Positions 1 to 64,000 of a stretch of 64,000 bases of DNA are shown here, piece after piece. The DNA is taken from contig NZ_JALGRF010000001.1 in assembly GCF_022815725.1 (NCBI RefSeq), positions 620,001-684,000 on the forward strand, written 5' to 3'. The stretch comes from Streptomyces sp. APSN-46.1 (lineage in GTDB: Bacteria; Actinomycetota; Actinomycetes; Streptomycetales; Streptomycetaceae). The first letter of the stretch is position 1, and every line of letters starts with the position of its first letter. The notes below the pieces were generated by a model. It had not been told where the DNA came from. It saw nothing but the letters and a program-made list of their open reading frames with translations, and made no database searches. Both the position numbers and the translations under genes were made by a program.

Positions 1-214
1 CCCCGCAGCAAACCCGCGGGTGACACAACGCAGCGTCCACTGAAAACGAAACGCCGAGGCACTGAAGAACCACCACCGAATAGCACGTTGCCGGCGATTC
101 GGTGAGACTACGCAACACCGCAACCGACGGCAATCGGCTGCGCCGTCACCTCCCGGCCAGCACGGTAGTTCGTCCACGACGGGCGGCAGGGGCGCGGGTC
201 GTGCCCCTGGCCGT

Positions 215-448
215 CGTGCTCGCCGCCACCCCGTCGCGGAATCCTGCCGTGTGCGTGCCGCCGCCGGGGGTGGGCTCGCTGTTGGCGTAGCTCCGGACAC
301 GCGCCCCGTGGGATCCGCACCACCTCAGAGCCACCTCCAGCGTCCCCGCCATGCGCGGGTCCTCCCACTCGAAGCCGACGACGTCCGGGTGAACGGGGGC
401 TCCCGCCTGCGCGTCGACGAAGGCGACGAAGTCCCGAGCCCCGCCCGG
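215..448 (-). pseudogene. GyrB/ParE-like fragment (decayed)
   Basis: About 78 codons on the minus strand resemble the GHKL/transducer part of DNA gyrase subunit B. An RDFVAF stretch is followed by PVHPDV, LEVALRW and VRSYANSEPTPGGGTHTAGF, in the same order as GyrB, where the last block is normally FANTI-T-EGGTHEEGFR. The catalytic start (ATP-binding GHKL motifs), the TOPRIM domain and the toprim-linked C-terminus are absent. The fragment sits in a frame that also reads through unrelated sequence, so this is a gene remnant rather than a working topoisomerase. Streptomycetes often carry extra gyrB copies linked to aminocoumarin resistance; whether this derives from one of those cannot be told here. 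Confidence 0.6.
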
Positions 449-659
449 GAACCGGGCCGGCCCGCCGCGTGGAAGGGTTCCAGCGCGGTCGCCACCGCGT
501 CGGCGGAGTTGGGATCCGTCTGGATGATCTCGTCGATGTGCTTGGCGTGGACCTCCTCGGCGAGGCTGACCACTCGGTAGTGGCTCTGCTTTGCCGGGGC
601 GAGGGCCGTCGTGATCGGCCCCGGGCGGCGAGGGATACCAGAGGCGCCAGAGCCGTGAA

Positions 660-934
660 CGCGGCCGGCAGGACAGGGCGGCGGCCGGGCCGAGGGTGTC
701 GGCGACCGGACCGGCGACCGCAGAGCCCGCCGCCGCGCCGACCGCGATGAAGCTGCCGACCCCGGCGAACGCCTGGGTCATCTTCTGCTGGGCCGTACTC
801 AACCAACCTGCACAACCCCAGGTCAGAAGCGTGACGACTGTGCAGATCCACTGACCGGCGACACCTGTCGCCGACCCAGCCGCGACCATCCCGTCCCCCT
901 GCTGGCACACAACCAGTGCCACCAGCAGACCCAT
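660..934 (-). pseudogene. MFS transporter C-terminal fragment (decayed)
   Basis: The minus-strand reading frame from about 934 to 660 encodes hydrophobic stretches and then FIAVGAAAGSAVAGPVADTLGP, typical of the last transmembrane helices and the cytoplasmic G-x3-D-x-GP loop of major facilitator transporters. No full-length transporter can be assembled in any frame and the frame runs into GyrB-like sequence further on. A separate piece near 325-573 (reading AEEVHAKHIDEIIQTD) was not recognised. The whole 150-930 stretch looks like merged gene debris. Confidence 0.4.
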
Positions 935-1025
935 TCACAGGAGCGCAGGGGTCTGGAGTCCAAGATCGATTGTCAGTGGTGGATGAGAAGATCGGAGCAT
1001 CGAGTCGGAAAACGGGGGAGCCGTC

Positions 1026-2066
1026 ATGTCCGGAAACCAGAACTACATCAATCACGTTGCTCTCGTGTTGGATGCCAGTTCGTCCATGTCACACCTGAGC
1101 CGTAAAGTGGTCGAAGTCGCCGACCAGCAGATCTCATATCTGGCCCGCCGATCGCAGGAACTGGACCAGGAAACGCGCGTCACGGTGTACGTCTTCGCAG
1201 ACAAGGTGGAGTGCGTCATCTACGACAAGGACGTGCTGCGAATGCCGTCCCTGAAGCAGCTGTACCGGGCCGGCGGAATGACGGCTCTGCTGGCGGCCAC
1301 GCTGAAGTCACAGCGGGAGCTGGCGCAGACAGCTCAACTTTACGGCGACCACAGCTTTCTCACGTTCGTACTGACCGACGGGCAGGAGAACGCAAGTCAC
1401 CGCTGCCCGGATGCCCCTGCCAGGGACCAGCGTGAACTGGTGCAGGCCGTGGCCACGATGATCGAGACCCAGGAGGACAACTGGACGCTGGCCGTCCTTG
1501 TGCCGGACCAGATGGGCAAGCGCGAGGCCATGCAGTGCGGCTTCCCGAAGGACAACATCGCCATCTGGGATGCCACGAGCACACAGGGTCTGGAGGAAGC
1601 CGGACAGGTCATCCTGAAGGCCACCGAGAGCTTTATGGTCGGCCGCACCAAGGGCATCCGGGGATCGCGGGCAGTGTTCTCCACAGGTGCGGAGACGGTC
1701 AACAAAGACACCATCGAGGCGGCCGGTCTCATCCCGGTCAATCCGTCGCAGTACCAGCTCATTCCCGTGGCTCGCGAAACGGCGATCCGGGACTGGGTCA
1801 TCGAGTGCGGGCACAGTTACCGAACCGGTTGTGGGTTCTACCAACTGACTAAGCCAGAAAAGATTCAGGCGCAGAAACAGATTGCGGTGCTGGAAAAGAA
1901 GACAGACCAGGTCTACACGGGACCGCAGGCCCGCGCCCTGCTCGGCCTGCCCAACACGGAAGTCCGCGTCAAGCCGGACCACAACGACGACTTCACGATC
2001 TTCGTGCAGAGCACCAGCGTGAACCGGAAACTGGTACCGCACACGCGGCTACTGCTCATGATCTGA
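1026..2066 (+). CDS. vWA-domain protein
   Basis: Cytosolic protein of 346 residues with an N-terminal von Willebrand factor A domain. The metal-binding MIDAS loop DASSSM is at residues 16-21, the Thr-bearing GGMTALL at 83-89 and LTDGQENAS at 116-124, so all three parts of the metal site are present. The C-terminal third contains a charged helical stretch (KPEKIQAQKQIAVLEKKTDQ) and no recognised domain. There is no signal peptide or membrane span. The start has a GGGGAG ribosome site a few bases upstream. It is a single-gene unit followed by a strong hairpin. vWA proteins of this form occur in phage and actinobacterial genomes as binding or scaffold proteins; the partner is not evident from neighbours. 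Confidence 0.85.
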   Translation: MSGNQNYINHVALVLDASSSMSHLSRKVVEVADQQISYLARRSQELDQETRVTVYVFADKVECVIYDKDVLRMPSLKQLYRAGGMTALLAATLKSQRELAQTAQLYGDHSFLTFVLTDGQENASHRCPDAPARDQRELVQAVATMIETQEDNWTLAVLVPDQMGKREAMQCGFPKDNIAIWDATSTQGLEEAGQVILKATESFMVGRTKGIRGSRAVFSTGAETVNKDTIEAAGLIPVNPSQYQLIPVARETAIRDWVIECGHSYRTGCGFYQLTKPEKIQAQKQIAVLEKKTDQVYTGPQARALLGLPNTEVRVKPDHNDDFTIFVQSTSVNRKLVPHTRLLLMI

Positions 2067-2072
2067 CGCCTT

Positions 2073-2105
2073 GGAAGCCCCACCAGTCCAACTGGCGGGG
2101 CTTCC
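2073..2105. terminator. Terminator hairpin after vWA gene
   Basis: GGAAGCCCCACCAG, a 5-base loop, then CTGGCGGGGCTTCC: 13 of 14 bases pair. It begins 6 bases after the vWA stop codon and is placed to end transcription from that gene and from the leftward catabolic operon that stops at 2327. Confidence 0.8.
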
Positions 2106-2326
2106 ATCATGCTCGTCTGCAGCGCAGGGACCGTACAAGGAATCGCTGTGGCCGGAACGGTCGTTCAGGGGCACCGCCGTGCGCCCCTGCCTACCCGAAC
2201 CGGACGCGGAGCCCTGGCCTACACCTCTCCTGGTGTCGGCCCGGTGCCGCCCCGACACCACGACATCGCATCCGGCAGGCGGTCCCGTCGGGGTCCAGGG
2301 CCGGGTACCGTCCCTGGCGGCCGCGC

Positions 2327-3727
2327 TCACAGCATGACGTGCTTGGCCTGGGTGTAGTCCAGGAGGCCGGACAGGGAGAGGTCGCTGCCGTAGCCGGAGT
2401 GTTTGACTCCGCCATGGGGCATCTCGGAGACCGTGGTGCCGTGGGTGTTCACCCAGACGATGCCGGTGTGCAGGGCGCGGGTGGCACGCATCGCGCGGTC
2501 GTGGTCGGTGGTCCACACGCTCGCGGCCAGCCCGAAGCGCACGCCGTTGGCGAGGTACAGGGCCTCGGCCTCGTCCGCGAAGGACTGGACGGTCACGACG
2601 GGGCCGAAGATCTCCTCCTGCACGATTTCGTCGTTCTGGCGGACGCCCGCGACCACGGTGGGCTCGTGGAAGAAGCCGGGGCGCGGGAGCCGGCTGCCGC
2701 CCGTGACGATCTCGGCGTGGGGTGGCAGGCGGTCCAGCAGCCCTTGTACCGAGGCGAGTTGGACGAGGTTGTTGAGGGGGCCGAAGTCGGCGCCGGTGCG
2801 GAGCCTGGCCGCCTCGGTGGCGAAGGCCGCGAGGAACGCGTCGTGGATCCGGCGGTGGACCAGGAGCCGGGTGGGTGCGGTGCAGTCCTGGCCGGCGTTG
2901 TAGTAGGCGACCGCGGCGAGGGCGGCGGCGGTGGCCGCGACGTCCACGTCCTCGTGGACGATGACGGGGGCGTTGCCGCCGAGTTCCAGGTGGACCCGTT
3001 TGAGGCCGGCCGCGGCGGCCGCCGCGATCTCCTGGCCGGCGCGGACACTGCCCGTGACGGCGATCAGGGCGACCGCCGGATGGGCGGTGAGGGCGCGGCC
3101 GGTGTCGCGGTCGCCGCAGACGACGTTGAGCACGCCCGGCGGCAGGTGTTCCGCGGCGATCCGGGCCAGCAGCACGGACGAGGAGGGGGTGGTGTCGGCG
3201 GGCTTGAGCACCGTGGTGTTTCCGGCGGCGATCGCCGGGGCGATCTTCCACGCGGCCATCATCAGCGGGTAGTTCCAGGGGGTGATCTGGGCGCAGACGC
3301 CGACCGGTTCACGGCGCAGCAGGGAGGTGCGGCCCTCGGTGTACTCGGCCGCGGCGGCGCCCGGGAGGTTCCGCGCGGCTCCGGCGAAGTAGCGGACGGT
3401 GTCGGCGATCGCGGGCAGCTCCTCGTCCCTGAACTGCTCCGCAGGCTTGCCGGTGTCCCCGGTTTCGGCGGCTGCGAAGGCCTCCGCGTGCGCCTCGATG
3501 GCGTCGGCTATGCCGAGCAGGGCGCGCTGCCTGGCCGCCGGGGTGGTGGTGGACCAGTGCCCGTACGCCGCCGCCGCCGCGAAGCAGGCCGCGTCCGCGT
3601 CGGCCGGGCCCGAGCGCGGGGCGTGGCGGTGCGCCCGGCCGGTGGCGGGGTCGGTGAGGGCCATGGTCGCGCCCGAGACGGCGGGGCGGTCCTCTCCCCC
3701 GATGTGGTTGTGCAGGGCGTCAGCCAC
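2327..3727 (-). CDS. Aminoaldehyde dehydrogenase (gamma-aminobutyraldehyde/betaine-aldehyde type)
   Basis: NAD(P)-dependent aldehyde dehydrogenase of 466 residues, the normal family length. Landmarks are ITPWNYP (148-153), the nucleotide-site KP at 175-176, the general base in LELGG (Glu248) and the catalytic cysteine in NAGQDCTAP (Cys282). The Q-D-C context resembles gamma-aminobutyraldehyde and betaine-aldehyde dehydrogenases. Its start overlaps the end of the flavin amine oxidase gene by 8 bases, indicating translational coupling: the oxidase would make an aminoaldehyde and this enzyme would turn it into the amino acid (for putrescine, GABA). It is the last gene of the leftward operon. Exact substrate is inferred from context. 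Confidence 0.88.
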   Translation of the reverse strand: MADALHNHIGGEDRPAVSGATMALTDPATGRAHRHAPRSGPADADAACFAAAAAYGHWSTTTPAARQRALLGIADAIEAHAEAFAAAETGDTGKPAEQFRDEELPAIADTVRYFAGAARNLPGAAAAEYTEGRTSLLRREPVGVCAQITPWNYPLMMAAWKIAPAIAAGNTTVLKPADTTPSSSVLLARIAAEHLPPGVLNVVCGDRDTGRALTAHPAVALIAVTGSVRAGQEIAAAAAAGLKRVHLELGGNAPVIVHEDVDVAATAAALAAVAYYNAGQDCTAPTRLLVHRRIHDAFLAAFATEAARLRTGADFGPLNNLVQLASVQGLLDRLPPHAEIVTGGSRLPRPGFFHEPTVVAGVRQNDEIVQEEIFGPVVTVQSFADEAEALYLANGVRFGLAASVWTTDHDRAMRATRALHTGIVWVNTHGTTVSEMPHGGVKHSGYGSDLSLSGLLDYTQAKHVML

Positions 3728-5036
3728 GGCGCAGGGCCTCCTCGGCGGCGGCGCGTCCGGTGCGGACGGCGCCCTCCATGTAGCCGGCCACCCACTGGTC
3801 GGATCCGCAGACGTAGAAGGGGGGTTCGTGGGTGCCGTGCCGGGGGCCGACGGCCATGACGTCGCCGGGGGTCCACTGGGTGACGTATCCCTGGGTCCAC
3901 CGGTCGGTGCCCCACAGGCGCAGGTACGTGGCGAGCGGATGGTGCGCCTCGTCGCCGTAGAGCCGGGCGATGTCGGCCATCAGTTCGGCGGAGCGAAGGG
4001 GGGCGGGCGCGGCGAGCAGGACGCCGTAGCGTTCGGGCGGGACGAGGGCGGAGAGGATGCCTTCGCTCTGCGGCCAGGTGCTGCCGAGGACCCCTTCGCA
4101 TTCGGAGAGGCCGCTGAGGCCCTGGGTACGCCAGAAGGGTCTGGCGTACGCGGCGGTGAACTTGGCCGCGAGGGCGTGGCGTTGGCGGTGCAGGGAGGCG
4201 AGGCGTTCGTCGGAGACTCCGGTGACGGCGACCGAGCGGAGCGGGCCGACCGGGAGGGCGCTGACCACGGCGGCGGCGGTGAGGGTCTCCCCGCCCGCCA
4301 GGCGTACGGAGCAGCGGCCGGGCCGCCGTACCGAGACCGCTTCGACGGGTGAGCCCGTACGGATCCGCCCGCCGAGGGCCTCGGCCATGCGCAGGGCCAC
4401 GGTCGCCGAGCCCTCGGCGACGCGCAGGCCCTCCCATGCCTCGTACTCGTAGTGGCCGGTGCCGGGTACGGCGGCGTGTTTGCGCAGGGCCGCGAGCAGG
4501 GAGGTCCGTTCGCAGGAGCCGTCGGCGAGGGCGAGTCTGCCGATCTCCCAGAGGCGTACGACGGCCTGGGTGGCGCCTTGGGCGCGCAGCCAGTCGCCGA
4601 CGGACAGCCGGTCGAGGCACGCGGCCTCGGGGTGGGACCAGGGGTCGGCCGGGTCGACGGTGGCGGCGAGCGCGGTGAAGGCGGCGGTGACCTTGGCGTG
4701 GCAGGCGTCGTCGCCGGGGCCGAACCAGTGGGGCGGATCTGCGGCGGAGACTCCTTCGGGGGTGGCGCGGATGAGGGCGCCGGGCTCGGCGACGTAGCTG
4801 GGGACCAGGGTGAGCTCCAGTTCCGCGGCCAGGGCGGTGTAGGCGGTGTGTGCCCGGCCCACCACCTCCCCGCCGAGCTGGACCAGCCGGCCGTCGGGGA
4901 GGGTGGTCTGTTCGACGCGTCCGCCGACCCGGTCGCGGGCCTCGACGACGAGGACGTCGGCCCCGCCTGCGGTCAGGTCGCGCGCGGCGGCGAGACCGGC
5001 CAGTCCGGCGCCGAGCACGATGACGTCGTGGTTCAT
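3720..5036 (-). CDS. Flavin-containing amine oxidase (putrescine/monoamine oxidase family)
   Basis: FAD-dependent amine oxidase of 438 residues. The Rossmann dinucleotide motif VLGAGLAGLAAARD starts at residue 7, followed by the family hallmark EARDRVGGR; near the C-terminus is the second FAD-contact segment YVCGSDQWVAGYMEGAVRTG. Such enzymes oxidise primary amines or polyamines to aldehydes, releasing ammonia and peroxide. No signal peptide, so cytoplasmic. It is sandwiched between a PotABCD importer and an aminoaldehyde dehydrogenase, which supports a polyamine-type substrate such as putrescine. The stretch HFGPGDDAC and region 90-130 are more variable than in classical putrescine oxidases, so the precise amine is open. 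Confidence 0.85.
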   Translation of the reverse strand: MNHDVIVLGAGLAGLAAARDLTAGGADVLVVEARDRVGGRVEQTTLPDGRLVQLGGEVVGRAHTAYTALAAELELTLVPSYVAEPGALIRATPEGVSAADPPHWFGPGDDACHAKVTAAFTALAATVDPADPWSHPEAACLDRLSVGDWLRAQGATQAVVRLWEIGRLALADGSCERTSLLAALRKHAAVPGTGHYEYEAWEGLRVAEGSATVALRMAEALGGRIRTGSPVEAVSVRRPGRCSVRLAGGETLTAAAVVSALPVGPLRSVAVTGVSDERLASLHRQRHALAAKFTAAYARPFWRTQGLSGLSECEGVLGSTWPQSEGILSALVPPERYGVLLAAPAPLRSAELMADIARLYGDEAHHPLATYLRLWGTDRWTQGYVTQWTPGDVMAVGPRHGTHEPPFYVCGSDQWVAGYMEGAVRTGRAAAEEALRRG

Positions 5037-5100
5037 GGGGTGTGCTTCCTTCGGTCGGTGCCGGATGGCGGCGGGCGGGCGGGGGACGCCGCGGGATCGG

Positions 5101-6225
5101 TCAGTCGAGGACCAGGCAGTGTTCGGGGTTCCAGCCGATCTCGACCCGCTCGCCGCCGCTCCAGCGGTCCTCCATACGGGAGCGGACGGTGTTCTGCTCC
5201 AGTACGGACACCGTGACGCCGGGGGCCAGTTCGATGAGGTAGGTGGTGGTCGGGCCGCAGTAGACGGTCTCCCGGACGACTCCGCTGACCTGGGCCATGC
5301 CCGGTTCGAAGCCGGAGAGCCAGATCTTCTCGGGACGGATCGAGAGGCTGACCCGGCTGCCCTCGGGGACGCCGGACCGGGGGCCGACGGGCAGGGCGGG
5401 GCCCTGGTCGAGGACGACGCGGCCGGAGCGGTAGGTGCCGGGGACGAGGTTGGAGGTGCCCATGAAGGAGGCCACGAAGCTGCTCGTGGGGCGTTCGTAC
5501 ACGTCTTCCGGCGTGCCGCACTGCTCGATGCGGCCCTCGCTCATGACGGCGAGGCGGTCCGACATGGTCAGGGCCTCGTCCTGGTCGTGGGTGACGAAGA
5601 CGAAGGTGATGCCGACCTCGCGCTGGATCTGCTTGAGCTCGACCTGCATCCGGCGGCGCAGTTTCAGGTCGAGGGCGGCCAGCGGCTCGTCCAGGAGCAG
5701 GACTTGGGGCCGGTTGACCAGGGCGCGGGCGAGCGCGACGCGCTGGCGCTGGCCGCCGGAGAGCGTGGGCGGCTTGCGGCCGGCCAGTTCCACGAGCTGT
5801 ACGAGGTCGAGCATCTCGCCGACGCGTGCGCGGATCTCGGCGCGGGCGACGCCCTTGCGCTTGAGGCCGAAGGCCACGTTGTCGGCCAGCGAGAGGTGGT
5901 CGAAGAGGGCGTAGCTCTGGAAGACGGTGTTGACGTTGCGCTTGTTCGGCGGGAGGCCGGTGACGTCCTGCCCGTCGAGCAGGACGCTGCCTTCGGTGGG
6001 GTCGGCGAAGCCGCCGGTCATGCGCAGCAGGGTGGTCTTCCCGCAGCCGGAGGGGCCGAGGAGGGAGAAGAACTCGCCCGGGGCGATGTCGAGGGTGACG
6101 TCGTGGACGGCGTAGGTGCCGGCGTTGCGGTACTGCTTGCTGACCCGGTCGAGCCGGACGGCGGGGTACGGGTCCGCGGGCGGATGCGGGTTCGGGTGGG
6201 GGTTCGGGTGCTGCATGGGTGTCAC
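5101..6225 (-). CDS. potA: Spermidine/putrescine ABC transporter ATP-binding protein
   Basis: ATPase subunit of 374 residues. Walker A GPSGCGKTT at 57-65, ABC signature LSGGQRQR at 154-161, Walker B LLLDEP at 175-180 and H-loop VTHDQDEA are intact, with a C-terminal regulatory TOBE-like domain from about residue 270. It couples ATP hydrolysis to amine import by the adjacent PotB/PotC permeases. The extreme N-terminus has a His/Pro repeat (HPNPHPNPHPP) that is not conserved in the family, and the start could lie slightly downstream. Its first codons overlap the end of potC by 4 bases. Confidence 0.9.
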   Translation of the reverse strand: MTPMQHPNPHPNPHPPADPYPAVRLDRVSKQYRNAGTYAVHDVTLDIAPGEFFSLLGPSGCGKTTLLRMTGGFADPTEGSVLLDGQDVTGLPPNKRNVNTVFQSYALFDHLSLADNVAFGLKRKGVARAEIRARVGEMLDLVQLVELAGRKPPTLSGGQRQRVALARALVNRPQVLLLDEPLAALDLKLRRRMQVELKQIQREVGITFVFVTHDQDEALTMSDRLAVMSEGRIEQCGTPEDVYERPTSSFVASFMGTSNLVPGTYRSGRVVLDQGPALPVGPRSGVPEGSRVSLSIRPEKIWLSGFEPGMAQVSGVVRETVYCGPTTTYLIELAPGVTVSVLEQNTVRSRMEDRWSGGERVEIGWNPEHCLVLD

Positions 6226-7145
6226 TTCCCCGGGAGCAGATCGAGGCCGCCGCGGCGGCCGAAGAGGCGCGGGATGGAGAGCGCCAGCGCGATGAGGGCG
6301 ATGGAGCCGACGAGCAACAGGGTGCCGACGGCGTTGATGGTGGGCTGGACGCCGAACCTGATCGCCGAGTAGATGCGGACGGAGAGTGGTTGCGGGTCGA
6401 CGCCGGTGGTGAAGTAGGCGAGGACGAAGTCGTCGAAGACCAGGGCGAAGATCAGCACCCCGGACGCGAGGATGCCGGGGAGCAGCGCGGACAGGGTCAC
6501 CAGGCGCAGGGCTTGCCGCCGGGTGGCGCCGAGGTCCATCGCCGCCTCCTCGACCTCCGGATTGAGGGCGGCGATGCGGGAGCGCAGGATGACCGTCACG
6601 TAGGAGATGGAGAAGGTGATCTCGGCGAGCATCACGGTGGTGGTGGACAGGGTGATGCCGAGGCCCTTGAAGAGCATCATCGCCGCGACGCCGGTGACGA
6701 TCTCCGGGGTGATCAGTGGTACGAGCATGACCAGGCCGGCGAAGGAGCCGAGGCGGCCGCGGCCGCGGACCAGGCCCAGGGCCAGGGCCACGCCGAGGAC
6801 GAGCGAGGCGGCCATCGCGACCAGGGAGACCCGCAGGCTCATGCCGAGCGAGTCGATGAGTACGTCGTCGCGGAGGAACGCGCTGTACCAGCGCAGGCTC
6901 ACGTCGTCGAAGACGGTGAGGGACTTCTGCGAGTTGAAGGAGAACAGGACGACGACACCGACGGGGAGGTAGAGCAGCGCGAAGAAGGCCGCGGTGACGG
7001 CGATGGCGAACCGGGGGCGGCGGTCGGCTCCGCGCTGGCGCCTCGGGGGCCGTTTCTCCGTCGCGTCGGGGGACGGGGGCGCGGTGCGTACGGTGTTACC
7101 GCGCGGCGTACGAAGTGCCGTGCGGGGAACGGGGCGCGGGTTCAT
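6222..7145 (-). CDS. potC: Spermidine/putrescine ABC transporter permease (PotC type)
   Basis: Inner-membrane permease of 307 residues with about six membrane spans and the EAA-type cytoplasmic loop EEAAMDLGATRRQALRLVT that contacts the ATPase. The chosen ATG at 7145 overlaps the potB stop as ATGA; the frame stays open further upstream but that part is arginine/proline-rich shadow of potB. The first 45 residues are Arg/Pro-rich and probably cytoplasmic. Forms the translocation channel with PotB. Confidence 0.88.
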   Translation of the reverse strand: MNPRPVPRTALRTPRGNTVRTAPPSPDATEKRPPRRQRGADRRPRFAIAVTAAFFALLYLPVGVVVLFSFNSQKSLTVFDDVSLRWYSAFLRDDVLIDSLGMSLRVSLVAMAASLVLGVALALGLVRGRGRLGSFAGLVMLVPLITPEIVTGVAAMMLFKGLGITLSTTTVMLAEITFSISYVTVILRSRIAALNPEVEEAAMDLGATRRQALRLVTLSALLPGILASGVLIFALVFDDFVLAYFTTGVDPQPLSVRIYSAIRFGVQPTINAVGTLLLVGSIALIALALSIPRLFGRRGGLDLLPGK

Positions 7146-8065
7146 CGGGCCACCTCCGCCTCGTCCTTGCGGGTGCGCCTCAGGTAGCCGAGCATCCCGA
7201 GCAGCAGGACCGCCATGAGCAGGATGGTCAGGGCCGAGCCGAGCGGCCAGTTCTGGCCCTGGAAGAACTTGTCCTGGATCAGGTTGCCGATCATGATCTG
7301 GTCGGGGCCTCCCATGAGCTGTGCGCTGACGAAGTCGCCCATGGCGGGCAGGAAGACGAGGACGCAGCCGGCGGCCGCGCCCTGGCGGGTGGCGGGCACG
7401 GTGACGAAAAGGAAGGTTCTCAAGGGGCCGCCGTAGAGGTCGCGTCCGGCCTCGATGAGTGAGGTGTCCATGCGTTCCATGGCCGCGTACAGCGGGATGA
7501 TCATGAAGACGACGAAGCCGTAGACGAGTCCGGCGATGACCCCGGGGCCGGTCTGGAGGATCTTGGTGCCCTCGTCGGCGAGGCCGATGGCGCGCAGGGC
7601 CCCCAGCAGCGGCCCGTCGTCGGAGAGGACGACGGACCAGCCGTACATGCGCACCAAGTAGTTGGCGAAGAACGGTACGACGATCGCGGCGATCAGCAGG
7701 TTCTTGAAGCGGCCGCCGCGCAGGGCGATGGCGTAGGCGACCGGGTAGGCCACGGCCAGGCAGATGAGGCAGGTGATCAGCGCATAGCCCAGCGAGCGCA
7801 GCAGGACGGTGCGGTAGGCCGGATCGGTGAGCGCGGCGAAGTTCTCGAAGTTGAGCCCGAAGCGCGGGTTTCCCAGCGGGTCGGTGGTGCCGAAGGCGAG
7901 GGTGGCCACCAGGAGCAGGGAGGCGAGGAGGAATCCGGTCATCCAGAGGGTGCCGGGGAGCATGAACCAGGTCCACAGCCTCGCCTCCGACCCGGCCCGG
8001 CCCCCGCGCGGCGGACGGGCCGAGCCCGATCGACGCTGCGGATCCTGAAGATCATGTCGTGCCAT
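7142..8065 (-). CDS. potB: Spermidine/putrescine ABC transporter permease (PotB type)
   Basis: Permease of 307 residues with a first membrane span around residues 30-55, a further five spans, and the EAA-like loop EAGRDLYGGPLRTFLFVTVP. The segment PFFANYLVRMYGW is characteristic of PotB-like proteins. The N-terminal 28 residues are hydrophilic and Arg-rich. It follows potD with a 1-base gap and overlaps potC by 4 bases, so the three are translated as a coupled unit. Confidence 0.88.
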   Translation of the reverse strand: MARHDLQDPQRRSGSARPPRGGRAGSEARLWTWFMLPGTLWMTGFLLASLLLVATLAFGTTDPLGNPRFGLNFENFAALTDPAYRTVLLRSLGYALITCLICLAVAYPVAYAIALRGGRFKNLLIAAIVVPFFANYLVRMYGWSVVLSDDGPLLGALRAIGLADEGTKILQTGPGVIAGLVYGFVVFMIIPLYAAMERMDTSLIEAGRDLYGGPLRTFLFVTVPATRQGAAAGCVLVFLPAMGDFVSAQLMGGPDQIMIGNLIQDKFFQGQNWPLGSALTILLMAVLLLGMLGYLRRTRKDEAEVAR

Positions 8066-8066
8066 G

Positions 8067-9197
8067 TCAGCCGGCCTTCACATCGGTCCAGGCGGCGTCG
8101 CGGTGCTGTTCGCCCTTCGCCGAGCCGTTGCGGAAGTAGAGGTCGTCCTTGAGGTCTGCCGCGGTCACCTGGCACTGGGGGAACGGCTCCACGAGCGCGG
8201 TGTAGGTGTCCTCGCTGCCGCGGACGGGCATCGGGTAGCCGATGTATTCGATGTTCTTCTTCACGTTCTCCGGGCGGAGCATGTAGTCGATGAAGAGCAT
8301 CGCGGTGCCGGGGTGCTGCGCGTTTGCGGGGATGGCGTAGCAGTCGGAGTTGAGGGGGGCGCCCTCCCGGGCGACTTCGAAGCCGAAGACGGCGGGGTCC
8401 TCAGCCTGGGCGAGCATGGCTGCCATGTCCCCGCTCCACGCCTGGGTGATGTCGGCGTTTCCGTTGAGCAGGTTGTTGTAGCTGTCGCTGGAGAAGCCGC
8501 GCAGGCGGGGGCGCAGCGAGCGCAGGGTGTCGGTGACCCGAGCGAGGTCGTTCGGGTCGTCGGTGGAGAGGCCGAGTTCGAGCTTGAGCGCGCCCATGCC
8601 GAGCACCTCGTCGCGGTCGTCGAGTACGAAGACCTTGCCCTTGGCCTGCTCGTTCCACAGGTCGTCCCAGGATCCGGTCAGGTCCCCAAGCCGGTCGCGG
8701 CGCCAGCCGATGCCGGTCTTGTACATGGTGAAGGGGACGGTGTGCCGGGAGCGGGGGTCGTACCAGGGGTCGGCGAAGTAGTCGTAACCGCCGAACACGG
8801 CCTCGGCGTTCTTCAGCCGGGTGTGGTCGATCGTGCGCAGCCTGCCTCCGGTGGCGAGGCGCTGCGACCATTTCGCCGTGGGGAAGATGATGTCGTACTG
8901 GTTTCCGGAGTTGAGCTTGGCGGCCATGCCTTCCATCGAGTCGAAGTTCGACTGGACGACCTTGACGCCGTACTCCTTCTCGAAGCCTTCGAAGACGGCC
9001 GGGTCGACGAAGTCGGCCCAGTTGAAGTAGACGAGGTCGCCGTCGACCTTGACGTCGATCGGCGTCTCCTCGGCCGCTTTGCCGGCCGGGTCGTCCTCGG
9101 ACGCGAATCCGCAGCCGGCCGCCGTGAGGCCGAGGGCGGCGGCGGTGCCGGCGCGGAGGAAGGAGCGCCTGGACAGGGGGTGTGCCTCGGGGGACAT
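8067..9197 (-). CDS. potD: Spermidine/putrescine-binding lipoprotein (PotD type)
   Basis: Extracellular substrate-binding protein of 376 residues. The N-terminus has a twin-arginine motif SRRSFLRAG (residues 9-17) followed by the lipobox TAAGC with Cys29, implying Tat export and lipid anchoring. The mature part has DLVYFNWADFVDP and LNSGNQYDIIFPT, typical of polyamine-binding proteins of the PotD/PotF group, and ends in the usual periplasmic-binding fold. It delivers the amine to PotB/PotC. Whether the ligand is putrescine, spermidine or another cation such as a betaine is not decided by the residues I can see. Confidence 0.88.
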   Translation of the reverse strand: MSPEAHPLSRRSFLRAGTAAALGLTAAGCGFASEDDPAGKAAEETPIDVKVDGDLVYFNWADFVDPAVFEGFEKEYGVKVVQSNFDSMEGMAAKLNSGNQYDIIFPTAKWSQRLATGGRLRTIDHTRLKNAEAVFGGYDYFADPWYDPRSRHTVPFTMYKTGIGWRRDRLGDLTGSWDDLWNEQAKGKVFVLDDRDEVLGMGALKLELGLSTDDPNDLARVTDTLRSLRPRLRGFSSDSYNNLLNGNADITQAWSGDMAAMLAQAEDPAVFGFEVAREGAPLNSDCYAIPANAQHPGTAMLFIDYMLRPENVKKNIEYIGYPMPVRGSEDTYTALVEPFPQCQVTAADLKDDLYFRNGSAKGEQHRDAAWTDVKAG

Positions 9198-9275
9198 GCG
9201 GGGTCCTCTCCGTAGGGGGCCGTGGGGAGACGTGGGGGGACGGCGGGGGGAACGAACGGTGCGTCAGGGCGCTGT

Positions 9276-10517
9276 TCAGTGCTGGGCGGTGTCGGCCTCG
9301 CGGTCGGCGTAGGCGTGGCGGTCGACGTCGGCGTGGCGGTCGGCGTAGGCGTGGCGGTCGGCGTAGGCGTCCAGGTCGGCTCGGATGCGGCCGGCGAACC
9401 AGCCGACCGCCGACTCGCGGCGGGACAGCGGGCCTGGCTCGAAGCCGGGGGTGGAGAGCCCCTTCTGGACGCGGGCGACGAGCTCGGCGTCCTCGTCGTT
9501 GGTGATCCAGCCGATGTGGATGTTCAGGCGGCGGGCGAGTCGGGTGCGCAGGCCCGTACCGCGCCGCGTGTAGAACGCGCCGGGGACGGCCACCCGGTCC
9601 ACCGCCGTCGGGATCGCGGTCCAGGCCAGGACGTGGTCGGGGTAGAAGTCGATGAGGGTGTTCGGGTAGATCACCGCGTACCGCCAGACCCGCCGGTCGG
9701 CCTCGGCGAGGCCGGGCATGGGGGCGGCGATGCGCTGGTAGAGGCGTTCGGCCCAGTTCGAGGACGGCTTGTCCCGCAGGGGCGAGGCGAACAGCGCGTA
9801 GGACTCCTCGATCTCGCAGGTGTAGCCCTGGTAGTCGAGCAGCCGCATCAGGCCGGGGTGGGCCACCGGTACGTGGTAGCCCTCCAGGTAGTTGTCGACC
9901 GCCACCTTCCAGTTGGCCTCCTGCACCTCGGCTCCGGCCAGGTCGTGGATCCGGGCGCGGCCGACCGGTACCAGGTCGGCCCCGGCGTAGTGGCCGACAG
10001 CCTCGGCGAGCCCGGCGCACTGTGTCGCCAGGGGTACGGCGTCGGGGTCGAGGTTGACGAAGACGAAGCCGAGGAAGGATTCGACGCGGGCCGGGAACAG
10101 ACCGAGCGCGGGCTTGTCGAGGCAGGGGATCTGCCGTGCCTCCGGGGCTCCGACCAGGCTTCCGTCAAGGCGGTAGGTCCAGCCGTGGTAGGGGCAGCGG
10201 ATCGCCTTGCCGGCCGGTTCGGGGGCGGTGACCAGGCGCGTTCCGCGGTGGCGGCACACGTTGAGGTGGGCGGCGAGGGCGCCCTCCTCGGTACGGACGA
10301 CCAGCACCTCCCGGCCCGCGACCGTGGCGGCGAGCCGGGCGCCTGGATTCGGCAGATCGGACTCGTGGCAGACGAGCTGCCAGGCCTTGGCGAAGACCTG
10401 TCGCGTCTCGGCGGCGGCGGTGTCGGTATCGGTGTAGTAGCGGGCCGGCAGGGCGGGCCCGGGGGCGTCCGGGGCCGGCTGGTCGGCGGGGGGCTTTTCG
10501 GGGGCTCTGGAGTGCAT
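9276..10517 (-). CDS. Rieske non-haem iron oxygenase, alpha subunit
   Basis: Oxygenase of 413 residues. The Rieske 2Fe-2S motif is C88-R-H90 and C108-P-Y-H111; the mononuclear iron site is in NYLEGYHVPVAHPG with His215 and His220, preceded by the NWKVAVDN bridge that links neighbouring subunits. This domain order matches Rieske oxygenases that act on aromatic rings or on quaternary amines (GbcA/CntA-like). It is the first gene of the amine-uptake operon and faces a NuoF-like/ferredoxin operon that could supply electrons, since no reductase is encoded beside it. The last 30 residues are an unusual Asp/His/Arg/Tyr repeat (AYADRH units). Substrate is inferred to be an amine or betaine. Confidence 0.85.
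   Translation of the reverse strand: MHSRAPEKPPADQPAPDAPGPALPARYYTDTDTAAAETRQVFAKAWQLVCHESDLPNPGARLAATVAGREVLVVRTEEGALAAHLNVCRHRGTRLVTAPEPAGKAIRCPYHGWTYRLDGSLVGAPEARQIPCLDKPALGLFPARVESFLGFVFVNLDPDAVPLATQCAGLAEAVGHYAGADLVPVGRARIHDLAGAEVQEANWKVAVDNYLEGYHVPVAHPGLMRLLDYQGYTCEIEESYALFASPLRDKPSSNWAERLYQRIAAPMPGLAEADRRVWRYAVIYPNTLIDFYPDHVLAWTAIPTAVDRVAVPGAFYTRRGTGLRTRLARRLNIHIGWITNDEDAELVARVQKGLSTPGFEPGPLSRRESAVGWFAGRIRADLDAYADRHAYADRHADVDRHAYADREADTAQH
9297..9372. repeat. 18-bp tandem repeat in the 3' end of the Rieske gene
   Basis: Units close to GCGTAGGCGTGGCGGTCG are repeated about four times, giving the protein tail AYADRH/ADVDRH/AYADRE. The period is a multiple of three so the frame is kept. 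It is restricted to the C-terminus beyond the catalytic domain. Confidence 0.75.
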
Positions 10518-10619
10518 CGGGTGACTCCTCCGTGCCGGCGGTGCGGCGATCGGTCTCGGCGGCGGACATCGAGACGACCCAGCGGCGGGCAGCGGGCCCG
10601 GGCGGACGCCGAGGCCTCG

Positions 10620-10692
10620 CTGACCGATTGGACAGTCAGATTGCTGGCTGATTTCCGCCGGGTCAAGACTTGTACGCTGACCGATCGGTCAG
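10620..10692. promoter_or_regulatory. Divergent promoter region with two TetR-type operators
   Basis: Between the divergent starts at 10517 and 10917 lie a perfect 16-bp palindrome CTGACCGATCGGTCAG (10677-10692) and, 37 bp before it, CTGACCGATTGGACAGTCAG (10620-10639), which keeps the CTGAC/GTCAG arms. These look like operator sites for a TetR-family protein; a tetR gene is the last gene of the rightward operon. Sequence around them is less GC-rich (TTGTACGCTGACC), consistent with a promoter. No other gene is seen in 10518-10916. Confidence 0.65.
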
Positions 10693-10916
10693 CTAGCGTA
10701 ATTCTCGTCGCTGCACCGGCGTTCATCCACATCTGGGCCTTTTATCTGGCAGATGCAGCTCCGCCGCCCTGGCACCCGCCCGGGCCCGCCCCCCTCCATC
10801 CCTTGCCGCACGCCATCGGCGTCCCCTGCGACGAGCCCCGGGCATCTCCTCCCCACCCTCGGCTCCCGCCACCGGCCCGGTCGCTCACGGCACCCCCACC
10901 CCTCCCGGAGGCACGC

Positions 10917-11363
10917 ATGAGCGGTCGTCGGCGTCTGGACTGGCTCGGGCTCACCCCCGAACCGGAGCGGGAACTGCCCGCCGCGGTCGCCGCCCTGCGC
11001 ACTCCCTCGCACCCTCCCCCTAAGGAGCCCGCGCTGCCCCCGGAGCCCGCGCTGCCCGCGCCGTCGGCCGAGCTGGTGGCCGCCGAGCGGCGCCGCCTGG
11101 AGCGCCTGATCCTGCGGGGCAGCCGGCGCAGCTGGCTGCGGTACCTGGCCGAGGTCGCCGAGCTGGTGACCGCCGTGGCCGGCGGCCCCGGGCAAGGCGA
11201 CCGGGCGGCCGCCCTGCTCGCCGGCGAGGTGGTCCTCGACCACCACCGCATGCTCATCGGGCTCCCGGGAACGGGATACGCCCGCACCGCCGGGGTCCGC
11301 ACCGCGCTCGAATGCGCCGTACGGATCCTGCGCGCCAACTCCCGGACAGGAAGCAGCCGATGA
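10917..11363 (+). CDS. Hypothetical protein, first gene of NuoF-like/ferredoxin operon
   Basis: Small protein of 148 residues, start set by GGAGG at 10907-10911. A variable Pro/Ala/Glu-rich N-terminal part is followed by an alpha-helical domain from about residue 60 rich in Arg and Leu (AERRRLERLILRGSRRSWLRYLAEVAELV). No cysteines suitable for iron-sulphur binding, no signal peptide. I do not recognise the family. Its stop overlaps the start of the NuoF-like gene (ATGA), which suggests the two products act together, perhaps as a small partner subunit of the flavoprotein. Confidence 0.7.
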   Translation: MSGRRRLDWLGLTPEPERELPAAVAALRTPSHPPPKEPALPPEPALPAPSAELVAAERRRLERLILRGSRRSWLRYLAEVAELVTAVAGGPGQGDRAAALLAGEVVLDHHRMLIGLPGTGYARTAGVRTALECAVRILRANSRTGSSR

Positions 11364-12670
11364 CCACGATCCGATTCCCGACGGGGCGGCCGCCGGGCTC
11401 CGTACTCGGAGCCGCACCGGGCGCGGCGGAAGACACCGAGGCCTACCTCGCCACCGGTGGCTACGCCGACGCCACCGGCCCGGACGAGCTGCTGCGCCAC
11501 CTCACCGCGTCCGGTCTGCGCGGGCGCGGCGGCGCCGGCTTCCCGGCCGCCGTGAAACTGCGCGCCGTGCGGGAGCGCGGTGGCGTCCCGGTGGTGGTGG
11601 CGAACGGTGAGGAGGGTGAGCCCGGCTCGGTCAAGGACCGCTGGCTGCTGCGGGCCAGACCCCATCTGGTCCTGGACGGGCTCGCCCGCGCGGCCCAGGT
11701 CACCGGCGCCGTACGGGGCTACGTCTACCTCTCGGACCCGGTGGCGGGCGACCGCGTCCGCCGGGCCCTCGCCGAACAGGAGCCGTGGCTGCCCATCGAG
11801 GTCGTCGAGACCGCCCACACCTACGTCGCCGGCGAGGAGAGCGCGGTCGTGCGCCGGATCGACGGCGGGCCGGCCCTGCCCACCGCCAAGCCGCCCCGCC
11901 CCTTCGAAAGGGGTGTCGGCGGCGCACCGACCCTCGTGTCCAACGTCGAGACGCTCGCCCGCATCGCCCTCACCGCCGCACGCCCCGACCTGCGGCGGAC
12001 GATCGCCCGCTCCACCCTGGTGACGCTGTCCGGCGGGAGCGCGGCCCCCGTCCTCACCGAAGTCCGCTACGGAGTCCCCCTGCGCACCCTGGCGGCCGCG
12101 CACGGCACCCCGGACGCGGCCGGGGCCCTCATGGGCGGACTGTTCGGCGGGCTCGTCGACGCCCGCGTCCTGGACCTCCCCCTCGAACCCGGCGCGCTCG
12201 CGGCGGCGGGCACGGCGCTGGGCTGCGGCGCGATCCGCTTCCTCGCCGCCGGAGCCTGCCCGGTGGGCACCGCCGCCGACGCCGTCGGCCACCTCGCCGC
12301 GGAGAGCGCACGGCAGTGCGGGGTCTGCGTGTCGGGCACCGCGGCCGTCCGCGACGCCGTGCACGCGCTGGCCGCGGGCACCGCCGGGCCCGACACCCTC
12401 GTCCACCTGGACCGGTGGTCACGGGGCCTGCCCGGGCGCGGGGCGTGCGGCCTGCTCGACGCCGCCGCGGGCATCGCCGGCAGCCTCCTGCGCGCCTTCC
12501 CCGGACTCGTCCGCTCCCACCTCGGTGGCCCGTGCCCCGACTGCGTCGCCGCCGCCCCGCCCGGGGGCGGTCACGGGCGCCGCCTCGCCGTGCCCGTTCC
12601 GGAGGTCGCCGACGCGGCCGTGGACGACCGGACCGTACCCCGCTTGCCCGTGCTGAAGGGAACACCGTGA
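11360..12670 (+). CDS. NuoF-like NADH:acceptor flavoprotein
   Basis: Protein of 436 residues resembling the 51-kDa NADH-binding subunit of complex I. The FMN/NADH fold motifs GLRGRGGAGFPAAVK (52-66), ANGEEGEPGSVKDRWLL (81-97) and YVAGEESA (155-162) are present. The C-terminal 4Fe-4S site is altered: CGVC at 320-323 gives two ligands, the third position of the usual C-x2-C-x2-C is Gly, Cys363 could be the fourth, and an extra CPDC sits at 392-395. It lies between a small hypothetical protein and a ferredoxin with 4-base overlaps on both sides and is far from any complex I locus, so it probably oxidises NADH and reduces the ferredoxin. Confidence 0.82.
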   Translation: MTTIRFPTGRPPGSVLGAAPGAAEDTEAYLATGGYADATGPDELLRHLTASGLRGRGGAGFPAAVKLRAVRERGGVPVVVANGEEGEPGSVKDRWLLRARPHLVLDGLARAAQVTGAVRGYVYLSDPVAGDRVRRALAEQEPWLPIEVVETAHTYVAGEESAVVRRIDGGPALPTAKPPRPFERGVGGAPTLVSNVETLARIALTAARPDLRRTIARSTLVTLSGGSAAPVLTEVRYGVPLRTLAAAHGTPDAAGALMGGLFGGLVDARVLDLPLEPGALAAAGTALGCGAIRFLAAGACPVGTAADAVGHLAAESARQCGVCVSGTAAVRDAVHALAAGTAGPDTLVHLDRWSRGLPGRGACGLLDAAAGIAGSLLRAFPGLVRSHLGGPCPDCVAAAPPGGGHGRRLAVPVPEVADAAVDDRTVPRLPVLKGTP

Positions 12671-12858
12671 AACTCCTGCTGGACTCCACCCGCTGTCAGG
12701 GCTACGGACTGTGCCAGGAACACGCACCCCACCTGGTCGAACTCGACGAGTGGGGCTACGCGAAGGTCATCGCCGTCACCGTCCCGCCCGGCGCCGAGGA
12801 AGCGGCGCGCGCCTGCGCCGACAGCTGCCCCAACTCCGCGCTCCGAGTGGAGAAGTGA
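12667..12858 (+). CDS. 3Fe-4S ferredoxin
   Basis: Ferredoxin of 63 residues starting at a GTG that overlaps the preceding stop. It has C-x5-C (CQGYGLC) near the N-terminus and C-x3-CP (CADSCP) near the C-terminus; only three cluster cysteines are suitably placed, as in actinobacterial ferredoxins that carry a 3Fe-4S cluster and serve P450s or oxygenases. It is a probable electron carrier from the NuoF-like protein to the Rieske oxygenase encoded on the divergent operon. The stop is followed after 1 base by the next gene's ATG. Confidence 0.88.
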   Translation: MKLLLDSTRCQGYGLCQEHAPHLVELDEWGYAKVIAVTVPPGAEEAARACADSCPNSALRVEK

Positions 12859-12859
12859 C

Positions 12860-14935
12860 ATGGGACGCGATCTGACCGCTCTGTTCGACCCCCGCTCCGT
12901 CGCCGTGGTCGGCGCCAGCGACGACCCGGCGAAGTACGGCCACGCGGTGGCCTCCCAGGCATTGCGCGCCGACGGGCGGCGCCCGGTGCACCTGGTGAAC
13001 CGGCGCGGCGGCACCGTCCTCGGCAGGCGGGCGGCCCCGTCCCTCGCCTCGATCGGCGAACCCGTCGAGCTGGTGGTGATCTCCGTACCCGGCGACGGCT
13101 TCGAGGCCGCCGTAGAAGACGCCCTGGCCTGCGGGGCGAAGGCGATCGTCGGCATCACCGCGGGCTTCGCCGAGGCCGGCCCGGCGGGAGCGGCCCGGCA
13201 GCGCGCGGTCGTCGCCCGCGTCCGGGAGGCCGGAGCCGTGCTCGTCGGACCCAACTGCCTGGGCATCGCGGACAACACGACCGAGCTGTACCTCGCCTCG
13301 GACCGTTTCGCGCCCGGCGGTGTCGCCCTGCTGAGCCAGAGCGGCAACCTCGCCCTCGAACTCCAGCTACGCGGCGCTCCGCACGGCGTGGGTTTCTCCC
13401 GGTTCGTCTCCCTCGGCAACCAGGCCGACGTCACCCTCGTCGACCTCGTCGAGGACTGCGCCCGCCACGAGGCCACCACGGCGATCGCCGTGTACGCCGA
13501 GGACTTCGGCGACGGCAGGGCCTTCGCCCGGGCCGCCGCCGCGGCGGGCAAGCCGGTGGTCCTGCTCACGGCCGGGCGCGGCTCCGCGTCCGCCCGCAGC
13601 GCCCAGTCGCACACCGGGGCGCTCACCACCTCGGCCGACGTGGTGGCCGCCGCCTGCCGCGACGCGGGGGCCGAACTCGTATGCACGCCCAGGGAGATGG
13701 CCGTCGTCCTGGCCGCCGTGAGCAGCCGGCCGGGGCCTCGTACGGGAGGGATCCGGACCGCGGTCTTCACCGACGGCGGCGGCCACGGCGCGATCGCGGC
13801 CGACGCCGCCGAGGACGCCGGGCTCGACGTGCCGGAACTCGGCGCGGGGACCCAGGAACGGCTGCGGACCGTGCTGTGGCGGCAGTCCGCGGTCGGCAAC
13901 CCGGTCGACCTGGCGGGCATGGGCGAGCAGCAGCCCCTCTCGTACGCCGATACGGTCGCGCACCTGCTGGCCGCCGAGGAGGTCGACGCTGTCCTGATGA
14001 CGGGCTACTTCGGCGGGTACGCGGCGTCCGAAGGCGGGCTGGCCGGCGGCCAGGCGGGCGGCTCCGTGCTCGCGGAGGGTGAGAGGCGGGCCGCCGAGAA
14101 GATCGTCGCGCACCTCGCGGGCTCGCCGAAGCCCCTGGTGGTGCAGTCGATGTACCCGGGGTCGCCGAGCTGCCGGGTGCTGGCCGAGGCCGGGATACCG
14201 GTGTTCGCCGCCACCGAGGACGCCGCCCGCGCGCTGTCGGCGATGACCGGCCGGGCGGCGGGCTCCGCACCGGAGATCCCCGCGTTGCCCGCCGCCGCCG
14301 CGCCGCTGCGGGACGCCGGGTACCACGGGGTGCGCGGGCTGCTCGGCGCCGCCGGTGTGCCGTTCCCGGCCGCGCGTGAGGTCACCGACGAGGCCGGAGT
14401 GCTGGCGGCGGCCGGGGAGTTCGAGGGCCCGTACGTGCTGAAGGCCCTGCACCTCCCGCACAAGTCCGACGCGGGTGGCGTGGCGCTGCGCCTGGCCGAC
14501 CGAGGCGCGCTCCTCGCCGCGTACCGGGACATGCGCGCCCGGCTCGGCGCCGGCTCGTACTCGGTCGAGGCGATGGCGGACCTCTCGGACGGCGTCGAGC
14601 TGATCGTGGGCGTGAACCGCGACCCCCGGTTCGGACCGGTGGCCATGGTCGGGCTCGGCGGAATCCTCACCGAGACCCTGCGCGACGTGGCCTTCGCGCT
14701 GGCGCCCGTGCCCGCGTGGCGGGCCGAGGAACTGCTGCGGGGGCTGCGGACCGCCGCCCTGCTCGCGGGTGTCCGCGGGCGGCCGGCCGTCGACGTGGCC
14801 GCCGCGGCCGCCGTGATCGAACGCATCACGACGGTGGCCGCCGCGCATCCGGAGATCGCCGAGCTGGAGGTCAACCCCCTGCTGGTCCGCCCGGACGGCG
14901 CGCTGGCGCTGGACGCGCGGGCCGTCCTGGGCTGA
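12860..14935 (+). CDS. ADP-forming acyl-CoA synthetase (acetate-CoA ligase type)
   Basis: Single-chain NDP-forming acyl-CoA ligase of 691 residues. The CoA-binding domain begins with SVAVVGASDDPAKYGHA (13-29); the Succ-CoA ligase-like part contains the active histidine in AQSHTGALTTS (His251); an ATP-grasp domain fills the C-terminal third, with YVLKALHLPHKSDAGG typical of it. It activates a carboxylic acid with ATP and CoA, or runs in reverse. Placed before two acyl-CoA dehydrogenases, it would make the CoA ester they oxidise. Order of domains is the fused alpha-beta type. Confidence 0.88.
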   Translation: MGRDLTALFDPRSVAVVGASDDPAKYGHAVASQALRADGRRPVHLVNRRGGTVLGRRAAPSLASIGEPVELVVISVPGDGFEAAVEDALACGAKAIVGITAGFAEAGPAGAARQRAVVARVREAGAVLVGPNCLGIADNTTELYLASDRFAPGGVALLSQSGNLALELQLRGAPHGVGFSRFVSLGNQADVTLVDLVEDCARHEATTAIAVYAEDFGDGRAFARAAAAAGKPVVLLTAGRGSASARSAQSHTGALTTSADVVAAACRDAGAELVCTPREMAVVLAAVSSRPGPRTGGIRTAVFTDGGGHGAIAADAAEDAGLDVPELGAGTQERLRTVLWRQSAVGNPVDLAGMGEQQPLSYADTVAHLLAAEEVDAVLMTGYFGGYAASEGGLAGGQAGGSVLAEGERRAAEKIVAHLAGSPKPLVVQSMYPGSPSCRVLAEAGIPVFAATEDAARALSAMTGRAAGSAPEIPALPAAAAPLRDAGYHGVRGLLGAAGVPFPAAREVTDEAGVLAAAGEFEGPYVLKALHLPHKSDAGGVALRLADRGALLAAYRDMRARLGAGSYSVEAMADLSDGVELIVGVNRDPRFGPVAMVGLGGILTETLRDVAFALAPVPAWRAEELLRGLRTAALLAGVRGRPAVDVAAAAAVIERITTVAAAHPEIAELEVNPLLVRPDGALALDARAVLG

Positions 14936-15021
14936 CCGGACCGCACCACCGCACCACCAGTCCCAGTCCCCCATCCTCATCCCGATCCCCCTCCCCATCC
15001 CCATCCGCCCCGGAGAACACC

Positions 15022-16197
15022 ATGGACTTCCGCTACACGCCGGAGCAGGCCGATCTCAAGGCCCGTGCCGCCGGCTACGCACGACTCCTGATGAGGTACG
15101 AGGACCAGTCCGAGGAGGCGGGCGGCCCGCTGCCCGCCGAGACGGTCCGCGAACTGACCCGCGCCGCCATGGACGCCGGCGTCTACGCGATCAACATGCC
15201 CGCCGCCTGGGGCGGGGCCGGCCTGTCCCTGCTGGACCAGGTCATCGTCGAGGAGGAGTTCGGCAAGGTCACCAACTGCCTCTGGGACATCCCCTGGCGG
15301 CCCGCGAACGTCCTCGCCCACGGCACCGAGGCCCAGCGCGAGAAGTACCTCCTGCCCGTCATCCGGGGCGAGCGGTTCGACGCGTTCGCGGTCACCGAAC
15401 CCGGTGCGGGCTCGGACCCCGGCTCGTGCACGAGCACCGCGACCCGCACCGAGGGCGGCTGGCTCGTGAACGGCGAGAAGTGGTTCGTGACCTGCGGTGA
15501 CATCGCCGACTTCCTGCTGGTGCAGGCCGATGCGGGCCCGGAGCGGGCCGCGACCCTGTTCTTCGTGGACAAGGGGGCGGCGGGCGTCGAGATGACGCGG
15601 GTCCCCCGGTTCATGCACTCCGCGGTGAACGGGCACCCCGAGTTCACCTTCACCGACGTCTTCGTGGCCGACGAGGACGTGCTCGGCGGTGTCGGCAACG
15701 GCTACGAGCTGACGAAGGAGTGGTTCACGGACGAGCGGCTGATGATCGCCGCCCGGACCGTCGGAGCGGCGGAGCGGGCCCTGGAGCTCGCCCGCGACTG
15801 GGCCGTGCGGCGTCGCCAGTTCGGCTCCCCCATCGCCGACTTCCAGCTGATCCAGGGCATGCTCGCCGACTGCGCCGTCGACATCGCCGTCAACCGCGCC
15901 TACACCCACCAGGTCGCCTGGGAAGCCGACCAGCCGCACACCGACCCCAAGACCCTGCACGCCAAGGCGTCGACGGCGAAGCTCTCCGCGAGCGAGGCCG
16001 CGGGACGGGTCATCGACCGGTGCGTGCAGATCTTCGGGGGCCGCGGCTACGACCGCTCCTACCCCGTAGAGCGGATGTACCGGGAACTGCGCGTCGACCG
16101 GATCTGGGAAGGCACCTCGGAGATCCAGCGCCTGATCATCGCCAACGAGCTCGTCAAGCGGGGTACGCGGGCACTCGCACTGCCCGACCGCTCCTAA
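15022..16197 (+). CDS. Acyl-CoA dehydrogenase 1
   Basis: FAD enzyme of 391 residues that introduces an alpha-beta double bond into an acyl-CoA. Family signature AVTEPGAGSDPG is near residue 128, FAD-contact GEKWFVT follows, and the C-terminal helical domain has QIFGGRGYDRSYPVER and IWEGTSEIQRL, the last holding the Glu used as general base in many members. Start is the ATG preceded by CGGAGAACACC. It resembles the butyrobetainyl/crotonobetainyl (CaiA-like) branch in general layout, but that assignment is an inference. Tandem copy with the next gene. Confidence 0.88.
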   Translation: MDFRYTPEQADLKARAAGYARLLMRYEDQSEEAGGPLPAETVRELTRAAMDAGVYAINMPAAWGGAGLSLLDQVIVEEEFGKVTNCLWDIPWRPANVLAHGTEAQREKYLLPVIRGERFDAFAVTEPGAGSDPGSCTSTATRTEGGWLVNGEKWFVTCGDIADFLLVQADAGPERAATLFFVDKGAAGVEMTRVPRFMHSAVNGHPEFTFTDVFVADEDVLGGVGNGYELTKEWFTDERLMIAARTVGAAERALELARDWAVRRRQFGSPIADFQLIQGMLADCAVDIAVNRAYTHQVAWEADQPHTDPKTLHAKASTAKLSASEAAGRVIDRCVQIFGGRGYDRSYPVERMYRELRVDRIWEGTSEIQRLIIANELVKRGTRALALPDRS

Positions 16198-16280
16198 CGG
16201 GTCCCCTCAGTCCCCTTAGCCCCTTTAGTCCACTTCGCCACCATCTGCCCCCGTCACCACGATCACGAGGACGAACAGAC

Positions 16281-17453
16281 ATGGACTTCCGTCTCACCGC
16301 CCGTCAGGAAGAGCTCCGGGACTCGGCGCGCGCCCTCACCGGATTCATCATGAAGTACGAGCTCGACTGCGAGGAGAACAACGGCCTGCCCCCGCAGGCC
16401 CACACCGAGATCCGCGACGCCGTCCTCGACAGCGGCCTCCAGGCCGTCAACATGCCCGCGGAGTGGGGCGGCGCCGGCCTGAGCATCCTGGAGCAGGTCA
16501 CGGTCCAGGCCGAGCTCGGACGGCTCACCGGCGCCCTGTGGGACATGGTGTGGCGTCCGGCCAACGCGTTGTCCTTCTGCACGCCGGAGCAGCGCGAGCG
16601 GTACCTCGTCCCGGTGATCCGGGGACAGCGCCGTGACTGCTACGCGGTGAGCGAGCCCGAGGCCGGCTCCGACCCGCAGAGCCTGCGGACCACGGCGACG
16701 CGGACCGAAGACGGCGGCTGGGTGCTGAACGGCGAGAAGTGGTTCGTCACCGTCGGCGACCACGCGGACTTCATGATCGTGCTCGCGGCCGCCGGGGAGG
16801 AGGCGGCACCGACCCTGTTCCTCGTCGACAAGGACATCCCGGGCATCGAGATGACCCGGGTGCCCCGCTGGATGCACACGTTCGTCTACGAGCACCCCGA
16901 GTTCACCTTCACCGATGTGCGCCTGCCCGGGGACGCCGTGCTCGGGGAGGTGGGCACGGGCTACGACATCACCCGCTCCTGGTTCACCGAGGAGCGGCTG
17001 ATGATCGCCGCGCGCACGATCGGAGCGGCGGAGCGGGCCCTGGAGCTCGCCCGCGACTGGGCGGTGGAACGCCGCCAGTTCGGCTCCCCCATCGCCGACT
17101 TCCAGCTGATCCAGGGCATGCTCGCCGACTGCGCCGTCGACATCGCCGTCAACCGGGCCTACACCCACCAGGTCGCCTGGGAGGTCGACGAGGGCGTCCT
17201 CGACCGCAAGACGCTGCACGCCAAGGCCGCCATCGCCAAGCTGTCGGCGAGCGAGGCGTCCGGCCGGGTCATCGATCGCTGCCTGCAGATCTTCGGGGGC
17301 CGCGGCTACGACCGCTCGTACCCCGTCGAGCGGCTCTACCGCGAACTGCGCGTCGACCGCATCTGGGAGGGCACCTCAGAGATCCAGCGTCTGATCGTCG
17401 CGGGCGAACTCGTCAAGCGCGGCACGGGCGTGCTGCGGATGCCGTCCTCCTGA
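16281..17453 (+). CDS. Acyl-CoA dehydrogenase 2
   Basis: Protein of 390 residues, close paralogue of the preceding gene over its whole length (MDFR start, SEPEAGSDP, GEKWFVT, QIFGGRGYDRSYPVER, IWEGTSEIQRL). An 83-nt stretch (17073-17155) is identical to 15814-15896 of the first copy although the N-terminal halves differ clearly, which suggests gene conversion. A pair of dehydrogenases could form a heteromer or act on successive intermediates. Start is the ATG after AGGACGAACAGAC. Confidence 0.88.
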   Translation: MDFRLTARQEELRDSARALTGFIMKYELDCEENNGLPPQAHTEIRDAVLDSGLQAVNMPAEWGGAGLSILEQVTVQAELGRLTGALWDMVWRPANALSFCTPEQRERYLVPVIRGQRRDCYAVSEPEAGSDPQSLRTTATRTEDGGWVLNGEKWFVTVGDHADFMIVLAAAGEEAAPTLFLVDKDIPGIEMTRVPRWMHTFVYEHPEFTFTDVRLPGDAVLGEVGTGYDITRSWFTEERLMIAARTIGAAERALELARDWAVERRQFGSPIADFQLIQGMLADCAVDIAVNRAYTHQVAWEVDEGVLDRKTLHAKAAIAKLSASEASGRVIDRCLQIFGGRGYDRSYPVERLYRELRVDRIWEGTSEIQRLIVAGELVKRGTGVLRMPSS

Positions 17454-17457
17454 CCGC

Positions 17458-17507
17458 TGTTCCCGATCCCTGTTCCCGATCCCTGTTCCCGATCCCTGTT
17501 CCCGACC
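17458..17507. repeat. 13-bp tandem repeat
   Basis: Nearly four copies of TGTTCCCGATCCC follow the second acyl-CoA dehydrogenase, beginning 4 bases after its stop codon. It lies between that gene and the tetR gene and is not coding. Confidence 0.85.
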
Positions 17508-17652
17508 ACCCATTTCCTGACCGCGGTGCCCCGACGACCGGAGCCCGGAAGCCGCATGCGCGAGGATGGGGGTCCGGCGGGCCGCGCCGCCCGGGCCCTT
17601 CCACCCACCCACGCACCCGATCCGACGGGCGCCGACACGGGGAGCAGCCAAC

Positions 17653-18276
17653 GTGACCAAGGCCGAGCGCGCACTCGAAACGCGTGAGCGAATCCTCACG
17701 GCCGCGTGCGAAGTGATCGCCGACATCGGTTTCGAGCACGTCAGCATGCGCAAGGTCGCCGAGCACGCCGGTGTCTCGAAGGCCCTGCTGCACTACCACT
17801 TCGACACCCGCGAGAAGCTCTTCGCCGAAGCGATGACGCATTCCTTCGCCAAGACCGGTACGGACACCGGCAGCGAGGACGATTCGCTCCCGGCCGCCGT
17901 CGTCCTGGCCCGGATCGTGCGGAGCATGCTGCCCACGGACGAGGAGCTCCGCCAGGACTGGAAACTCTGGCAGGAGCTGTGGGTGCGCGCCCTGCGCGAC
18001 GGCACGGCCCGGCACCTCGCCGTCGACCTGTACGACCAACTGCACGCGTGGGTCGCCGGAGTCGTCGAACGGGGCATCGCTTCCGGCGAGTTCACCGAAT
18101 GTGACGTCGCCGCGATCAGCACGCTGGTGCTGGCCCTGTGCGACGGCCTCGGCATTCGTCTGATGCTGGAGGACCCCCGGATCGGCCTCACCGCGGCCCA
18201 GTCGACGATCTGGCGGGCGATCGCGCCGGCCCTCGGGATCGACCCGATCTTCCCGGAGGTCTCCCCGGCGGTCTGA
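17653..18276 (+). CDS. TetR-family transcriptional regulator
   Basis: Regulator of 207 residues. The N-terminal helix-turn-helix (about residues 10-55) contains RILTAACEVIADIGFEHVSM and VSKALLHYHFDTREKLF, typical of TetR; the C-terminal ligand/dimer domain is all-helical. A GTG start with GGGGAG upstream is preferred over in-frame starts further 5', whose sequence is Pro/Arg-rich. Likely represses the divergent amine operons by binding the CTGACC palindromes at 10620-10692, being released by a pathway intermediate; this link is inferred from position. Confidence 0.88.
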   Translation: MTKAERALETRERILTAACEVIADIGFEHVSMRKVAEHAGVSKALLHYHFDTREKLFAEAMTHSFAKTGTDTGSEDDSLPAAVVLARIVRSMLPTDEELRQDWKLWQELWVRALRDGTARHLAVDLYDQLHAWVAGVVERGIASGEFTECDVAAISTLVLALCDGLGIRLMLEDPRIGLTAAQSTIWRAIAPALGIDPIFPEVSPAV

Positions 18277-18311
18277 ACGGCGGTCTGAACGGCGCGGGGC
18301 GCCACGGGCGT

Positions 18312-19715
18312 TCACCGGGCACGCGGCCACCCCGTACGACGTCGGGAGGCGCGCGGCCCGCGCCCGGACGGCAGGGGTGGAGCGAGCCCGAAGACCACGG
18401 TGATCTGCGCGCCGCCGCGGGGCCCGCGGGCGATGCGCACCGAGCCGCCGGTGACGGACCCGGCCCTGCGGGCGATGTCGAGGCCGAGCCCCGAGGAGCC
18501 GGTGCTGCTCCCTCGGGAGAGGGCCCGGTCCGGTTCGGGGATGCCCGGACCGGCGTCCTCCACGACCAGTTCCACGGCCTGGGCGGTACGGGCGACGCGG
18601 ACGCCGAACGGGGTGCCGGGCGGGGTGTGCCGGAAGACATTGCCGATGAGCGCGTCCACCACGGCGGCGACGTCGTCGTCGGACAGGCTGACGGCCGCGG
18701 GCTCCTGAGTGAGGTCGAGAGAGCAGGGACGGTTCTGCTGCTCCGCCAGGACCGCCCAGAAGGCGGTCCGGCGGCGCACGACGTCGGCTGCCTCGCAGCG
18801 GGGTCCGGACGGTCTCGGGCTCGTGGCGTGGTGGCCCGTGCCCGCTTCCGTGCCGAGCATGCCCTGGCCCATCGGGCCCACGGCGAGCGGGGTGCGGGCC
18901 GCGGTGATGATGGCCTGGAGTTCCGTTTCCAGTGCGCACACGGCGGCCTCGACCCTGGCCGACTCCGGTGAGCCGGCCATGCGTTCCGATGCCAGGTGCA
19001 GGGCGGTCAGCGGGGTGCGCAGCCGGTGGGACAGGTCGGCGACCAGTTCGCGTTCGACGGCGAGCAGCTCGGTCATCCGGTGGGCCATGGTGTTGAAGGC
19101 GATGCCCGCCTCGCGCAGTTCCCTGGGTCCCATGGGGTCCACGCGGGCGTCCAGATTGCCTTGGCCCAGGGCCTGGGAGGCGTGGGCGAGCCTCTTGGAG
19201 GACCTGACGACCTTCGCTCCGAGGCGGTCGGCGACCAGTACGGAACCGCCGACCAGCCCCACGGCGAGGAGGAGCATGACCGCCCAGGAGGCCTTGACCC
19301 CCCGGGTCAGCTCCTGCTCGGGGACGAAGTTCTCGATGACGGCGACCCGGTCGCCGGGCAGGACCACCGGCTGCAGGCATATCCAGCCGCCGGGAATCCC
19401 CTGCGAGATGGACTCGCGGCCCTGCTGGGCCCGTTCGAGCAGCGCCGCGGGGGCTCGGGAGCTGCCGAGGGCGGGGGCGTCCGGCAGGTGGACGACCACG
19501 TGCTCGGCCGCGTCCAGGCTGGCGGCGGATTCCCGCAGGGCGGACGGATCCGTGGTCAGCGTCAGTACGGGGGCCAGGGCGGCGGCCCGCTGCTCGGCGG
19601 CGGTGACGCTCTGCTCCTTGACCAGCGACATCACCAGTGCGGCCAGCGGTATGAGGAAGGAGAGGGCGACCATGGACGTGACGGCGAGCGCCACTCCGGC
19701 CAGGGAGCGTCTCAC
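18312..19715 (-). CDS. Sensor histidine kinase
   Basis: Membrane kinase of 467 residues. Two membrane spans (about 10-32 and 142-163) flank an extracytoplasmic sensor of about 110 residues containing a lone cysteine (GGWICLQP), followed by HAMP (164-216), HisKA with LVADLSHRLRTPLTAL (phospho-His230) and an ATPase domain with VDALIGNVFRHTP and GLGLDIARR boxes. Overlaps the response-regulator gene by 4 bases. Downstream of envelope thiol-disulphide genes, so it probably senses envelope redox or protein-folding state. The C-terminal 40 residues are Arg/Gly-rich. Confidence 0.9.
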   Translation of the reverse strand: MRRSLAGVALAVTSMVALSFLIPLAALVMSLVKEQSVTAAEQRAAALAPVLTLTTDPSALRESAASLDAAEHVVVHLPDAPALGSSRAPAALLERAQQGRESISQGIPGGWICLQPVVLPGDRVAVIENFVPEQELTRGVKASWAVMLLLAVGLVGGSVLVADRLGAKVVRSSKRLAHASQALGQGNLDARVDPMGPRELREAGIAFNTMAHRMTELLAVERELVADLSHRLRTPLTALHLASERMAGSPESARVEAAVCALETELQAIITAARTPLAVGPMGQGMLGTEAGTGHHATSPRPSGPRCEAADVVRRRTAFWAVLAEQQNRPCSLDLTQEPAAVSLSDDDVAAVVDALIGNVFRHTPPGTPFGVRVARTAQAVELVVEDAGPGIPEPDRALSRGSSTGSSGLGLDIARRAGSVTGGSVRIARGPRGGAQITVVFGLAPPLPSGRGPRASRRRTGWPRAR

Positions 19716-20449
19716 CGAGGCGCCACCAGCTTGATGCCGACGCCGCGGACGGTCAGCAGGTAGCGCGGGGCGGCCGCGCGTTCGCCGAGCTTGCGGCGCA
19801 GCGACGACAGGTGTACGTCGACGGTCTGGTCGTCGACGTACGGCTCGCGCCAGACCTCGGTCAGCAGCCGCCGCTTGGAGACGACCTGGCCGGTGTGGTG
19901 GGCGAGGAACGCCAGGAGGTCGAACTCGCGGCGGGTGAGTCGGAGCTCGCGGCCGGACAGGTACGCGGTGCGCGCGCCGGGGTCCACCGCGAGCTCGCCC
20001 ACGGTGGTGGGGCGCAACGGTTCGGCCGCCGCTGCCGTCCGCGACCCCTGGGCGGCGTGCGAGGCATGGGCGGGCGGAAGGTGGCTGGTGCGCCTCAGGA
20101 CCGCGGAGAGGCGTGCGATCAGTTGTCCTCCGGAGAAGGGTTTGACCAGGTAGTCGTCGGCGCCCGCGTTGAGGAGCTTGATGATTTCCGTTTCGTCGTC
20201 GCGGGCGGTGGCCACCAGTACGGGAACGGAGGAAATGCCCCGGATCATGCGCAGTGCGTCTCCTCCGTCCAGATCGGGCAGTCCCAGGTCGAGGACGACG
20301 GCGTCGACGGGCATCTGGGTGACCTCGCGCAGGGCGCCGAACCCGTCACCCGTGCTGCGTACGGCATACCCGTGCTCCGCCAGGACTTCGATCAGTGACT
20401 GGCGGATGCTGGGGTCGTCTTCCACGACCAGGATGCTGGGCATGGGCAC
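19712..20449 (-). CDS. OmpR-family response regulator
   Basis: Response regulator of 245 residues. Receiver domain with acidic pair E10-D11-D12, phospho-acceptor Asp54 in VVLDLGLPD and Lys103 in VKPF; C-terminal winged helix from about 150 with RELRLTRREFDLLAFLA and VDVHLSSLRRKL. Between them is a Ser/Ala-rich linker. The start is preceded by AAGGTG. Cotranscribed with the kinase. Probable target sites are the paired 11-bp repeats described upstream of the thioredoxin and CAP-domain genes. Confidence 0.9.
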   Translation of the reverse strand: MPMPSILVVEDDPSIRQSLIEVLAEHGYAVRSTGDGFGALREVTQMPVDAVVLDLGLPDLDGGDALRMIRGISSVPVLVATARDDETEIIKLLNAGADDYLVKPFSGGQLIARLSAVLRRTSHLPPAHASHAAQGSRTAAAAEPLRPTTVGELAVDPGARTAYLSGRELRLTRREFDLLAFLAHHTGQVVSKRRLLTEVWREPYVDDQTVDVHLSSLRRKLGERAAAPRYLLTVRGVGIKLVAPR

Positions 20450-20470
20450 ACCTTAGGTGAACGCCAGTTC

Positions 20471-21031
20471 CTAGTGGGCGCCGAAGGCCGGGCCCTCGTC
20501 GGTGAGGCGCAGGTGGACGGGGTGGTCGGCGACCGGGATGGTGCAGCCTTCTTCCGAGCTGCAGCTCGCGTACCCGAGCAGTACCGTCGCCTCCCCGTTG
20601 CCGTCCGCGCGGATGGGAAGTGTGGTGGTGACGGGGCCGTCCGGGTAGACGGGGACCGGGGCGTCGACGCCCGGCACGCTGATCGTCCGTACGTCCGCGG
20701 CGGCCGTCAGCTTCCCGTCGGCCCGCAGGACCCCGGTGACGTCCATCGCGGTCGGCCGGCCCACGCCCTCGATTCCGGTGGCCGGCAGGTCGGTGCTGTA
20801 GAGGTGGAACCCCTTCTCCTCGGGGGTGAAGACCGCGGTCAGGGTGCCCTGCGGCGGATGCCAGTCGGAGACCGAGAGCGTGACGGTGACCCCGTTCTCG
20901 GTGAAGCTCGTCGTGGGCGAGGAAGCGCTCTTGGCGGGCTGCTCGCCGCATGCCGCGAGCGCGGCCAGGGAGAGGAGGGCGGCCGCGAGGCGGGCCTTGC
21001 GGGAGTGCCTCACGTACTCGAAAACGTTCAT
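20471..21031 (-). CDS. DsbD-alpha-like lipoprotein
   Basis: Secreted lipoprotein of 186 residues, signal segment with lipobox LAALAAC. The mature domain has GFHLYSTDLPATG and, near the C-terminus, CSSEEGCTIPVADHPV, matching the immunoglobulin-like thiol:disulphide exchange domain found at the N-terminus of DsbD/ScsB, with a cysteine pair C-x5-C. In DsbD this domain passes electrons from the membrane CcdA-like part to envelope partners; here it is a separate polypeptide next to ccdA. Confidence 0.75.
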   Translation of the reverse strand: MNVFEYVRHSRKARLAAALLSLAALAACGEQPAKSASSPTTSFTENGVTVTLSVSDWHPPQGTLTAVFTPEEKGFHLYSTDLPATGIEGVGRPTAMDVTGVLRADGKLTAAADVRTISVPGVDAPVPVYPDGPVTTTLPIRADGNGEATVLLGYASCSSEEGCTIPVADHPVHLRLTDEGPAFGAH

Positions 21032-21083
21032 CTGTGCCTCTGTATCAGGGGAAATGAGGAGGGGTCAGGGGTGAGCGCCGTCC

Positions 21084-21884
21084 CTAGACGGCTGTGGTGA
21101 ACTCCGCGCTCCACAACTGGAGCCGGTACACCAGGTCGTTCCACGCTCCGGTGGCCAGTAGCACGCCGACGAGGACGAGCATCCCGCCGCCGATCCGCAG
21201 GACCCACTGGTAGTGCCGTTTGACCAGGCCGAAGGCGCCCAGGGCCCGGCGGAAGGCCAGCGCGGCGAGGACGAACGGCAGGCCCAGCCCGAGGCAGTAG
21301 GCCGCCATCAGCAGGGCCCCGCGGGCCGCGCTCGCCTCGCTCCAGGCGAGCGCCTGTACGGCGGCCAGCGTCGGGCCGATGCACGGGGTCCACCCGACCG
21401 CGAACACCGCCCCCAGCGCGGGCGCGCCCGCCAGTCCGAGCACGGGCCGCCGGTGGCTGCGGAACTCCCGCTGCGTGAAGCCCGGCAGGAATCCCATGAA
21501 GGACAGCCCCATCAGCACGGTGAAGACGCCGAGCACCTGGGTGACCACCGTCTGGTGGGCCAGCAGGCTGCGGCCGAAATACCCGAACAGGGCGCCTCCG
21601 GAGACGAGGACTGCCGTGAAGCCCAGGACGAACAGCACGGCGCCGGCTGCCATCCGGCTGCGCTGCCCGCCGCGGGCGTCCGCCAGGTCGGAGACCGACA
21701 GGCTGGTCACGTAGCTGAGGTAGCCCGGCACGAGCGGCAGTACGCACGGCGAGAGGAAGGAGACGAGTCCCGCGACAAACGCCACGGGGGCGGCGACGGC
21801 CAACGTCCCGTGGAGGAGGGAGGGGGCGGCGTCGGCGGCGGCGAGGGCCACGCCGGTGAGCGCCACGCCGGTGAGCGCCGTCAT
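21084..21884 (-). CDS. ccdA: CcdA-type thiol-disulphide transmembrane transporter
   Basis: Integral membrane protein of 266 residues with six or more spans, typical length for CcdA. The conserved cysteines are in FLSPCVLPLVPGYLSY and GWTPCIGP, which carry reducing power from cytoplasmic thioredoxin across the membrane. Overlaps the TlpA-like gene by 4 bases. Works with the adjacent thioredoxin-like lipoproteins in cytochrome c maturation or general envelope disulphide reduction; no other cytochrome c genes are here, so the redox role is favoured. Confidence 0.9.
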   Translation of the reverse strand: MTALTGVALTGVALAAADAAPSLLHGTLAVAAPVAFVAGLVSFLSPCVLPLVPGYLSYVTSLSVSDLADARGGQRSRMAAGAVLFVLGFTAVLVSGGALFGYFGRSLLAHQTVVTQVLGVFTVLMGLSFMGFLPGFTQREFRSHRRPVLGLAGAPALGAVFAVGWTPCIGPTLAAVQALAWSEASAARGALLMAAYCLGLGLPFVLAALAFRRALGAFGLVKRHYQWVLRIGGGMLVLVGVLLATGAWNDLVYRLQLWSAEFTTAV

Positions 21885-22510
21885 GACGTCTCCTCCGCGA
21901 CGCGGGCGAGCAGGGGTCTCAGTTCCTCGTCGGTGACCGCGCCCCCGATGCTGACGGCGATCCGGCCGTGGCGGTCGATCACCAGGGTCGAGGGGATGGT
22001 CTGCGGGTTGAGGAGCGCGGGAGGAAAGCGGAGCAGGAGCTCGCCGGTGGGGTCGTGGAGGCTGGGGAATCCCACGCCGTGCGCGCGTACGAAGGACCGC
22101 GCCGCTGCGCGGTCCCGGTCGCGGGTGTTGATCCCGAGGAACCGGACGCCCTGGGCCCTGGTCTGCCCGCTGAGCCGCTCAAGGTCATCGGCCTCCGCCC
22201 GGCAGGGCCCGCACCACGATCCCCAGACGTTGAGGACGACGACCTGGCCCCGGAACTCGGCAAGGCTGACCGGCTTTCCGTCCAGGTCGGCGCCCGCCAG
22301 CGCGGGCGCGGCCGACCGGGCGCCGGAGTCCACGACCACGGCCGCGGACCCGGCCCTGACCGCGGCGCTCGCCGGGCCGGGCGGCGCCCCGCGTCCGCCG
22401 CCGCCGTCGCCGTCGGACGCGGCGCCGGCGGCGGCGTAGAGGCAGCCGGCGACCGCCACCGCGAGGCCGGCACCGGCCAGGGCGGTGGGTCGCGGTACCG
22501 GTCGTCTCAT
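21881..22510 (-). CDS. TlpA-like thioredoxin-fold lipoprotein/secreted protein
   Basis: Protein of 209 residues with a signal anchor (LAVAVAGCLYAAAG; a lipobox-like AVAGC is present) and a thioredoxin/AhpC-TSA fold carrying the active site WCGPC in VVLNVWGSWCGPC. The end TLVIDRHGRIA holds the usual cis-Pro strand region. Start ATG 22510 overlaps the stop of the upstream thioredoxin gene. Acts outside the membrane, reduced by CcdA, on disulphides of secreted or haem-binding proteins. Confidence 0.88.
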   Translation of the reverse strand: MRRPVPRPTALAGAGLAVAVAGCLYAAAGAASDGDGGGGRGAPPGPASAAVRAGSAAVVVDSGARSAAPALAGADLDGKPVSLAEFRGQVVVLNVWGSWCGPCRAEADDLERLSGQTRAQGVRFLGINTRDRDRAAARSFVRAHGVGFPSLHDPTGELLLRFPPALLNPQTIPSTLVIDRHGRIAVSIGGAVTDEELRPLLARVAEETS

Positions 22511-23289
22511 GACGCCCACTGGCGGAGGAAGGAGTTGATGCCGTCCGAGGTCAGGGCGGGATTGCCGGTGGCGTGGGTGTCGGTGCGCACCGTGCCGGAC
22601 GGCGAGACGACGATCAGGACGGGCATCTTGTAACTGCCGCCCGAAGGACTGTACTTGCGCAGGAGCGCGGAGTTGGCGGAGCTGTTGCCGCCGATGTCGA
22701 CCTTGACCAGGTGGTACGAGGCCCCGAGGATCGATGCCGTCTGCGGCTGGGCGAACACCTTGTCGGCCGCCTTGCAGTTGCCGCACCAGTTGGCGCCGAA
22801 GTCGAGCAGCACCATCCGCCCGTCGGCCTTGGCCGCGCGCAGCGCCGCGTCGATCTGCTTCTGCGCGTCGGCCGAACTGTCGTAGCCGGGCCCGGGTATC
22901 CGGGCCGGGGTGGGCGCGGCGGAGGTACGGGACGGCTTGGGGGCGGGCTTGGCGGTCTGGGCGCGCGAGGGGGTCGGCGAGGAGCCGGCCGGGATGGTGG
23001 CGGACGGGGTGGTGGCGGACGCCGACGGCGTGGCGGAAGCGGTCGGGGACGCCTCGGCGGACGCGGACTCCGTCCCGGCCGGGAGGGTCTGCGACGGCTG
23101 TCCGGCCGTGGTCGGCGCGGCAGCGCCGGTGGGCTTGGTGGGCTGGGTGGACGGGCCGCACGCGGCGGTCAGCCCGGCGGCGACCACGGCCGCGGCCACC
23201 AGGGGCAGCCGCACGCCCAGGGGCGTGGCGGAGCGGGGGCGCGTCGTGAGGCGGGCGGCACGGACGGGTCGGAGTATGCGAGAAGTCAT
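22507..23289 (-). CDS. Lipoprotein thioredoxin (DsbD-gamma/Trx-like)
   Basis: Protein of 260 residues: lipoprotein signal with LTAAC, a 90-residue Thr/Ser/Pro/Ala-rich wall-spanning linker, then a thioredoxin domain with active site WCGNC (LLDFGANWCGNC) as in DsbD C-terminal domains. First gene of the thiol-redox operon. The ATG at 23289 with GGGGTG upstream is preferred to one 7 codons earlier that lacks a ribosome site. About 200 bp upstream is a paired-repeat motif shared with another gene of the region. Confidence 0.87.
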   Translation of the reverse strand: MTSRILRPVRAARLTTRPRSATPLGVRLPLVAAAVVAAGLTAACGPSTQPTKPTGAAAPTTAGQPSQTLPAGTESASAEASPTASATPSASATTPSATIPAGSSPTPSRAQTAKPAPKPSRTSAAPTPARIPGPGYDSSADAQKQIDAALRAAKADGRMVLLDFGANWCGNCKAADKVFAQPQTASILGASYHLVKVDIGGNSSANSALLRKYSPSGGSYKMPVLIVVSPSGTVRTDTHATGNPALTSDGINSFLRQWAS

Positions 23290-23485
23290 GGCGAAGACAC
23301 CCCAAGGCATGGTTCGGGTTCGGACTACGGGAACGGCGAAGCGCCTTCTCGGATCGGTGAAACCGATGGCGCGACGGCTCGATGGCTCGATGGGTCGCCG
23401 GGGCAGTCATGCCCGGGCGCCGAAGGCCGCTCGGCTGACGCGAGCATAGGACCGCTGGGGGCCGCCAGAACCGTGTGGGCGTGAT

Positions 23486-23507
23486 CTTGAGGTTCCCCTA
23501 AGGAACA
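23486..23507. promoter_or_regulatory. Putative OmpR-type direct-repeat operator (copy 1)
   Basis: Two adjacent 11-bp units, CTTGAGGTTCC and CCTAAGGAACA, lie upstream of the thioredoxin gene. The same arrangement (CTTCAAGGTCC, CTTAAGGAAGC) occurs at 25313. An 11-bp pitch is the usual spacing of half-sites for OmpR-family regulators. Confidence 0.5.
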
Positions 23508-23623
23508 GCTCACCTTCCGCTTCACCGGAACTCGGGCGTATGAGCGCATACATGGGGGTGAAACCCGCAAAAGGGATCAGGGGATTGAGTAGTGCGTGCG
23601 GAGCGGCCGCAGCGGCCAGGCCG

Positions 23624-24202
23624 TCAGAAGGACGTCTCGCGGACGCTGGCCTTCGCCGAGGGGGTGATCGTCGCCGTGATGACCGAGCGGTGGTCCGCGC
23701 TGGTGAACGTGACGGTCAGGGTGTCGTCCGCGGTCTGTGAGGTGCTGGCCTTGTACCCGCGGCTGGGTATCGCGGAGATCAGGCACACGCCGCGGCTGCC
23801 GTAGCGCACGGTGGCCTTGCCGCCCTGCGAGGGGACGGTGTGCAGGCCCGGTCCGCCCTCGTCGCAGTCGACGGGTGGTTTGGGTGCTGTCGTCCGAGGG
23901 GTTCCCGTCGAGGCCTTCACGGGGGTGGGCGTCGAAGCCGGAGGTGACGGTCGCTCGGTCGCGGCGGGCGAGCCGCCGGGGGTGGCGCTCGGGGACTGCG
24001 GGCTCAGGGACTGCGGGCTCGGTGACTGGCCATCCGCCGCCTGCCAGGCCGGCGGCGTGTCGAAGACCATGGGGGCGGACCGCGCGACCGGAGGCGTATG
24101 CCTGGTCGAGCCGACCACGAACTGGACCGTGACGAGCACGGCGGTCACGCTGGTGGCCGTGCACGACAGCCAAATGAGCAGGTAGCGCGGAATTCGGGGC
24201 AC
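23624..24202 (-). CDS. Membrane-anchored secreted hypothetical protein
   Basis: Protein of 192 residues starting at GTG. One N-terminal membrane span (LLIWLSCTATSVTAVLVTVQF), a Ser/Pro/Thr-rich linker with QSPSPQSLSPQSPS, and a small C-terminal extracellular domain of about 90 residues with two cysteines (DCDEGG and GVCLIS) probably forming a disulphide. The family is not recognised. Lies between CAP-domain and thioredoxin genes on the same strand, fitting an envelope role. Confidence 0.65.
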   Translation of the reverse strand: MPRIPRYLLIWLSCTATSVTAVLVTVQFVVGSTRHTPPVARSAPMVFDTPPAWQAADGQSPSPQSLSPQSPSATPGGSPAATERPSPPASTPTPVKASTGTPRTTAPKPPVDCDEGGPGLHTVPSQGGKATVRYGSRGVCLISAIPSRGYKASTSQTADDTLTVTFTSADHRSVITATITPSAKASVRETSF

Positions 24203-24340
24203 GGCCCCATAGTGGCCGACGCGCGGGGCGGCCCGTCACCGCCTCCCCCGTAACGGACACGGCCTGCCGCCCGGTGCCGGATCCGCGGGTGAACGCCGAC
24301 GTCCTCCTGGCCCGCGTACGGGTCGGAGGACGTGTGCCGG

Positions 24341-24358
24341 GCCCCGCGGGCGCGGGGC
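24341..24358. terminator. GC hairpin after CAP-domain gene
   Basis: GCCCCGCG-GG-CGCGGGGC, a perfect 8-bp stem, 35 bases beyond the CAP gene stop. No T-run follows, so termination is possible but unproven. Confidence 0.4.
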
Positions 24359-24392
24359 GGGGGCGGGGCGGGGTGAGGCGGGGTGAGGGTTC

Positions 24393-25226
24393 CTACTTCG
24401 GCGTTCCGAAGTTCTGCGTCCACCAGGGGCCGCCGTCGCCCTTGTGGAGGCCTATGCCGATCTCCCGGAAGTCGCAGTTGAGGATGTTGGCCTTGTGGCC
24501 GGGGCTGTTCATCCACGCGTTCATGACCGCGGCGGCGTCCGCCTGGCCCCGGGCTATGTTCTCGCCCAGGCGGGACCAGCCGTATCCGGCGGCTTCCACG
24601 CGGGTGGTCATGGTGGACCCGTCGGGTCCGGTGTGGGACATGACGCCGCTGCGGGCCATGGTGTCGCTGTACGCCCGTGCCGCGGCGCTCAACTTGGCGT
24701 TCGCGGTCAGCGCACCGCACCCGGCCGCGGCCCGCTCCTTGTTGACCAGGGCGAGAACCGCGGACTCCGCCCCGGACTCGCCGGAGGAGCCGCCCGGACC
24801 ACCGGAACCGCCGTCGGTGGTCGCGGCGGGCGTACGGGAGGGCTTGACGGGCTGGGCGGGCTTGGCGGCCCGGGTCGACGCCGAGGTGGCCGGGCGGCTC
24901 TCCGCCGCCGACTTCGTGGGAGCGGCGGATCCCGTGGCGTCGGCGGCGGGCGTCGCGGACGGCATCACGCCGGTCGCGGACGCGGCGTCGGCGGAGCGTG
25001 TGGGGTCGGCGGGAGAAGGGGTTGCCGTCGCCTCCTCGCCACCGGAGCCCGCCGCCCCGGACCTCGGTCCGCTCGCGCGTACGCCGTCGTCGGAGTCGGC
25101 CACCGCGACCCCGACCGCCACCGCCGCGGCCGCCGCGGTGAGGGACAGCACGATGCGCGTGCGCACCGTCTTCTTCCGCCGCGCCTCGACGCGGGACGGG
25201 GTTCCGGGAGTTCGGCTGCGGCTCAT
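24393..25226 (-). CDS. Secreted CAP-domain (SCP/PR1) protein
   Basis: Protein of 277 residues. Basic N-terminus and one membrane span (about 24-45), then a 100-residue Ala/Ser/Thr-rich linker, then a CAP domain with LVNKERAAAGCGAL, MARSGVMSHTGPDG, LGENIARGQ and WMNSPGHKANIL, the family signatures including the two histidines of the CAP cavity. Start chosen at ATG 25226 with GAGAGGTG upstream; more upstream in-frame codons include the operator region. Secreted CAP proteins in actinomycetes are of unknown biochemical role, often calcium-linked. Confidence 0.85.
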   Translation of the reverse strand: MSRSRTPGTPSRVEARRKKTVRTRIVLSLTAAAAAVAVGVAVADSDDGVRASGPRSGAAGSGGEEATATPSPADPTRSADAASATGVMPSATPAADATGSAAPTKSAAESRPATSASTRAAKPAQPVKPSRTPAATTDGGSGGPGGSSGESGAESAVLALVNKERAAAGCGALTANAKLSAAARAYSDTMARSGVMSHTGPDGSTMTTRVEAAGYGWSRLGENIARGQADAAAVMNAWMNSPGHKANILNCDFREIGIGLHKGDGGPWWTQNFGTPK

Positions 25227-25312
25227 GCCTGTGGCACCTCTCAGCAAGAAGGGGAGGACGGGTCCCCCGAGCCTAGGGTGGTGACCAGCGAAAACGGCTC
25301 CCCGGAGGTGTT

Positions 25313-25334
25313 CTTCAAGGTCCCTTAAGGAAGC
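25313..25334. promoter_or_regulatory. Putative OmpR-type direct-repeat operator (copy 2)
   Basis: CTTCAAGGTCC followed directly by CTTAAGGAAGC, about 90 bp upstream of the CAP-domain gene; 11-bp pitch and sequence match the copy at 23486-23507. Confidence 0.5.
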
Positions 25335-25412
25335 CCGCAGGGTCGGCACAGGATTGGGCCGCGGTGGCTGTTCACACCGGGCGGCGCGTCGTGCACAGCA
25401 GTGGCGCCCCAG

Positions 25413-25784
25413 TCAGAGGTCGACGCGATGCTCGGCGGCCGATGGGTCATCGACGGAGCCGTAGCGCAAGACGACGTGCGCCGGGCGGAACGGCAGGTCG
25501 TTCAGGATGGGTGCCATGACAGCGAAGAGTGCGTCGGCGTCCGGTCCGTAGGCGTAGAGGACCACCTCGCCTCCTCCGTACTCGTTTCCGTCGAACTCGC
25601 CCACGTCGGCTTGCTCGATCGCCTCGGTCAGCAGGGACTGGGCCTGGCGGACGACCTCCCGTTGGCCTGGCTCGCCGAGGCCGTCATCGGCCAGTCGAAA
25701 GTGAGCGATGACGGCATGCTCAACGTCGGTTTCTGCTTCGTCTGTGTCGGCCATGCGGGAAACGATCTCATCCCGGACCGACAT
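25413..25784 (-). CDS. Small hypothetical acidic protein
   Basis: About 123 residues, acidic (VEHAVIAHFRLADDGLGEP, EQADVGEFDGNEYGGGEV), no signal or membrane segment. Predicted alpha-beta fold with VVLYAYGPDADALFAVMAP. I do not recognise the family; proteins of this shape are seen near peptidase inhibitors and immunity genes but nothing here proves it. Start could be the ATG at 25754 instead (10 codons shorter). Monocistronic. Confidence 0.6.
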   Translation of the reverse strand: MSVRDEIVSRMADTDEAETDVEHAVIAHFRLADDGLGEPGQREVVRQAQSLLTEAIEQADVGEFDGNEYGGGEVVLYAYGPDADALFAVMAPILNDLPFRPAHVVLRYGSVDDPSAAEHRVDL

Positions 25785-25940
25785 CCTCGCCAGCCTGGCT
25801 CTCCGGGACGCGGCCCTAGGGCGTGCGTGTTGCGTGTATGGAGTCGTGATCACGGGAAGGGGCGGAGGCAGCAGGGGCGGGAATGTTCCGGTGGGCCGCC
25901 TCGTTCACCCCCCGTCCACGTCGCTATCCCTGGGAGCATC

Positions 25941-26621
25941 GTGCCCGAACCCATGCCCGTCACCTCCACCGTTCTCCCGGTACTTCCGGTACTCCCGGCC
26001 TTGAGCGTGCAGGCCGAGCGTCTGATCGAGCTGGGGGTGCACGAGATCGCCGGGCTGCCCGCCGCCGAGCTGCGTGCCTTCGCCGAGGCCGCCGAGGTTC
26101 CTGCGGCCGGCGATGGCGCCCTGCTCGCTGTTCACCCGGACCAAGCCCCTGCCTCCGCCCTCGCGCCGCTGCTCCGCCGCGACGGCAAGCCGGGCTTCGT
26201 CGTCACCGACATGCCCGACGTCGACCTCTTCGCCCCGCTCGAAACGGTCGCCCTGCCCGACGCCCCCCTCTACCTCCTCACTGGCCTCGACCGCGGTGAC
26301 CAGATGGCCAACTGGAGCCCGAGCGAGGCACTGCCCGCCCTCACCGCACAGGCCCGCACCCCTTTGCTGCTCACCGAGGGCATCCACTGGGTGATGCAGC
26401 AGCCCGCCGTCCTGGAGCGCAACCACTGCTTCATGACCATCGGCTCCCGGCTGCGCAAGGCCAACGGCGCCCTCGACGCCCGCACCCCGGCGATCTGGAT
26501 CAGCAACGGCACCGGGCGGGACGGACGCGAGCGTCGCAACGCCCCCAAGGTCGGCTGGTGCTGGGCAGGCAACCGGCACACCTGGCTGGGCTTCGCCTCT
26601 GCAACAGGCCGCCGGGTCTAG
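25941..26621 (+). CDS. DUF5701 family protein
   Basis: Protein of 226 residues resembling the actinobacterial DUF5701 group: ERLIELGVHEIAGL near the start, FVVTDMPDVDLF in the middle, GDQMANWSPSEALP and the C-terminal PKVGWCWAGNRHTWLGFASA. Function unknown for the family. GTG start at 25941 with GGGAG upstream; an ATG 4 codons later is possible. No signal peptide. Monocistronic. Confidence 0.8.
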   Translation: MPEPMPVTSTVLPVLPVLPALSVQAERLIELGVHEIAGLPAAELRAFAEAAEVPAAGDGALLAVHPDQAPASALAPLLRRDGKPGFVVTDMPDVDLFAPLETVALPDAPLYLLTGLDRGDQMANWSPSEALPALTAQARTPLLLTEGIHWVMQQPAVLERNHCFMTIGSRLRKANGALDARTPAIWISNGTGRDGRERRNAPKVGWCWAGNRHTWLGFASATGRRV

Positions 26622-26994
26622 GACGGCGATGTTCCGCTCCTTGTAGAGCCCGGCGTCGTGGCTGACGCGCCGGCCGCCTCTGCGACCCTTCTACCTCCGG
26701 TTTGATGACCCCCGGCCGTCGCTGCTTCGCCATGCCGGGACGGTACGCCCTGGTGTCCACACCACGCACGGAACTTCCAGGCGCTGACACAACCCTGTGC
26801 CTCACTGACGTCTACTCTGCGCCCGACAGCAGAAGATGCTCCAGGCGCGTACGACGGCCCCAGCCCCGGGGGTAGCGTCCTGGCGCACCGCCTCGCGTCG
26901 GCGCACCGAGCGCCGCGCGACGCTGGAGGTGGCCGCGCGCGCCCTCGGGCGGGCCGCCGCCACCTCGAACTGGGTCGCCCGCCTGGGGAATTGC
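26622..26994. other. Non-coding/degenerate stretch
   Basis: No convincing gene. Open frames on both strands are Arg/Pro/Ala-rich without domain motifs. It precedes the transposase remnant and is probably decayed mobile-element sequence. Confidence 0.5.
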
Positions 26995-27243
26995 CGGACG
27001 CGAGGGGCCTCTTCGTCTGATCATGTGCTCCGACCAAAGAATCGACGTCGACCAGCTGCGGAGACTGCTGGCGGGCCTGCCGCTGCCCCGCTTCGACGGC
27101 GGGCGGCTCGTACTCGCCGTCGACGCGTCGCCGTGGCTGCGATCGGACTCTCCCTGCTCGGCCGAGCGGCTTTCCTGCCACGTGTACGGACGAGCGAAGA
27201 CGGCCTCGCAGTTCATCCCGGGCCGGCCGTACTCCTCATCCCG
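26995..27243 (+). pseudogene. Transposase fragment (IS701-like DDE family)
   Basis: About 80 codons read RIDVDQLRRLLAGLPLPR, GRLVLAVDASPWLRSD, PCSAERLSCHVYGRAK and ASQFIPGRPYS, the conserved N-terminal third of a DDE transposase family common in Streptomyces; the first catalytic Asp is in LAVDAS. The rest of the protein and any terminal repeats are missing. The homology stops abruptly at about 27243 where a marR fragment begins on the other strand. Confidence 0.75.
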
Positions 27244-27480
27244 ATGCGATCGGCCAGTTCCCCCATCCGCAGCGCACCGCCGTTCTCGGCTCGGATCAAC
27301 GCGCACATGGCCCGGTACTCGGACAGCGGCAGGGCATGGCGCCGTTGCAGCGCTTCGTCGAGCCGGCGCTCCATCCGGCCCAGCAGTCGCACCGCCATGC
27401 ACCAGCGGTCCTCCTCGGCGTCAGTGGGTCGGAGAGAACTCCAACGCCGCGTGTTCCAGGGGCACATCCAGATCTCCGGT
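27240..27480 (-). pseudogene. MarR-family regulator fragment
   Basis: Minus-strand sequence encodes DVPLEHAALEFSPT then, after a one-base shift near 27421, DAEEDRWCMAVRLLGRMERRLDEAL, LPLSEYRAMCALI and LRMGELADRIGM, i.e. the N-terminal helices and first half of the winged helix of a MarR regulator. The recognition helix and C-terminus are lost at the junction with the transposase fragment. Combined frameshift and truncation make it non-functional. Confidence 0.65.
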
Positions 27481-27554
27481 GCCCGCCGCACATCGGCCCA
27501 CGGGACATGGCGTGTCTCTCGCGCGCGGGCCGCGCGGGCCGCGCGGTCGGCGGG

Positions 27555-28106
27555 TCAGATGCCGATCGCTCCGTCGATCCGCTCGCGCAGCAAGTCGGCG
27601 TGTCCGTTGTGCCGGGCGTACTCCTCGACCATGTGGATGAGTACCCAACGCAGCGACACCGTCCCGCGCCACGCGTCGTGGCCCTCGACGTCGAGGTCAA
27701 GCGACTCGGTCACGAAGCGATCGGCGAAAGCCACTTCGGCACGCCACGCCGCCCAGGCCTCCGGGATGGCCACAGGGTCGGACACCGCACCGTCGAAGTC
27801 TCCGTCGGGATCGAGCTCCGACGAGAAGCGGGGAGCCACGTCCTGCCCCGCCAGAACCTGCCGGAACCAGCGGCGCTCCACGTCGGCGAGGTGCCGGACC
27901 AGGCCGAGCAGCGAGAGCGTGGACGGCTCCACGGACCGCTGGTACAGCTCTGTCTCCAGGCCGGCACACTTCAGCTCCAGGGTCGCGCGCTGGTCGGAAA
28001 GGAAGGCGACCAGCATGCGTCGCTCATCACCGGTCGACGGACCGCTGAATCGGCACTCCTGCTCGGGGTTGACGAACATCTCGGCTCTACTGCGTGGCAT
28101 GGTCAT
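27555..28106 (-). CDS. DinB/DUF664 family protein
   Basis: Protein of 183 residues with the four-helix DinB-like fold of the DUF664 group: LLGLVRHLADVERRWFRQVL supplies the first metal-ligand His and SLRWVLIHMVEEYARHNGHADLLRERIDG the C-terminal HMxxExxRHxGHAD signature. Relatives are metal-dependent thiol (mycothiol or bacillithiol) S-transferases. Start ATG 28106 is shared region with the divergent gene 52 bp away. Confidence 0.87.
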   Translation of the reverse strand: MTMPRSRAEMFVNPEQECRFSGPSTGDERRMLVAFLSDQRATLELKCAGLETELYQRSVEPSTLSLLGLVRHLADVERRWFRQVLAGQDVAPRFSSELDPDGDFDGAVSDPVAIPEAWAAWRAEVAFADRFVTESLDLDVEGHDAWRGTVSLRWVLIHMVEEYARHNGHADLLRERIDGAIGI

Positions 28107-28158
28107 GCCCGAAATTATGTGCCAGGTAGCCAGGTGAGGGGTCAGGGGTTTCGTTCCA

Positions 28159-29274
28159 ATGGCTAGGATCGTCGGGATGTCAGGGCCGACCGCAGGAGGC
28201 GCCGTACCCGTGGGTAGGGCCCGCACACTCGCTCAGGCGTACCGACGCTTCGGTGAGGTCGACGCCGCCGAAACATCGCCTCTGTACGAGCGCGTCGCCG
28301 TCGCCCTGAGTGAGTCCGACGAGGCGCTGCGCGCCATCGAGGCGGCGCCGGCGCGCAAGCGGCACCCCACGGTGATCCTCGCCGCGCTGCACTACCTCGC
28401 CCTCGCCGGACGCGCTCCGGAGCTTGCCGTGGCCTACGCCGCTGCGGACGGCGACGCTGCCGCCGACGCGGCGATCGACACGCTGCTGCGAATGACCGAC
28501 TCGGTCGTGGCCATCGCCGCGCGCCGGCAGCCGCGGACCAACGAGACCGGACGCTGCGCCGTGCTGTATCCGGCCATTGCCGAGGCGGCGCGCCGGGTAG
28601 GCGCGCATGCGGTTGGGCTGATCGACGTGGGCTGTTCGGCTGGGCTCAATCTCCATGTCGATCGCGTTGGCATCACGTACAGCAACGGACAATCGCTGGG
28701 CGACCCGTCATCTCCCGTGCAGCTGTCGTCTTCGATCGTGGGAGACCGGCCCGTCCCGATGCGGGCGATGCCCGAGGTCGTCGCCCGGGTCGGCCTCGAC
28801 CTCGATCCGGTCGACGTGACCGACGCGGATGACGCCCGATGGATGCGCGCCTGCCTGTGGCCGGATCAGCCGGAGCGGGTCGCGAGGCTCGAAGCGGAGA
28901 TGGCGTTGGCGGCGACGGCCCCTCCCCTGTTGCTGCAAGGTGACGCCGTCGAGGTGCTGCCCGACGCCTTCGCCCGTGTGCCCGCGGACGCCCTGCCTGT
29001 CGTCACCACGACATGGGCGCTGTCGCGCTTTCCGCTCGAGAGCCGCCTGCGCTTCCTGCACCGCCTCGACGAGGCGGCGGCCGGGCGGGCGGTGGCGTGG
29101 GTGTCAGCGGAGGGGGTCGGAGTCGCGCCGACGATACCGACACTTGGAGATCGCCGCGCCTCTGGCCACAGCATCATCGGCCTGGCGGTGTTCGACCGGT
29201 CGGCTCTGCGCGCCGAGGCCATTGGCCGCTGCTGGTCGCAGGGCCGCTTGCTGGCGTGGCTGGCAGACTCCTAG
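28159..29274 (+). CDS. DUF2332 family protein
   Basis: Protein of 371 residues of the DUF2332 group: LAQAYRRFGEVDAAETSPLYERVA near the start, RTNETGRCAVLYP, and GLIDVGCSAGLNLHVDR, a glycine-rich loop like a Rossmann-type methyltransferase site. Function not established; the motif suggests binding of S-adenosylmethionine or a nucleotide. Start could also be ATG 28177. Divergent from the DinB gene. Confidence 0.85.
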   Translation: MARIVGMSGPTAGGAVPVGRARTLAQAYRRFGEVDAAETSPLYERVAVALSESDEALRAIEAAPARKRHPTVILAALHYLALAGRAPELAVAYAAADGDAAADAAIDTLLRMTDSVVAIAARRQPRTNETGRCAVLYPAIAEAARRVGAHAVGLIDVGCSAGLNLHVDRVGITYSNGQSLGDPSSPVQLSSSIVGDRPVPMRAMPEVVARVGLDLDPVDVTDADDARWMRACLWPDQPERVARLEAEMALAATAPPLLLQGDAVEVLPDAFARVPADALPVVTTTWALSRFPLESRLRFLHRLDEAAAGRAVAWVSAEGVGVAPTIPTLGDRRASGHSIIGLAVFDRSALRAEAIGRCWSQGRLLAWLADS

Positions 29275-30261
29275 TGTCGTGTCCGGTCAGGTTGATCCAT
29301 CAACGCATTCTCTGAAATCGGGATTTCGTGACCGGCCTGGCCGCCGAGGGCGTCGGGCAGCGCGCTGGTGGCCGCGTCGATCCAGGCGAGGTCCGCGTTC
29401 CGGTGCCGCTCTGGGTCCTCGATCAGCAGGTCGTGGGCTTGGAGGACCTGGCAGACCCGTTTGGCGAGGAGGCCGGGGTCGGGCCGGGTCAGGTCGTAGA
29501 CGTCCCGTTCCTCAATGGCCGTCTGCCCGCCGGACCAGAAGGACTACCTATGAAACACAGGTCCCGCTGGCCCTTCGTGCATTCGCGTGATCGCCAGCAG
29601 GCGGTGGACATCGCTTCGGCCATCAGTTCGGGCTTCGCAAACAGCAGCTGACAGTCAGCCACCGCGTCGCGCCGGCCACCGAGCCGCCGGCGACGAGGCA
29701 GCTTCTGGCCTTGCGCATGCGTCTCGGTGGAAGCCTGTCAGCTCGGGCAGGCCCTGGCACGGCTCGAAGCTCTTCAGAACCCATGGCTGACCAGCCCGTT
29801 CCCGCCCCTGCGGACAGGAGCATCCCGCCGCAGCCGTGGAACCCCTGCGCCCACCCGAGGCGACAGCCGGGCCGTCACCCCGAGCCGGTACACAGGTGGC
29901 ACCGCGGCCGGCACCACGTCGTCGACCCCGGGGAAGCCGTGACCGGACGTCGCCCTTCCGACGTCCGAGTCGGGGCTGTGGACGAGGCCGCCAGAAGGGT
30001 CAGCAGACAGGCGCCCCGCCCCCGCACCCCCGGTGGACGTCGTCGACCTGACCGATCGAGGGCTCAGCGCACTCGGTCGTAGACCAGAGCCAACATGCCG
30101 TGCTCGCCCGCGGCCTGGCTGACGAGCGCCCACTGCCCCGGGCGCGCTGATCTCCTCGACTCCTGGCACCGTGGCCGTGGCCGTGGCCGTGGCCGTAGCC
30201 GTAGCCGTAGCCGTAGCCGTAGCCATACGGCCCGGTGGGCTGAACTGCCTCCGGGTGGCCG
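29275..30261. other. Gene-poor degenerate region
   Basis: Nearly 1 kb without a convincing gene. A minus-strand frame from about 29530 to 29273 reads like real protein (TAIEERDVYDLTRPDPGLLA, then LIEDPERHRNADLAWIDAA) but has no start and no recognised family, so it may be a gene end. Another short minus-strand stretch near 30125-30080 reads WALVSQAAGEHGMLALVYDR and then a stop. Both look like remnants. Confidence 0.45.
30171..30224. repeat. Hexanucleotide tandem repeat
   Basis: Nine consecutive units: GTGGCC four times then GTAGCC five times. In one minus-strand frame it would read as alternating Gly-Tyr and Gly-His. Located 38 bp downstream of the beta-helix gene. Confidence 0.9.
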
Positions 30262-31652
30262 TCAGCCGGTGCAGCCCGGGACCGTACCGGCCGGGCTGCA
30301 GTTGTTCGGCTGGTTGTTGCGAATGACATCGCCGTTCAGGGTCAGGACGCCGGACGCCTTGAAGATGCCACCGCCGTCGCCCGCCCGGTTGTGGGTGATG
30401 GTGTTCTCCTGCAGCGTGGTGGTGCCCAGCCCCGTGGTACCCCCGGCGTGGTAGAGGCCGCCGCCCTGAGCCGTGCCGTTCTTCGCGGTGACCGTGTTCC
30501 GGAGAACCTTGTTGTGCCTGGCCGTCAGGGTGCCGCCGTCGGGGTTGTCGAGGCCGCCGCCCTGAGCCGTACCGTTCGGTGCGTCGACGGTGTTACCGGT
30601 GATGTGGCTGTCGGTCAGGTCGAGCGTGCCGAAGGGGCCCACGCGTACGCCACCACCGCGCGCGGTTCCGTCCTTGGCTACCGCCCGGTTGCCACTGATC
30701 TCCACCCCGCTCACGGTCATCAGGCCGTTGTTCGCGATGCCGCCGCCCTGGGCGACACCGTGCGGAGCGTCCGATGTGTTGTCGCTGATGGCACCGCCGG
30801 TCACGGTCAGCCTGCCGGGCTCCGGGATGCCGTTGGAGACGGCGGCACGCGCGAATCCACCCGGGGCGAAGGAACGGTTCTTGCTGATGACCGTGTCCTC
30901 GACGGTCGTCTCGGCGAAGCTGATGATGCCGGCCGCGAAGGCGGTGCTCTGGGTGTCCTTGGTGACGGTCGCGGTGTTCCCGGTCAGCCGGGAGCGGGTG
31001 ACCGTCAGCGGACCGTCGTTCGCGATGGCGCCGCCGGCGGCGCTGCCGCCGGTTGCGCTCCCGCTGTAGATGACGTGGTTTCCGGTGACTTCGGTCTCGC
31101 TCACGCTTCCGGTGCCTGGGCTGTCGATGGCGCCGCCCTGGGCGAACACGTCGGACCGGGACGTGTTGCCGATGAATTTGCTGCGGGACACCTTCATCGT
31201 TCCGGTGTTGGAGATGCCGCCGCCACAGGCCAGGCCCGGGGGGTCGGGGAAGGCAGGGCAGTCCGTGGCGAAGCCGCCGCTGATCGTCGTGTTGGTGAGC
31301 GTGAGGTTGCCCGCCGGAGCGACGAAGAGGATCCGGAACTTCGGCACCTTGTTCCCGCGCTCGTCCCGCCTGATCGTGGCCTCACGCCCGTCGATGGTGA
31401 TCTCACTGGTGATCACCGGCAGCCCGTTGCCGGGGTTCACGGGGTCCGGCGCCGTCAGCTTGTACGTACACTTGCGCGCCAGCCGGAGCGTGTCCGGCCC
31501 CGGTGAGCTGTTCGCCGCGTTGATCGCCGCGACGAGATCCGGGACCGAACAGCGAACCTGCACCGTGGCGGCGGCGTGAGCGGCCGGGACGGGAACCGCC
31601 ACCAGCGCGCCGCCACTAGGCCGAGGACGGCCGGGACATGCCGACGAGACAT
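30262..31652 (-). CDS. Secreted parallel beta-helix repeat protein (frameshift in signal peptide)
   Basis: Large secreted protein, about 460 residues, formed by repeated turns such as GGGISNTGTMKVSRSKFIGN, GGAIANDGPLTVTRSRLTGN and GGGLYHAGGTTGLGTTTLQEN, typical of polymorphic/pectate-lyase-like right-handed beta-helices. A perfect start (GAAGGAG then ATG at 31652) opens a signal peptide MSRRHVPAVLGLVA, but the continuation ALVAVPVPAAHA and the whole mature protein are in the next frame; one base appears missing around 31615. Without the shift there is no good start. Either a real mutation, a sequencing error, or slippage in the GGCGGCGC run. Role probably adhesion or polysaccharide binding. 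Confidence 0.75.
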
Positions 31653-32098
31653 CGGAGACTCCTTCTTCTGCGGTGTACGGCCGGCCGTCAGGGGACCGCA
31701 ACCAGCCGAGCCCAGCCGACCATGCGCAACCGCCGTCGGCTTCCCGGCGTGATCCGTACGGGCGGGCGGACAGCCCGGACGGAGCATGAAGACGCGCGAA
31801 CGGGCCAAGACGCGCGAACGTTCCCGGTCACAGCACTCGCAGAAGTCACGGCCGGCTGTACGAGCGGCTGTACGAGCGCATCGAGAACGTGCTCACCTCA
31901 CCGGGGCGGATTCGCTCACGAGTAGAACCTGACCCTATCCGCGGCCAGGCCGGCCGCGGGTTACGGACGGGCAGAGGCGGATGTCTACTAGCTGAGTCGC
32001 TACGCAAAGATGCGGCTCAGAAGGCCTAACTGACCGTTTCACAATGCGGGCGAGCGCTAGTGCTGCGGCAGTTGCATGGCCGTCGGGCGCGCCTGCGG
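31653..32098. other. Intergenic region with hairpin
   Basis: No gene is supported here. A hairpin CCGCGGCC-AGGCC-GGCCGCGG at 31939-31959 lies downstream of the MerR gene (leftward) and may terminate it. The promoter of the beta-helix gene should lie in the left part. Confidence 0.5.
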
Positions 32099-32491
32099 TC
32101 ATGGTGTCGCGTCCGTGGGTTCGAGTAGCACGCATTGATCGAAGTTCATGCAGCCGCACTCCAGACAGTCCGCGACTGCCTGCCGTAGGGCCCGGGTCTG
32201 TGCAATGTACTCGTCGAGTTCGGGCAGCTTGCGCGTGGCCATGTCCCGCCACTGGCGGGTAGCGGATGGTGTGGCATTGCTGGCCAGCAGCTGCGTGATC
32301 TCGGCGAGGGTGAAGCCGGCCCGCTGTGCCATCTTGATCAGGGCGACCCGGCGGACGGTGGTCGCGGGCCACACTCTGCGTCCGCCTTCGCGGCGAGCAC
32401 CGGGCAGTAGACCGCGCTCTTCCCAGTAGCGCAGTGCTGAAGCGCGCACGCGGGCTTTGTCCGCGAGTTCACCGATGGGCAGGTACCGCAT
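32099..32491 (-). CDS. SoxR-type MerR-family regulator
   Basis: Regulator of 130 residues. MerR winged helix at the N-terminus (LPIGELADKARVRASALRYW, RRVWPATTVRRVALI), a coiled-coil dimer helix, and a C-terminal CLECGCMNFDQC with Cys109, 112, 114 and 120 in the C-x2-C-x-C-x5-C spacing that binds the 2Fe-2S cluster of SoxR. It therefore probably senses redox-active compounds. Divergent from an MFS exporter with a perfect inverted repeat in between; GGAAGAGG ribosome site upstream. Confidence 0.88.
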   Translation of the reverse strand: MRYLPIGELADKARVRASALRYWEERGLLPGARREGGRRVWPATTVRRVALIKMAQRAGFTLAEITQLLASNATPSATRQWRDMATRKLPELDEYIAQTRALRQAVADCLECGCMNFDQCVLLEPTDATP

Positions 32492-32519
32492 GCCAGCCCT
32501 CTTCCTTGTCCGGCCTTGA

Positions 32520-32537
32520 CTTCAAGCGTGCTTGAAG
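32520..32537. promoter_or_regulatory. SoxR-type operator
   Basis: CTTCAAGC-GT-GCTTGAAG, a perfect 18-bp inverted repeat, in the 53-bp gap between the SoxR-like gene and the MFS gene. TTGACT just before it would serve as a -35 element spaced 19 bp from GACTGT, the long spacing usual for MerR-type promoters. It overlaps the GAAGGA that precedes the MFS GTG start. Confidence 0.7.
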
Positions 32538-32544
32538 GACGACT

Positions 32545-33906
32545 GTGACCCGCATGTTCTCAGCTACTCCGGGACGCCTGGTGCCCGGCCCCTACCGCTC
32601 GCTGTTCGCCCACCGGACGTTTCGGCGGCTGTTGCCGGTCTTCGCGTTGTCCGACCTGGGCGATGGCATGACCGTCGTCGCCGTCGCGTGGCTGGCGCTC
32701 GCGCTGGGGCCCGACGGCGGCCAGGGCGCGCTGGCCGGCATCGCTGTTGCCGCCTACGTCCTTCCGGGTGCGCTGGGCGCGCTGATCCTGGGAAGGTGGA
32801 TGCGGCGGCTTCCCGCACGGCAGCTCCTGGTCACCGACTCCGCGCTACGGGCCGTACTGCTGGGGGCGGTCCCGCTCGCGTACGTGGCGGGGCTGCTCAC
32901 ACCGGCCGTGTACGTCGGGCTCCTGGGCACCTCCTCGCTGCTTCACGCCTGGGGCAAGGCGGGCAAGCACGCCCTGTTCGTCCCCCTGCTCTCCAACGAC
33001 CAGAGTCTGACAGCCAACAGTGTGCTCAGCACCAGCCTGTGGAGCGCGACCATCGCGGGTCCTGCTCTCGCGGGCCTTCTCGTGGGAGCGGCGTCCCCAG
33101 CATGGATCATCGGCTTGAACGCCGCCACGTTCGCAGTGCTCGCCCTCCAGACCGGCCGCACCACCCTGCCGCCCTCACCGGAGCCGGTGCCGGTCCCGGT
33201 GACCGGCGACGCACAGCGAGGGCTGAGCATTCTGCTCCGCCAGCCGGAACTCCTCGGCCTGCTCGTCGTGACCTGGGTGTTCAACCTCGCGTTCGGCCCT
33301 GTCGAAGTCGCCCTGCCCCTGTTCGTCGCCGACAACCTCCACGCCGGCGCGGGGCTGCTCGGCGCCTACTGGGCCGCCTTCGGCATCGGAGCCGTCATCG
33401 GCTCCCTCGCGCTGAGCGCGGCCAGACGGCTACCGCTGTGGCCGGCCATGCTCGGCATCATCGCGGGCCACGGCATCGGCATGCTCCCCTTCGCCCTCAC
33501 GCACACCCCCCTCCCTTCCGTGATCGGCTTCGCCTTCGCCGGACTCATCTACGGCCCCTACTCCGCGCTCTCCATCACCCTCATCCAGGCCCACGCACCC
33601 GCCGGGTCACTCACCACGGTTCTGGCCGCACGCAGCGCCGTACTCCTGACTGCCTCCCCCCTCGGAGCGGCGCTCGGTGGCTTCCTCCTCGACCGGACCA
33701 GCGCCCCCGCCATCCTCATCGGCTGCGGTGCACTGATGATCGCCATCGTTCCCATCAGCGCCGTTGCACTGAAGCTCTCCGGAGATCACCGCCGACGGCA
33801 GCAGCCCTTACCCGCCCGGGCCCAGCAAGGCGCGCCGCCTGGGGCCGGACCGGCGCCACATCATTCACGTCACTTTGACGGGGCGGAAATCTCGCACGTG
33901 AAATGA
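32545..33906 (+). CDS. MFS transporter
   Basis: Integral membrane protein of 453 residues with about 12 spans, starting at GTG. Motifs include FALSDLGDGMTVVAVAWLAL in span 1 and FAFAGLIYGPYSALSITLIQ in the C-terminal half; overall similar to MFS efflux proteins of the enterobactin/macrolide-exporter type. Adjacent SoxR-like regulator and operator suggest induction by redox-cycling compounds or antibiotics. The last 50 residues are hydrophilic and may be an extension created by loss of the original stop. Confidence 0.85.
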   Translation: MTRMFSATPGRLVPGPYRSLFAHRTFRRLLPVFALSDLGDGMTVVAVAWLALALGPDGGQGALAGIAVAAYVLPGALGALILGRWMRRLPARQLLVTDSALRAVLLGAVPLAYVAGLLTPAVYVGLLGTSSLLHAWGKAGKHALFVPLLSNDQSLTANSVLSTSLWSATIAGPALAGLLVGAASPAWIIGLNAATFAVLALQTGRTTLPPSPEPVPVPVTGDAQRGLSILLRQPELLGLLVVTWVFNLAFGPVEVALPLFVADNLHAGAGLLGAYWAAFGIGAVIGSLALSAARRLPLWPAMLGIIAGHGIGMLPFALTHTPLPSVIGFAFAGLIYGPYSALSITLIQAHAPAGSLTTVLAARSAVLLTASPLGAALGGFLLDRTSAPAILIGCGALMIAIVPISAVALKLSGDHRRRQQPLPARAQQGAPPGAGPAPHHSRHFDGAEISHVK

Positions 33907-33911
33907 CGATC

Positions 33912-34400
33912 TCGTTCCTGACGACCTGTGGGAGCACGTCGCACCCTTGCTTCCCGCACCACCGGCGCGCGTTCTTCCGGCGCTGGCGGCGGCAGGGCCT
34001 CATCGCCGGTTCCACGACCAGCTGCGGGCCCGGGTCCGTGAAATGGAGGGCCGCGCGGCCGAGCCGACCGCCGCGGTCATCGGCTCACAGGCCCTGCGGG
34101 CGGCCGACACCGTCGGCGCAGGCTCACGAGCTTGGGACGGAGGCAGGAAGGTGGGCGGCCGCAAGGGCCATCTGGCGGTGGACTGCCTGGGCCTCCTCCT
34201 GGCCGTCGCGGTCACCGCCGCGTCCGTCCGTCCAGGACCGCGACGCCGCGACGCCGCGATGCCGGTGCTGTGCTGCAACGGCTCCGCGGGCTCCGTCGCA
34301 AGGTCGCTCTGGTGTGGGCCGGTCGCTCTGGTGTGGGCCGACGGCGCCTACGCGGGCCGGCTCGTCGACTGGGCCGCCAACAACCCGCCCTTCGGCGACA
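33912..34400 (+). pseudogene. IS5-family transposase remnant
   Basis: Fragments in shifting frames read DDLWEHVAPLLP, FFRRWRRQGLIA, AAVIGSQALRAADTVGAGSR, WDGGRKVGGRKGHLAVDCLG and ALVWADGAYAGRLVDWAAN, in the order of an IS5-group DDE transposase; the segments with the first Asp (AVIDSQ in family; here AVIGSQ, changed to Gly) and second Asp (WADGAYAG) are recognisable. The first catalytic Asp is replaced and two frameshifts are needed, so it is dead. The terminal part is joined to the TerD gene. Confidence 0.75.
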
Positions 34401-34465
34401 GTCGATCGCCTCCTTTAGGGAACAAATACTCGACGCGCGGACAACTGGCCTGCGACGATGCCACC

Positions 34466-35917
34466 ATGACGCAGATCATCAAGGGGGGCAATCTGCCCAT
34501 GTCCGGCGAGCCCATGCGGATCGCGGTAGTCCGTCGCGCGGCCGGGCCCGGTGTACCCGAGATCGACCCGGCGGCACTGCTGCTGGACGACAGCGGCAAG
34601 GTGAGGGGCCGGAGCGACCTGATCTTCTACAACCAGCGCTCGCACACCACCAGCGCCGTACAGCTCCTGGGCAACGCCCAGGGCGATGACGGGCGGACGG
34701 CAGACTGGCTGGAGATCGACCCGGGCCAGGTCGAGCCGGAGGTGGAGCGGATCGTCATCGCGGCCTCCGCCGAAGGCGGAACCTTCGGGGACGTACCGGG
34801 GCTGTACGTGGAGGCGGTCAGCGCGGTGACGGGTGAGCGGATGGTGGTGTACTCGGTCGACGACGACGACGCGACGACCGAAACCGCATACGTGCTGGGT
34901 GAGCTCTACCGCCGGGACGGGGGCTGGAAGTTCCGCGCGGTCGGGCAGGGGTACGACTCCGGGCTTCCGGGGCTGGCCACGGACTACGGATTCACGGTGG
35001 AGGAGGAAGAGCCCGAAGCCGAGTCGGCCACCGCGCCGCCGCCCGCACCTGCGATGCCCGAGGCTCCCCCGCCCGCCCCGCCACTTCCGGCGACGGCGCT
35101 TCCAATGGCGGCGTTCCCGGCGGCGGCAGCTCCGGTTCCACCGGAGCCGGTCTCACCCGAGGCCACAGCGGCCGTCGCGACATCTCCGGCCCTCGCGGCC
35201 ACCCCCGCCGCCCCCACCGTGCCCGCCGGCATTCCCGTATCCAAGACCGGCGCCCCCCTGCTGGGCACCATCACCACACGGCTGAACAACCTCCCGACCG
35301 ACTTCGGGCCGGACTTCCCCGTCTTCTCACAGGAGGGCAAGGGGGATGACATCGTCCGGGTGGAGGTTCCCATGCCGGCCGGGTTCGCGGTGGTCGACGT
35401 GGTCAGGGTGGGGGAAAGCCTTATCGAGATCACAGCGCTGAACCACCGCAACCATGAGAGGTCCCCGGCGGTCATCCACAGCTGGCTGGAGGACTTCAGC
35501 GGGCGCGGAATCGTGGACCACGACGGGAACGGACCGCTGCGGCTGCGCGTGAAGGCGCAGGGCGAGTGGAAGATCACCGTGAGCCCGGTCTCGGTGCTAC
35601 GGGACGTCTCCGAGCGCGTCGAGGGCGTCGGCCCGGATGTCCTGGCGTACGCCGGCCCCGCCGTCGACCTCGCCATCAGGCACCGCAACAGCAGGGATGA
35701 GGCCTGGTTCCAGCTTGAGGCCATCAGGCGCGGCGCCTCGCGCCGTCACCTGTACTCCGGTTACAAGTCGGGGCGGGGCACGGTGGCACTGACGCGAGGG
35801 GCGCGACTGCTGGTCATCAACTGCGACAGCCCCTGGTCCATCACCCCCCGCGAGGTCACCCCCCACCCCAACCGGCGGGAAGGCGAGATCCCGCCCTTCT
35901 GGAAGCGCCTCCGCTGA
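34466..35917 (+). CDS. TerD-domain protein with long Pro/Ala linker
   Basis: Protein of 483 residues. N-terminal TerD-like calcium-binding domain (MTQIIKGGNLPM, then IDPAALLLDDSGKVRGRSDLIFYNQ and LEIDPGQVEPEVERIVIAASA) to about residue 170, a 75-residue Pro/Ala-rich hinge, then a second beta-rich domain (from about 265) with DFPVFSQEGKGDDIVRVEVP and a galactose-binding-like C-terminus. Such proteins belong to the tellurite-resistance/stress group but work as Ca-dependent scaffolds. ATG 34466 has no strong ribosome site; the frame is open upstream through the transposase remnant, so a longer fused product is not excluded. Confidence 0.82.
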   Translation: MTQIIKGGNLPMSGEPMRIAVVRRAAGPGVPEIDPAALLLDDSGKVRGRSDLIFYNQRSHTTSAVQLLGNAQGDDGRTADWLEIDPGQVEPEVERIVIAASAEGGTFGDVPGLYVEAVSAVTGERMVVYSVDDDDATTETAYVLGELYRRDGGWKFRAVGQGYDSGLPGLATDYGFTVEEEEPEAESATAPPPAPAMPEAPPPAPPLPATALPMAAFPAAAAPVPPEPVSPEATAAVATSPALAATPAAPTVPAGIPVSKTGAPLLGTITTRLNNLPTDFGPDFPVFSQEGKGDDIVRVEVPMPAGFAVVDVVRVGESLIEITALNHRNHERSPAVIHSWLEDFSGRGIVDHDGNGPLRLRVKAQGEWKITVSPVSVLRDVSERVEGVGPDVLAYAGPAVDLAIRHRNSRDEAWFQLEAIRRGASRRHLYSGYKSGRGTVALTRGARLLVINCDSPWSITPREVTPHPNRREGEIPPFWKRLR

Positions 35918-35932
35918 CCAACACCTGGGCAC

Positions 35933-36025
35933 GCGGACACCGCTCGGACGGGGGCTGCCGGCGCGGTGTTCCGGGGCGGGCAGCGGGCACCCCGCTGCCG
36001 CAGGCGCCGGCGACCCGTACTTCCC
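35933..36025. repeat. Displaced copy of M1-peptidase gene segment
   Basis: 93 bases here match 60445-60530 (86 bases) inside the M1 peptidase gene, in the same orientation, with one substitution and a 7-bp tandem duplication (GCGGGCA) in this copy. In the peptidase it encodes the linker after the lipobox. Here it is non-coding, 15 bases after the TerD gene stop. The rest of 35918-36264 shows no gene. Confidence 0.85.
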
Positions 36026-36264
36026 CGCGGGAACCCGGGCGGGCTCTCGACCGGCCCCGGAACGGGGAAAGGCCCTGGCGCCGGCGCAGCCGGGGGCTGG
36101 ACCGGGCGGCGCAGCGGCGGCCGAGAGTGGGTTAGGGGGTGTAGCGCGGCGGGGTTCGGTGCCCAGGGGCTGATTTCTGGTGAGCTCGGCGGCCGCATAC
36201 GCAAAGACGCTCGGCGGGGAAGTCCCGGCCGAGCGTTTTCGTGCGTCTGCTTACCGCTGGTGGC

Positions 36265-36669
36265 TTAGTACCAGTGGTTGGCCTGCCAGAAGTTCCAGGC
36301 GCCGACCGGGCTGCCGTAGCGCTCGTTCATGTAGTCCAGGCCCCACTTGATCTGGGTGGCCGGGTTGGTCTTCCAGTCCGAGCCCGCGGAGGACATCTTG
36401 GACGCGGGCAGGGCCTGGACCAGGCCGTAGGCGCCGGAGGAGGCGTTCGTGGCGGTGTGGTCCCAGCCGCTCTCGTGAGAGATGATCTTGTCGAAGGCTG
36501 CGAACTGGGCCGGGTCCTTGATCATCTGCTGAGCGATCGCCTTCGCACCCGTCGGGGCGGCCTGCGCGGGAACCGCGGCAAGCATGGAACCGGCGACGCC
36601 CAGGGCGAGGACGGTGCCCGCGAGGGTCTTCTTCGAAGCGGCGATGCGGCGGATGACTGCGTTGGACAC
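36265..36669 (-). CDS. Secreted lytic transglycosylase (SLT-like)
   Basis: Protein of 134 residues starting at GTG 36669 (AAAGG upstream). Sec signal peptide ending PAQAAPTGAKA, then a small lysozyme-like domain with catalytic Glu in ISHESGWDH, NASSGAYGLVQALP and the C-terminal WGLDYMNERYGSPVGAWNFWQANHWY typical of Streptomyces SLT-type proteins. Cleaves peptidoglycan glycan strands, likely at growth or sporulation. Long structured 5' region follows upstream. Confidence 0.87.
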   Translation of the reverse strand: MSNAVIRRIAASKKTLAGTVLALGVAGSMLAAVPAQAAPTGAKAIAQQMIKDPAQFAAFDKIISHESGWDHTATNASSGAYGLVQALPASKMSSAGSDWKTNPATQIKWGLDYMNERYGSPVGAWNFWQANHWY

Positions 36670-36704
36670 GGAAAACCTTTCACAGGGAACAAGGACCGTC
36701 GCGG

Positions 36705-36775
36705 GCATGCCGAAGACATGCGTGAGCCACTCACGCGGAGGAGAGGGGTTCGTCGGGCGGGGGGTGAAGCACCCC
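36705..36775 (-). promoter_or_regulatory. Structured 5' leader with three hairpins
   Basis: Upstream of the transglycosylase gene are three compact hairpins: GGGGTG-CTT-CACCCC (36761-36775), GCGTGAG-TGG-CTCACGC (36720-36736) and GCATG-7-CATGC (36705-36721). Similar transglycosylase genes in Streptomyces can carry c-di-AMP (ydaO) riboswitches, but I could not find the ydaO core sequences here. 36776-37500 holds only degenerate open frames. Confidence 0.45.
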
Positions 36776-37500
36776 TGCCGCCGTGGCGACATCACCAGTT
36801 AGACAGGCCGCCGAGCGTCTGGCAACGAGCCCTCCTACTAGTGGGGGTCGCAGCCGGGGTCCCGCCGCGCCTCGGCGGTGCCGCCGGCGTTGGTGCAGGT
36901 GGGACGCGGGTTGCGGGGGGTGGGAACGGGGCGTTTGAGGTCTACGGTCCTGGGTCGTATGTGACCTGGGTCCTATGGGACGCCTCACTGGGAGGCGCCC
37001 CGGATGTCACGTTCCGTTGCCGTTCATACCCCTTTTGGGGGTGTGTCCTGGGCCACTTTCACCCCTGAATCGAAGGAAACGGGGGCGTCGAACGCCGCTT
37101 TCCGAGTCGCCCGCCGCAGCACCTTCAGCAACCCAGCAGCACCCAGCCCTGCAGGTTCATGACCGTGCCGCACGCGAAGGAGCCGAGGACCCGTACGCCG
37201 CGAGCATCGCCAGTTCGGCCCGGCCGCGGATCCGGTCGGGTCCGGGCAGCAGCCCCGCACCCAGCGAGAACCAGCCCATGGACACCATCCCGGGCGTGCG
37301 CGGCCGGGTCCGCCGAGCTGTTCCCGGGCGCGGGTCCAGTCACCGAGGTCCAGGTCCCAGGGGACATCCAGGCCCTCGGTCAGCGGCCCCCACGAGCACT
37401 TCGCGTCCACGATCGCGGGCGGCGCCCACGGATCAGCCGCTTCCCGCACCGGGGCCGGAGCACGCTCCGCGGCGGAGGCGGGTGCGACACCTGGAGCGCT

Positions 37501-38078
37501 ATGGCAATCACGCTGGCCGGATCGGCACAGCAGCGGCAAGCCGCCGGCTGGGCGGTGTCGGGTGGGATCCTGCTCGAACTGGTGCTGGCCGGGAGGGCTT
37601 CAGTCACGGGTAAGCACCTCGAACTGGTGGACACGACTCCGACCGGAGATTCGCTGCTCGACAGTCGGACGGCGCTGATCGAGACCTGGATGCGGGTCGT
37701 GGCAAGCGCCGGGTGACGGAGTGGCTGACGAAGGACCAGTCCAAGGCCATCGCCGCGGCTCTCGAGAGCCTGTGCAAGCGTGGGGTGGCCGTGGAGGAGA
37801 AACACAAGGCACTCGGCGTGTTCCCGATACGTCGCTACCCCGAGGCCGACGGCGCGGTGGAACGGGAACTGCGGGAGCGGCTCCGGGCCGTAGTGCTGGA
37901 CGGCGCCGAGCCGGACACACGGACACGGGCCTCATCGCGCTGATCCACTCGGCCAAGCTGCACCGTCTGGCCTTCCCCGACGGCCATCGCAGGCAGGTTG
38001 CCTCGCGGATGGAGGAGGTCGCCACAGGGCAATGGGCGGCCGAGAGCGTCCGCGCCGCCATCCGCGATGTGCAGGACG
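37501..38078 (+). pseudogene. GPP34 (Golgi phosphoprotein 3-like) family pseudogene
   Basis: Three frames join to give a GPP34-type protein: AVSGGILLELVLAGRASVTG and LVDTTPTGDSLLD (stop at 37716), then TEWLTKDQSKAIAAALESLC, VFPIRRYPEADGAVERELRE (ends 37943), then DTGLIALIHSAKLHRLAFPD and QWAAESVRAAIRDVQDA. These follow the family order including the VEEKHKALGVFP segment. Two frameshifts, a missing N-terminus and abrupt loss of the end at an IS5 remnant make it non-functional. Family members bind phosphoinositide-like head groups or are linked to secondary metabolism in actinomycetes. Confidence 0.8.
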
Positions 38079-38079
38079 C

Positions 38080-38638
38080 CTTGTCGGCCACAACCACAGG
38101 AGGCCGGACACGTGGTCGCCCGCTCAGTCTCGGGACACGGACGGCTGCCATGACCTGCTCAAACGCGGGGCGTTCCCCGGCCTGACCCTATGTGAGTACG
38201 AACGCAGCGGACGGCAGTTGCCGTCAGCCGCCAAGTGGACCTTGGTCGTCAGTCCTCCGCGGGAGCGTCCGAGGGCACGGCCGTCGCGCTCGCTGGCCGG
38301 GAGGGCCCTTTTACGGGCCCCGGCGGCGTGCTGATGCGCACGGACGATGGTCGAGTCGGCCGCCACGACCCCGTTGAGATCTTCGGCCGCGTCGGCCTGG
38401 GCGAGCAGCGTGGTGAACACCCGCTCCCATGTTCCGTCGATCGCCCATTCCCGCAGGCGGTTGCAGGCGCCCACGAGCCGAACTCGGCCGGCAGCTCCAC
38501 CCAGGGCGAGCGGGTGCGGCACTTCCAAGTTATGGCGTGGATCACCTGCCTGTGGTCACGCCATTGCCCGCCTCGTTGCAGCGTTCGATCCGGCAACAGC
38601 GGCTCAATCCGGGCCCACTGCACATCAGTCAACGACAC
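38080..38638 (-). pseudogene. IS5-family transposase remnant (second)
   Basis: Minus-strand pieces read VVSLTDVQWARIEPLLPDR and DHRQVIHAITWKCRTRSPWV; then in a second frame RLREWAIDGTWERVFTTLL, VVAADSTIVRAHQHAAGARK and RSRGGLTTKVHLAADGN; then in a third FEQVMAAVRVPRLSGRPRVR and VVVADKA. This is the classic IS5/IS427-group order with the first Asp (AADSTIVRAHQ) kept and the second in VADKA. Frameshifts near 38475 and 38210, a stop (TAG) in the third segment and loss of the C-terminus show it is inactive. Start GTG 38638. Fused to the GPP34 pseudogene. Confidence 0.85.
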
Positions 38639-38794
38639 AACCAGACCAATGATCCGATGATCCGAACAAAACGGCCTAGCTGCCCGACTTATGTACCCTG
38701 CCCCGCGGCCAGATACCTGGTCACCCGCTGACGACCTACCGCCACCACACCACCCACGCACTCTGGATCCAGGCCGCCCTCGGCGCGACCTGTT

Positions 38795-38832
38795 AGTAGA
38801 TGATTGCGAAATTACAGGACATACCAGTAGAT
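38795..38832. promoter_or_regulatory. AGTAGAT direct repeats upstream of namZ operon
   Basis: Two AGTAGAT copies 31 bp apart (38795-38801 and 38826-38832) in an unusually AT-rich 90-bp stretch before the NamZ-type gene. Probably promoter/operator of the sugar operon; the regulator is unknown. Confidence 0.4.
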
Positions 38833-38876
38833 TTCTTGCCGTGGCTTCGAGATGTCACTGGCAGACGGGGCAAAGC

Positions 38877-40073
38877 ATGAGCACGGACGACCGCGTCGCG
38901 GTGACGACCGGGATCGCACGACTGCACGCGTCGCCCGGACTCGCCGGGCCCGGCCGGCTCGGGCTGGTGACCAACCACACCGGCGTTCTGCCCGACCTGC
39001 GCCCGGCCGCGCCCGCGCTGCTTGAGGCCGGTGCCCGGCTGGTCGCCCTGTTCGGTCCCGAGCACGGTCTGCACGGGACCGGTCAGGCCGGCGAGAGCGA
39101 GGCCGCTCGTGCGGACCCCACCACCGGTCTACCGGTCCACGACACGTACCGGTGCAGCGGCGAGCTCCTCGACAAACTGCTGCTCGACAGCGGTGTCGAC
39201 GCCCTGGTGTACGACCTGCAGGACATCGGGGCCAGGTTCTACACCTACGTGTGGACCATGTTCGACCTGATGGTCTCGGCGGCCCGTACGGGCGTACGGT
39301 TCGTGGTCGCCGACCGGCCCAATCCCCTCGGTGGACTCGTCAGCGAGGGCCCGCCGCTCGACCCGGCATGGGCCAGCTTCATCGGGCGCGCTGCGGTACC
39401 CGTCCGGCACGGGCTCACCTGCGGCGAGCTCGCCCGGTATCTCAACGCCTCGGTCGTGTCCCAAGTGGCGGGCAGTGCAGTTGACTTGACGGTGATCGAG
39501 GTCGTCGGCTGGCAGCGCGCCATAGACGCGGAGGCAACCGCCCTGCCGTGGGTCGCGCCCTCGCCGAACATCCCGACGCCCGCTACGGCCACCGTCTACC
39601 CCGGGACGTGCCTCTTCGAGGGCACGAACCTCTCGGAGGGCCGGGGCACCACGCAGCCCTTCGAGATCGTCGGGGCCCCGTACATCGACGCGCGGTTCGC
39701 GCCCTCGCTCGCCGAGCTCGACCTGCCGGGTGTGCACTTCCGTGATCTGCGGTTCGTACCGACGTTCCACAAACACTCCGGGCGGCTGCTGCGCGGAGTC
39801 CAGCTCCATGTCACCGACCGCGAGGTCTTCGCTCCCGTACGTACCGCCGTGGCGATGCTCAGTACGCTGCGGCGGCTGTACGGGGACCACTTCGCGTGGC
39901 GCGCCGCTGACAGCGGTGTGGAGGGGAGCGACCAGCGTCCCTTCATCGACCTGCTGTGGGGATCCGACCGGTTGCGGCGTGCCGTCGACGCGGGCGACGA
40001 CCCACTGCCGCTGTGCGATCCGCCGGCGCCGCCCGGCCGATGGGCCGGCGACGACGTGCTGCTCTACCCCTGA
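38877..40073 (+). CDS. namZ: DUF1343 / NamZ-type exo-beta-N-acetylmuramidase
   Basis: Protein of 398 residues of the DUF1343 family. Motifs GRLGLVTNHTGV, VALFGPEHGLHG, VYDLQDIGARFYTYVWTM, FVVADRPNPLGG and LFEGTNLSEGRGTTQPF are all present and in order; the family's characterised member (NamZ) releases N-acetylmuramic acid from non-reducing ends of peptidoglycan. No signal peptide, unlike secreted NamZ of Bacillus, so it may work on imported disaccharides or be cytoplasmic. First gene of a sugar-uptake group. ATG 38877 selected because upstream frame is IS remnant. Confidence 0.87.
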   Translation: MSTDDRVAVTTGIARLHASPGLAGPGRLGLVTNHTGVLPDLRPAAPALLEAGARLVALFGPEHGLHGTGQAGESEAARADPTTGLPVHDTYRCSGELLDKLLLDSGVDALVYDLQDIGARFYTYVWTMFDLMVSAARTGVRFVVADRPNPLGGLVSEGPPLDPAWASFIGRAAVPVRHGLTCGELARYLNASVVSQVAGSAVDLTVIEVVGWQRAIDAEATALPWVAPSPNIPTPATATVYPGTCLFEGTNLSEGRGTTQPFEIVGAPYIDARFAPSLAELDLPGVHFRDLRFVPTFHKHSGRLLRGVQLHVTDREVFAPVRTAVAMLSTLRRLYGDHFAWRAADSGVEGSDQRPFIDLLWGSDRLRRAVDAGDDPLPLCDPPAPPGRWAGDDVLLYP

Positions 40074-40342
40074 GACAGGCTGCCGCACCGCGCGACCTGC
40101 TGCTGTTCCCCTGACGGAAGCGGATGCTGATGCAGAACCGACAGCCGCCACGGACACCCTGGGCCGAGCCGCCCTGGCCCCCACCGAACAGCCGGGCGCG
40201 GACCGCCTCATCGCCCCGCGCGCCCTCATGGACTGAACCCTGATCGCCGTGGCGCAGCGGCACCCCACACCAGACCGAAGCAGCTCTGCGGAGCGACGCT
40301 CGACGCCGTCCCTGACCTGCGTATGGAAGGACAACCCCGCCG

Positions 40343-41323
40343 ATGACCGATCGCACAACGACATCCCGGGCCGACATCCGTGGCTTTCGCGCGGGCGACG
40401 GACCGCAGGTGGTGGAGGTGTGGCGGCGCAGTGCGCCGGCCGACCCCATCACCGCGGACCGCTTCCGCTCCCTGGTGCTGCTCGACGCCAACTTCGATCC
40501 GGAGGGACTTCGGGTCGCCGTCGAGGGCGACCGTGTCGTCGGTGCGGCCTACGCGGTGCGCCGTCTGACGCCGATGACCGGCACCGACCTGGAGCCGGAA
40601 CAGGGCTGGATCCCGTTCTTCTTCGTCGACCCGGCCGCCCGCGGGCGCGGTCTCGGCCGCCGGCTGCTGGCCGACGCCCTCGACTGGCTGCACGGCCACG
40701 GCCGCACCCGGGTGGACTTCTCCTCGTACACCCCGGACTACGTCCTCCCCGGCCTGGACGCCGAGACGTACCCGGAAGCGGCCCGGCTCCTGGAGTCCCT
40801 GGGCTTTCGCACGCTGTACGAGGCGGCGGCGATGGACCGTGGCCTGGTGGGCTATCGCTTCCCGGAGGACGTCGCGAGCCGCGTGGCGGAACTGACGGCC
40901 CAGGGCTACCGGTTCGCCACCCCGTCCGACGACGACCTGGTGGACCTCTTGGCGCTCGCCGGGAGCCGCTTCGGTCCGGACTGGGCGTGCACGATCCGGG
41001 CGTGTCTGGCCGCGGGCACGCCGCTCGACCGGATCGTCGTCGTCCGGGACCCATCGGAGCGCATGGTCGGCTGGGCGATGCACGGCGCGTTCGACGCGGT
41101 GGACGAGCGGTTCGGCCCGATCGGCGTGCTGGAGGAGATGCGCGGCACCGGGCTCGGCGAGGTCCTCCTGCACCTGGTCCTGGAGAGGATGCGGGCGCGC
41201 CGCGCGCACTCCGCGTGGTTCCTGTGGACCGGCGCGCAGTCGCCGGCGGGCCACATGTACCGCAAGACCGGCTTCACCACGACCCGCGTGTTCCGCGTGA
41301 TGCGCCGGGAGGCCGCTCGATGA
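40343..41323 (+). CDS. GNAT-family acetyltransferase (two GNAT domains)
   Basis: Protein of 326 residues with tandem N-acetyltransferase folds. First domain acetyl-CoA loop FVDPAARGRGLGRRLLADAL, with VAVEGDRVVGAAYAVR; second domain ends EEMRGTGLGEVLLHLVLERMR. Start ATG 40343. Coupled to the next gene by a 4-base overlap. In this setting it could acetylate an amino sugar or a cell-wall fragment taken up by the adjacent transporter; this is inference. Confidence 0.85.
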   Translation: MTDRTTTSRADIRGFRAGDGPQVVEVWRRSAPADPITADRFRSLVLLDANFDPEGLRVAVEGDRVVGAAYAVRRLTPMTGTDLEPEQGWIPFFFVDPAARGRGLGRRLLADALDWLHGHGRTRVDFSSYTPDYVLPGLDAETYPEAARLLESLGFRTLYEAAAMDRGLVGYRFPEDVASRVAELTAQGYRFATPSDDDLVDLLALAGSRFGPDWACTIRACLAAGTPLDRIVVVRDPSERMVGWAMHGAFDAVDERFGPIGVLEEMRGTGLGEVLLHLVLERMRARRAHSAWFLWTGAQSPAGHMYRKTGFTTTRVFRVMRREAAR

Positions 41324-42657
41324 CGCCGGCACGCCGCACCGGCGGCCTGAGCCGCCGTCACTTCGCGCTCGCGCTCCCCTCGGCGCTGCTCGCCTCCGGA
41401 TGCGCACCGCACCAGGGCACCGGGCGGCCCGGGGATCCGATCGTCCTCACCCTGCTCTCCCACTACGCGAGCGGGGTGCCCAAGGAGGCCCTACAGGGCC
41501 CGGTCGACGAGTGGAACACCACCCACGACCGGGTCAAGGTACAGACCAAGGCCGTCGAGTTCACGGACCTGCTGACCACGTTCATGGTCCGGCAGGCCGC
41601 GGGCCAGGGCGCCGACATCCTCCACCCGTACTGCTTGTGGAACGGCCAGCTGGTCCAGGCCGGCGTCCTGCGGCCCGCTCCGACCGAGCACGCCGAGGAG
41701 ATCACACGCGGCTACAGCGAAGCTGCGGTCGATGCCGCCTCGGTGGGAGGCCAGGTCTACGGCTACCCCACCGAGGTGCAGACGTACGCCCTCTACTACA
41801 ACAAGCGGCTGCTGCGCGAAGCCGGTATCGACGGCCCGCCGCGCACCTGGCGGGAGCTGGAGGAGAGCGCCTACCGCACCGCCAGGCGCGACCGGTACGG
41901 CAACACACTGGTCCAGGGCTTCGGGCTGTCGACCGCTGACGACTCCACCACCGTCGGCCAGACACTCGCCCTGCTCAACGCCGCCGGCGGAATGTTCGTC
42001 TCCAAGGACGGCAGGAGCACCGCCATCGACTCGCCGGCCGGACGGGCCGTGTTCGATCTGGAGCACCGCCTCGTCGTCAGAGGTGCGAGCGCACCCGGTG
42101 TCAACGTCTACAAGGCGTTCCGGTCCGGGCAGGTGGCCATGGTGGTCAGCGCCGGCTGGTGGACCGGGAGCCTGAAGACCCTGATGGGCAAGGACTACCG
42201 CGACGTCGGCGTCGCGCCGCTGCCCCTCCCGGAGGCGGACGGCAAGCGCGCCACGCTCTCCACCGGCTTCATGCTGGGGGTCAACGCGGCCAGCAAGCAC
42301 CCGCGCGCGGCCTGGGAGTTCCTGCGCTGGCTCAATACCGAGAAAGTGAACGTGAAGAGCGCCAAGGAGGGTGGGAAAGCGACCCGGATGAGCTCCCTAC
42401 AGGTGTCGGTCGGCTCCCTGACCGGCCGCGCCGACGACATGCGGACGCTCCTTGGCGCGCACAGCGATACAAACCTGCGCCCCTTCCTGGACGCGCTGGC
42501 GTACTCGGTGCCGGAGCCGAACGTGCCCGGCGCACAACAGGCCAAGTCGCTGCTGCGCAAGAACATCGAGGCGCTGTGGACCGGTCAGCAGTCGGTCGAC
42601 CAGGCACTGCGCACCACCCGCCGACAAGTCGATCGAGAGGTGTCGCGCTCATGGTGA
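41320..42657 (+). CDS. Sugar ABC transporter substrate-binding lipoprotein
   Basis: Extracellular family-1 binding protein of 445 residues. Tat-like SRRHFALALPSALLASGC gives a lipobox Cys. Mature regions KEALQGPVDEWNTTHDRVKVQ, GYPTEVQTYALYYNKRLLRE and NAASKHPRAAWEFLRWLN are family hallmarks. It probably captures an amino sugar or muropeptide released by NamZ-type activity. Overlaps the GNAT stop; 7-base overlap with the next gene. Confidence 0.88.
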   Translation: MTPARRTGGLSRRHFALALPSALLASGCAPHQGTGRPGDPIVLTLLSHYASGVPKEALQGPVDEWNTTHDRVKVQTKAVEFTDLLTTFMVRQAAGQGADILHPYCLWNGQLVQAGVLRPAPTEHAEEITRGYSEAAVDAASVGGQVYGYPTEVQTYALYYNKRLLREAGIDGPPRTWRELEESAYRTARRDRYGNTLVQGFGLSTADDSTTVGQTLALLNAAGGMFVSKDGRSTAIDSPAGRAVFDLEHRLVVRGASAPGVNVYKAFRSGQVAMVVSAGWWTGSLKTLMGKDYRDVGVAPLPLPEADGKRATLSTGFMLGVNAASKHPRAAWEFLRWLNTEKVNVKSAKEGGKATRMSSLQVSVGSLTGRADDMRTLLGAHSDTNLRPFLDALAYSVPEPNVPGAQQAKSLLRKNIEALWTGQQSVDQALRTTRRQVDREVSRSW

Positions 42658-43622
42658 ACACGCTGACGCCGGCGACGACCGATCGGGCGGCGCCCGGCGC
42701 GCCCAGCACGCGCTCCGCCGGGCCCGCCGTCGATGGCCGCGCCCGGACCCGGCGCCGCCAGGCCGTCGTCGCCTATCTCTTCCTGGCGCCGACGTTGCTG
42801 TTCTTCGCCGTCTTCCTGATCCTGCCGCTCGGCTTCGCGCTGCTGCTGTCGATGTCCCGCTGGGCCGGGTTCGACCTCGGCGACATCCAACCGGTCGGCA
42901 CGGACAACTTCACGGGCCTCTTCGCGGACGGATCGACGTTCCTGGCGCCGATCCTCACCAACACGCTGCTGTTCGCCCTGGGCACCGTGGTCCTCGCGCT
43001 CGCCGGCTCCGTGGTTGTCGCCACCTGCATCGACAACCTGCGGTTCCAGGGTCTGTGGCGCACCCTGTACTTCCTGCCGATCGTGACGACCGTCGTCGCC
43101 GTCGGCAACGTGTGGAAGTACATGTACGAGCCGGGCGGCCTCGTCAACGGCGTACTCAACGCCCTCGGGCTCGGCTCGGTGGCCTTCCTCCAGGACCCGG
43201 ACACCGCGCTGCCGTCGGTCGTGGTCGTTCAGGCCTGGGCATCGGTCGGCTCGGCGATCCTCGTGCTGACTGCCGGGCTGAAGTGCATTCCCGAGTCGTA
43301 CTACGAGGCCGCGGCGCTCGACGGCGCCGGGCCGGTCACCGTCTTCTGGAAGATCACGCTGCCGCTGCTGCGGCCATCCCTGCTGCTCGTGTGCATCACC
43401 GAGCTCATCAGCGGTCTGCAGTCGTTCGCGCTGATCATCGTGATGACCAAGGGCGGGCCGGGTGACGCGACCAACGTGGCTGCCCTGGAGATGTACCGGC
43501 AGGCCTTCTTGTACGGCAAGTGGGGCCCTGCGAGCGCCGCCGCCTTCGTACTGTTCGTGGTGGTCCTCGTGGTCACCCTGGCCCAGTTGTGGATCTTCCG
43601 GCGCAAGGGGGAGGACGCATGA
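42651..43622 (+). CDS. Sugar ABC transporter permease (MalF type)
   Basis: Permease of 323 residues. After a hydrophilic, Arg-rich N-terminus come about six spans; EAA loop YYEAAALDGAGPVTVFWKITLP is intact. Forms the channel with the next gene. The operon lacks an ATP-binding gene, as in Streptomyces sugar importers energised by a shared MsiK-like ATPase. Confidence 0.88.
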   Translation: MVNTLTPATTDRAAPGAPSTRSAGPAVDGRARTRRRQAVVAYLFLAPTLLFFAVFLILPLGFALLLSMSRWAGFDLGDIQPVGTDNFTGLFADGSTFLAPILTNTLLFALGTVVLALAGSVVVATCIDNLRFQGLWRTLYFLPIVTTVVAVGNVWKYMYEPGGLVNGVLNALGLGSVAFLQDPDTALPSVVVVQAWASVGSAILVLTAGLKCIPESYYEAAALDGAGPVTVFWKITLPLLRPSLLLVCITELISGLQSFALIIVMTKGGPGDATNVAALEMYRQAFLYGKWGPASAAAFVLFVVVLVVTLAQLWIFRRKGEDA

Positions 43623-44488
43623 TCCGCCGCCGTTTCCCGTGGTTCTCGTATCTGGTGGTCGTGACCGGCGCCGTGCTCACGGTGGTGCCGTTCCTCGACA
43701 TGGTGATGACGTCGTTCAAGGGGGCCGGCGAGGCCGGCACGCTGCCGTACCGGTTGCTGCCCGAGGCGTTCGACCTGTCGAACTACCGGGCGGCGGTCGA
43801 CCAGCTCGATCTGCCGGTGCTCTTCCGCAACAGCGTCATCGCAACCGCCGTGATCACCGGGTCGGTGCTGTTCACGTCATCACTCGCCGGCTACGCGCTC
43901 GCCAAACTCCGCTTCCCCGGCCGGAACTTGATCTTCCGACTCGTGCTGTCGACGATGATGTTCCCCCCGTTCGTCTTCTTCATCCCGCACTTCCTGATCC
44001 TGGTGCACTGGCCGCTGGCGGGCGGCAACGACCTGTTCGGACGCGGGGGCGCGGGCCTGACCGTCAGCATCGCGGCGCTCGCCATGCCGTTCCTCGTCAA
44101 CGGCTTCGGAATCTTCCTGATGCGCCAGTTCATGGTCTCGATCCCGGACGAGGTGCTAGAGGCCGCGCGCATCGACGGCGCCGGCGAGTTCGGCGTGTGG
44201 TGGCGGATCGTCGTGCCGCAGACCAGGCCGGTCGTGCTGACGCTCGGTCTGCTGACCTTCGTCCACGCGTGGAACGAGTACATCTGGGCGCTGCTCATCT
44301 CGACCGCCAACCCGGACGTGATGACCCTGCCCGTCGGCATCCAGTTCCTACAGGACTACGTGGACCCGACCCGCTCGATGCCGATCGTCATGGCCGGTCT
44401 CGTCCTGAGCACCCTGCCGGTCCTGATCCTCTTCCTGCTGCTGCAGAAGTACTACATCCGCGGCGTGATGCTCAGCGGCCTCAAGTGA
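43619..44488 (+). CDS. Sugar ABC transporter permease (MalG type)
   Basis: Permease of 289 residues with about six spans, the MalG-like RNSVIATAVITGSVLFTSSL and EAA loop LEAARIDGAGEFGVWWRIVVP. Ends 8 bases before a perfect GC hairpin. Last gene of the operon. Confidence 0.9.
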   Translation: MIRRRFPWFSYLVVVTGAVLTVVPFLDMVMTSFKGAGEAGTLPYRLLPEAFDLSNYRAAVDQLDLPVLFRNSVIATAVITGSVLFTSSLAGYALAKLRFPGRNLIFRLVLSTMMFPPFVFFIPHFLILVHWPLAGGNDLFGRGGAGLTVSIAALAMPFLVNGFGIFLMRQFMVSIPDEVLEAARIDGAGEFGVWWRIVVPQTRPVVLTLGLLTFVHAWNEYIWALLISTANPDVMTLPVGIQFLQDYVDPTRSMPIVMAGLVLSTLPVLILFLLLQKYYIRGVMLSGLK

Positions 44489-44496
44489 GAAGCCTT

Positions 44497-44521
44497 GGCA
44501 CGCGCCCGACGGGCGCGTGCC
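44497..44521. terminator. Terminator of sugar-uptake operon
   Basis: GGCACGCGCCCG-A-CGGGCGCGTGCC, 12-bp perfect stem, followed by TTTCT; directly after the permease gene. Confidence 0.88.
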
Positions 44522-44562
44522 TTTCTCCTGGAGCACGGCCCGAGCGGGGAGCGGAGGCCGTG

Positions 44563-44595
44563 GGCCCGGCCCCGCTGCACGCGCGGGGCCGGGCC
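44563..44595. terminator. Second GC hairpin between convergent genes
   Basis: GGCCCGGCCCC and GGGGCCGGGCC pair across a 11-base loop; may end transcription of the leftward glycosidase gene (stop at 44651). Confidence 0.6.
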
Positions 44596-44650
44596 GTTTG
44601 CGGGGAAAGTCAGTGCCACCGAGTTGGGAATGATGTGTGAGGCCGCATCG

Positions 44651-47461
44651 TCAGCTGGACGGGACGGTGACGGCCCGGGCGTTCCATCCAGAGATCCGTA
44701 CGCGTGGGGTGCGGTCCGGATCGACCGTCCGATGGGAGGCCTCCAAGACTGCCGATTCGCCCGGCCACAGGCTGATCTGATTGTCGTTCCAGCGCACGGG
44801 CAGCATGGGAGTCTTCCCGTCCGCGGAGACCAGGTCGACGTCGGTGAGCAGAGCGGGGGTGTTCGTGGTGCCCGGGTGGCGGAGGGTCACGGTCGTCGTC
44901 GATGTGCCGGCCCTGGTTACCGTCGTTTTGGCTGTCACGTCCAAGGTGACCTGCGGCATCGAGTTCAGGCCGGTCAGGTCGGCGTAGGAGGTGGTGGGGG
45001 TGTAGTACCAGTCGGTGTCGGCGTAGTCGAGGACGTCGTTGCGGGTGGAGAGCCAGTAGACGTTGCGGCTCAGTTCCTTGCCGGTGGTGTCGGTGAGCAG
45101 CAACCGGGCCAGGTACGTCCTTGACAGGCCGGGGACCGTGGCCGGGAGGGTCAGCGAGGTGGTGCTCACGCCGCGGGCTTCGACGTCGACACCGGTCACC
45201 GTGCGGTCGTACTTCTCGGTTCCGTCGGTGTTGAAGAGCGTGACCCGGGCGTTCAGCCCTGAGGCGGCGGTTGTGTGGTTGTTGACGACGCTCACCTTGC
45301 GGTTGTCGTAGCCGTACTGGATGTGAAGGGGTTCGTTGGCCTTCTTCGCGCCGAAGTAGGCCCCGTTCTGGTCGAGATAGCGGTCGATGAGCTGCCAGTG
45401 GAGGGAGGTCCAGCCACTGTTGAGCATCCAGTAGATGACGCCGGTCGCGGGGGCGGTGGTGTCCTTGGCGTTGCGGGAGTACGCCTCGAACTGCGCCCGG
45501 ACGTTCTCGTACTGGGCGAGCTGGGCCTTGCGCACGTAGTCGCCGAGATCGGTCGGGCGTCCGTAGCGGCCGGCGAGGGCGGCGTTGTACAGCTTGAGTG
45601 TCGAGAATGTGGCTGAGGGAGAGCGGTGGTACTGGGGAGCGGAGGGCTGCTTCCAGAGGGTCTCCAGCTCGGCCGGGGTCAGCATCCGCCGCAGTGTGTC
45701 GAGGGTGGGGATGCTCGGGCCGGCGCTGGTCTCGGAGTTGAAGCCGGTGGCTCCTCCCTCGCGTTTGTCGTACCAGTAGCCTGGCGGTACCCAGTCGTAG
45801 GGGCCGGTCATCCGCATCCCGGAGCGGCCGGTGACGGGTGTCGACTTCCCGGAGGCGGAAGGGATCACGGGCACGTTCCAGTCGGCGGCCCGCAGCGCTT
45901 GGAGGTATTCCGACTCGATCTTGGCGTTGGGCGCCGCGTCGCTGCCGATCAGGAACGAGATCACGCTGGGGTGGTGGCGCAGCCGGGCCGCCTCGGCGGC
46001 CATCGACGCCTTGGCGACCGCGTGGTCGGCGGCGTCCCACTTCTCCCCGGACTCCGCGGGGTTGACCTCCCCTTCCCACTTGTCGCAGCACTCCCAGCCG
46101 GGGAGCGTGAGAATTCCGTACCGGTCCGCGAGGTCGAAGAACTCGTCGGGTTCGAGGTGGCCTTCCAGGCGCAGTGTGTTCAGGCCCAGGTCACGGACGT
46201 ACCGGATGCGGTCCTCGGCGTAGGCGGGGTCCCAGCGATGGAACTCGTCGGGGGACCAGCCGGCGCCCTTGATCAGCAGCGGGCGGCCGTTGATCCGGTA
46301 CTGGCGCGCGCCGTCGGCATTGATCGGTGCTTGCACGTCGCGGATACCGAAGGCGGTGCGTGAGGTGTCGGAGGCGACCCCGTCGACCGTCACGGTCAGG
46401 TCGAGGTCGTACAGGGGCTGCTCGCCCATCCCGGCGGGCCACCATACGCGTGGGGAAGGCACACGGAGTCCGGGGTGGTCGGCGGGGGAAAGGACCACGG
46501 TCCGGCTCTCCCCGGGCGTCAGCGTCACCTGTCGGCTGAGGGACGCGGGCCCGGCCGTGCCGGAGAGGAGCGCCGTGACGGTGTCGGGTGAGTCGTTGCG
46601 CAGGCGGGCCTTGACCGTCAGGTCGGCGGAGGCCAGCGACGGCACGGCCAGGTCGGTGACGACGTGGGCGTCACGGAGGACCACCGGGCCGCTGCGGCGG
46701 ACGACGACGTCGCGGACGATGCCCATGTTCCGGTCCGGTGGCGGCTGCAGCCAGTCGAGCCAGCCCATGGTGAGGTGCTTGCGCGGGTCGTTGGGCTGGA
46801 TCCGGAAGGCGACCGTGTTGGTGCCCGGCCTGATCAGAGTAGTGATGTCCAGCTCGTGTCGGGTGTAGGTCCCGGCGACCGTGCTCGCCGTCGAGATGTG
46901 ACGGCCGTTGACGAAGACGTCGGCGGCAGAGGTTACCCCGCTGAAGTCGAGATACGTGCGAGTTCCCCGGCCGTCGACCGAGAAGTCGGACCGGTACCAC
47001 CACGGGACCGTGTAGTCGGCGGCAGGGATCAGCTTCTGGTTGGTGGAGTGGAACGGGTCGGGGTGGATGCCGGCCGCCAGCAGGGCGGCGAGGACGGTGG
47101 AGCGAGGGCCGGCCTTGTACCAGCCCGTCGTCGGATAGCCGGGGCTGGACACCTTGGCCGCCGGGTCCGTCACCAGGGCGGTCGACTGGATCATGAACCC
47201 GGCCAGAGCCGTGCCGGAGTCATGGCCGACGGTGACCACGGCGGCGGCGGGCACCCCGGTCACCACCCGGCCAGCAGAGCCGCCGACCGGGGTGAGGGCG
47301 GGGGCCAGGAAGACGAGCAGGCCGAGGAGGGCCGAGACGACGGCCCGGCCGGGTACCCGAGCCCGGCGGTGTGACGGGCCACCGGCCGGGACGGACGGGA
47401 ACGGGGAACTGGGGCGGCGCGGCGACACCCGGCCCTGCTGTTGAGGCATGCCCTTCAGCAT
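44651..47461 (-). CDS. Secreted exo-beta-D-glucosaminidase-like GH2 enzyme
   Basis: Large glycoside hydrolase of about 936 residues. N-terminal signal segment (AVVSALLGLLVFLAPALT), a sugar-binding beta-domain (TYLDFSGVTSAADVFVNG), immunoglobulin-like domain, and a TIM barrel. The segment FLIGSDAAPNAKIESEYLQA matches CsxA-type enzymes in which Asp replaces the usual acid/base Glu, and GFNSETSAGPSIPTLDTLRR carries the Glu nucleophile. C-terminal beta domains follow. It removes glucosamine from the non-reducing end of chitosan. Start uncertain: 47461 or 47449 both lie before the signal peptide. Faces the NamZ operon and shares its scavenging theme. Confidence 0.85.
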   Translation of the reverse strand: MLKGMPQQQGRVSPRRPSSPFPSVPAGGPSHRRARVPGRAVVSALLGLLVFLAPALTPVGGSAGRVVTGVPAAAVVTVGHDSGTALAGFMIQSTALVTDPAAKVSSPGYPTTGWYKAGPRSTVLAALLAAGIHPDPFHSTNQKLIPAADYTVPWWYRSDFSVDGRGTRTYLDFSGVTSAADVFVNGRHISTASTVAGTYTRHELDITTLIRPGTNTVAFRIQPNDPRKHLTMGWLDWLQPPPDRNMGIVRDVVVRRSGPVVLRDAHVVTDLAVPSLASADLTVKARLRNDSPDTVTALLSGTAGPASLSRQVTLTPGESRTVVLSPADHPGLRVPSPRVWWPAGMGEQPLYDLDLTVTVDGVASDTSRTAFGIRDVQAPINADGARQYRINGRPLLIKGAGWSPDEFHRWDPAYAEDRIRYVRDLGLNTLRLEGHLEPDEFFDLADRYGILTLPGWECCDKWEGEVNPAESGEKWDAADHAVAKASMAAEAARLRHHPSVISFLIGSDAAPNAKIESEYLQALRAADWNVPVIPSASGKSTPVTGRSGMRMTGPYDWVPPGYWYDKREGGATGFNSETSAGPSIPTLDTLRRMLTPAELETLWKQPSAPQYHRSPSATFSTLKLYNAALAGRYGRPTDLGDYVRKAQLAQYENVRAQFEAYSRNAKDTTAPATGVIYWMLNSGWTSLHWQLIDRYLDQNGAYFGAKKANEPLHIQYGYDNRKVSVVNNHTTAASGLNARVTLFNTDGTEKYDRTVTGVDVEARGVSTTSLTLPATVPGLSRTYLARLLLTDTTGKELSRNVYWLSTRNDVLDYADTDWYYTPTTSYADLTGLNSMPQVTLDVTAKTTVTRAGTSTTTVTLRHPGTTNTPALLTDVDLVSADGKTPMLPVRWNDNQISLWPGESAVLEASHRTVDPDRTPRVRISGWNARAVTVPSS

Positions 47462-47711
47462 GGTGCCGAAGCCTTGAAAGCCGACGCTCCACATGCCGCG
47501 TGTCGCCCGATCGCAGCAACCGGGGAGCGCGGGGAGGACGACGATGTCTCCTCGACGGCCTGGGTGCCGGTGGAGGCGGCCAGTTTCCGTCCAGGGCCGC
47601 CGCACAAGTGACGGCGGCCCACCAGGCATGCCCGGCGTCCGTCCGTCCGGGGCGGACCTGCGGTTGGAGCGTGACGCGTGAGCGCATCACCGGACCACAT
47701 GGCCGGGATGC

Positions 47712-48083
47712 CTAGCCGTGTGAGGTCTCGGCTGCGTCGACCACTTCGGAGCCTTCGCGACGTATCCGCTCAACCCCCCATGCGCCGAGCGGCCCGAGCG
47801 CTTGATTGAGCGTGCGCCCGTGCTCAGTCAGGGAGTACTCCACCCGCGGCGGCACCTCGGCATAAACCTCCCGGTGTACGAGACCGTCCACCTCCATCTC
47901 ACGCAGGTGCTGCGTCAGCATCTTCTCGCTCACTCCCGGCAGACCGCGACGGAGCTCAGCGAAGCGGCGCACGCGACGGGTATCGAGTTCCCAGAGGATC
48001 AGTCCCTTCCACTTGCCGCTCACCACGTCGAGCGCAGCGTCGATGCCGCAGATGTAAGGCCCGCTTCTTGGCGCCTTGGCCAT
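47712..48083 (-). CDS. HxlR-family transcriptional regulator
   Basis: Regulator of 123 residues with HxlR winged-helix signatures CGIDAALDVVSGKWKGLILW and SEKMLTQHLREMEVDGLVHR and VEYSLTEHGRTL. Only one cysteine (Cys13, in YICGIDAAL), at the position used by redox-sensing YodB/QorR-like members. ATG 48083 with AAGGGG upstream; GTG 48086 also possible. Divergent from an imine-reductase-like gene. Confidence 0.88.
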   Translation of the reverse strand: MAKAPRSGPYICGIDAALDVVSGKWKGLILWELDTRRVRRFAELRRGLPGVSEKMLTQHLREMEVDGLVHREVYAEVPPRVEYSLTEHGRTLNQALGPLGAWGVERIRREGSEVVDAAETSHG

Positions 48084-48106
48084 CACTGATCCCCTTACGA
48101 AAAGGT

Positions 48107-48133
48107 AAGTACCGCAGAAAATAGTGGGTACTT
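48107..48133. promoter_or_regulatory. HxlR operator
   Basis: AAGTACC (48107-48113) and GGTACTT (48127-48133), inverted, in the 83-bp gap between the HxlR gene and its divergent neighbour; adjacent bases extend to GGTAAGTACC. Confidence 0.55.
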
Positions 48134-48166
48134 CCGAGAGTAGCGGCGCTCTCGCAGCATGGAGGG

Positions 48167-49075
48167 GTGAACGAACAACAGAAGCACACCACCAGGCAAA
48201 ACAGCGCTGTCACCGTGATCGGGCTCGGCCCGATGGGCCAGGCGATGACACGCACCCTCCTCAACGCCGGCCACCCGGTCACCGTCTGGAACCGCACCGC
48301 CAGTCGGGCCGACGGCGTCGTCACCGACGGAGCAACGCTCGCGGCGACACCCAGCGAGGCGGTCGAAGCGAGTGACCTCGTGATCCTCAGCCTCACCGAC
48401 TACCAGGCGATGTACGACGTCCTCGACAGCGCCACCGAATCGCTCGCCGGCCGGACGCTGGTCAACCTGAGCTCTGACACTCCCGACCGCACACGCGAGG
48501 CAGCAACCTGGGCAGCGGGCCACGACGCCACCTTCCTCACCGGAGGTGTCATGGTCCCCGCGCCGATGGTCGGCACGGAGGCAGCCTATGTCTACTACAG
48601 CGGCCGCGACCAGGTGATGGAGAGCCACCTGGCCGCGTTGACACTGCTCGGCACACCGAAGCATCTGGGCGAGGACCCGGGCCTCGCCCAGATGATGTAT
48701 CAGGCCCAACTCGCGGTGTTCCTCACCACCCTGTCCGGACTGATGCACGCCACCGCAATGCTGGGCACCGCAGGAATGAAGGCCAAGGAAGCGCTGCCAG
48801 AGTTGCTCTCCTCCGCCGACTCGATTGGCGACATCCTGAGGGCTGGTGAAGAGAACCCCGGCGCCGCGCTGGATGCCGGAGAGCATCCTGGCGACCTCAG
48901 CACGGTCACCATGATGGGTGCGACGTCCGACCACATCGTCGAGACCAGCACGTCACTCGGCCTCAACCTCGCGCTCCCACTGGCCGTGCAGGCCCACTAT
49001 CGGCGCGCGATCGAGGACGGGCATGGCAGCGACAACTGGACCCGCATCATCGACAGCATCCAAGAGCCGCGCTGA
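48167..49075 (+). CDS. NAD(P)-dependent oxidoreductase, imine-reductase/6PGDH-like
   Basis: Protein of 302 residues. N-terminal Rossmann motif VIGLGPMGQAMTRTLL, NRTASRA (NADP-preference Arg/Thr), then ILSLTDYQAMYDVL, LVNLSSDTPDRTREAATWA and a helical C-terminal domain; this matches actinobacterial imine-reductase-like enzymes. GTG start after GGAGGG. Probably detoxifies or reduces a small imine or carbonyl, controlled by the neighbouring HxlR protein. Confidence 0.86.
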   Translation: MNEQQKHTTRQNSAVTVIGLGPMGQAMTRTLLNAGHPVTVWNRTASRADGVVTDGATLAATPSEAVEASDLVILSLTDYQAMYDVLDSATESLAGRTLVNLSSDTPDRTREAATWAAGHDATFLTGGVMVPAPMVGTEAAYVYYSGRDQVMESHLAALTLLGTPKHLGEDPGLAQMMYQAQLAVFLTTLSGLMHATAMLGTAGMKAKEALPELLSSADSIGDILRAGEENPGAALDAGEHPGDLSTVTMMGATSDHIVETSTSLGLNLALPLAVQAHYRRAIEDGHGSDNWTRIIDSIQEPR

Positions 49076-49164
49076 CCAAACGCGGGACGCGCGCCGCGGG
49101 ACGGCGACCCTTGTGATGGCGAACTGCACCAGTCGACTCGCGAAGGTGCCACGTTCGCGGCCAC

Positions 49165-49599
49165 TCAGTCGAGACAGAACTCGTTGCCCTCGATGTCCTG
49201 CATCCCGAGGCACGACTCGTCGACTCCATCGGCAAGCAGTAGTTGCCCGCGTACCGCGCCGAGCGCGACCAGTCGTGCGCACTCGGCCTCAAGTGCGGCC
49301 AGGCGCTCTTCACCCACGAGCCCGGTGCCGACCCGCACGTCAAGATGCAGCCGATTCTTGACGACCTTGCCTTCGGGAACGCGCTGGAAGAACAGTCGCG
49401 GGCCCACACCTGAGGGATCAATGCACGCGAACGCCGAACCCTGACGCTCAGGCGGCAGTGCGCGATCGAAATCGTCCCAAGTAGCAAACCCCTCCGGTGG
49501 CGGCGGTACGACGTACCCCAACACCTCGCACCAGAAACGAGCGACGCGCTCAGGTTCTGCGCAGTCGAAGGTTATTTGGAACTGCTTGATCGATGCCAT
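49165..49599 (-). CDS. VOC (glyoxalase-like) protein
   Basis: Protein of 144 residues with the two beta-alpha-beta-beta-beta modules of the VOC fold: FQITFDCAEPERVARFWCEVLGY at the start and NRLHLDVRVG, CLGMQDIEGNEFCLD at the end. Resembles actinobacterial Glyoxalase_6 proteins of unknown substrate. Metal ligands not clear. Confidence 0.83.
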   Translation of the reverse strand: MASIKQFQITFDCAEPERVARFWCEVLGYVVPPPPEGFATWDDFDRALPPERQGSAFACIDPSGVGPRLFFQRVPEGKVVKNRLHLDVRVGTGLVGEERLAALEAECARLVALGAVRGQLLLADGVDESCLGMQDIEGNEFCLD

Positions 49600-49750
49600 C
49601 GGTCCATCATAAAGGCGGGGTCTTTCGTCGTCGGTGGTCTCGATCGCGGCGCCTCGCTGCCGGTGGTTGCGGCGGCGAGGCGCTCCACGCTGTCGGTGAA
49701 GACGTGGCCGCCGCGAACCGGCTGTGGCCGTGGCTGTTCCCGTTCCCCGG

Positions 49751-50473
49751 TCAGTGGTTGTGGCCGTCGTTGTGGGCCGAGTCGCTGGATGGGCTACGGG
49801 TGGCGGCCGGTGTGGTGGTGGCTTGCGACGGGGTGCGGTGGACGGTGGGCTCCTCTTGGTGGGGTTCGTTGTCGGTGCTGCTTTCGCTGCCGTGACTATG
49901 GCCTCCGCTGCCGGGCTCTTCGGCGAGCGTGGAGGCCACGTAGCGCAGGCCGGCGAAGGCTATGAGCGTCGTGACCAGGACTGTGAGCCCGGCGAGGCCG
50001 AAGACGCGCCGCCATGAGGAGTCCTCGTCCTTGATCACGTAGGCGATGAAGGACAGCACGATGCCGGTGGGGATGAGGAGGGCGGCGCGGCCGGGGAAGT
50101 CCTCGAAGTGCTGGAGGCCGCCGCTGAGCATGCCGATGCCGAAGGACAGGAGCAGTGAGGCGCCCATGATGGACGCCACCTGCGCGGGGGTCGGCTTGCG
50201 GCGGGCGAGGAGGAACTCGTTCAGGGCGGTCGCGGCAAGGAAGACCAGTACGCCGTAAACGGCGATCCGCGTGTACCGGGCGGGGTCCAGGGGGTGGTGG
50301 ACGACGGCACCGCTGATCAGGCCGGCGCCGACGAAATAGCCGACGTAACCGAGGTAGCGGGCGAGGAGGCCTCCTTTCCGGGAGCGGGCTTTGCGCAGGG
50401 CTGCTCGACCGGGTCTGTGTTCGGGGTCCGCGAGGGCTGCGGCGGGGCGGTCGGCGAGCTGGGAGACGGACAA
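49751..50473 (-). CDS. Five-span membrane protein with His-rich tail
   Basis: Protein of 240 residues with about five membrane spans (e.g. YLGYVGYFVGAGLISGAVV, IAVYGVLVFLAATALNEFLL, FGLAGLTVLVTTLIAFAGL) and a soluble C-terminal tail of 60 residues rich in His, Ser and Thr (GGHSHGSESSTDNEPHQEE; ends SAHNDGHNH), which could bind metal. I do not recognise the family. Third gene of an operon with a cysteine-synthase-like enzyme and an MFS exporter. Confidence 0.68.
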   Translation of the reverse strand: MSVSQLADRPAAALADPEHRPGRAALRKARSRKGGLLARYLGYVGYFVGAGLISGAVVHHPLDPARYTRIAVYGVLVFLAATALNEFLLARRKPTPAQVASIMGASLLLSFGIGMLSGGLQHFEDFPGRAALLIPTGIVLSFIAYVIKDEDSSWRRVFGLAGLTVLVTTLIAFAGLRYVASTLAEEPGSGGHSHGSESSTDNEPHQEEPTVHRTPSQATTTPAATRSPSSDSAHNDGHNH

Positions 50474-50576
50474 GGGTTGTGCTCCTCATGAGGGCGGACG
50501 GACAGCTGCTTCGGCGTGTGTGGGTGGAGGGTGCGGGGGCGGACGTTGGCCGCCCCCGCACCTGTTGGGTCGTGCG

Positions 50577-51911
50577 TCAGGTAGTGGCGGGCACGGGCCG
50601 TGATGTGTGCGGCGGGGTGGTGAGGCGGCCGGTGCGGTCGAGCCGGTGGAGGGCTGCGGCGCAGGCCAGGCCCAGGAGTGTCAGGGCGATCCACGGCAGG
50701 GCGGACACTCCGGCCGCGCGGGCGGCGTCCAGTGCGGCGCCGGCGAGGAGGTTGCCCAGCGTGATGCCGATGCCGCAGATGGTGTTGTACAGGCCGTAGT
50801 GGGTGGCGACGAGTCGGTCGCCGGAGAGGCGGACGATGGTGTCCATCTCGAAGGGGTAGGCGATCATCGTGCCCAGGGCCAGGAGCAGCGCGGACAGTGC
50901 GGGCGGTACGGCCGCGAGCAGCCACAGCCCGATCCCGCCCCCGGGTACGGGTACTGCGGTGGCGCCCAGCAGGGGCAGGAACGCGGCTCCCATGGTCAGC
51001 AGGCCCCAGGTGAGCGCGCGGCCGGGCTCCACGCGGCGGCTCTTGCACCAAGCGGTGATCTTGGTCTGGCCGAGGATGGTGCTCAGTCCGGACACGACGA
51101 ACAGCAGTGCCACCGCCGTGGTGGCGAAGTCGCCTTCGCCGCCCATGCGCCGTACTTCCAGCGGCAGGGCGAGGTAGACCTGGAATGACAGGACGTACGA
51201 GCCGATCATGGCGAACGAGAACAGCAGGAACGGCCGGTTGGCCAGGATGCCGCGCCATTGGGTGAGCACCCTCTCCGGCCTGCCGTTCTCCTGGTCCTTT
51301 GAGTCGTTTGAGTCGTTGCCCCGGCGGGAGGGCAGGGCCCGGATCTGCACGATGCTCAGGAGGGCGAAGATCCCGGCTGCCGCCAGGCAGGTGACGCGGA
51401 AGTCGATGCCGGTCAGCACCATGCCCACCAGCGGGCCGAGCAGGATGCCGGCCTGGTAGAAGACGTTGAACAGGGCGAAGGCCTCCACCCGGCGTTCACC
51501 GGCGTCCACGGCCAGGTAGGCGCGGGTGGCCGGGTTGAACAGGGCCCCGGCCAGTCCTGTCGCCGCGGAGGCGGCGATCAGCGCGGGCACGGAGTCGACC
51601 AGCCCGAGGGTCACGAAGCCTGCGATGCGCAGCACCAGCCCGGAGATGATCATGGGCTTGTAGCCGAATCGGTCGGCAAGCGCCCCGCCGATCAGGAACA
51701 TGCCCTGCTGGCTGAAGTTGCGTACACCGAGGATGAGCCCGACCGTCCATCCGGCCAGGCCGAGGGGTCCGGCCAGGTGCGTGGCCAGGTACGGCATCAG
51801 CATGTAGAAGCCGAGGTTGATGGTGAACTGGTTCACCATCAGCAGCTGGACGCTGCCCGGGTACGAACGGACCTGCGCGAGAGTACCGAGGGTACCGAGA
51901 GTGCCCTTCAT
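50577..51911 (-). CDS. MFS transporter
   Basis: Twelve-span transporter of 444 residues with the loop motif GGALADRFGYKP and LDAARAAGVSALPWIAL in the C-terminal half. It lies directly behind a PLP enzyme with a 1-base stop/start overlap, which suggests it exports the enzyme's product or imports the precursor. A loop rich in Asn/Asp/Glu (GNDSNDSKDQENG) separates the two halves. Confidence 0.87.
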   Translation of the reverse strand: MKGTLGTLGTLAQVRSYPGSVQLLMVNQFTINLGFYMLMPYLATHLAGPLGLAGWTVGLILGVRNFSQQGMFLIGGALADRFGYKPMIISGLVLRIAGFVTLGLVDSVPALIAASAATGLAGALFNPATRAYLAVDAGERRVEAFALFNVFYQAGILLGPLVGMVLTGIDFRVTCLAAAGIFALLSIVQIRALPSRRGNDSNDSKDQENGRPERVLTQWRGILANRPFLLFSFAMIGSYVLSFQVYLALPLEVRRMGGEGDFATTAVALLFVVSGLSTILGQTKITAWCKSRRVEPGRALTWGLLTMGAAFLPLLGATAVPVPGGGIGLWLLAAVPPALSALLLALGTMIAYPFEMDTIVRLSGDRLVATHYGLYNTICGIGITLGNLLAGAALDAARAAGVSALPWIALTLLGLACAAALHRLDRTGRLTTPPHTSRPVPATT

Positions 51912-53077
51912 CAGACCCGCTCCTTCGAGTCTGCCTCTACGGGCGGCTCGGCCGCGTTGGCGTGCTGGGGTTCGGCGCCCAGGGTGAGCGGGTCGGCCAC
52001 GGTGGTACAGCGTGTCCAGTGGGTGACTTCCTTCTCGTCCAGGCGGCCGATCACTTCGGGTTCGGGTGCGGGCGGGGAGCCGAGCAGCCCGTGGGCGGCG
52101 CAGTAGTCGTCGTCGTAGATCGTGCCGAGGTACCGCTGGGGCCCGTCGGGGAAGACCGCCGCGATCCGGGTGTCTTCGGGCAGGGTCCGGGCGACCCATC
52201 CGGCGACCAGGGAGACCGCGCCGACGCTCCACCCGCCAGTGGCGTAGTGCGAGGTGGCCAGCTGCCGGCAGGCCCATACCGCCTCGGCGGGGGCGACCCA
52301 GTGCACCTCGGAGAAGTTGCCGTAGGCGACGTTGCGCGGGTAGATGCTGGAGCCGAGCCCGCGCATCAGGCGGGGCCGGGCGGGCTGGCCGAAGATGGTG
52401 GAGCCGATGGTGTCCACGCCCACGAGCCTGAGTTCGGGGTAGAGCTGTTTGAGGACGCGGGAGATCCCGGCTGAGTGCCCGCCGGTGCCGACGCTGCACA
52501 CCAGGACGTCGATGTGGCCGAGCTCGGCGGCCAGTTCCAGGGCGAGCGGGGTATAGGCCGACGTGTTGTCGGGGTTGTTGTACTGGTCGGGGCACCACGA
52601 ATCGGGGTACTGGTCCATCAGCTGGGTGACGCGGTCGCGGCGGGCCTGCTGCCAGCCGCCGGTGGGGTGGGGCTCGGACACGACGTTGACCTGCGCGCCG
52701 TAGGCGGTCAACAGGCGGGTCATGGACGTCTCCAGGCCCGGGTCGGTGACCAAGGTGACGGGATGGCCGTACACCATGCCCGCGAGAGCCAGGCCGAGGC
52801 CCAGGGTGCCGCTGGTGGATTCGATGATCCGCGCGCCCGGCTTCAGGTCGCCTCGGGCGCGGGCGCGTTCGACCATGTGCAGGCCGGGCCGGTCCTTTAT
52901 GCCGCCGGGGTTGAAGCCCTCCAGCTTCGCCCAGAAGCCCCGCCCTGCTGGGGCGAACGGCTCGCTCACGTGCAGGAGGGGGGTGTTGCCGACCAGCTGG
53001 GACAAGGCGGCGTGGCCGGGCTTGGTCCCGCGGGTGGTGTTCGGATGGGGAGAGTGCATCAGATCGGCTCTCATCAT
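51911..53077 (-). CDS. PLP-dependent cysteine-synthase-like enzyme
   Basis: Fold-type II PLP enzyme of about 388 residues. [12 protein letters not shown] holds the PLP lysine, [15 protein letters not shown] the phosphate loop and [15 protein letters not shown] the second PLP contact, as in CysK/CysM/SbnA. It is longer than CysK by about 70 residues with a hydrophilic tail. Coupled with an exporter and not with sulphur genes, so it may make a modified amino acid (SbnA makes a diaminopropionate precursor for staphyloferrin B) rather than cysteine. Start is uncertain between 53077 and 53059. Confidence 0.85.
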
Positions 53078-53193
53078 TTCGGTGGATGGCGCGTCGGGTG
53101 CTGATCTCTCGCACGCCGCTCCATCCCCTCCCGTGTGTGTGCTGGGCGAGGTGGGAGCGGCGGCCGCGGCATGCTGCGGCTCGGGGGCATGGT

Positions 53194-53691
53194 CTATGTC
53201 CGCCACCGGCACGTGGTGCACAGCGTGAAGCGGCCCGGGCTGGATCTTCGGGTCTTGGAGGCAGCGGGCTGGAGGACCACATCGTCGGTCGCGGTAGGAC
53301 GCGTCGCCGTGTCGGTGGCGCACAGCGCGCCTGAAGAGGCTGTACGCGACTGCTGCCGCTGGGCGGCGAGTTCGGTGTCGTCCCCGGCAGACGGGCAGGA
53401 GGGTCCGGGGGGCGGGAAGGCAGGCCGCTGGGCCTCAGCTGCTGTTGGAACGCCGCTGCCCGAATGGGTCTGGGCTGTGTCGGCGTGGGCTGTGTCGGCC
53501 TGGGCTGTGTCGGCCTGGGCGCCTTCGTGCGGCAACGGGGTGCATTCGAGTACGGCGACCAGCAACAGCGCGCCCAGGACCACGGCGAGCAGGTGGCGCC
53601 GCGCCGGCGCGCTGGCGAGGGCGGGGCGAATACGGGAAGGCGAGGGCAAGAGTTCCTCCGCGGGCGGCCGTCGTGTCACCACAAGGCACAC
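53194..53691 (-). CDS. Small membrane/secreted protein with Thr-Ala-Asp repeat
   Basis: About 165 residues; GTG start with weak ribosome site. One membrane span ([17 protein letters not shown]), then ADTA repeat units encoded by a 15-bp tandem repeat, a Cys-containing segment and a basic end ([16 protein letters not shown]). No recognised family. Faces the cysteine-synthase operon from upstream on the same strand; a role in that system is possible. It could be partly artefactual. Confidence 0.5.
53471..53520. repeat. 15-bp tandem repeat
   Basis: Three copies of TGGGCTGTGTCGGCC (first with G for the last C) plus a partial copy, encoding Ala-Asp-Thr-Ala-Gln on the minus strand. Confidence 0.85.
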
Positions 53692-53878
53692 GAACGACGA
53701 GCAGGGCAGCCGGTCTCAGGGTGTTGGCCGCGGGCATCGCTCGGCACGCCTGAGGGGCGACTGCACGAGGGGACGACGACGGCGACGTGCCGGCCTTGGA
53801 ACCCTCGCAGCCGCATGCGACTGCCCCGCAGGTGTCAGGCGGGAGGGGGCGAGATGGCCGACGCAGGGTCGCCCGGTC

Positions 53879-54313
53879 CTAGATCTGCAGAACTGTCGCT
53901 CTCGCCGAAGCAGCCGACAGCGACGACCCAACGGGCGCGGCGTCACGGAAGCCGACCGAGGTCAGCGCAACGGTGGAGGTGCGCTCGTGGACGAGCGCGC
54001 ACACCTCGGGTGCGTCCACGGTGGGACTTTGCTGCGGCTGGCCCGGCACGCACTGCTCAGCGGGGTGCGAGGTGCCGTGACCGCCGCCGTGGTGGCGGTG
54101 ATCCAGCGGCGCGTCGTCGGCCGCATGAGCGTGTGCCACTGCCACTGCCACCGGGGCGGCGGCGGTGGCGTTGATGTGGCCGGTGACGGCCTCGGTGCTG
54201 GCGCCGTGCGTGTACAGGAAGGTGAACAACAGCATGGCCACCCACAGCACGCGCAGCGAACCCGCCGACGAGCGGGTTCGCAGCGTGCCGGAAGACGACC
54301 TGGCCGTGACCAT
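53879..54313 (-). CDS. Secreted His-rich small protein
   Basis: Protein of 144 residues: N-terminal membrane span (VLWVAMLLFTFLYTHGA), then a His/Asp-rich segment (APLDHRHHGGGHGTSHPAEQ) with later Cys in EQCVPG and VCALVH. This layout resembles secreted His-rich proteins of the DUF6153 type found near metal genes in Streptomyces, but I am not certain of the family. ATG 54313 preceded by AGGA. Likely an extracellular metal-binding or chaperone-like protein. Confidence 0.62.
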   Translation of the reverse strand: MVTARSSSGTLRTRSSAGSLRVLWVAMLLFTFLYTHGASTEAVTGHINATAAAPVAVAVAHAHAADDAPLDHRHHGGGHGTSHPAEQCVPGQPQQSPTVDAPEVCALVHERTSTVALTSVGFRDAAPVGSSLSAASARATVLQI

Positions 54314-54804
54314 GCCGTGATCCTAACGGCACGACTCGCCCGCGCCATGCCGCACGCGCCGCCAACACCGCACCAATGGGCGTCCCCCACGGCCGGGGAA
54401 CCACCACCGACCAGCCAGCTGAAACGGTAGGTCCTGTACTGATGCACCAGGGCGAAGGATCCGGGCTGAAAGCAGGCCCTCGACCGATGTGACGCACATC
54501 ATGCCGATCAAGGGCCGAGTGGCTGAACAACTGCCCGGAACGGCTGGTGGCTTCCCCTCAGCCGAGCCGCGGGAGGGTGTAGAACCGTCCAATTGCGGCC
54601 GCCCGGTTCGGCCCAGCTCGGCCGGCGGCGGGTGGCCATCGGTGAGGAAGGCCGGGCGGACGGTCCTCAACACTGGCGGCGGCGCCCATGGGTTCGCGCG
54701 TCCCGGCCGCCGCACCTTCCCCAGTACGCGCCTCCTCTACGTTGGTTCCCGCCAGGTCGAATATCGCGTGCGCTGCCGTCGGTGGACGTAGCAGACTCCC
54801 CGGC
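54314..54804. other. Intergenic region
   Basis: No gene supported. Contains the promoters of the divergent His-rich and TOPRIM genes and some Arg/Gly-rich open frames without domain features. Confidence 0.5.
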
Positions 54805-55422
54805 ATGGTCGACATGCGTATGTTCCGGGACGAGGTCACAGGCTGGGCGGGCGGTGGCTCCGGCGTGCTGGCGAGGGAGCTGACGGAGCTCCTGGGGGTG
54901 CACACCGCGGTCCTGCTGGAAGGGCTGAGCGACCTCGCGGCCGTCGAGGCGCTGGCTGCGGGGCGAGGCCGTGACCTGGCGGCCGAGGGGGTGTGCGTGG
55001 TGCCGATGGGCGGGGCGATGAACGTCGGCCGCTACGCAGGGCTCCTCGGGCCGTCCGGTCTCGGTCTGCGGCTGATCGGCCTGTGCGACGAACGCGAGAA
55101 GCCCTTCTTCGACCGGGGCCTCAACCCGGCCCGGGCGCCGCGCCCGGGCGTCTTCGTCTGCACGACGGACCTGGAGGACGAGCTCATCCGCGCGATGGGC
55201 CCGGCACGGGTCGAGCAGATCGTCCAGAACGAGGACGAACTGCGCGCCTGGCAGACCTTCGTACAGCAGCCCGCCCAGCACGGCCGGCCCCGGAACCAGC
55301 AACTGCGGCGCTTCATCGGCACGAAAAAGGGCCGCAAGATCCGCTATGGCCGGCTCCTGGTCGAAGCCCTCGCCCCCGACCAGGTACCCGCCCCGCTGGA
55401 CGACCTCCTCGCCACCCTGTGA
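54805..55422 (+). CDS. Stand-alone TOPRIM-domain protein (OLD-like)
   Basis: Protein of 205 residues consisting mostly of one TOPRIM fold: TAVLLEGLSDLAAVEALAA gives the catalytic Glu, VPMGGAMNVGRYAGLL the following strand, and LIGLCDEREKPFF the Asp-x-Asp region (here DERE). OLD-family nucleases have this domain behind an ABC-type ATPase, which is absent here. C-terminal half (RNQQLRRFIGTKKGRKIRYG) is basic and might bind nucleic acid. Start ATG 54805 was chosen as the first before the domain; none of the candidates has a strong ribosome site. Confidence 0.78.
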   Translation: MVDMRMFRDEVTGWAGGGSGVLARELTELLGVHTAVLLEGLSDLAAVEALAAGRGRDLAAEGVCVVPMGGAMNVGRYAGLLGPSGLGLRLIGLCDEREKPFFDRGLNPARAPRPGVFVCTTDLEDELIRAMGPARVEQIVQNEDELRAWQTFVQQPAQHGRPRNQQLRRFIGTKKGRKIRYGRLLVEALAPDQVPAPLDDLLATL

Positions 55423-55477
55423 CGGCCTGTCCCCGCAGGCAGGCACGCCGGGGCCATGCGCGGGCCAAGCGCGGGCC

Positions 55478-57820
55478 TCACGATCGCCACGCCGCTCGGA
55501 TGTCCTGGCGTACGCATTCAATGAGGTAGTCGCCGGTATCGGGGTCGATGGAGACTCCGTGCGCCTCGCTATGGAAGCCGGGGAAGGCTCGATCGAATGC
55601 CTCCAGCGCTCCGAGGTAGCGCAGGACCGGGCCGTCGGGGGCGCCGAGTGCTTCTCCGGGCATCAGGACGGGGATCCCGGGCGGGGTCACGGTGACCATG
55701 GCGGCAGCCACCCTGTCGGCGGCATCGGCGAGACGGAGGCGTTCGGTGCCGCCCCGAATCAGCTGCTGGTAGCAGCGCTGGGGCGGGACTACCGGTTCGG
55801 GCAGTTGCTGGAAGGCGGTGTCGAGAGCGTCGATCAGTTCCGCATGCGTGAGGTGTTCGTGCATCTCCTGGCACAGACCGCGCAAGGTCGTACGGCTGTA
55901 GCGCTGGGGGTAGCGCTCGACCAGGTGCGGCAACACCTGCCGCAGGGGGGTGTCGGCGTCGTGGAGGGCTTTGAAGTCCATGAGGGCGTCCATCAAAGTG
56001 CCCCATTTGCCCTTGGTGATGCCCATGGAGAACAGGATGAGCGTGGTGTAGGTATCGGTTTTCTCCACGACGATGCCGCGGTCGGCGAGGTAGGCGGTGA
56101 GGATTCGGGCAGGGATGCCCCAGGAGTCCGTCTGGCCCGTCGCGTTGACGCCGGGGCAGGTCAGCGTCACCTTGATGGGGTCCAGCAGACACTGTCCCCG
56201 GCTCAGCCCCGGGAAACCGTGCCAATCCGCGTCCGGCTCCAGCTCCCAGCAGCGGGGGTCGGCGGCCAGCAGCGCCGGGGAGGCGTCGGCGAACGGGACG
56301 GAGGTCCCGCCGGCTGGGTCGGTCACGGTATCGGGCTGCCAGACGCCGAAGAACCACGGCAGCCGGTCGCCGGCGGCCGCGATCCGGCGTCCTGTGCGGA
56401 CGATGGCCTGCCGGAACCGGATGGCTTCGGTGACCGCCTCGTTGACCAGCCACTCGCCCTGTGGCCCGTCCATCATCGCTGCGGCCACGTCGAGCGATGC
56501 GATCGCCGGGTACAGGGCCGAGGTGGTGCCGTGCATCATGAACGCCTCGTTGAACCGGTGATGTTCGACCGGCGCCCGGGGCGAGGACTTCACGTGCACC
56601 ATGGCTGTCTGCGACAGGGCGGCCAGCAGCTTGTGCGTCGACTGGGTGGAGAAGACGGTCGGGCGATCCTCGCCTTCGAGGGTGTCGGGACCGACCGCCA
56701 TGCCGTAACGGCCGGCGTAGAGGGGGTGGAAGCGAGCGTAGGCGAACCAGGCTTCGTCGAAGTGGAGTCGGGGGGTACTGGGTGCCAGGGCTCGCGCGGT
56801 CCGCACGGTGTCGTAGCACAGGCCGTCATAGGTCGAGTTGGTGATCACCGCGTACTGAGCCTCGGGCGAGACCGCCCCTGGCGTCAGGGGATGAGCGGCG
56901 ATCCGAGCGGTCACCGCCGCGGGAAGCGTCTCACTGGTGGGGAGAGGGCCCGCCAGCCCGTATCCGTTGCGGGTCGGGACGAGGTAGACCGGGCGGGCAC
57001 CGGAGATCACCAGCCCGTGCAGGACCGACTTGTGGCAGTTGCGGTCCACCAGGGCGATCTCGTCGGCGGTGACGCAGTAGTGACCGACCATACGGTCGGC
57101 GGTGGAGTTCCCGTGCAGCACGAAGTACGTCCGGTCGGCGCCGAAGATGCGGGCGGCGTTGCGCTCGGCGTCGCCGATGGAGCCACTGTGCTCGAAGAGG
57201 GAACCCAGCTCCTCCACCGAGATCGAAAGATCGGTGCGAAAGAGGCGCTCACCGTAGTAGTCGAAGAACGCGCGGCCGACAGGTGACTTCAGGAACGCCA
57301 CTCCACCTGAGTGCGCGGGGGTGTGCCAGGAGTATTCGTGGGCGTCGTCGAAGCGTCGCAAGGCTTTGAAGAACGGCGGCAGGACAGCGTCACCGTAGGC
57401 ACGTGCCGCGCTGACGACACGGCCGGCGATGAAGGAAGGGGTGTCTTCCAGGGGCCAGATGTAGCCGACGGCGATCTCCGCCACCCATAGGGGCAGCCGG
57501 TCCAGCCCGAGATCGGACGCCTCGGACATCACGACGAAGACCGGCAGATCCTTGAACCGGCGTGCGATCTGCCGCAGGACCACCGCACCCTCACCGTCGG
57601 CCACCCCGCCGGTCTCCGACGGCAGGTCCCAGGCCACGACAGCGGCGGTCAGGCCGGCCTCGGTGCTCAAAGCGGCGCAGGCCCCCTCGACCGTCCGCGC
57701 CCACCGAACCTCCAGCCCACGGTTCTCCAGCTCCTTGCCGATGCGTCGCAGCTGGTCACCGCCGACTCCCCGGCCCAAAGGGTCCTCGCGCAAGGCCAGC
57801 AGGACACTACCGTTCGCCAT
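55478..57820 (-). CDS. Orn/Lys/Arg decarboxylase
   Basis: Fold-type I PLP decarboxylase of 780 residues, near the size of AdiA/CadA. An N-terminal flavodoxin/response-regulator-like wing (AVVAWDLPSET, LPVFVVMSEASDLGL) precedes the core, with EYSWHTPAHSGG, LHFDEAWFAYARFHPLY (PLP-binding Asp355) and STQSTHKLLAALSQ (PLP lysine about 397), then a C-terminal domain. Decarboxylates lysine, ornithine or arginine to the corresponding polyamine. Start ATG 57820 has GGAGAG upstream; 20 extra codons upstream are non-conserved. No antiporter is next to it, so it is likely biosynthetic. Confidence 0.88.
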   Translation of the reverse strand: MANGSVLLALREDPLGRGVGGDQLRRIGKELENRGLEVRWARTVEGACAALSTEAGLTAAVVAWDLPSETGGVADGEGAVVLRQIARRFKDLPVFVVMSEASDLGLDRLPLWVAEIAVGYIWPLEDTPSFIAGRVVSAARAYGDAVLPPFFKALRRFDDAHEYSWHTPAHSGGVAFLKSPVGRAFFDYYGERLFRTDLSISVEELGSLFEHSGSIGDAERNAARIFGADRTYFVLHGNSTADRMVGHYCVTADEIALVDRNCHKSVLHGLVISGARPVYLVPTRNGYGLAGPLPTSETLPAAVTARIAAHPLTPGAVSPEAQYAVITNSTYDGLCYDTVRTARALAPSTPRLHFDEAWFAYARFHPLYAGRYGMAVGPDTLEGEDRPTVFSTQSTHKLLAALSQTAMVHVKSSPRAPVEHHRFNEAFMMHGTTSALYPAIASLDVAAAMMDGPQGEWLVNEAVTEAIRFRQAIVRTGRRIAAAGDRLPWFFGVWQPDTVTDPAGGTSVPFADASPALLAADPRCWELEPDADWHGFPGLSRGQCLLDPIKVTLTCPGVNATGQTDSWGIPARILTAYLADRGIVVEKTDTYTTLILFSMGITKGKWGTLMDALMDFKALHDADTPLRQVLPHLVERYPQRYSRTTLRGLCQEMHEHLTHAELIDALDTAFQQLPEPVVPPQRCYQQLIRGGTERLRLADAADRVAAAMVTVTPPGIPVLMPGEALGAPDGPVLRYLGALEAFDRAFPGFHSEAHGVSIDPDTGDYLIECVRQDIRAAWRS

Positions 57821-58018
57821 GACACTCTCCACCCGCGTTGCACCAAGCCGCTCGACGTGCCAAGTGTCGAGTGGAAGCACCGCGGATCGCGCCGGAACCG
57901 ATCAGCTCTCACCCGTACGAGGACCCGGCGTGAGCAGCGTCCGGGGGGAAGCCCGGAGGAGGGCCCTTCCACGGCCACACGCCCCTCGCCGCGGGTCGGG
58001 TCGGCCCGCGACGGAATC

Positions 58019-58489
58019 TCAGCGCAGGACGGAGGAGAAGTTGTCCAGCTGGATCCAGGTCACCTTGTTCGTCGACTGGGGGCCGAAGACGTTGACGGCG
58101 CCGGCCGTGTTGGCCTCGATGCGGATCGCGTTGATGCCCTGACTGTTGTTGCGGGGGCAGACGCCGCGGGTCAGCTTGGGCGGGCGGATGGAGGCGGGCA
58201 GCGTGCCGAGACGGCCGTCGGCGGTGAACGCGCAGGTGACCATGCCGCGCAGCTGGAGGTACTCCGTACCCGCGAGCCGTATCACGCGGGCTTCGGCCGG
58301 CGCTCCGGCCTCGTTCGCCACCGTCGATTCCAGGGTGATCGCCGTCCAGTCGACGACGACCTGACAGCCGTCCACGAGGTCCACGGCGGTGGCCGGGGTG
58401 GCCGAGAGCAGCGGGGCGCCGACGGCGACGGCGGGGGCGGCCAGTGCCGCGGTGAGCAGGGAGCGGCGGCTGGTCGTGTGCTGGGTCAT
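58019..58489 (-). CDS. Tat-secreted protein sharing a C-terminal domain with the next gene
   Basis: Protein of 156 residues. Twin-arginine signal TSRRSLLTAALAAPAVAVGA followed by a 115-residue beta-rich domain with LAGTEYLQLRGMVTC and LPASIRPPKLTRGVCPRNN, WIQLDNFSSVL. The same domain ends the 444-residue protein just upstream. ATG preceded by GGAGGATCGAGC. Function unknown; probably an extracellular binding domain. Confidence 0.78.
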   Translation of the reverse strand: MTQHTTSRRSLLTAALAAPAVAVGAPLLSATPATAVDLVDGCQVVVDWTAITLESTVANEAGAPAEARVIRLAGTEYLQLRGMVTCAFTADGRLGTLPASIRPPKLTRGVCPRNNSQGINAIRIEANTAGAVNVFGPQSTNKVTWIQLDNFSSVLR

Positions 58490-58586
58490 GCTCGATCCTC
58501 CGGATCGGGTGGGGCGGGCAGGCGGGTGCACGGGTGCGGGGGGTGTAGTGCTGCGGCGGTTGTGCTTTCGGCGGTTCGGCGGGTGC

Positions 58587-59921
58587 TCATCGCCAGGCGA
58601 CGGAGACGCCGTCGAGGTCGATCCAGGTGATGGCGTTGTCGCTGGTGGCGCCGTACGCCCAGAGCGCGCCGTGGACGTCCGCCTCGATCCGGCACACGCA
58701 GCGCCCGGTGTTGTTGTTGCGGGGCACGTTCTGGCGGGTCAGGTGGGTCGGGCGCAGCCGGTGTGGCAGGGTCCCGATCCTGCTGTCCGCGGTCAGGCCG
58801 GGGGAGCAGGTGAGGGTGCCGCGCAGCTGGAGGTAGGTGGTGCCGGCGAGGGCGATCAGGCGTCCGCGCGGGGGCTGGGCGCCGGGGGAGATTCCGGGTT
58901 CGAGGGCGAGGTCCTCCCATTCCGCGAGCACCTTGACGCCGTCGACCGCGGGCTTCGTGGGGTACCAGCCGATCGTGACGTCTCGCGAACCGGTGGTGCC
59001 GGGCACGGTGTTGCTGAAGCCGAACAGCAGCCGGGTTTCCCCGGTCGCGGGGTCGACCTCGACGGCGACGCCCTCGGGCTCGCGCCGGGTGAGGCCGTCG
59101 GCGTTGGTGACCACCTGCCGGTCGAGGCGCGCGCCGGTCGTCCACGAGTACGAGGTGAGGAAGGCGACCCCCGGGAACTCGCTGGGGACCGTCGTCGGGT
59201 TGTTCTCCTTGTCGTACGGCGCCCACTGGTACGAGTAGAGGACGTCGCCCAGTGCGGTGAAGCCCTGGGAGACGAGTGTCTTCTGTAGCGGGTAGGGCGA
59301 CGGCACGTCGGGGGTGACGTCCTCGCCGGCCGGCATGACGAAGGTGGTGCCTACCGGGACCCATGAGCCGACGGCGGCTGTGGCGGGGTCGTAACGGGTG
59401 AAGTGACGCTTGCCGTCCTTGTGGTACATGACGCACAGGAGATTGTTCACCGGGTCCAGCGACGGCCCGGTGCCCGCCGTACTGCCGGGCGGCGTGAACT
59501 TCTGCTCCTGCGGTATGAGGTTCGCGTCGAGGACCGCGCCGTTCTCGAACAGGAACCGGGTGACGGCCTTGCCGAAGGTGGCGCTGACCTCGGTGCCGTC
59601 CATGATGACGTGCAGCGGGCCGACCTCGGTCCAGAGGTACGTGTCGGCGCCCACCGGCTCGGCGCCCATCGAGAGCCCGTGTCCGAAGCCCTTCAGCTGC
59701 ATCGAGCCGGTGACCGTGCCGGTCCGGCGGTCGATGCGGTTGAGGTACATGTTGCCCTGCGGGACCGTGGCTGAGCTCTCCACCTGGAGGACGAAGACGT
59801 GCCCGTTGACGGTGTCGGTGGCGATCGCCTGAGGTGCCGGGCCCTTCACCAGGTCGACCGTCTGGATGAGCCTGCCGGTGACGCCGGACAGATCGACGCC
59901 GTTGGCGTCCGTGTATGCCAT
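58587..59921 (-). CDS. TagC/phage-baseplate-like beta-propeller protein
   Basis: Protein of 444 residues. N-terminal part reads like actinobacterial proteins annotated as phage baseplate or TagC-like: IATDTVNGHVFVLQVESS, MQLKGFGHGLSMGAEPVG, TYLWTEVGP, and REPEGVAVEVDPATGETRLL, consistent with a five- or six-bladed propeller. The C-terminal 110 residues (LAGTTYLQLRGTLTC to VSVAWR) match the 58019 protein. No signal peptide, although relatives are often exported; ATG 59921 follows GGGGGAGAG. Substrate or target not known. Confidence 0.78.
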   Translation of the reverse strand: MAYTDANGVDLSGVTGRLIQTVDLVKGPAPQAIATDTVNGHVFVLQVESSATVPQGNMYLNRIDRRTGTVTGSMQLKGFGHGLSMGAEPVGADTYLWTEVGPLHVIMDGTEVSATFGKAVTRFLFENGAVLDANLIPQEQKFTPPGSTAGTGPSLDPVNNLLCVMYHKDGKRHFTRYDPATAAVGSWVPVGTTFVMPAGEDVTPDVPSPYPLQKTLVSQGFTALGDVLYSYQWAPYDKENNPTTVPSEFPGVAFLTSYSWTTGARLDRQVVTNADGLTRREPEGVAVEVDPATGETRLLFGFSNTVPGTTGSRDVTIGWYPTKPAVDGVKVLAEWEDLALEPGISPGAQPPRGRLIALAGTTYLQLRGTLTCSPGLTADSRIGTLPHRLRPTHLTRQNVPRNNNTGRCVCRIEADVHGALWAYGATSDNAITWIDLDGVSVAWR

Positions 59922-60288
59922 GTTCTCTCCCCCGGGATCCCCGATGGATCCGTCTTGTGGAGAAGAGATCATCACATGGGACGTCAGCCGCCTCTCGGGA
60001 CGGTCGAGTCGGTCGACAGACCTGGAGTTCCCTCGACCACCGGTCAACCAACGTCCGCACCCATCGACGTTCCCGTGCCCGCAGGTCAGCCGGTGGGACC
60101 GTTGCAGTACTAGACGCGCGCGCGGGTCGTGCCGCTCGCGCTCCGCGCTGCACGGTCGCAGCGCCCCGAACGTGCCGTTCCGTCCACGGCGCTCCGTCGG
60201 CGCAACCTGGCCGGCGGCATCCGGGCCGTGCCCGCCGGAAGGGTCATGCGCACGGCGTGGCGAGGTCGGGGCGCCTGGGGGCTGGGTC
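59922..60288. other. Divergent intergenic region
   Basis: 366 bp between the divergent propeller and M1 peptidase genes. No gene supported; promoters for both are expected here. Only Arg-rich shadow frames are seen. Confidence 0.5.
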
Positions 60289-61794
60289 ATGATCGGCTGC
60301 GTGAAGACTTCCGGACGTCTGGCCGCCTTCGCGGTCGCGGGCCTGCTCGGCGCACTCCCCGCGTGCTCGGAGTCCGACGGCCGTGGCGGCGGTGAGGCGG
60401 GTGCCCGTACCGGCGCAGCCGCGAGGGCGGGTGCCCGCGCCGGCGCGGACACCGCTCGGACGGGGGCTGCCGGCACGGTGTTCCGGGGCGGGCACCCCGC
60501 TGCCGCAGGCGCCGGCGACCCGTACTTCCCTGAGCTCGGCAACGGCGGCTACGACGTCACCCACTACGCCCTGACCCTGGCCTACGACCCCGGCAACGGC
60601 CGCCTCGAAGGAACCGCCGAGATCACCGCGAAAGCCACCGAGAACCTCAGCGCCTTCAATCTCGACCTCCTCGGCATGGAGGTGCAGAGCGCCACCGTCG
60701 ACGGCCACAAGGCACGGATCAGCCACGACGGGCAGGAGCTGACCCTGCAGCCGCGCGATCACCTCAGGAAGGGCGCCGCCTTCCGCAGCGTCGTGCGCTA
60801 CGCGGGCACGCCGAAGCCGATCACCCATGACCACGGGTGGCGCGAAGGCTGGTTGAGGACGGACAACGGAGCGGTCGCGTTCGGTGAGCCGACGGGCTCG
60901 ATGTCCTGGTTCCCGGGCAACCATCACCCCTCGGACAAGGCCTCGTACGACATCACCGTCACGGTCCCCAAGGGCGTGCAGGCGATCTCCAACGGGCAGC
61001 TGCGCACCCGGCGCACCAGCGGCGACCGCGCCACCTTCCACTGGCACCAGGCCGAGCCCATGGCCAGCTACGCGGCGACCGTGGCCATCGGCAGCTACGA
61101 CATCAAGACCTCCCGGACCCGATCGGGCGTCCCGGTCGTGTCGGCGATGGACACGACCGCGAGCGTGGACGAGGACGGAGCGGTCCTCGGCCGGTTCCCC
61201 GAGATCATGGAATGGGCCGAGCGGAAGTTCGGTCCCTACCCCTTCTCCGCCGCCGGGGTGATCGTCGATCAGGCGGCCGATGTGCCCTACGCCCTGGAGA
61301 CCCAGACCAGGCCGACCATTCCGGCAGACATCTTCCACACCACCAACGTGGTGCACGAACTGGCCCACCAGTGGTTCGGCAACTCCGTCACCCCGCGGAC
61401 CTGGCGGGACATGTGGCTCAACGAGGGCTTCGCGACCTATGCGGAGTGGCTGTGGACCGAGGACCACGGCGGGGCCAGCGCCCAGGAGCACTTCGACCGC
61501 AACCACGCCAAGGCCGCGGACGACGACGAGTGGGACTTCCCGCCCGCCGAGCCGCCGAGCGCCTCGGACATCTCCCGCCAGCCAGTGTACGTGCGCGGCG
61601 CGATGGTGATCCACAAGATCCGCCAGACCGTAGGCGACGAGGCCTTCCGTACCCTGGTGCGGGGCTGGACCCTGCGCCACCGCCACGGCCACGCCTCCAC
61701 GCACGACTTCACCGCGTACGTGGAGGCCAAGGCCGGCCGGGACCTCGACTCGATCTGGGACTCGTGGCTCTACGGCGACGGCAAGCCCTCGTGA
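60289..61794 (+). CDS. M1-family aminopeptidase lipoprotein
   Basis: Lipoprotein metallopeptidase of 501 residues with lipobox GALPAC (Cys26) and an Ala/Gly/Arg-rich linker. Zinc site HELAH at 356-360 with the third ligand Glu379 in NEGFATY; GSMSWFPGNHHP and substrate-N-terminus binding region resemble M1 enzymes, though the canonical GAMEN exopeptidase motif is not evident (VDQAADVPYALETQ instead), so it may be an atypical or endopeptidase-like member. Residues 54-80 coincide with the segment duplicated at 35933. Confidence 0.87.
   Translation: MIGCVKTSGRLAAFAVAGLLGALPACSESDGRGGGEAGARTGAAARAGARAGADTARTGAAGTVFRGGHPAAAGAGDPYFPELGNGGYDVTHYALTLAYDPGNGRLEGTAEITAKATENLSAFNLDLLGMEVQSATVDGHKARISHDGQELTLQPRDHLRKGAAFRSVVRYAGTPKPITHDHGWREGWLRTDNGAVAFGEPTGSMSWFPGNHHPSDKASYDITVTVPKGVQAISNGQLRTRRTSGDRATFHWHQAEPMASYAATVAIGSYDIKTSRTRSGVPVVSAMDTTASVDEDGAVLGRFPEIMEWAERKFGPYPFSAAGVIVDQAADVPYALETQTRPTIPADIFHTTNVVHELAHQWFGNSVTPRTWRDMWLNEGFATYAEWLWTEDHGGASAQEHFDRNHAKAADDDEWDFPPAEPPSASDISRQPVYVRGAMVIHKIRQTVGDEAFRTLVRGWTLRHRHGHASTHDFTAYVEAKAGRDLDSIWDSWLYGDGKPS
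60445..60530. repeat. Source copy of segment duplicated at 35933-36025
   Basis: 86 bases inside the M1 peptidase gene, encoding the linker from ADTARTG to DPYFP, nearly identical to a non-coding copy 24.5 kb away. Confidence 0.85.
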
Positions 61795-61810
61795 TGGGGT
61801 CGACGCGGTG

Positions 61811-62503
61811 TCAGGTCCTGATGCGCCGGTGGGCGGTCTCGACGAGCTTCATGTACTTGTTCCAGTTCCACGCGTCCCCGGGGTCCTCGTGAGTGGACTC
61901 CGGGACCTCGATGTGGCCCAGGATGTGATCCCGGTCGACCGGCACGTCGTACTTCGCGCAGATCGTGGCCGTGAGCACGGCGGATGCCTCGTACATCGCG
62001 TCGGTGTAGAGGGGCTGGTCGAGCCAGCCTTCGTGCTCGATACCGATGCTCCGGTGGTTGTACCAGACGTTGCCGGAGTGCCAGGCGACGTCGCGCTCGC
62101 GCACGCACTGGGCAATCCGCGTGCCGGTTGAGCTGATCACGTAGTGCGCGGACACCCTCTCCTCGGGGTCCTTGAACGTGGCGAGCATGATCGGCAAGAT
62201 GTCCGTCGTCAGGTGAATGACGACGTATTCGATGGGATACGCCTCGGGACGGTCGGAGGGCGTGTAGTTGGATTCGGAGGCTTCGATCCAGACGGCGGGG
62301 GCGTAGTCCACCGAGGGGTCCCGACGCAGGGTCGCAGGCGGCCTGGCGGCGCCGGGAGCCTTGCGTGCGGGGGTCGGCGGCGCCGCCTTCACCTTCTCGT
62401 CGGGCCCCATCAGCTGGGGCAGCCCGACAGCGACCAGAGCCGTGCCCGCCGCGCCGGCAGCACCCCACAACAGTCGTCGACGGCTTAGCGGGCTGTCTTC
62501 CAT
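61811..62503 (-). CDS. Tat-exported N-acetylmuramoyl-L-alanine amidase
   Basis: Amidase_2/PGRP-like protein of 230 residues. Tat signal SRRRLLWGAAGAAGTALVAVG; zinc ligand strand EYVVIHLT with His, SAHYVISSTG, and HILGHIEVPESTHEDPGDAWNWNKYM giving the other ligands. Cleaves the glycan-peptide bond of peptidoglycan. ATG 62503 (GAGGAG upstream) preferred to GTG 62509. Convergent with the M1 peptidase. Confidence 0.88.
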   Translation of the reverse strand: MEDSPLSRRRLLWGAAGAAGTALVAVGLPQLMGPDEKVKAAPPTPARKAPGAARPPATLRRDPSVDYAPAVWIEASESNYTPSDRPEAYPIEYVVIHLTTDILPIMLATFKDPEERVSAHYVISSTGTRIAQCVRERDVAWHSGNVWYNHRSIGIEHEGWLDQPLYTDAMYEASAVLTATICAKYDVPVDRDHILGHIEVPESTHEDPGDAWNWNKYMKLVETAHRRIRT

Positions 62504-62701
62504 GGCCACTCCTCATGAGGTCGAGCAGGCAGAGGACGACACGCCGCGAATCGTGACATCACGATACATAGGCGGCGTATCCCGTAATCTGATCCTTCAC
62601 CAGTGCCCGCACCCCAGCAAGCCGGTCCCCCACCAATCGGCGTACACCCTCACCCCTGACCGGCTCCCGTCCCCGCCGGCAGGCGCCACCCCGTGACGGT
62701 G

Positions 62702-63064
62702 TCACTCCGCCTCTTGACGTCGCTGGCCAAGGACACAGAACTCGTTACCTTCGGGGTCTGCCAGAACAACCCAAGACTGATCACCCTGGCCAATATCAAC
62801 ACGCCGTGCACCATGCGCCACAAGACGAGTCACCTCGGCGTCCTGATCATCAGGCCTCAAGTCGAGATGCAGTCGGTTCTTCACCGTCTTGCTTCCGTCA
62901 TCCCGGCCGAAGAGCAACCCCGGCAGGCGATCCGGCTCCGGGCGGATCTCGAACTCCTCAGCAGACGAGTTGACCACAACCCAGCCAAGAGCCGCAGCCC
63001 ACCACTGCCCCAAAGCCACCGGATCTACCGAGTCAACAACTACCTGCTCCCATTCCAAGGTCAT
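62702..63064 (-). CDS. VOC (glyoxalase-like) protein
   Basis: Protein of 120 residues: WEQVVVDSVDPVALGQWWAAALGW begins, NRLHLDLRPDD and LADPEGNEFCVL end, as in the VOC Glyoxalase_6 group. Same family as the 49165 gene but only distantly similar. ATG start lacks a clear ribosome site. Substrate unknown. Confidence 0.83.
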   Translation of the reverse strand: MTLEWEQVVVDSVDPVALGQWWAAALGWVVVNSSAEEFEIRPEPDRLPGLLFGRDDGSKTVKNRLHLDLRPDDQDAEVTRLVAHGARRVDIGQGDQSWVVLADPEGNEFCVLGQRRQEAE

Positions 63065-63191
63065 CCGCCGAGCTTAAACCTGCCAAGGCTTCAGAACGGG
63101 GCAACTGGTCCAGCCCGCTGGGGAGCTGTCCGGGTGGCGCGAAAGAGATCACCGCGTCCCTCGCCGGACGCCTGATCTCTATGCTGACGGC

Positions 63192-64000
63192 ATGATCGAT
63201 ATACCTCTTTCAGCGCTCGAAGTCGCAATGGTCCAAACGGGCGCCCGAGCCGTGGATACCCTGCGGGATACCGCGGCCTTCGCGCGGGGACTGGAACGGC
63301 TGGGCTACCACCGGATCTGGTACGCCGAGCATCACCACTCCCCCGCGATCGGCGCGTTTCCGTCAGTCGTGCTGACCGCGCACGCTGCGGCTTCGACCTC
63401 CGCCATCCGTCTCGGTTCTGGCGGAGTCCTGGCCCCCAACCACGCACCCATCACGCTGGCGGAACAGTTCGGAACGCTGGCCGCCTTGCATGAGGACCGC
63501 ATCGACTTGGGCATCGGCCGCGGCCCTGGCACCTTTGACGAGGCCACCGCACGGGCGCTTCGCCGCGGAGCCGGACCGGCGACGGATGCGGAGTATCGAA
63601 GCGACGTATCCGCGATCCTGTCCTTTCTGGTCGACGAAGTCGCACTCGGCGCGCTGCCGGAGCCATGGCTGCTGGCCTCCAGCACCGCCGGTGCCGCTCT
63701 CGCCGCAGAACTCGGCCTGCCGATCGCCATCGCACACCACATCCGGCCGGACAACACCCTCGCGGCCTTGGAGCGTTATCGGGCGGCGTTCACCCCGTCC
63801 CGTTGGTGCGAGCGGCCTCGGGTGCTGCTGTGCGTGGAGGCGGTATGTGCGGAGACGGAAGAAGAAGCCAACTGGCGCGTCGGACCGATGAACGTCGTCA
63901 AAGCCGGGCTCCTCAAAGGATCGAGTCAGACGCCCTTCCCCACTCCCGCGGAGGCAGCGACCCACCCCTTCACGGCGGAGGAGCGACAGGCGCTGGCCGG
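63192..64000 (+). CDS. Luciferase-like monooxygenase (LLM class), 3' end beyond window
   Basis: First 269 codons of a flavin/F420-dependent monooxygenase of the LLM family; the end is cut by the window. MIDIPLSALEVAMVQTGAR, FARGLERLGYHRIWYAEHHH, GAFPSVVLTAHAAASTSAIRLGSGGV and LGIGRGPGTFDEATARAL are hallmarks of the MsnO8/SsuD-like branch. ATG 63192. Substrate cannot be told. Confidence 0.85.
   Translation, partial: MIDIPLSALEVAMVQTGARAVDTLRDTAAFARGLERLGYHRIWYAEHHHSPAIGAFPSVVLTAHAAASTSAIRLGSGGVLAPNHAPITLAEQFGTLAALHEDRIDLGIGRGPGTFDEATARALRRGAGPATDAEYRSDVSAILSFLVDEVALGALPEPWLLASSTAGAALAAELGLPIAIAHHIRPDNTLAALERYRAAFTPSRWCERPRVLLCVEAVCAETEEEANWRVGPMNVVKAGLLKGSSQTPFPTPAEAATHPFTAEERQALA

Follow-up and report, generated by a model that had tools for sequence, protein, structure and literature searches.

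Within a 64,000-nucleotide stretch of the genome of Streptomyces sp. APSN-46.1 (contig NZ_JALGRF010000001.1, positions 620,001 to 684,000; hereafter, the window), two similar pairs of 11-bp repeats lie upstream of a thioredoxin-like (trx) gene and of a gene for a CAP protein. Are these the binding sites of the response regulator that is encoded at the same locus? An earlier reading of this DNA (the original prediction) proposed that they are, that the two copies match in sequence, spacing, and orientation, and that a weaker copy precedes the regulator gene itself.

Two promoters share an operator-like element and a -10 box

On the plus strand, the sites read directly as CTTGAGGTTCC/CCTAAGGAACA from position 23486 and as CTTCAAGGTCC/CTTAAGGAAGC from 25313, and the paired repeats are indeed present upstream of both genes. 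Because the trx and CAP genes are both on the minus strand, we read the sites in the sense of the genes: TTCCTTAGGGGAACCTCAAG (23505-23486) for trx and TTCCTTAAGGGACCTTGAAG (25332-25313) for CAP. The core operator of the trx operon (23486..23505, minus strand; 20 trx-type sites aligned) comprises two 11-bp units, CCTTAGGGGAA and CCTCAAGATCA. It agrees with the core operator of the CAP gene (25313..25332, minus strand; direct reading and alignment) at 16 of 20 bases. Both have conserved extensions on the 5' side. The one next to the trx operator (GAAGCGGAAGGTGAGC..., 23506..23526, minus strand; alignment, by eye) is perhaps a weaker third unit that may be functional, and the one next to the CAP operator (CCTGTGCCGAC CCTGCGGGC, 25333..25352, minus strand; alignment, self-match of 0.46) consists of two more CCT-headed 11-bp units.

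A -10-like box, which the original prediction had missed, lies 37 nt downstream of each operator. These TA(T/G)GCT boxes (direct reading and alignment) are TATGCT for trx (23448-23443, minus strand) and TAGGCT for CAP (25275-25270, minus strand), and the ten bases around them (CCTATGCTCG versus CCTAGGCTCG) are alike at nine positions. If we consider the 20 operator positions and these 10 positions together, then the two promoters are identical at 25 of 30 positions, while the top score over 100 first-order Markov copies of the window was 20 of 30. The repeat pair is genuine and non-random. The half-pattern CTTNANGGTNCC alone, with one mismatch allowed, is at chance level (9 seen versus 8.9 expected), so it is the whole element with its -10 box that carries the significance. 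As for the proposed shared spacing, the distance from the operator to the likely start codon differs (196 nt for trx, with its start at 23289, and 86 nt for CAP, with its start at 25226), yet the distance from the operator to the -10 box is the same.

The original prediction had also suggested a motif search for further members of the regulon, but none turned up beyond the two sites. With up to three mismatches, the 20-mer has seven matches in the genome (the two sites and five matches with three mismatches), versus eight for a backward control. The whole-promoter pattern, again with up to three mismatches, matches only the two sites, in a scan that could miss sites that are spaced differently or have diverged further.

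The genes of the locus

The trx gene is the first of six minus-strand genes that overlap or are separated by gaps of at most about 55 bases. It encodes a thioredoxin-like lipoprotein of the type of the DsbD C-terminal domain (22507..23289; Pfam PF13899; NCBIfam DsbD residues 461-558; start chosen by eye). It is followed by genes for a TlpA/ResA-like thiol-disulfide protein (21881..22510; family-profile scans), a CcdA/DsbD transmembrane protein (21084..21884; PF02683), a lipoprotein without a Pfam match (20471..21031; cysteine pattern by eye), the response regulator (19712..20443), and a sensor histidine kinase (18312..19715; family-profile scans). The set suggests a split version of the DsbD reducing pathway, because the thioredoxin-like protein corresponds to the C-terminal domain of DsbD and the CcdA protein to its membrane part; by eye, the lipoprotein is perhaps the counterpart of the DsbD alpha domain. 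The regulator, which is the proposed binder, belongs to the OmpR/PhoB family: it has a receiver domain (PF00072, 7.6e-27) and a C-terminal winged-helix domain (Trans_reg_C; PF00486, 4.1e-25).

Two genes lie upstream of the six-gene set, also on the minus strand. One encodes an exported CAP (YkwD-type) protein (24393..25226; PF00188, with TIGR02909 from NCBIfam under its cut-off). The other encodes an exported, membrane-anchored protein that we label U227 (23624..24202), which was delineated from its conserved neighborhood and structure prediction and is a constant neighbor of this two-component system. U227 is predicted to have one membrane helix, a disordered linker, and a C-terminal beta domain (pLDDT mostly 94-98), and it has two invariant cysteines. 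Neither Pfam nor NCBIfam assigned it to a family, and because a fold search of the PDB had no match at E ≤ 0.001 (the best was 0.013), its role is guesswork. The extracellular part of the kinase contains a cysteine, in GGWICLQPVVL, that is found in 23 of 24 kinases of the window clade (defined below; the exception is L018) and at that place in none of 26 others. The constant partner U227 and this clade-specific sensor cysteine might be unusual features.

A paralogous system was seen on another contig (locus L002, contig C15, 191831-192514), with a regulator that is 62% identical, a kinase, and an adjoining divergent U227-like gene (31% identity). No comparable operator was found near it: its best score was 4.6, versus a maximum of 38.2, with a matrix that included two sites from loci it was tested on.

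The operators are tandem arrays at a fixed distance from the -10 box

Operators of OmpR/PhoB-family regulators are tandem direct repeats with a period of about one helical turn (10-11 bp). The sites at this locus and its relatives have this form, narrowly so in the trx set: when the arrays were compared with themselves, the match peaked at 11 bp in all three sets (0.46 for CAP sites, 0.37 for trx sites, and 0.40 for other loci), and on the trx side the peak barely exceeded the values at 6 and 17 bp (0.35 each). By eye, three or four CCT-headed units are legible in many loci. The best two units have the form CCTTARGGNAA-CCTNAAG, and the weaker units are further upstream. In nearly all sites, a conserved TANGNT box follows, at a distance from the core that is 37-38 nt in the different groups. 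The region expected to hold a -35 element is poor. At one locus, the trx operator holds an inserted extra 10-bp unit (TTCCTTAGGGCACCTTAGGGCAACCTCAAG, L014:6969-6998).

Conservation in close relatives and across genomes

A search with the regulator yielded 50 loci. In one group of these, which we call the window clade, the regulator is 77-93% identical and the set of genes is the same. Both operators are present, with at most three mismatches, in all 18 window-clade loci whose contigs extend beyond the CAP gene. Five other loci (L020, L026, L027, L028, and L029) end before the locus is complete, and L027 retains the trx copy of the operator. We aligned 20 trx-type sites (from the window, the 18 complete loci, and L027) and 19 CAP-type sites, the latter along with one mis-registered row that is part of the trx operator of L014 (L014:6969). 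The average frequency of the major base at the trx-type sites was 0.96 in the operator and 0.89 in the -10 box, versus 0.65 in the 60 bases upstream and 0.79 in the spacer; for the CAP-type sites, the corresponding values were 0.93, 0.90, 0.68, and 0.76. In other words, the operator and the -10 box are kept while the flanks drift.

Across 392 Streptomyces genomes, the promoter pattern was found at 32 sites in 19 genomes, versus 1 site in 1 genome for a reversed-pattern control. The regulator is present (E ≤ 1e-85) in 51 of the 392 genomes, and the 19 genomes with the pattern are exactly those whose regulator is at least 85% identical. We inspected the neighboring genes for 30 of the 32 sites: 29 precede a CAP or trx gene and the other is at the end of a contig. 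Among 200 genomes from the family, the pattern was found in nine, from three genera (control, none), and in all 8 of the loci that we inspected, out of ten given for the new sites, the pattern precedes a CAP or trx gene. These counts are not independent of each other or of the close loci, because some loci and genomes are probably the same strains (likely duplicates include L012/G227, L035/G417, and L036/G406).

More distant relatives were represented by 26 other loci, with regulators that are about 65-80% identical, some of them from other genera. (This count omits L033, whose contig is that of L119, and two window-clade loci, L027 and L028; where the regulator is 67-74% identical, 12 of 24 genomes were sampled.) We scanned these loci with a matrix that was built from window-clade sites only. 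In 24 of the 26, the best match lies on the right strand within 1,000 nt upstream of a CAP or trx gene, a target that makes up 3.9% of the sequence searched; 60 column-shuffled matrices placed at most 4 of 26 on target (mean 0.88). In L034, the true site ranks second, and in L120, the scan found no recognizable site before CAP.

The order of genes differs between groups. Nearly all loci have CAP and U227 close to the genes for the regulator and kinase, while the thiol genes are missing from many loci or arranged differently, which makes CAP the more constant target. Some groups have the regulator and kinase genes as a stand-alone pair, and there the pair is not preceded by an operator.

The element before the regulator gene is probably a -10 box

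The original prediction was right that a CCTAAGG-like sequence precedes the regulator gene (20457-20451, minus strand), but this is not an operator. It is a single copy, its orientation relative to the gene is opposite, and it is kept only in the window clade. CCTAAGG occurs three times in the window, with 2.05 expected. Comparison to homologs points to a different signal at this place: TAAGGT (20450..20455, minus strand), with six or seven bases between it and the ATG in all 18 close loci. In all 11 other loci shown, a TANNNT (TAACGT, TACCGT, TAGGGT, TACCTT, or TACGGT) is found 7-8 nt before the ATG, and none of the 11 contains CCTAAGG. In leaderless Streptomyces promoters, a TANNNT box ends 6-8 nt upstream of the start codon, as is found here. 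Because TANNNT is kept at this place and CCTAAGG is not, the weaker element is best read as the -10 box of what is probably a leaderless promoter. (The regulator's open reading frame was listed from a GTG at 20449; the starts of the homologs and the position of the -10 box favor the ATG at 20443.) We also considered a third operator here and rejected it, as every group has TANNNT at this place, CCTAAGG is restricted to the window clade, and the gene is not preceded by an array of repeats.

Which protein binds the operators?

Given their form and conservation, it is quite likely that both sites are operators through which the OmpR-family regulator, encoded 3 kb downstream, activates transcription. 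This part of the original prediction is supported for the two operator-like sites and not for the element before the regulator gene. The same-locus regulator is by far the best candidate for the binder, as judged from the conservation of the sites, their co-occurrence with the regulator, the 11-bp tandem repeats, and the erosion of the operator in one genome (G310, below). Co-occurrence itself cannot name the binder, because the operator and the regulator share one locus and any cis-element of these promoters would co-occur.

Just a few natural cases can discriminate: G310, G012, and G083. Relatives of the trx gene are present in 26 of the 392 genomes, and 25 of these also have the regulator. 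The exception is G310, which has kept the thioredoxin gene and a lipoprotein gene and whose only such regulator is a paralog (61% identity). Its operator scores 7.5, versus 16.9 in five relatives; it has lost the TTCC start, its upstream unit has changed, and 5 of its 34 bases are unlike those of a related locus (L125). This single case of erosion after loss of the regulator is suggestive only, because 4 of 34 bases are also unlike those of L125 in another locus (L190), whose genome has the regulator (score still 16.8). In G012, a rearrangement has separated the regulator, kinase, and lipoprotein genes by about 885 kb from the remaining thiol genes and their operator, which is intact. G083 carries the locus twice, at places about 7.1 Mb from each other (L141 and L142). 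In its second copy, the regulator gene is gone and the kinase gene is broken, and CAP, U227, trx, and the two operators are retained.

G041 has an atypical arrangement. Its thiol operon, on a contig of its own (C234; L191), has no recognizable operator. Elsewhere (L122:11080-12255), its CAP gene is behind a trx-type operator, and an inverted partial copy of CAP lies at the end of the contig. This could reflect an exchange of promoters or an artefact of assembly.

Could another protein bind the sites, which merely happen to be located here? The 62% identical paralog on C15 has a similar DNA-binding domain, and its system also adjoins a relative of U227; locus co-occurrence does not tell it, or a global regulator, apart from the same-locus regulator. 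We consider another binder unlikely. A global regulator is at odds with the lack of a further site at up to three mismatches in this genome, and the paralog is at odds with G310, which retains a 61% identical paralog and yet has an eroded operator, and with the low matrix score of the paralogous locus (4.6 of 38.2). It is similarly improbable that the regulator binds these sites to repress, or does both there. The sequence tells the position of a site and not the sign of its effect, but each array, at about -50 to -69, is upstream of a promoter with a poor -35 region, while repressors more often overlap the -10 box or the transcription start.

That both repeats precede genes and are nearly identical might also be expected if they were the -35 and -10 core elements of an alternative sigma factor, which the original prediction had named as the outcome that would overturn it. 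This is very unlikely: the element is an 11-bp tandem array, and a separate conserved TANGNT sits 37-38 nt downstream, which is too distant for a -35/-10 pair. A further reading is that the two promoters are alike by chance or that one was recently copied. In L121-L126, part of the leader that follows the -10 box is common to both promoters (by eye), so that one may have given rise to the other. Chance is hard to square with 25 of 30 identities when 100 Markov copies reached at most 20, and a recent copy is hard to square with the unrelated spacers between operator and -10 box and with the retention of the operator and -10 box across genera. This reading is already refuted by the conservation.

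A proposed mechanism

If the same-locus regulator is the activator, then its phosphorylated dimers would align along the tandem array of 11-bp direct repeats on one face of the DNA. The core array would lie at about -69 to -50 from the inferred transcription start; because of this position and the poor -35 region, we infer class I activation, in which the regulator would contact the alpha subunit of RNA polymerase. Two units would be activated: CAP-U227 and trx-tlpA-ccdA-lipoprotein-regulator-kinase. Since the second unit ends with the regulator and kinase genes, activation would involve a feedback on these two genes. Any such feedback would act through the trx promoter only, as no array precedes the regulator gene, and it would not be general, given the stand-alone regulator-kinase pairs without an operator. 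The signal may be the state of the cell envelope or of its thiols.

A broader scheme is tentative, and we think it somewhat doubtful: the kinase, the regulator, and U227 as a tuner of the kinase would form a three-part envelope sensor whose core and ancestral output is CAP, the split DsbD module would have been added in some lineages via a second copy of the operator promoter, and the sensor cysteine of the window clade would tie the activity of the kinase to the thiol state governed by this added output.

With these results, an uncharacterized two-component system from several genera of the family gains a small regulon and a specific operator that can be tested, and an exported CAP protein becomes linked to a pathway for thiol reduction outside the cytoplasm. 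The architecture of the promoter (array, 37-38 nt, and -10 box) is fixed while the surrounding genes shuffle. The definition of the operator opens the way to direct binding tests and to a search for the signal.

Comparison with known systems

Our literature searches, which were mostly outside of subscription papers, did not find a description of this system, its motif, its regulon, or its locus, or of a counterpart in S. coelicolor; nor do the available parts of PMC12802291, PMC9739842, PMC13118837, PMC7866108, and PMC6657201 describe the system. The likeness to Streptomyces CutRS (secretion stress), whose kinase senses extracellular disulfides, is in an output that concerns the quality of extracytoplasmic proteins or thiols. 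According to PMC12802291, CutR binds TAWATAAA and CutS carries two conserved sensor cysteines. On that description, we rejected membership in the CutR regulon, as the operators here lack TAWATAAA, and a disulfide sensor of the CutS type, as the kinases of the window clade have a single sensor cysteine and those outside it have none at that place.

CseB of the CseB-CseC/sigma-E system is the regulator's best match in NCBIfam. The regulator is not CseB itself, since it scores 174 bits against the equivalog model (NF041733), for which the cut-off is 350. CseB-CseC is also associated with sigma-E, while a scan of nine proteins from this locus revealed no sigma factor. PrrA, RegX3, and MtrA of M. 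tuberculosis are among the closest solved relatives by sequence and represent paralogous families.

The consensus for PhoP is GTTCACC, and by eye, the units here (CCTTARG/CCTNAAG) differ from it. The targets differ as well: redox and CAP genes here, phosphate genes for PhoP. In organization, the operators resemble the PHO boxes: according to PMC7866108, Streptomyces PhoP, which is likewise an actinomycete regulator of the OmpR family, binds direct repeats with units of 11 nt, in the form of a core plus weaker ancillary units, and the repeat unit here is 11 nt as well. The operator pair is a fresh example of an ordinary, known kind of gene switch.
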